Shown piece by piece: positions 1 to 21,748 of a stretch of 21,748 nucleotides of DNA. Source of the DNA: a virus; IMG/VR virus record IMGVR_UViG_3300048033_000323, positions 1-21,748 of that record, one strand, 5' to 3'. Under the pieces are notes generated by a model. It saw only the letters and a program-made list of their open reading frames with translations. It was not told the origin of the DNA and did no database searches. How positions within the stretch are numbered: position 1 is the stretch's first letter; every line of letters starts with the position of its first letter. The position numbers and the translations under genes were made by a program.

Positions 1-1540
1 TCCGTTTTTCTTTAAACCGATCCAGGACGGTATGGATAGACCAAAGCAGGAATTAGCTTATAGAGTTCCCGCTTCAAGATTAACGAAAAGATCTATACAG
101 AATACAGACACAGACCAAGTAATATTAGAAGGGTTAGACACGACTATAGATTATAAGAATACAGGAGATAACAGTTATGACGGTGAGAAACTAAAGCTTT
201 TAGTTCATGATGAATCAGGTAAATGGGAAAAACCTAATAATATATTAAATAACTGGGGAGTAACAAAAACCTGTTTACGTTTAGGTAGTAGAATAATCGG
301 CAAGTGTATGATGGGGTCAACCTCTAACGCTTTAGATAAAGGAGGAAATAATTTTAAGAAATTGTATCAGTCGTCTGATGTAAACAAAAGAAATAAGAAT
401 GGCCAAACAAAATCTGGATTATATAGTCTGTTCATTCCTATGGAATGGAATTATGAAGGATTCATCGATAAATATGGAATGCCCGTATTCGATACTCCGG
501 GAGAACCTTTAGAAGATCCATACGGCGATCCTATTGAGCTCGGGGTCATTGAGCATTGGAATAATGAGGCAGATGGATTAAAAGGCGACCAGGACGGCTT
601 AAATGAACATTACAGGCAGTTTCCGCGTACAACAGAACACGCTTTTAGGGATGAGACTCAAAACAGCTTATATAATTTAGTAAAAATATATGAGCAAATA
701 GATTATAACGAAGACTTAAAACATTCAGGGGTATTAACGCGTGGAAGTTTTAGTTGGGAAAACGGAATAAAAGATACCAAAGTTAAATTTACTCCAAATC
801 CCCAAGGAAGATTTAATATTTCTTGGGTTCCAAGTTTAAATTTACAAAACAAACAATATGTTAAGAATGGTTTTAAGTCGCCAGGCAATGATCACATTGG
901 TGCTTTTGGCTGTGATAGTTATGATATTAGCGGTACAACAGATGGCAGAGGGTCTAAAGGTGCTCTTCATGGACTTACAAAGTTTTCAATGGAAGATGCT
1001 CCCCCTAATACCTTTTTTCTTGAATACCTAGCTAGACCTCAAACAGCGGAAATGTTTTTCGAAGATGTATTGATGGCTTTAGTGTTTTACGGCATGCCTT
1101 TGTTATGTGAAAATAATAAGCCTAGACTCTTGTATTATTTAAAAAGAAGAGGGTATAGAGGTTATTCAATGAATAGGCCAGACAAGCTTTGGAATAAGTT
1201 GTCTAAAACAGAAAAAGAAATTGGAGGAATACCAAACTCTAGTGAAGATATAAAGCAGGCACATGCTGCAGCAATTGAATCCTATATAGATAGATATGTA
1301 GGGATAAAGGAAGACGGACAATATGGAGGAATGTATTTTAATACTACGCTAAATGATTGGGCTAAATTTGATATTAATAACAGAACTAAATTTGACGCGG
1401 CTATAAGCTCAGGTTTAGCTATAATGGCTGTTAATAGGAATTTATATAGCCCAGCCGCTGAAAGGCAAAAGCAAAAACTAAATTTAAAAATAAGCAGATA
1501 CTCCAATGCAGGAAGTGTTTCGAAATTAATAGAAAAATAA
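1..1540 (+). CDS. terL: Terminase large subunit, C-terminal part (5' partial)
   Basis: This is the nuclease part of the packaging motor that cuts concatemeric DNA and drives it into the procapsid. The reading frame is open to the left edge (first full codon at position 2) and continues through the ATG at 32, so that ATG is probably internal and the Walker-type ATPase domain lies outside the window. The RNase H-like nuclease domain is recognisable by its ordered acidic residues: an Asp in FGCDSYDISGT (codon at 914), a Glu in MPLLCENNKPRLL (codon at 1109) and an Asp in RTKFDAAISSGLAI (codon at 1394), the last matching the usual TerL motif III helix. The preceding PRTTEHAFRDE stretch (about 625-660) is typical of the linker to the nuclease. 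The portal gene follows after 4 bases, the classic TerL-portal order. The family assignment rests on motif layout and synteny. Confidence 0.88.
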   Translation, partial: PFFFKPIQDGMDRPKQELAYRVPASRLTKRSIQNTDTDQVILEGLDTTIDYKNTGDNSYDGEKLKLLVHDESGKWEKPNNILNNWGVTKTCLRLGSRIIGKCMMGSTSNALDKGGNNFKKLYQSSDVNKRNKNGQTKSGLYSLFIPMEWNYEGFIDKYGMPVFDTPGEPLEDPYGDPIELGVIEHWNNEADGLKGDQDGLNEHYRQFPRTTEHAFRDETQNSLYNLVKIYEQIDYNEDLKHSGVLTRGSFSWENGIKDTKVKFTPNPQGRFNISWVPSLNLQNKQYVKNGFKSPGNDHIGAFGCDSYDISGTTDGRGSKGALHGLTKFSMEDAPPNTFFLEYLARPQTAEMFFEDVLMALVFYGMPLLCENNKPRLLYYLKRRGYRGYSMNRPDKLWNKLSKTEKEIGGIPNSSEDIKQAHAAAIESYIDRYVGIKEDGQYGGMYFNTTLNDWAKFDINNRTKFDAAISSGLAIMAVNRNLYSPAAERQKQKLNLKISRYSNAGSVSKLIEK

Positions 1541-1544
1541 AAAT

Positions 1545-3971
1545 ATGGCTGAGTCAGTTATAACAAGTTATTTTCCAAGCCAAATAGCTAGCGATTCTGA
1601 AAAGATGAGCTTAGACTATGGAACTAGAGTAGGTAGAGCGATAGAGAACGAGTGGTTTCGTTCTGATAATGGTATTGGTCGTTTTAAAAGTAATCAAAAC
1701 ACTTTTCATAATTTAAGATTATACGCTAGAGGAGAACAAGGGGTACAAAAATACAAAGATGAGTTATCAATAAACGGAGACTTATCTTATCTTAATTTAG
1801 ATTGGAAGCCTGTGCCTATAATACCTAAGTTTGTAGATATATTAGTTAATGGTATATCAGAAAGAATGTTTGATGTTAAAGCTTATTCTCAAGACCCTTA
1901 TGGTGTAGATAAAAGAACTAAGTATATGGAATCTATACTTAGAGACATGCAGACAAAAGAGCTTGGCGAATATGTAGAAGCTGAATTTGGCGTTAACTTA
2001 TTCGAAAACAATCCGGAAGATCTGCCGAAAAACAAGGAAGAGCTTAACTTGCACATGCAACTGTCTTATAAGCAAGAAGTGGAACTTGCCGAAGAGCAAG
2101 CTATAAACACTTTACTAGAAGGTAATAAATACGACTTAACTAAGAAAAGATGCACTTATGACCTAGCTACTATAGGTATTGCTGCAGTTAAGAACGGATT
2201 TAGTAAAGCAGAAGGAGCTACAGTTGAATACGTAGACCCTGTTAATTTAGTTTGGTCATATACAGAATCGCCTTACTTTGACGATATATATTATGTTGGG
2301 GAAGTTAAGAGCGTACATATAAATGAATTAAAGAAAGAATTTCCTTGGCTTACTAATGATGACTTAAAAGAAATATCAAATCAATCTTACCAAAACAATG
2401 GATTCTATGATAGAACTTTGACTAATTATGATGAGGATGATTCTAATACTGTTCAAATACTGTATTATAATTATAAGACTTATGCTAACGAAGTTTACAA
2501 AGTAAAAGAATCCGCTACGGGTGCTGCAAAACTTATACCAAAAGACGATCAGTTTAATCCGCCCGAGGAATTATATGTTGAATACGGTATACAAAAATTA
2601 TCTAGATCACTAGAGGTATTATATGAAGGAGTAAAAGTTTTAGGTGGTAAAACATTAAAGTGGGAAATAGCTACTAATATGATACGCCCTAAGAGTGATT
2701 ATACTAAAGTTAAAATGAACTATAGTATTGTTGCTCCCAGAATGTACAAGGGGCGTATAGAAAGTATTGTTTCTCGTATAACAGGTTTTGCTGATATGAT
2801 TCAGCTTACTCATTTAAAACTACAGCAGGTATTATCTAGAATGGTACCAGATGGTGTTTATCTAGATGCCGATGGCCTAGCCGAAGTAGATTTAGGCAAT
2901 GGAACAAATTACAATCCGCAAGAAGCATTAAATATGTTTTTCCAAACAGGTTCTGTAATAGGTAGATCATTTACACAAGAAGGAGATATGAATCCTGGTA
3001 AAGTGCCTATTCAAGAATTACAGTCTGGATCTGGCGGAGCTAAATTACAATCTTTAATATCTACATATAATTATTATATGCAAATGATTAGAGATGTAAC
3101 AGGGCTAAATGAAGCTAGAGACGGTAGTACCCCAGATGCTAGGGCTTTAGTGGGAGTGCAGAAATTAGCGGCAGCTAATTCTAATACAGCCACAAGACAT
3201 ATATTGGATGCTACTTTATTTTTAGCAAAAGATTTATGCGAAAATCTATCATTGCGAATATCTGATATACTTGAATACTCGCCTACTAAAGAAGCTTTTA
3301 TACATAAGATAGGTAATCAAAATGTAGCTGTACTAGAAGAAATGAGTGATTTATATTTATACGATTTTGGTATATTTATAGAGTTGCAGCCAGACGAAGA
3401 ACAAAAAGCTGTATTAGAAAACAATATACAAACAGCTTTGCAAGCAGGACTTATAGATCTTACAGACGCTATAGATATAAGAGAAATAAAAAACATAAAC
3501 TTAGCTAACCAACTTTTAAAAATAAGGAGAGTTGAGAAGCAAGAAAGAGATCAGCAAATGCAGCAGCAGAATATACAAGCGCAAGCACAGGCTAATGCTC
3601 AAGCTCAACAAGTTGCTGCTCAAGCTGAAGTACAAAAACAACAAGCGCTAACACAGCAAAAAATGGAGCTAGAACAAATGAAGGCTCAAATTAATGCACA
3701 AAAAATGCAGGCTGAAGTTACAGCTAAGAAAGAGTTAATGAATCTTGAATTCCAAATGAATATGCAATTAAAGGGCATGGAAGTGCAAGGCAAAAAATCT
3801 GAACTAGCCGAGCGAGAAGATAGAAAAGACGAAAGAACTAAAATACAAGCGACACAACAAAGTGAGTTAATAAATCAAAGACAAAATGATACAATGCCTA
3901 AAAACTTTGAATCAGCAGGAAATGATGTGCTTAACGGCAATTTTAACTTAGGATCTGGTGATCCTAGGTAA
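1545..3971 (+). CDS. Portal protein
   Basis: The 808-residue portal would form the dodecameric ring at one capsid vertex, through which TerL pumps DNA and to which the neck attaches. Evidence is its position directly between TerL and the scaffold/capsid genes, its length, and a portal-like layout. There is an alpha/beta N-terminal wing, a central helical region around residues 380-430 (SRITGFADMIQLTHLKLQQ), and a segment around residues 510-570 containing GLNEARDGSTPDARALVGV and a long helix. A Gln/Ala-rich, heptad-like region spans about residues 660-785 and would form the C-terminal helical barrel or coiled coil. Large portals with Gln-rich C-termini are known to me from crAss-like and environmental podoviruses. 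The ATG at 1545 is the first start after the terL stop. No Shine-Dalgarno is present; the leader is AAAT following the stop codon. Confidence 0.85.
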   Translation: MAESVITSYFPSQIASDSEKMSLDYGTRVGRAIENEWFRSDNGIGRFKSNQNTFHNLRLYARGEQGVQKYKDELSINGDLSYLNLDWKPVPIIPKFVDILVNGISERMFDVKAYSQDPYGVDKRTKYMESILRDMQTKELGEYVEAEFGVNLFENNPEDLPKNKEELNLHMQLSYKQEVELAEEQAINTLLEGNKYDLTKKRCTYDLATIGIAAVKNGFSKAEGATVEYVDPVNLVWSYTESPYFDDIYYVGEVKSVHINELKKEFPWLTNDDLKEISNQSYQNNGFYDRTLTNYDEDDSNTVQILYYNYKTYANEVYKVKESATGAAKLIPKDDQFNPPEELYVEYGIQKLSRSLEVLYEGVKVLGGKTLKWEIATNMIRPKSDYTKVKMNYSIVAPRMYKGRIESIVSRITGFADMIQLTHLKLQQVLSRMVPDGVYLDADGLAEVDLGNGTNYNPQEALNMFFQTGSVIGRSFTQEGDMNPGKVPIQELQSGSGGAKLQSLISTYNYYMQMIRDVTGLNEARDGSTPDARALVGVQKLAAANSNTATRHILDATLFLAKDLCENLSLRISDILEYSPTKEAFIHKIGNQNVAVLEEMSDLYLYDFGIFIELQPDEEQKAVLENNIQTALQAGLIDLTDAIDIREIKNINLANQLLKIRRVEKQERDQQMQQQNIQAQAQANAQAQQVAAQAEVQKQQALTQQKMELEQMKAQINAQKMQAEVTAKKELMNLEFQMNMQLKGMEVQGKKSELAEREDRKDERTKIQATQQSELINQRQNDTMPKNFESAGNDVLNGNFNLGSGDPR

Positions 3972-3984
3972 TAATAGTAGTAAT

Positions 3985-4003
3985 AATTATATAATATTTT
4001 ATC
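3985..4003 (+). promoter_or_regulatory. AT-rich leader before the scaffold gene, shared with 6697-6715
   Basis: AATTATATAATATTTTATC lies immediately before ATG 4004 and matches 17 of 19 bases of the leader before ATG 6716. It contains TATAAT (3990-3995) and ends in ATC directly before ATGG. It may be a translation-enhancing leader of Bacteroidota type, or a -10-like promoter box very close to the start. Confidence 0.35.
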
Positions 4004-5185
4004 ATGGAAGAAGAAGTAAAAACCGAGGTAGAGAAGACGGAAGAAACTCAACCTCAAGAAGCTGCCCCTATTACACAGGAGGACAGTGGATTAATCAAAG
4101 TAGACTTAGGTCAATTAAACAAAGCAGAAGCAAATGCCATTCCAGAACAAGAAACAGATGCAAGCGATGTTCCTGTCAGAGAACCCGAAGACGCGAAGAG
4201 TAGCGAAGAAGTGGTTCAAGAAGTACGGGAGTCCGTTCAAAATGAAGAACAACCTGTTCTACAAGAAATAACGGAAGAAGAGGTACAGACCCAAGTAGAT
4301 GCAGTAAAAGAACAAGTAGAAGAGGCTATTGAAAATCAACAGCCTGGAGTGGATTTGCCTGAAAATATTCAAAAGGTTGTAGACTTTATGAATGATACAG
4401 GCGGCAGTTTAAAAGACTATGTTAATCTAAACACTGATTATTCGTCTCTTAATGAGGAGCAGCTACTAAAAGAGTATTACGAAAATACTAAACCTCATTT
4501 AGATTCAGAAGAAATTGGATTTATCATGGAAGATAAATTTAGTTTTGACGAAGACATAGACGAGGACAGAGATATTCGTAGAAAAAAGCTTGCTAGAAAA
4601 GAGGAGTTAGCTAAAGCTAAAAATCACTTAGAAGGATTAAAAAGTAAATACTACGATGAAATAAAAGCTGGGTCACGGTTAAACCCAGAACAAAAAAAGG
4701 CGGTTGAATTTTTCAATCGTTATAACCAAGATAGCGAGAAGTTGACAGCAGATAGAGAAAAACAAACTTCTATATTTAATGAAAAAACTGAAAAACTATT
4801 TTCTAATGAATTCAAAGGTTTTGATTTCGAAGTTGGAGATAAAAAATTCAGGTATAAAGTTAATGACGTAGAAGGAGTGAAATCTAAGCAAGGAGACATT
4901 TCAAATTTTGTTAAGAAGTTCTTAAACGATAAAAATGAAATGGCAGACGCAAAAGGTTACCACAAATCTTTATTTACAGCAATGAATCCCGATGCAATTG
5001 CAAACCATTTTTACCAGCAAGGTAAAGCTGATGCAATGAAAACGAGTATGGAAAAAGCTAAAAACATTGACATGAATCCGAGAGGGACTCATGAAGATGT
5101 TAAACCACCTAATGGGTGGACAGTCAGATCTATACCAGGGAATAATGAGTCAACTACGAAGCTTAGAATTAAAAAGAGAAAATAA
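4004..5185 (+). CDS. Putative capsid scaffolding protein
   Basis: This 393-residue protein is very acidic in its first ~130 residues, which are rich in Glu and Gln with low-complexity runs such as VREPEDAKSSEEVVQEV, and is probably disordered or coiled. A charged helical middle follows (residues ~140-300, including DEDIDEDRDIRRKKLARKEE). The protein ends in a short basic tail (LRIKKRK). Acidic, helical, low complexity, ending basic, and placed directly between portal and major capsid protein: this is the usual signature of a phage scaffold, which templates procapsid assembly and is then lost. No protease motif is visible. The start at 4004 is preferred over an overlapping frame starting at 3958, which is short and basic and runs inside this gene. 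The call is from composition and position, not a family signature. Confidence 0.7.
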   Translation: MEEEVKTEVEKTEETQPQEAAPITQEDSGLIKVDLGQLNKAEANAIPEQETDASDVPVREPEDAKSSEEVVQEVRESVQNEEQPVLQEITEEEVQTQVDAVKEQVEEAIENQQPGVDLPENIQKVVDFMNDTGGSLKDYVNLNTDYSSLNEEQLLKEYYENTKPHLDSEEIGFIMEDKFSFDEDIDEDRDIRRKKLARKEELAKAKNHLEGLKSKYYDEIKAGSRLNPEQKKAVEFFNRYNQDSEKLTADREKQTSIFNEKTEKLFSNEFKGFDFEVGDKKFRYKVNDVEGVKSKQGDISNFVKKFLNDKNEMADAKGYHKSLFTAMNPDAIANHFYQQGKADAMKTSMEKAKNIDMNPRGTHEDVKPPNGWTVRSIPGNNESTTKLRIKKRK

Positions 5186-5207
5186 TAATTACTAAACTTT
5201 ACAAATA

Positions 5208-6644
5208 ATGGCAAATGGATCATTTACTGGGAGCGCGGCGGCTTTAGCGCACTTAACTCCTAGACCAACACAAACGTTGTTTAACGACAACTACCTGGCC
5301 CTAGCGGACATGGATTTTACACAACAATTCTTACCAGAAGTATACGAAAAAGAAGTAGAGCGCTACGGAAACCGTACAATCTCTGGATTCTTACGTATGG
5401 TAGGAGCTGAAATGCCTATGGCATCTGACCAAGTAGTATGGTCTGAGCAAGGACGTTTACACATTGCTTATGATGATGTTACTGTTGCATCTGCAACTTC
5501 AATTACAATTCCAGCTGGAGCTGGAGCTACTAACAAAAACCTAATCGGACCTGGAGACACTATCGTGATCGCTGATTCTACTGGATTAACAGTTGAGAAA
5601 GCATACGTTAGCGCTGTATCTGTTGCGGGATCAGGAGTAGCTACTTTAACAATTGCAGGATATGCAGGAGCTGTTACAGTTACTGGTACTGGAAATGTAA
5701 AAGTATTCGTATATGGAAATGAATATGCAAAAGGAACTTCAAACGCAGGTACTTCTGTTGATGCTGCTTTCGAACAGTTTAACAATAAGCCAATCATTCT
5801 ACGTAACAAGTACAATGTAAGCGGATCTGACACTGCTCAAATCGGGTGGGTAGAAGTAACTACTGAAGCTGGAACTTCTGGGTACTTATGGTACTTAAAG
5901 TCTGAGCACGAATCTCGTATACGTTTCGAAGATCACTTAGAAATGGCTATGATTGAAGCTGAGAAAGCTGCTACTGCTCTTACACCAGCTGCTGGATTAG
6001 GAGGAGGAACTGAAATTACTGGTTCTGACGGACTTTTTGCTGCTTTAGAAAACAGAGGTCTTGTTTACACGGACGCTGATTTCGGAACTGGGGGAGACTT
6101 AGGATTAAGCGATTTTGATGCTATCTTAGGAGAGCTTGATAAGCAAGGAGCTATCGAAGAGAACATGTTATTCTTAGATCGTGCAACTTCTTTGGGTATT
6201 GACAATATGTTAGCTGCTCAAAATTCTTATGGAACTGGAGGAACATCTTACGGTGTATTCGAAAATTCAGAAGATATGGCACTTAACTTAGGGTTCAGTG
6301 GTTTCCGTAGAGGATCTTACGATTTCTACAAAACAGACTGGAAATACTTAAACGATGCTACAACTAGAGGGCTAGTTGGGGATATTGAAGGTGTAGTTGT
6401 TCCTGCTGGAACTTCAACAGTTTACGATCAAATGTTAGGTAAAAACATCTCAAGACCTTTCTTACACATCCGTTACAGAGCTTCTGAAGCAGATGATAGA
6501 AAAATGAAGTCTTGGATCACAGGATCTGTAGGTGGAAACTTTACAAGCGACGAAGATGCAATGAACGTTCACTTCTTATCAGAAAGATGTTTATGTGTAC
6601 AAGCAGCAAATAACTTCATATTATTGAAGAACACTGCAGGATAA
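5208..6644 (+). CDS. Major capsid protein (HK97-fold type)
   Basis: This 478-residue protein should build the icosahedral shell. It follows the scaffold by 22 bases. The N-terminal arm (residues 1-40) leads into YEKEVERYGNRTISGFLRMVG, typical of capsid proteins in this phage group. Residues ~82-180 form a Gly/Ala/Thr/Val-rich beta segment ending in VFVYGNEYAKGTS, which looks like an inserted beta domain. The C-terminal half contains SEHESRIRFEDHLEMAMIEAEKA, consistent with a spine helix, and PFLHIRYRASEADDRKMKSW near residue 420. Codon choice differs from its neighbours: AAC exceeds AAT (17 to 9 by my count) and CGT/CGC supplies more than half of the arginines, whereas flanking genes favour AAT and AGA. 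This fits very high expression. A strong hairpin follows the stop. I am confident of the role; HK97 fold is inferred from the family. Confidence 0.85.
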   Translation: MANGSFTGSAAALAHLTPRPTQTLFNDNYLALADMDFTQQFLPEVYEKEVERYGNRTISGFLRMVGAEMPMASDQVVWSEQGRLHIAYDDVTVASATSITIPAGAGATNKNLIGPGDTIVIADSTGLTVEKAYVSAVSVAGSGVATLTIAGYAGAVTVTGTGNVKVFVYGNEYAKGTSNAGTSVDAAFEQFNNKPIILRNKYNVSGSDTAQIGWVEVTTEAGTSGYLWYLKSEHESRIRFEDHLEMAMIEAEKAATALTPAAGLGGGTEITGSDGLFAALENRGLVYTDADFGTGGDLGLSDFDAILGELDKQGAIEENMLFLDRATSLGIDNMLAAQNSYGTGGTSYGVFENSEDMALNLGFSGFRRGSYDFYKTDWKYLNDATTRGLVGDIEGVVVPAGTSTVYDQMLGKNISRPFLHIRYRASEADDRKMKSWITGSVGGNFTSDEDAMNVHFLSERCLCVQAANNFILLKNTAG

Positions 6645-6655
6645 TCAATTTTATT

Positions 6656-6693
6656 AGTGTGCTGGGGATCTTTGGTCCCTGGCCACTATTTTT
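6656..6693 (+). terminator. Intrinsic-terminator-like hairpin after the capsid gene
   Basis: The left arm 6656-6668 (AGTGTGCTGGGGA) pairs with the right arm 6676-6687 (TCCCTGGCCACT): 12 base pairs including two G-U pairs and one bulged T at 6660, closed by a 7-base loop (6669-6675). One base later comes TTTTT (6689-6693). A stem plus U-tract directly behind the gene needing the most transcript is consistent with a partial terminator, or a 3' end that protects capsid mRNA. Folding was done by eye. Confidence 0.55.
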
Positions 6694-6696
6694 ATC

Positions 6697-6715
6697 AATT
6701 TTATAATATTATATC
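6697..6715 (+). promoter_or_regulatory. AT-rich leader before the 286-residue gene
   Basis: AATTTTATAATATTATATC is the counterpart of the leader at 3985-4003, with TATAAT at 6702-6707 and two mismatches in 19 bases. It follows the post-capsid hairpin directly, so it could restart transcription or translation after partial termination. Confidence 0.35.
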
Positions 6716-7576
6716 ATGGCAAACAAAAAAAAGCCCGTAGCTAAAAAAGCTGCACCACAAGAACCTATTACAGATGGGTTACCAATACAAGTAGAAAAAG
6801 TAGAGCCAGTAGCTGTTAAACCAGTTGAGCCTGCTAAACCAAAATGGGAATATAGAGATAGAACTTACGTTTTAAAAACAGGTAAATCTCCTCTTTTATA
6901 TACGTTACCATCAAAGCATTCAGGAAGAAAGCCTTTGTTGTTTTTTGATCAAGAAAAAGGTTATCAAAGAGAATTGCGTTATGCTACAAATCAAAAATCA
7001 CCATTTGTAGATGAACAAAAAGGACCAGTTACTCTTGGCAGAATAGCTATGAGAGACGGGATAATTAAAGTAAGAAAAGAAGATGTTGCTTTACAAAAAC
7101 TACTTTCTTTATATCACCCTTTAAAAGATAAAATATATTACGAATTTGATCCAGTAAAAGTTTCTGTAAATGAATTAGATTGGATTGAGCTAGAATTAGA
7201 AGCATTAACATTAGCTAAAGATATAGACATTGATGCAGGAGAAGGTATACTTAGAGCTGAATATGGAAGTCAAGTTAATGATTTATCATCTAGTGAGCTG
7301 AAGCGAGATTTAATGATATTTGCTAAAAGGCAACCAGCATTATTTATAGAATTGGCTAATGATGATAATGTACAATTGCGTAATATAGGAATCAAAGCCG
7401 TAGAAGCTAGAATAATAAACTTATCAGCGGATCAAAGAACGTTCACTTACGGTGAAGGAGGCAGAAAGTTAATGACTGTACCTTTTGACGAACACCCTTA
7501 CAGTGCTTTAGCTGCATACTTCAAAACTGATGAAGGAATGGAAGTGTATAAGGCCATATTAAAAAGACTTTACTAA
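6716..7576 (+). CDS. Conserved phage protein of unknown function, head/neck region
   Basis: This 286-residue protein has a Lys/Ala/Pro-rich, probably flexible N-terminus (residues 1-45, beginning MANKKKPVAKKAAPQ). A folded part follows with motifs I recall from environmental phage proteins but cannot tie to a function: LLFFDQEKGYQRELRYATNQ near residue 75, an alpha-helical middle (ELDWIELELEALTLAKDIDI), DQRTFTYGEGGRKLMTVPFD near residue 240, and HPYSALAAYFKTDEGMEVY near the C-terminus. No signal peptide or membrane segment is visible. It sits between the capsid gene and the two neck genes and is flanked on both sides by hairpins, suggesting its own expression level. A capsid-associated, head-completion or DNA-binding role is possible; the basic N-terminal tail would suit nucleic acid contact, but this is speculation. 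Confidence 0.75.
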   Translation: MANKKKPVAKKAAPQEPITDGLPIQVEKVEPVAVKPVEPAKPKWEYRDRTYVLKTGKSPLLYTLPSKHSGRKPLLFFDQEKGYQRELRYATNQKSPFVDEQKGPVTLGRIAMRDGIIKVRKEDVALQKLLSLYHPLKDKIYYEFDPVKVSVNELDWIELELEALTLAKDIDIDAGEGILRAEYGSQVNDLSSSELKRDLMIFAKRQPALFIELANDDNVQLRNIGIKAVEARIINLSADQRTFTYGEGGRKLMTVPFDEHPYSALAAYFKTDEGMEVYKAILKRLY

Positions 7577-7585
7577 GTCATCTTT

Positions 7586-7620
7586 ATAGTAGCTAGGCTG
7601 CTTAACGGTGGCCTAACTAT
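7586..7620 (+). promoter_or_regulatory. Intergenic hairpin after the 286-residue gene
   Basis: The arms 7586-7590 (ATAGT) and 7616-7620 (ACTAT) pair. A 3-base bulge follows (7591-7593), then TAGGC (7594-7598) pairs with GCCTA (7611-7615), extended by T-G, G-T and C-G pairs around a TTAACG loop. The downstream sequence is TATAATAATAAAAAAAG, not a clean U-tract, so this may be an mRNA processing or stability element rather than a terminator. Folded by eye only. Confidence 0.4.
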
Positions 7621-7641
7621 TATAATAATAAAAAAAGAAAA

Positions 7642-8331
7642 ATGAGCGTAAATATAAATACTGTTTATCAAAGAGTGCTAGCTGTACTTAACAAAGAGCA
7701 ACGAGGGTATGTTACGCCTCAAGAATTTAATTTGTTCGCAAACCAAGCACAATTGGATTTGTTTGAACAATATTTTTATGACATTAATCAATTCGGTAGA
7801 ATACCAGGAAACGAAACCGAATATTCGGATATGGTGGATCTTTTAGAAAAAAAGCTAGCTATATTTGAAACATCTGCAGACCTGGTTGCTTCAGCAGGTA
7901 AATTTACTTTGCCTTTAGATATGTATAAGTTAGGAGCTATCCTATATAACAACATAGAAGTAGAAAGAATTACCCCTAAAGAATGGATATTAATAAACCA
8001 GTCTCCTTTAACAGCACCTAGTAACGCAAGACCTATATATAAGACTGCAGGAACTAATCTAATAGAAGCAAAAGGTACTGCTGCATTAACTTCAGGCGTA
8101 AGTGCTCAATATGTTAGAAAGCCTGCTACTGTAATATGGGCACACAAAACATTATTTAATGAGCCTTTATATGATCCTACAAATAGTGTAAACTTCGAAC
8201 TAGACGTTTCAGAAGAAACAGAACTAGTTATAAAAATACTAGAGCTTTGCGGTATTTTAATAAAAGACTTAGGGCTATACCAAGTATTTGACAAAGAAGA
8301 TCAAGAAACAATACAACAACAAAAATCATAA
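7642..8331 (+). CDS. Putative neck/ring (connector) protein 1
   Basis: This 229-residue protein begins MSVNINTVYQRVLAVLNKEQ, followed by TPQEFNLFANQAQLDLFEQY, a helical N-terminal half of a type I recall from structural proteins of environmental and crAss-like podoviruses. The middle (residues ~85-170) is beta-rich, and the C-terminal helix contains LVIKILELCGILIKDLG. By position, after the capsid gene and just before the gp11-like protein and the nozzle protein, it is best read as a head-tail connector (ring/adaptor) that docks onto the portal. No catalytic motif is seen. The next gene starts 3 bases after its stop, suggesting translational coupling and 1:1 production. Role inferred from position and general resemblance. 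Confidence 0.6.
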   Translation: MSVNINTVYQRVLAVLNKEQRGYVTPQEFNLFANQAQLDLFEQYFYDINQFGRIPGNETEYSDMVDLLEKKLAIFETSADLVASAGKFTLPLDMYKLGAILYNNIEVERITPKEWILINQSPLTAPSNARPIYKTAGTNLIEAKGTAALTSGVSAQYVRKPATVIWAHKTLFNEPLYDPTNSVNFELDVSEETELVIKILELCGILIKDLGLYQVFDKEDQETIQQQKS

Positions 8332-8334
8332 TAT

Positions 8335-9240
8335 ATGGGTTTAATAACACAAACTGACGAACAATACTATTTAGGCCCTGACGGAGTATGGAATAGCTTT
8401 GACGAAAATTACGGTAGCTATCAGTTCACGTCTATAAAAGATGTTATAAATAACTTTATGATTTCTTATGTAGGTCTTGAAAAAAATATATCTAAAGTAA
8501 AAAGAACTGAGGTTGCTTTCCACGCTCAAAGAGGAATACAAGAATTTAGTTTTGATACACTGCCCTCTATAAAATCTCAAGAGATTGAAATAGGGCCTAC
8601 TTTAAACTTTGTTTTACCTAAAGACTACGTAAACTATGTAAAATTAGTTTGGGTTGATTCTAAGGGCATAGAACGGATCATATATCCAACCAGCAAGACT
8701 TCTAATCCTCTACCTATACTTCAAGATTCTAATTTTGAGTATTTGTTTGACGAACAAAGCAGTGAAATATTAACTGCTGAGGAGTCAGAAACTAGAAAAA
8801 GATTTCAAACTCAGAACAATACAAGTGATAATAATAATGAGGATTTGAACGACCGACTAAACCAGGGAGGTTGGGGCAGAAGATATGGACTTTCTCCTGA
8901 GCAAGCTCAAACAAACGGAGTATTCTATATTGATCGTATATCTAATATAATATACTTTGATTCTAGCTTTGTGGGCAAGGTAGTAACTTTAAAGTATATA
9001 TCAGATGGATTAGCTACAGATGAAGAAATGGTTATTCATAAGTTTGCGGAAGAAGCTTTATATAACTATATAGCTTATGCAATATTATCTAAAAGAGCTA
9101 ATACTCCTGAATATTTAGTTGCTAGATACAAAAAACAACTAGCTTCTACAAAAAGAAATGCTAAATTAAGATTATCAAATATTAAAATAGAAGAGCTTAC
9201 GCAAGTTATGCGTAACAAATCTAAAATTATAAAACACTAA
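8335..9240 (+). CDS. Putative neck/ring protein 2 (tail tubular A, gp11-like)
   Basis: This 301-residue protein likely forms the ring between the portal/adaptor and the tail nozzle. Residues ~55-75 contain VAFHAQRGIQEFSFDTLPS, followed by VLPKDYVNYVKLVWVDSKG near residue 100. The pattern of a helix ending in a buried D, then beta strands with LPxDYVxYVKL, is characteristic of tail tubular A-like proteins in this phage group. A Ser/Asn/Gln-rich loop (residues ~140-180) interrupts the fold. The C-terminal segment is helical and basic (KLRLSNIKIEELTQVMRNKSK). It starts 3 bases after the previous stop and ends 3 bases before the giant nozzle gene; both junctions read TAATATATGGGT. Gene order and motifs agree with the call, but exact equivalence to T7 gp11 is not demonstrated. 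Confidence 0.65.
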   Translation: MGLITQTDEQYYLGPDGVWNSFDENYGSYQFTSIKDVINNFMISYVGLEKNISKVKRTEVAFHAQRGIQEFSFDTLPSIKSQEIEIGPTLNFVLPKDYVNYVKLVWVDSKGIERIIYPTSKTSNPLPILQDSNFEYLFDEQSSEILTAEESETRKRFQTQNNTSDNNNEDLNDRLNQGGWGRRYGLSPEQAQTNGVFYIDRISNIIYFDSSFVGKVVTLKYISDGLATDEEMVIHKFAEEALYNYIAYAILSKRANTPEYLVARYKKQLASTKRNAKLRLSNIKIEELTQVMRNKSKIIKH

Positions 9241-9243
9241 TAT

Positions 9244-12200
9244 ATGGGTGAGTTTGTACATGTCTTCCAAGCAGGGAGAATGAACACAGATCTAGACGAA
9301 AGACTTGTTCCAAATGGCGAATATCGAGATGCATTAAACTTAGATTTAGCAAACTCAGATAATGGTAATATGGGCTCTTTGCAGAATGTAGAGGGCAATT
9401 TGCAATTAAGGGGTAAACCTCAATGGAACGATAATTATATAGATTCTTTAACTAACCCAAAGTGCATAGGATCTTTTGTTGATGACAAAACAGATAAAAT
9501 TTATTGGTTTATAACTTCTACAGAAGCTGACTGTATTGCTGAGTATAGATTTGCAGGTGGCCAAATAAAACCAGTTATAGTCGACACTAATAACGTTCTA
9601 AACTTTTCTACACAGAACTTAATTACAGGTATAAATATAATAGACAATTTATTATTTTGGACAGACAATAACTCTGAACCAAAAACAATAAATATTGATA
9701 AATTTAAAAGAGGATCTGTAAACTTTGTAACTCACACTAAAATACCAGCTTACGATAGTGCGAGCCAAACATACAGCGCTAATTTAACAGGTAGACCTGA
9801 TTTTAATGAAGCAGATGTAACGGTTATTAAAAAGGCTCCTCTTACGGCGCTTACACTAGACATGTCAGCTAGCTCAAGAGGAAATAAACCCGGTACTGGG
9901 GCAAGTCCTGTACCTTATGGGGTGTACAATCCAACTCCAACATCAACCCCTCCTGCTGACGGCAGAATAAATTTTACTTATGCGCCTGATACAGGCACTC
10001 CTGAAGTTAGAGAATCATTACCCACTAGATATGATTGGGAAACCAATATAGCTGGAGATGCTGATTATTACGATGACACTAGTATAGAAGAGTGGGATGG
10101 TTATTTGCTTCTAAACTTTGCTTCAACAGGATTACAGTCAAACACTTGGAGAGTTGGAGATACCATTATTTTAACCGCGGACTTTACGGATGTTAACTTT
10201 ACAGACTATGAATATTCGGTTTCTATTAGGCTAGTACAGGCTTTAAACGGAGCGGGATTAAATTGGAAAGCTGAAATACAAGCTATATCTTCTGATATTG
10301 GCACCTTTATTGACAGCGGGAGTAATATAATAGAATTCACTTGGGAGGCTTTACTTGAAGAAGAGGACGCTATGTTTCAGAATATATTTCCTAGGTTCGC
10401 ATATAGATGGAAATTTATTGACAACGAATACTCTACGTTCTCACCGTTTTCTGAAGTTGCTTTTTTAGGTAGTGAATTTAGCTACGAGTCTAGGGAAGGA
10501 TATAATATCGGAATGATTAATACTATCCGCAAACTTGTACTAAAAGATATAAACTGGGGGCACGTTGATGTAGAAGAAGTAGATATTCTTTATAAGGAAT
10601 CTAATAGTTCCGCAGTATACGTCGTAGATACTTTAGTTAAAGATGAATCATACGATACATCTGGAAGCCTTATAACTGAATTTGAAGTTGAGACTGAATT
10701 AATAGGAGCTTTAGTAGAAGGTAATCAAATATTACGACCCTGGGATAACGTGCCTAGAAAAGCTCAAGCTCAAGAAATAATAGGGAATAGAATAGTATAT
10801 GCTAATTATTTACAAAACTATAATGTTCCAACCACTACTTTAACTTTAAGCTCTATATCTAATCAATACGAAATAGAAGATGTTGGCTCCCCTGTATTTT
10901 CTGTAAAATCAATGAGAACATACCAAGCAGGGGTAGTATATTTAGACAAGTACGGGAGAGAAACTCCTGTATTTACTAATAAAGAAGCGGGAACACAATT
11001 AAGCATTGCTTCTTCTAGTTCGTTTAATAGACTTATAGCTCAGCCAACAAATACTCCACCTAGCTTTGCAACACACTATAAGATATTCTTAAAAGAAACT
11101 TCTAACGAATACTATAATTTAGCATTAGATAGATATTATGATGCTGAAGACGGCAACGTATGGCTGTCTTTTCCTTCTTCAGAAAGAAATAAAATATCAG
11201 AAGAGTCATACTTAATAACAAAAAAGCAACATGACAATAATCAGCCAGTAACTTCATTATCAAGATATAGAGTCTTATCTATATCTGATGAGGCGCCTGA
11301 TTTTATAAAGACTGTAGACAAGCCTTTGTCTTCTGCTGGGGTAGAAAATAATTCAATAATAGTTTCTGGGGCTTTGGCACTGTCATTTATAGGCCCAAAT
11401 CCCGCTTCTGATCCTGATTTTGGTCCTAAATTTAATGGGAACAAAGTTACTTTTTCTTTAGGTAATTTTGTTTCTCAAACATACGACGTGCAGTTATCTA
11501 GAGTGGTTAGCCAACCTACACAGTCAACAACCCTTTATGAGTTAACTTTAAACAGAGGTTTAGGTTCAGATGCTGAATTTTTAACAAACGTATCAGTTGG
11601 AAGTGTTTTTAATATAAATATTTTTGAAGATAAATTGGAAACAAAACCGGAATATCAAGGTAGATTTTTTGTAAAAATACCCAGAGATTTTTCTTTTGAT
11701 TCTAACATAATGGATTCATTTCAAGCGCTAGATCCAGAATATTCTGTATTAGGAGTGCAGGATTTTACATTAAATGGCGGAGAAACCACTTATGCAAGTG
11801 ATGGTAATTATGGTCCTTACTGGATTGATTGGGGTAATGCATTTGGAGGCGGAACCAAAACTTATGTAGCCGGCAGGGATAATTGGATGGATGGCAGGCC
11901 TTTTGCAAGCCCAAGTCCTCCTGATGGGCCTATAGGTTCTTTCATAAATAATCCTGAACCAGATGGGACAATCTTTTTTGGAAATCATAATCCTATTACT
12001 AAAGGCAGCGAATTTGTAGGTTTTAACTGGTTTGGAGTAAGAGGGCCTAATGACAATGTTCCTCCTTTGTACCTTAATTCAATGTTTGGAGCAGCCCCTG
12101 GCCCTTTAGACCCTGATGCAGAAGCAGGCAGGACGTCTAGAGTAGTAACTCCTGATGGGTTTTTAACAACGGGAGCTTCCATAAGGTTTTTAAAAATTGA

Positions 12201-15200
12201 TGATGGAACTGAATCAGAAGTATATATTATAAGTAAGGCTCAAGGGTATTGGAACAGAAGAAGTACGGGCAGCGCAGAAGGACAAAGACGAAATTTTAGG
12301 TACACTATTTTGTTAGAATTAGACAGACCTGTCACAGAAAGTTGGGCACCTGATCCTAGTGATAACTATGCTACTATGTTAGCTGCCGCTACTAATATAG
12401 CTATTCAAGCTGTAAAGCCGGTTGTTCCAGTAGGAAATAGGCTTCTTACATCTAATAACCCAGCTATATTTGAAACGGAACCTAAAGAAGCTGTAGATCT
12501 AGATTTATATTATCAAGCAAGTAATGCGCTGCCTATATCTGGGTACAATGATCCGGTGGAGCTTAATTGGTATAACTGTTTTAGTTTTGGTAATGGAGTA
12601 GAGTCAAACAGGGTTAGAGATGATTTTAATGCAGTTACGATGGATAAAGGAGCTACTGTGTCTTCCATATTAGCGGATCCTTATGGGGAAGAGAGAAGAG
12701 GAAGTGGCTATATATTTTCTCAAATATACAATTCTACATCGGGAATAAATAGATTAAACCAGTTTATACAGGCATTACCTATAACAAAGGATCTTAATCC
12801 TATATATGGCACTATTCAAAAGCTACATGCTAGAGACACCGATCTTATAACTTTATGTGAAGATAAATGTTTTAGAGTATTAGCTAATAAGGATGCTTTA
12901 TTCAATGCTGATGGAAATGCTAATGTAACTTCTAATACCAATGTATTAGGTCAAGCTACTCCCTATGCTGGTGAGTTTGGTATATCTAAAAACCCGGAGT
13001 CTTTTGCTGACTATGGGTTTAGGTTGTATTTTACAGACAAGAGCAGAGGCACAGTATTGAGGTTATCTAGAGATGGATTAACAGAAATATCAAGTAAGGG
13101 AATGGGTGATTTCTTTGCGGATAATTTAAAAGCAAACAATAAACTAATAGGATCTTACGATGCCGACAAGGGCTTATACAATTTAACCCTAGTCAATCTT
13201 ACTTCCGATTGGCAAACTAAGTTTAATCCTATTCAAGCGGACAACTTAGCTATTGCTTGTGAAGACAATATACAAAACCCGCCTGATCAAGAAAATTATA
13301 TAGGTACCACCGTATCTTTTAAAGAATCCGTAGATGGCTGGACTAGTAGAAAATCATTCATTCCTGAATCGGGAGTTTCTTTAAATGACAGGTATTTTAC
13401 GTTTAAAGATGGGTTAATGTGGGCTCACAATGAAAATTCTATATATAATAACTTTTACGGGGAACAATACATAAGTTCCTTCAATGTTCTTATTAATGAA
13501 CTGCCTAATGTTGTTAAAGCTTATACTGCTTTAAATTACACAGGAACTAAGTCTAGAGTTCTAGAGTATGAAAAAGCAAACAGCAATAAATGGTATTCTA
13601 TAGCTGAGGTTAATGCAGAGAGTTGGTTGCCAACATCCTTAAGAATAAAAAACCCGGGCTGGTATGTAAACTATATAAGAACAAATCTAGAAGGGGGAGA
13701 AGTAAAAGAGTTTGAAGATAAAGAAGGTAAGTACTTTAATTATATAAAAGCATTAGCCGTATGCGATGAAGCTTTTGGTTTGGGAACACCTACATCAACA
13801 ACATCAGATCCGCAGAGTTATTTATTAACTACGTTTATAGATCTTAGCTGTAGCAATACTGGATCATCTACTGAACCAGATGTAGATTTATTTTTATGGA
13901 CTAATTGGGATGAAATTATAGGTAATAACGATGTTACAATAGCTAATGAAACGACTGCTCTTTCCGCTAAATGTATAATAGAAGGATTCTATAATACCCT
14001 AAGTGATTATACTAACATAGCTAAATCAGGCGTTGAGTTTAAATATTTTGCTACAGCTGGATTAGTTGTAGGCACTCAATTGTACGATTATAACACTGAG
14101 CAACCTTTAACTTCTGCGGGATTAGGGCTTTACGTACCTAGTAATTTAGGGGAACCTAATGATTCTAGTTTAGACCCTGCTAATCTTGCTACTGTTCCAG
14201 ATAGTTACGATATAATAATATACAACTCCAGTGGGGTTATAACGGAAATTATACAATATAATACTATAGTAGCTTCATGTTCAGATCCTACAGGGCCTCT
14301 TACTTTTCAGATTACTACAACAGTAAATTCTACAAGTGTAGAGTTACCTTATGATGCTTCGGGGACATATTCAGGCACTATTAATTGGGGAGATGGAAAT
14401 ACCTCTGTTAATTCTTACGCTAATAGAACCCACACATATACGGCGGCGGGTGTTTATACAATAGAAATATCCGGTAGATCATCAAGAATAATATTCAGTA
14501 ATCTATCTAATTCTATAGCGGCACTTTATACTAAGTTGGTAAAATTTGGATCTCCTATGTATTTTGAAAGGTTAAGCTTTGGAGCTGGTTCGTCTGTTAT
14601 TGATGGGGCAGTTAACATGGATTTTTCTACGGTAGAAGATGTACCTAGTTTTACTCTTAATGCTCATATAGAGAATCTCACGAGAGGCTTATCTATTAAC
14701 AACTTTAATAATATAAGTAATTGGGATGTGAGTAATGTAATTAATATGGAGGCCGCATTCCGTGATAATACTTCTTTTGATCAGAACATCGGTTCATGGG
14801 ACGTTAGCAGGGTAACCGCAACGGAGAGTATGTTTCAAAATGCTGCAGCTTTCAATCAAAACATAAATTCTTGGGACATGAGTAGTGCTGTTAATGTAAC
14901 TACTATGTTTTACCAGGCAACGTCGTTTAATCAGCCATTAAACTCATGGAATATGAGTAGTGTTACTAATACTAGTAGTATGTTTAGGGATGCAATCGCT
15001 TTTGATCAACCTATTGGTAATTGGGACGTGAGTAATGTGACTAGCATGAGCTTTATGTTTGCAGCCAATAGCTCTTCTTCGCCTACTATATTTAATCAAG
15101 ATATAAGTTCTTGGGATGTGAGTAATGTAACTGTTATGCAGAAGATGTTTTTACATAATCATTATTTCAATCAGAACATAAATTCTTGGAATACTAGCAG

Positions 15201-16068
15201 CTTAACGTCTCTATTATGGACGTTTTACGACGCTCGTGCATTTAATCAACCTCTTAATAGCTGGAACACTAGTAACCTTAACAATTTAACATCCACATTT
15301 ACTGATGCTATTGTTTTCAACCAACCTCTAAATAGCTGGGATGTGAGTAGTGTGACCACTATGTACGGAACGTTTAATAATGCCGAGGCTTTTAACCAAC
15401 CTTTAAACAGCTGGGATGTGAGCAGTGTTACTACTATGGAAAGTATGTTTGAAGACAACCTTTCTTTTAATCAAGATATAAACTCATGGAATGTTAGTAG
15501 TGTAACTTCTATGAAAAAAATGTTTAGGGTCGCAACCGCTTTTAATCAGCCTTTATACAATTGGAACACTAGCAATGTTACTACTATGACTAGTATGTTC
15601 TCAAACAACAGTATATTTAATCAACCATTAAACACTCAATCAGTTACAGTTGGAGGAAGTACTTACACTGCTTGGGATGTGAGTAATGTGACCGATATGA
15701 GCAGTATGTTTAGTTCTTGCAGTGCTTTTGATGGTGATATAGTCAATTGGGATGTGAGTAGTGTTACTAATATGAGTAATGTGTTTTTAAGTGCGACTGC
15801 TTTTAATCAAGATATTGGCTCTTGGAATGTCAGCAGTGTTACTAATATGAATAAAATGTTTGAAAATGCTGATTCTTTTAATCAAAATATTAGCTCTTGG
15901 AACGTGAGCAGTGTGACTAATATGGAACGCATGTTTTATGATGTAAGTTCGTTTAATCAAAATCTAAGTGGTTGGAACGTTGCTAATGTAACAGCTTGTT
16001 TAAATTTTAGTGCACAATCAACCGGATGGACATTAGCAAAACCTAATTTTACAAATTGTACTCCATAA
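9244..16068 (+). CDS. Giant tail nozzle/muzzle protein with C-terminal PKD and BspA-repeat adhesin
   Basis: This 2274-residue protein is the largest in the window. Its start, with [20 protein letters not shown] and [19 protein letters not shown], is the signature I associate with phage tail nozzle (tail tubular B/muzzle-like) proteins. Beta-rich sequence continues to ~residue 1500. That core ends in [40 protein letters not shown] and [11 protein letters not shown] (to ~1503), which in relatives I recall as lying close to the protein end. Here ~770 residues are added: an uncharacterised module (1508-1679), a PKD-like domain (1686-1744, with INWGDG and [15 protein letters not shown]), a linker, and 17 BspA/DUF285 repeats (1824-2265). 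The extension probably projects from the tail tip and binds host surface glycans or proteins; that is inference. No signal peptide is present, as expected for a virion protein. No frameshift interrupts the fusion. Confidence 0.75.
14299..14475 (+). other. PKD-like domain coding segment
   Basis: Residues 1686-1744 of the giant tail protein show the PKD-type pattern: beta strands, then INWGDGN (WGDG at residues 1715-1718), then [15 protein letters not shown]. In bacterial surface proteins of Bacteroidota this domain commonly stands immediately before BspA/DUF285 repeats, as it does here. Confidence 0.75.
14713..16038 (+). repeat. Array of 17 BspA/DUF285-type repeats (coding)
   Basis: Seventeen tandem protein repeats of mostly 25 residues (75 bases), with consensus [16 protein letters not shown] followed by a short variable segment and AFNQP. 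Units start at 14713, 14788, 14863, 14938, 15013, 15103, 15178, 15253, 15328, 15403, 15478, 15553, 15628, 15739, 15814, 15889 and 15964. Unit 5 is 30 residues, with an SSSSP insertion. Unit 13 is 37 residues and carries the variant [16 protein letters not shown]. The last unit is degenerate. DNA copies differ at many synonymous positions, so this is an old array kept at protein level, not a recent expansion. Confidence 0.9.
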
Positions 16069-16086
16069 TTAATTAAAAAATAAAAA

Positions 16087-17580
16087 ATGGCAGAAGATTT
16101 AACATCAGAATTTAATTACACGTCTACTGTAGTTCAATACACTATACTAGAGGGGACTAATATATCTAGCCTTTATCCTACGGCAGTTATAAAAATAACC
16201 GCTAATCCAGGGTATACAGTAACAGCTGGAGATTTTTCTTGGAATGGCCCTTTAGCAGGTGTTACTAGTGTGGTTTTTACTCAAGACGGAGAGTTTGTTT
16301 TATGTACAGTTACGTATGACACAACCTCTGTAATGCCTGCATATAATGTTAATATAGGATTATGTATAATAGGAGATGCTGTTTTAGCAGCGGTAACTGT
16401 GGCTGGTACATTAACAAGTGTTGTCGATGCTAGCGTAACTACCACTACCCCGTCTGAAACCAACACTCCTTATAGCGCGTCAGGAACTGAAGGAACTACC
16501 TCTGGAACATTGTTCACTAGAACTTATACTGCTCCTACAGGTAGTTACTGGCCAGAAAATACTGCTCCTAGTATACAGCTTACATCTGGAGATCTAGGTC
16601 AATACAATATTACTCAAACGCCTACATACACGGCTAATAATGAGCTTACCGCTATAACATATACGGTAACTTATATATTTACTGACACAAATGTATCTGG
16701 AGATAAATTTGATATAACAATACCTAAAGTTGCAACTATTTTAGTGCCAGCAACAGGGGTTACATCGTTTACTGGACCGACTACAGGAGTACAGGCCAGC
16801 GGAACTAATTACGTTATGACAGTACAAGGTGCCGCAGGAGCTACGTATAGCATTTCTATGAGCGATGGGACAACTTCTACCGTTGTAGTTACTAATGCAG
16901 TACTAGGAGTTACAGGTAACGCTCAGCACAATTTTATAATTCCAGCAAATACAGGTACATCAAATATAACTTGGACAGCAACTATATCTGGAGATATAGA
17001 AACTGGAGTTCCTACGACAATAACGTTTATACAGTTATACCCAGTTGTTCCTTGCGGAGGTCCATTAGCGGATGCTCCTGTAAACGCAATAACCGATTAT
17101 GTAGAACCGTTAGAATCAGGAGGTGGATTACTTGCGTTTTTAGTTAAAGCAGGAGCTTCCACTAAATTTGAAATAATACACGGAGATGCTACTGGAACTA
17201 AAAAAGCTACTTCAGGAAGAATATTAACAGGATTAACAAATGCGGGACCTTTTGACAATGTAACTGGTACCGAACCATCTAATACTTTGCCTACAGATGC
17301 TCAAGCAAATGGAGGAATAGATCAGTATATTCAAAATCCTTTTAATCCTGTTAAAATGTCAACTAGACAAGGCGATTTTAATACTGATACTACATTTACT
17401 ATTCCAACTATGACAATTGGAGGGGAAACCTATCACCAAGTTTTATGGTGGGAATATACCGCAGCAGATTATACAGCACTAAGCAGGGCTACTTTAAGAG
17501 TAACTAATTCAAATGTGACAGGAACTATAGCAGCTAAAATGTTTAAGGTATGCTGTCCTGACGCAAATTGTACAACATAA
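16087..17580 (+). CDS. Ig-like, beta-rich putative tail adhesin
   Basis: This 497-residue protein is dominated by Thr, Val, Ser and Gly in alternating beta-strand patterns, consistent with several Ig-like sandwich domains. They are, roughly, residues 1-110 (with ITANPGYTVTAGDFSW), 115-220, and 225-325 (TGVQASGTNYVMTVQGAAGA). A distinct C-terminal domain spans ~330-497 (LESGGGLLAFLVKAGASTKF, then TIGGETYHQVLWWEYTAADY) and ends in a cysteine cluster (KVCCPDANC). It lies 18 bases behind the giant tail protein. A host-binding tail fibre or decoration role is likely; the C-terminal domain could be the binding head. No family is recognised with certainty. No signal peptide or transmembrane helix is present. 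Confidence 0.6.
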   Translation: MAEDLTSEFNYTSTVVQYTILEGTNISSLYPTAVIKITANPGYTVTAGDFSWNGPLAGVTSVVFTQDGEFVLCTVTYDTTSVMPAYNVNIGLCIIGDAVLAAVTVAGTLTSVVDASVTTTTPSETNTPYSASGTEGTTSGTLFTRTYTAPTGSYWPENTAPSIQLTSGDLGQYNITQTPTYTANNELTAITYTVTYIFTDTNVSGDKFDITIPKVATILVPATGVTSFTGPTTGVQASGTNYVMTVQGAAGATYSISMSDGTTSTVVVTNAVLGVTGNAQHNFIIPANTGTSNITWTATISGDIETGVPTTITFIQLYPVVPCGGPLADAPVNAITDYVEPLESGGGLLAFLVKAGASTKFEIIHGDATGTKKATSGRILTGLTNAGPFDNVTGTEPSNTLPTDAQANGGIDQYIQNPFNPVKMSTRQGDFNTDTTFTIPTMTIGGETYHQVLWWEYTAADYTALSRATLRVTNSNVTGTIAAKMFKVCCPDANCTT

Positions 17581-17591
17581 ATAAATAAACT

Positions 17592-17942
17592 ATGGCAGGA
17601 GCAACTCCTATACAAATAAACTTTGCAAACCATACCCCAATAGGATTAGATTTGCACGACATAATATGGTACTCTGACGCATCGACAGGGGAAGAAGTAA
17701 TGATGGGTCCAGTAACAACTATAGTAAACAATGACGACACTTCAACATACTATATAATAGTAAACGCAGCTTATGGAGTTTCAGCTCCCACAACGGACGA
17801 TTTTGTTTACTATAAGAAAAATCCAATAGGATATGTAAGCTCTTTAAAAGGATATTTTGCAGAAGCTCAATTTGTAAACACAGAAACTAAATATGCAGAA
17901 TTGTTTTCGGTTGGCGCTGAAGTATTTGAGAGCAGTAAATAA
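17592..17942 (+). CDS. Small putative virion protein, function unknown
   Basis: This 116-residue protein has a beta-rich first half (ATPIQINFANHTPIGLDLHD, then GPVTTIVNNDDTSTYYIIVN) and a conserved-looking C-terminus (SSLKGYFAEAQFVNTETKYA, then ELFSVGAEVFESSK). I recall similar C-termini in small structural proteins of marine phages, but no function. It starts 11 bases after the adhesin gene and precedes the ejection-protein set by 30 bases, so it may be a tail-fibre partner, a fibre assembly protein or a tail tip component. There are no hydrophobic segments or catalytic motifs. The start at 17592 is the only suitable ATG after the upstream stop. Confidence 0.6.
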   Translation: MAGATPIQINFANHTPIGLDLHDIIWYSDASTGEEVMMGPVTTIVNNDDTSTYYIIVNAAYGVSAPTTDDFVYYKKNPIGYVSSLKGYFAEAQFVNTETKYAELFSVGAEVFESSK

Positions 17943-17972
17943 TGTGTAATAATATAATATAAAACAGAAAAT

Positions 17973-18608
17973 ATGTTAGGATCAGCACTAGGCGTCGTAG
18001 GAGGCCTTACAAAAATAGCCGGTGGAATTATCGGATCGAAGAAAAGAAAAGCTGAGCAAAGAGCAGCTCAGAAAGAAATGAACATGAGAAAGGCTCAGTT
18101 TGAAATGGCTGATACTTCTAATGTATATAAAGACATGGAAAATACCATGGAAGACTTAACCGTTAATACGCAGCAAGCGGATTTTCAAGCGCAGCAAGCA
18201 AATCAAGGTATTGCAAATACTATGAATGCAATGCAAGGAGCAGCTGGCGGTAGTGGCATTGCAGCTATGGCTCAAGCTATGGCAGGACAGCAAGCTCAGA
18301 ATATGCAACAAGCTAGTGTATCTATAGGTCAGCAGGAACGAGCTAATCAGATAGCCGAAAGAAATATGGCTAGCCAATTACAAAACCAAGAGCGAGTAGG
18401 GGAATTACAATCTAGGGCAGCTGAAAAAGAAAAAACAGATACATTATTTGGTATGTCTCAGCAAAGGCTAGGAGCTGCAAATCAAGCTATGGAGGCTCAA
18501 AGACAAGCAATAATAGGTGGTGTTGGAGATATGGTTTCAGGGGCCTCGGGAATGGGTGGCATACAAAATGCTTTAAAAGGAAACTTTATAGCGGACGCAG
18601 AGGAATAA
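17973..18608 (+). CDS. Putative internal/ejection protein (T7 gp14-like)
   Basis: This 211-residue protein begins with a glycine-rich hydrophobic helix (GSALGVVGGLTKIAGGIIGS, about residues 3-22) followed by a basic patch (KKRKAEQRAA), then a long Ala/Gln/Met-rich helical body. A short Ala/Gly-rich hydrophobic stretch lies near residues 89-107 (GAAGGSGIAAMAQAMAG) and another near 180-195. Small, Gly/Ala/Gln-rich and amphipathic, with a membrane-inserting N-terminus, it matches the first ejection protein of podoviruses (T7 gp14 is of similar length), which forms a pore in the outer membrane. It is the first of three adjacent genes of rising size, as in T7 gp14-gp15-gp16. Assignment is by composition and synteny. 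Confidence 0.65.
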   Translation: MLGSALGVVGGLTKIAGGIIGSKKRKAEQRAAQKEMNMRKAQFEMADTSNVYKDMENTMEDLTVNTQQADFQAQQANQGIANTMNAMQGAAGGSGIAAMAQAMAGQQAQNMQQASVSIGQQERANQIAERNMASQLQNQERVGELQSRAAEKEKTDTLFGMSQQRLGAANQAMEAQRQAIIGGVGDMVSGASGMGGIQNALKGNFIADAEE

Positions 18609-18618
18609 TAAAAAAAAT

Positions 18619-19947
18619 ATGGCAAATTCAGATTTAATAAAAGGTGCTGGAGCATTATATGCTAGCCAAGCAACTGACATGGGAGCTTCGTTTTCTAAAA
18701 GTTTAGAGAAAGGAATGGCTAGAGCTAAACAAATCACACAGGCTAAGAAGCAGGAAAAAGCCGCTATAAAAAATAGAACAGCTAACTTTATAAATAGGCT
18801 AAACTCTACTGTAGACGTAACTAATTTAGACGGGGCTCAACAGCAAGCGGTAACTAATTTTCTAGTTGAAGGAAGGAATGAATATGCTAGTTTAGCGGGA
18901 CAAGTTGCCAAGATGGATCCGGATAGTGGTGGTTACATGGATGCGGTAAGTAGAATGAATGATATACAAATGAGTTTCCAAACCTTAGCGGGGAATATAA
19001 AGACGTATAAAAAAGACAGAGTAAGCTTTTTAGAAGATTTTGATAATGGTATGCTTTCTGAAGGTAATGAGGTTAACACGCTAGGGGAGATTTCAAATAT
19101 ATATACGGAGGGTAGTAATTTTAGCGTTTCAGCCGGAGGGGGATTGCAGTTTTTTGATGAAACGACAGGTCTTAGTAAAAATTATTCAGATATTCAAAAG
19201 CCATTTTTAAAAGATTTTGCAGCGGCAGACGCTATAATGCAAATGAATGAATCTTTATACTCCTCAGGTAAATCATTAACCGGGGCTAGAAGGAATATGA
19301 TAGAACAAAAGCTTAAAAACTTAATAAGCAAAGGAGGCAGGGATACCCTTATGTCGTTAGCATCAGATGATTTTATTATGGAGGGCGGTTTAGGATTTCA
19401 AGATCCTATGTTATTTGAGCCAGAAAATCAAGATGCTTTAAAGCAAGCTGTATTAGACGGTTATATGAATGTGTTAGATGCTTCCGCTGCTCAAGGAGCG
19501 GCAGATAAAGCGCCTAAAGCTTCCAAAAATTCAGGGTTATCAATGACGCCTGGTCTTAGACAAGAACTTGCTTTACAAGGAACAGATGTTGTGGAAAGAG
19601 CAAATTCTTTTGTGTCTACGAACGATCCGGTAGAATTAGTAGAAATTCTTAATGGCGGAGCTCTTAAAACAGAGTTTTTTACGCCTGAAGATTTTATAAA
19701 ACAAGTGCCCGACGATGAGGTTGGAAACAAAGAAAAATGGCTTGAAGAACATAAAGATAAAATAATATACGACCCAGGGTCAGGTGGCAGACCTATAAAA
19801 GTGGACCTTTCGGACTCCAATGCTAAATATAAGTTTTTCATAAAAGAAATTTCGGGGTTAAGCGATAATGCTAAAGGTTATATTCTACAACAATACCAGC
19901 CTCAAGCTACTGAAAGTACAGGAGGAGCATCTCAATTTAATAAATAA
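18619..19947 (+). CDS. Putative internal/ejection protein (gp15-like)
   Basis: This 442-residue, mostly helical protein begins with a conserved-looking stretch (SDLIKGAGALYASQATDMGA) and a basic helix (SLEKGMARAKQITQAKKQEK) that may bind DNA. Two helical regions follow, including RNEYASLAGQVAKMDPDSGG and the core FFDETTGLSKNYSDIQKPF near residue 180. A Ser/Ala/Lys-rich linker lies near residue 295. No transmembrane segment or enzyme motif is seen. Its place between the gp14-like gene (10 bases upstream) and the very large gene (6 bases downstream) makes a middle ejection or inner-core protein the best reading. Sequence alone does not prove it. Confidence 0.6.
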   Translation: MANSDLIKGAGALYASQATDMGASFSKSLEKGMARAKQITQAKKQEKAAIKNRTANFINRLNSTVDVTNLDGAQQQAVTNFLVEGRNEYASLAGQVAKMDPDSGGYMDAVSRMNDIQMSFQTLAGNIKTYKKDRVSFLEDFDNGMLSEGNEVNTLGEISNIYTEGSNFSVSAGGGLQFFDETTGLSKNYSDIQKPFLKDFAAADAIMQMNESLYSSGKSLTGARRNMIEQKLKNLISKGGRDTLMSLASDDFIMEGGLGFQDPMLFEPENQDALKQAVLDGYMNVLDASAAQGAADKAPKASKNSGLSMTPGLRQELALQGTDVVERANSFVSTNDPVELVEILNGGALKTEFFTPEDFIKQVPDDEVGNKEKWLEEHKDKIIYDPGSGGRPIKVDLSDSNAKYKFFIKEISGLSDNAKGYILQQYQPQATESTGGASQFNK

Positions 19948-19953
19948 TAAAGC

Positions 19954-21748
19954 ATGAACGAAGAAGCATTAAAGTACTCATTTGACCTATTTGTGAAAGA
20001 TGGCTATAATGGCACAATAGACGACTATAAAGAGCTTATTAAAACAAATGATAAGGCTAGATCAGTTTCTTATAATTTGTTCACTAGTGATGGTTATAAT
20101 GGCTCTGACACCGACTTTAATAATTTGATGGGTATAGATAATACTATAATGTTATCTGATGAAGAATTGGGAAAGACAAACGACTCTGCGAATGTGGATC
20201 CAAGTGTGGAGTCAGACACTATGGGATCTGGATTGGACGATGGTTTTTCGGAGTCTCAAGAAAAAGATACAGAAATTGAAAAATTATTCGGTAAAAACGA
20301 AGTTACTGATTTTTTCGGAGATATAGCTAGAGCTTGGCAATCAGGTACAGCTCAGGGAAGGTCTTTAGATTCTGCTATAGAAATATTTAAGAGTGGCAAA
20401 GACATGACTGAAGATCAGTATGTTGAATTTGTTGAGCAAGCTCGAGCTATGGAAGATGCCGGCCAAACAGATGAAATGATAGAATTTGGCAAGCAATATG
20501 CTAAAGATAAAGAAGAATATGGAAGTGTAGGCGGGTTTTTTACAAGTTGGTGGAAAAATCCAACAGTGATGACACAATACACTGCACAGTCATTAGCCAA
20601 TATGGTTTCTAGCGCAAGAAACAGTGAAGAAGCCGCTTTAATGGCTGCTGGAGGCGTTGCGACTGGGGCAGGAATTGGTTCTGCTATTCCAGTTGTTGGA
20701 ACTATCTTAGGAGGACTATCAGGCGGGATGGGGGCTTTGTCTGGAACTATGGAAGTAGGTTTTACTACTGCTCAGCTATTACAAGAAGCTGCGGTTGATG
20801 CCGGTAAAGATTGGAATACTATGTCCAACAAAGAGCGAATAGATTGGACTAAAGAAGTTGTAAATAATGAAGAACTATATAACGATCTAACTAATAAAGC
20901 TTTAAGAAGAGGTATCGCTATTGGGTCTATAGATGCAGTTACTGGAGCGCTAACTGGTGGTATAGGTAAAGTTGCTAGAAAAGGAGTTGCTGCAACAACT
21001 AAAAGTGCTCTTGCTGGAGCCGCTGAAACTGCAGCTATTGCTGCTACTGAAACAACTGGAGGATTAGCTAGTGAAATAGCTGGACAGTTAGCTGCTGGAC
21101 AAGAATTAGATGCTCAAGAAATACTTACTGAAGGATTTGCAGACAAAACGTTTACACTTGTAAATGTAGCTAGAGGAGGCTTAAAAGGGCCTAAGTATAC
21201 ATTGGAAGGTGAAAAAATGAATGGCAAAAGATTCAGAGAGGCTGTTCAAACAATGGACGATGCTACCGTTGCTACCGTGGATTTTGAAATATCTAATGAT
21301 CCTTTAATGGAGAAGATAATTCAGAACAGAAAACAAGATATAAAAATAGATCAAGAGATCGATGCCACTATAAGCGGAGTTGATGATAGAGCTGAAATAA
21401 TTAAGCTACAAAAAAAATTAAACAAATTAAAAGGGAACGACAGTGTAACTGCGAGCAATACTAAAAAAGAAATACGATCTCAAATAACTGAAATACAAGA
21501 TAAGTATAAAGGCTCTGAAGTTGATGTAACTATTAAGCAACGCCAAGAAGCAGTGGCTAAGGCGGTTGATACTAAATTTGAAGAAAACTTTAATAAATAC
21601 TATAAAGGGGCTAAGCAAGCCGCTAAAGATTTAGGTTTTAAAAGTACACAAGGCCCTAAAATTTACAAAACAACGAAAGGGTTTATATCTGCTATTGCTA
21701 AAGCCGAAAACTTGTCATTTGATGAAGCTCAAGAAAAAGCTAAAGGAG
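19954..21748 (+). CDS. Large internal/ejection protein (gp16-like), 3' partial
   Basis: An open frame of at least 598 codons runs from ATG 19954 to the window end without a stop. The N-terminus holds two copies of a ~20-residue unit: FDLFVKDGYNGTIDDYKELI (residues 10-29) and YNLFTSDGYNGSDTDFNNLM (40-59). An acidic linker (~65-105) and a helical stretch follow. A Gly/Ala-rich hydrophobic segment (~227-262, with GSAIPVVGTILGGLSGGMGA) could insert into a membrane, and a second Gly/Ala-rich region (~319-366) follows. The available C-terminal part is charged and helical (~400-560). The third, largest gene of the set suggests the inner-membrane channel or DNA-translocating ejection protein; relatives often carry a lysozyme or transglycosylase domain, but none is visible in this part. 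Start chosen because it lies 6 bases after the previous stop and includes the first repeat. Confidence 0.7.
   Translation, partial: MNEEALKYSFDLFVKDGYNGTIDDYKELIKTNDKARSVSYNLFTSDGYNGSDTDFNNLMGIDNTIMLSDEELGKTNDSANVDPSVESDTMGSGLDDGFSESQEKDTEIEKLFGKNEVTDFFGDIARAWQSGTAQGRSLDSAIEIFKSGKDMTEDQYVEFVEQARAMEDAGQTDEMIEFGKQYAKDKEEYGSVGGFFTSWWKNPTVMTQYTAQSLANMVSSARNSEEAALMAAGGVATGAGIGSAIPVVGTILGGLSGGMGALSGTMEVGFTTAQLLQEAAVDAGKDWNTMSNKERIDWTKEVVNNEELYNDLTNKALRRGIAIGSIDAVTGALTGGIGKVARKGVAATTKSALAGAAETAAIAATETTGGLASEIAGQLAAGQELDAQEILTEGFADKTFTLVNVARGGLKGPKYTLEGEKMNGKRFREAVQTMDDATVATVDFEISNDPLMEKIIQNRKQDIKIDQEIDATISGVDDRAEIIKLQKKLNKLKGNDSVTASNTKKEIRSQITEIQDKYKGSEVDVTIKQRQEAVAKAVDTKFEENFNKYYKGAKQAAKDLGFKSTQGPKIYKTTKGFISAIAKAENLSFDEAQEKAKG
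19981..20130 (+). repeat. Tandem N-terminal duplication in the large ejection protein (coding)
   Basis: Residues 10-29 and 40-59 align as [F/Y]xLFxxDGYNGxxxD[Y/F]xxL with a 30-residue period. I recall related DGY repeats at the N-termini of long proteins from Bacteroidota and marine phages, where they may act as a packaging or docking tag; that role is speculation. Confidence 0.7.

Follow-up and report, generated by a model that had tools for sequence, protein, structure and literature searches.

The nozzle, or muzzle, is usually taken to be the conserved gate of the podovirus tail, and host range is left to fibres and spikes. In crAss001 gp44 a crass-fold insertion forms the tip of the muzzle, and the same work is the basis for placing six copies of the protein at the tail end (PMC10172136). 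On crAssphage tail-associated proteins, tandem BACON repeats evolve by duplication and horizontal transfer, and a role in host binding has been proposed for them (PMC6949934). PARCEL domains are likewise described as modules that spread by horizontal transfer (PMC2996958), and DUF285/BspA proteins occur in jumbo phages and cyanophages, for example in vB_VhaM_pir03 (PMC7765460). DUF285 arrays are already known from phage genomes, with 114 records listed. A literature search that asked for DUF285 or BspA repeats on phage tails, or on the muzzles of crAss-like phages, did not find a fusion of the sort described below, though one may be reported elsewhere.

We analysed the IMG/VR record IMGVR_UViG_3300048033_000323 at positions 1-21,748, a virus record of 21,748 bases that is called the window here, and the muzzle gene with its parts, as well as the neighbours p497 and p116, lie on its + strand. 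A single open frame at 9244..16068 runs through 2274 codons without interruption and has full-length homologues in the contigs L001 and L007. Based on the profile matches, the comparison with gp44, the fold matches and the gene order together, the claim stands that its product is the tail muzzle (nozzle), with a C-terminal PKD-PARCEL fusion, of a phage related to the Cellulophaga and Flavobacterium podoviruses (Pervagoviridae, Elemovirus). The window phage is kin to known marine Bacteroidota viruses, and the classified relatives that were checked, Pervagoviridae and Elemovirus, are both listed outside Crassvirales.

The muzzle core, residues 1-1503 (9244..13752), matched PHROG_14478 (virion structural protein) at E=6e-129. 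Its crAss_MUZ_C domain, residues 1400-1501 (13441..13746), scored just under the Pfam cut-off of 27 (PF25729, E=2.4e-5, score 25.1); the orthologues from phi38:1 and elemoA match this domain at 1e-18 and 1e-17, well over the cut-off. With hhalign, the core aligned colinearly to crAss001 gp44, represented by one single sequence, in an N-terminal part (residues 13-426, E=1.7e-5) and at residues 1178-1435 (E=1.5e-5), with a probability of about 79% for each. The beta-propeller fold of nozzles was found towards the C-terminal end of the core, in the part that was modelled better, and the top three solved chains for this part were the crAss001 muzzle 7qol_P (Z 5.8), the SU10 nozzle (Z 5.8) and T7 gp12 (Z 5.0); these Z scores are modest, and the model, which covered residues 1061-1689, was poor outside the nozzle-matching part. 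Searched by sequence, the PDB held nothing significantly similar to the complete protein, to the profile of its core or to the module, and Foldseek gave no match at E<=0.001 for either model, that of the core part or that of the extension. The gene lies directly after the tail ring or tubular gene, an order that agrees with phi38:1, elemoA and crAss001. Elsewhere in the window, an unfinished ORF (19954-21747, 598+ aa) matched PHROG_32588, whose function is unknown.

A first-pass annotation of this DNA had described a 2274-residue read-through from a nozzle/muzzle-like core, ending at about residue 1503, into some 770 further residues with a PKD-like domain and 17 BspA/DUF285 repeats, and the open frame and the matches to PHROG_14478 and to the DUF285/PARCEL profiles confirmed this layout. 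However, the module start that it had set at 13744 does not hold, as residues 1504-1690 (13753..14311) form a domain of the muzzles of relatives, here named mid; the accessory module itself does follow, beginning at about nt 14312 and covering residues ~1690-2274. Comparison with related muzzles showed the mid domain to be common to many of them, with 2-3 copies in some, and to occur also in muzzles without repeats behind it; AlphaFold modelled most of it with pLDDT values of 80-94. It is followed by a PKD-like domain with the motif WGDG...HxY (residues ~1690-1748, 14312..14487), which AlphaFold did not resolve, giving a poorly predicted fold of low confidence. PF18911 matched this domain in the window at E=0.0017 (18.8 bits, under the cut-off of 27) and was present in 10 of 10 aligned relatives, with 6e-5 as the best value. 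A cap or linker (14488..14715), alignable with other phage PKD-DUF285 proteins, leads from there to the repeat array (residues 1825-2274, 14716..16065), which consists of exactly 17 DUF285/PARCEL units of the BspA type, most of them 25 aa long, and matched DUF285 (PF03382) at E=1e-135 and TIGR02167/PARCEL at E=8e-42. The array is predicted, with middling confidence, to be a beta-rich solenoid (pLDDT mostly 65-86). A finer label for the fold of the extension was rejected, as the matches found with VIA-align were mixed (a curli subunit, phage tailspikes and LRR proteins) and of low identity. Bacterial-type secretion to the surface is not expected, because the N-terminus of the protein is muzzle core.

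The first-pass annotation had also named an assembly error joining phage and bacterial DNA, and a C-terminus ancestral to all close relatives, as the two ways in which the apparent acquisition could prove false, and neither was borne out. The same fusion over 2280 aa was present in L001 and L007, which come from two metagenomes, and a version with the array split by a stop was present in L002 and L005, so the fusion recurs in independent contigs. An ancestral C-terminus was ruled out since PKD and repeats were absent from L003 and L069, with core identities of 86% and 76% respectively, in both of which homologous flanks continue on both sides, and from all other sampled muzzles outside the cassette-bearing group.

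Additionally, there is strong evidence that the cassette, residues ~1690-2274, passed recently between phage lineages, as the synonymous divergence collapses within it, and does so abruptly at about nt 14312. In the comparison of the window with L001, dS was 1.59 in the N-terminal core, 1.34 in the tip, 0.97 in the C-terminal core and 0.88 in the mid domain, versus 0.021 in the PKD-cap part and 0.104 in the repeats; values near or over 1 are saturated, and only the contrast between core and cassette is meaningful. The 5' edge of the cassette in this comparison was placed at 14308..14316, where differences are dense up to 14311 and are then followed by one (14448) before 14500. At the 3' edge, a 54-nt stretch over the stop codon, the spacer and the start of the next gene (16048..16101) is identical in the window, L001, L002 and L005 apart from its first and last border base, and it could have served as a recombination site. 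Slow evolution of the module in place of a transfer was ruled out, because it is the synonymous divergence that collapses as well. The dN/dS of the cassette was 0.37-0.9 and that of the conserved core parts 0.03-0.09.

Identity matrices and dN/dS delimited a further hypervariable, separately recombining segment within the core, at residues 667-1066 (11242..12441). The amino acid identity of this segment to close relatives was 0.52-0.84, compared to 0.82-0.94 for the flanking core, and, judged by the position of the insertion in gp44, it is probably the crass-fold tip. At the nucleotide level the window and L005 have the same type of tip (85%) and different types of cassette (67%), and the window and L001 have the same type of cassette (96%) and different types of tip (61%). 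The combinations are tipA/cassette1 in the window, tipA/cassette2 in L005, tipB/cassette1 in L001 and tipB/cassette2 in L004, the last of which ends within the cassette and could be chimeric. An independent assortment of tip segment and cassette is supported by this comparison of sequences.

The C-terminus proved variable also in the wider group. In a set of 68 non-redundant ORFs of related muzzles, the stretch behind the core measured 37-842 aa where the ORF was complete, and the tails were classed as short, mid-domain, PKD-PARCEL, Ig/cadherin-like (bacterial-type domains, Pfam Big_9 at 6e-11) or fusions to homologues of p497 or p116. Tail class changed at least 12 times on a tree of 65 cores, a quick tree with some long branches for which we assigned the classes ourselves. 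The conserved neighbours p497 (16087..17580) and p116 (17592..17942) are separate downstream genes in the window, and in relatives their homologues are fused to the muzzle C-terminus. For p497 this was detected by blastp (E 1e-9 to 5e-4) in nine muzzles (L079, L081, L082, L083, L095, L098, L102, L122 and L124), with L127 and L139 placed in the same class on tree position and general look alone; for p116 it was found in L104, L130 and L138. The C-terminus of p497 is itself swapped, with the N-terminal 323 aa conserved and a different end in L001 and L007 (613 aa; L001:16859-18697). In the muzzle tail of another contig (L072:13522-15507), possible propeller-like 'SSDYG.SF' repeats without a Pfam match were seen after two mid domains.

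The number of changes in tail class, the range of tail types and the neighbours found both fused and unfused support the muzzle C-terminus as a fusion site for exposed tail parts. For the crAss-related group as a whole we find it fairly likely that this C-terminus is a general modular slot, in which PKD-PARCEL, Ig/cadherin-like, duplicated mid, p497 and p116 parts alternate, fused or separate, and that cassettes assorting independently of the variable tip would give a two-part control of attachment. In the window protein the C-terminal slot after crAss_MUZ_C holds the mid domain and the PKD/17-repeat PARCEL cassette, and this architecture and the exchange of the cassette are shown by the comparisons above; we consider it probable that the cassette recombines independently of the tip and acts as an exchangeable adhesion or receptor-binding domain. 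In the mechanism that we propose, accessory domains of different kinds would fuse in the slot behind crAss_MUZ_C, and recombination, bounded by residue ~1690 on one side and the end of the gene on the other, would swap the cassette between related phages. From the crAss001 model we infer that the muzzle is a hexamer, which would display six solenoids externally at the end of the tail, towards its tip or its side, where they may bind the surface of the host cell or something in its vicinity as their ligand. Attachment is the most likely role of the module, and the swapping of domains would let the virus rapidly alter its binding target.

It could also be that the module binds particles, mucus, biofilm or other virions, not the infected cell, and in this way raises the encounter rate. 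PARCEL domains do reside in variable bacterial surface proteins (PMC2996958), and gut-phage proteins with Ig-like domains have been reported to mediate binding to epithelium and retention in the gut (PMC13370021). However, the second variable region of the muzzle lies where contact with the host is expected, and the exchange of the cassette looks like that of host-range modules, so that we regard such binding away from the host cell as rather unlikely.

The architecture had been called typical of Bacteroidota surface proteins, and indeed, of the 395 Bacteroidota genomes sampled, 70 encode PKD+cap+DUF285 proteins (E<=1e-20), often in very large ORFs. This frequency speaks for the first-pass proposal that the module was captured directly from the host, that is, from a surface adhesin gene of a Bacteroidota host, for use in mimicry or host-specific binding. 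However, in a tree of the PKD-cap part, for which the phage module had supplied the queries that retrieved both the viral and the bacterial set, the four muzzle modules grouped together as a clade (100/100) that fell among modules of other viruses (94/81), and the 31 bacterial rows formed a separate clade (99/88). The nearest non-muzzle rows were viral, though distant (path ~2), and the stem of the muzzle clade was long. PARCEL arrays were also borne on unrelated cores by about 100 viral loci, many of them overlapping or related, and on a muzzle core in this clade only. Because the PKD part groups with the PKD-DUF285 proteins of other phages, apart from the sampled bacterial ones, the tree gives no support to a direct capture from the host, which appears quite improbable. 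By the synonymous divergence, the latest transfers went from phage to phage. Given the phage-derived queries and the long stem, the ultimate source of the module may be either viral or bacterial. The best contig match, L059, is in a Bacteroidetes MAG and was considered as a bacterial copy; its PKD-DUF285 protein (L059:4459-6990) is phage-like with Thr/Pro-rich linkers, is probably encoded by phage DNA in a Bacteroidetes bin and was not counted as bacterial. On one viral contig (L248:75-9700) at least nine PARCEL ORFs of ~260-356 aa lie in tandem.

The array of L002 and L005 is interrupted after about three repeats at a site common to both (L005:15700-15730 in L005), where a short insertion introduces a stop codon and a fresh ATG, and the remainder is a separate downstream PARCEL ORF of 399 aa. 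The greater part of the repeats has no covalent link to the muzzle in these two contigs, which counts against the reading of the module as an adhesion domain on the muzzle. A programmed frameshift is unlikely at this site, as the second frame is closed by a stop of its own immediately ahead of the ATG, and the ATG lies in the usual A-rich start context of the phage. Both halves are open, with dN/dS values of 0.09 and 0.22 between L002 and L005, and look to be under purifying selection; for this reason the fused and split forms both seem to persist. That the array is in decay or merely carried along as a neutral passenger, with the split as the beginning of their loss, would fit the stop and restart common to both contigs and the close relatives without the module, but is very improbable given that the halves stay open at these dN/dS values, that the restart has the phage's own start context, and that the window has 17 intact repeats and L001 and L007 keep the same array open.

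If the muzzle C-terminus is a slot for adhesin cassettes, a single recombination in a core gene could shift host or surface tropism. Moreover, the transfer of a PARCEL module among phages, visible at the nucleotide level, connects a mobile repeat long known from bacteria with a defined viral carrier.

In comparison with the described systems, the window protein resembles crAss001 gp44 (PMC10172136) and the T7 nozzle gp12 in its position after the tail ring gene and in the propeller fold of its C-terminal part, and it shares with gp44 the profile similarity at both ends of the core and, by a match just under the Pfam cut-off, the crAss_MUZ_C domain. In gp44 the tip is the crass-fold insertion, and the C-terminal region aligned here is the propeller half. 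However, gp44 ends 38 aa past MUZ_C, whereas the window protein runs 773 aa further with mid, PKD and PARCEL parts. The phi38:1 gp97 and the elemovirus structural protein (Pervagoviridae, Elemovirus) are orthologous muzzles with the same gene order and ~31% identity, but have only ~120 aa past MUZ_C and no DUF285. With the bacterial BspA-family/PARCEL (DUF285) surface proteins (PMC2996958) the window protein has in common the 25-aa repeat and the architecture of a PKD-like domain with repeats; it differs from them in carrying the array on a phage muzzle, with a PKD part that groups with phage and not with the sampled bacterial copies. The DUF285 proteins of jumbo phages and cyanophages differ from the fusion in being annotated as separate surface-repeat or hypothetical proteins. 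A parallel for the attachment role is given by the Ig-like adhesins reported for gut phages (PMC13370021). The BACON arrays (PMC6949934) are similar in that a Bacteroidota-type repeat domain sits on crAss-like tail-associated proteins; unlike the present case, they consist of another domain and were described on tail proteins other than the muzzle, whereas here one intact cassette is exchanged. Host-type repeat modules on phage tails are of a known kind, and here one is placed on the muzzle, an unexpected protein for such a module.
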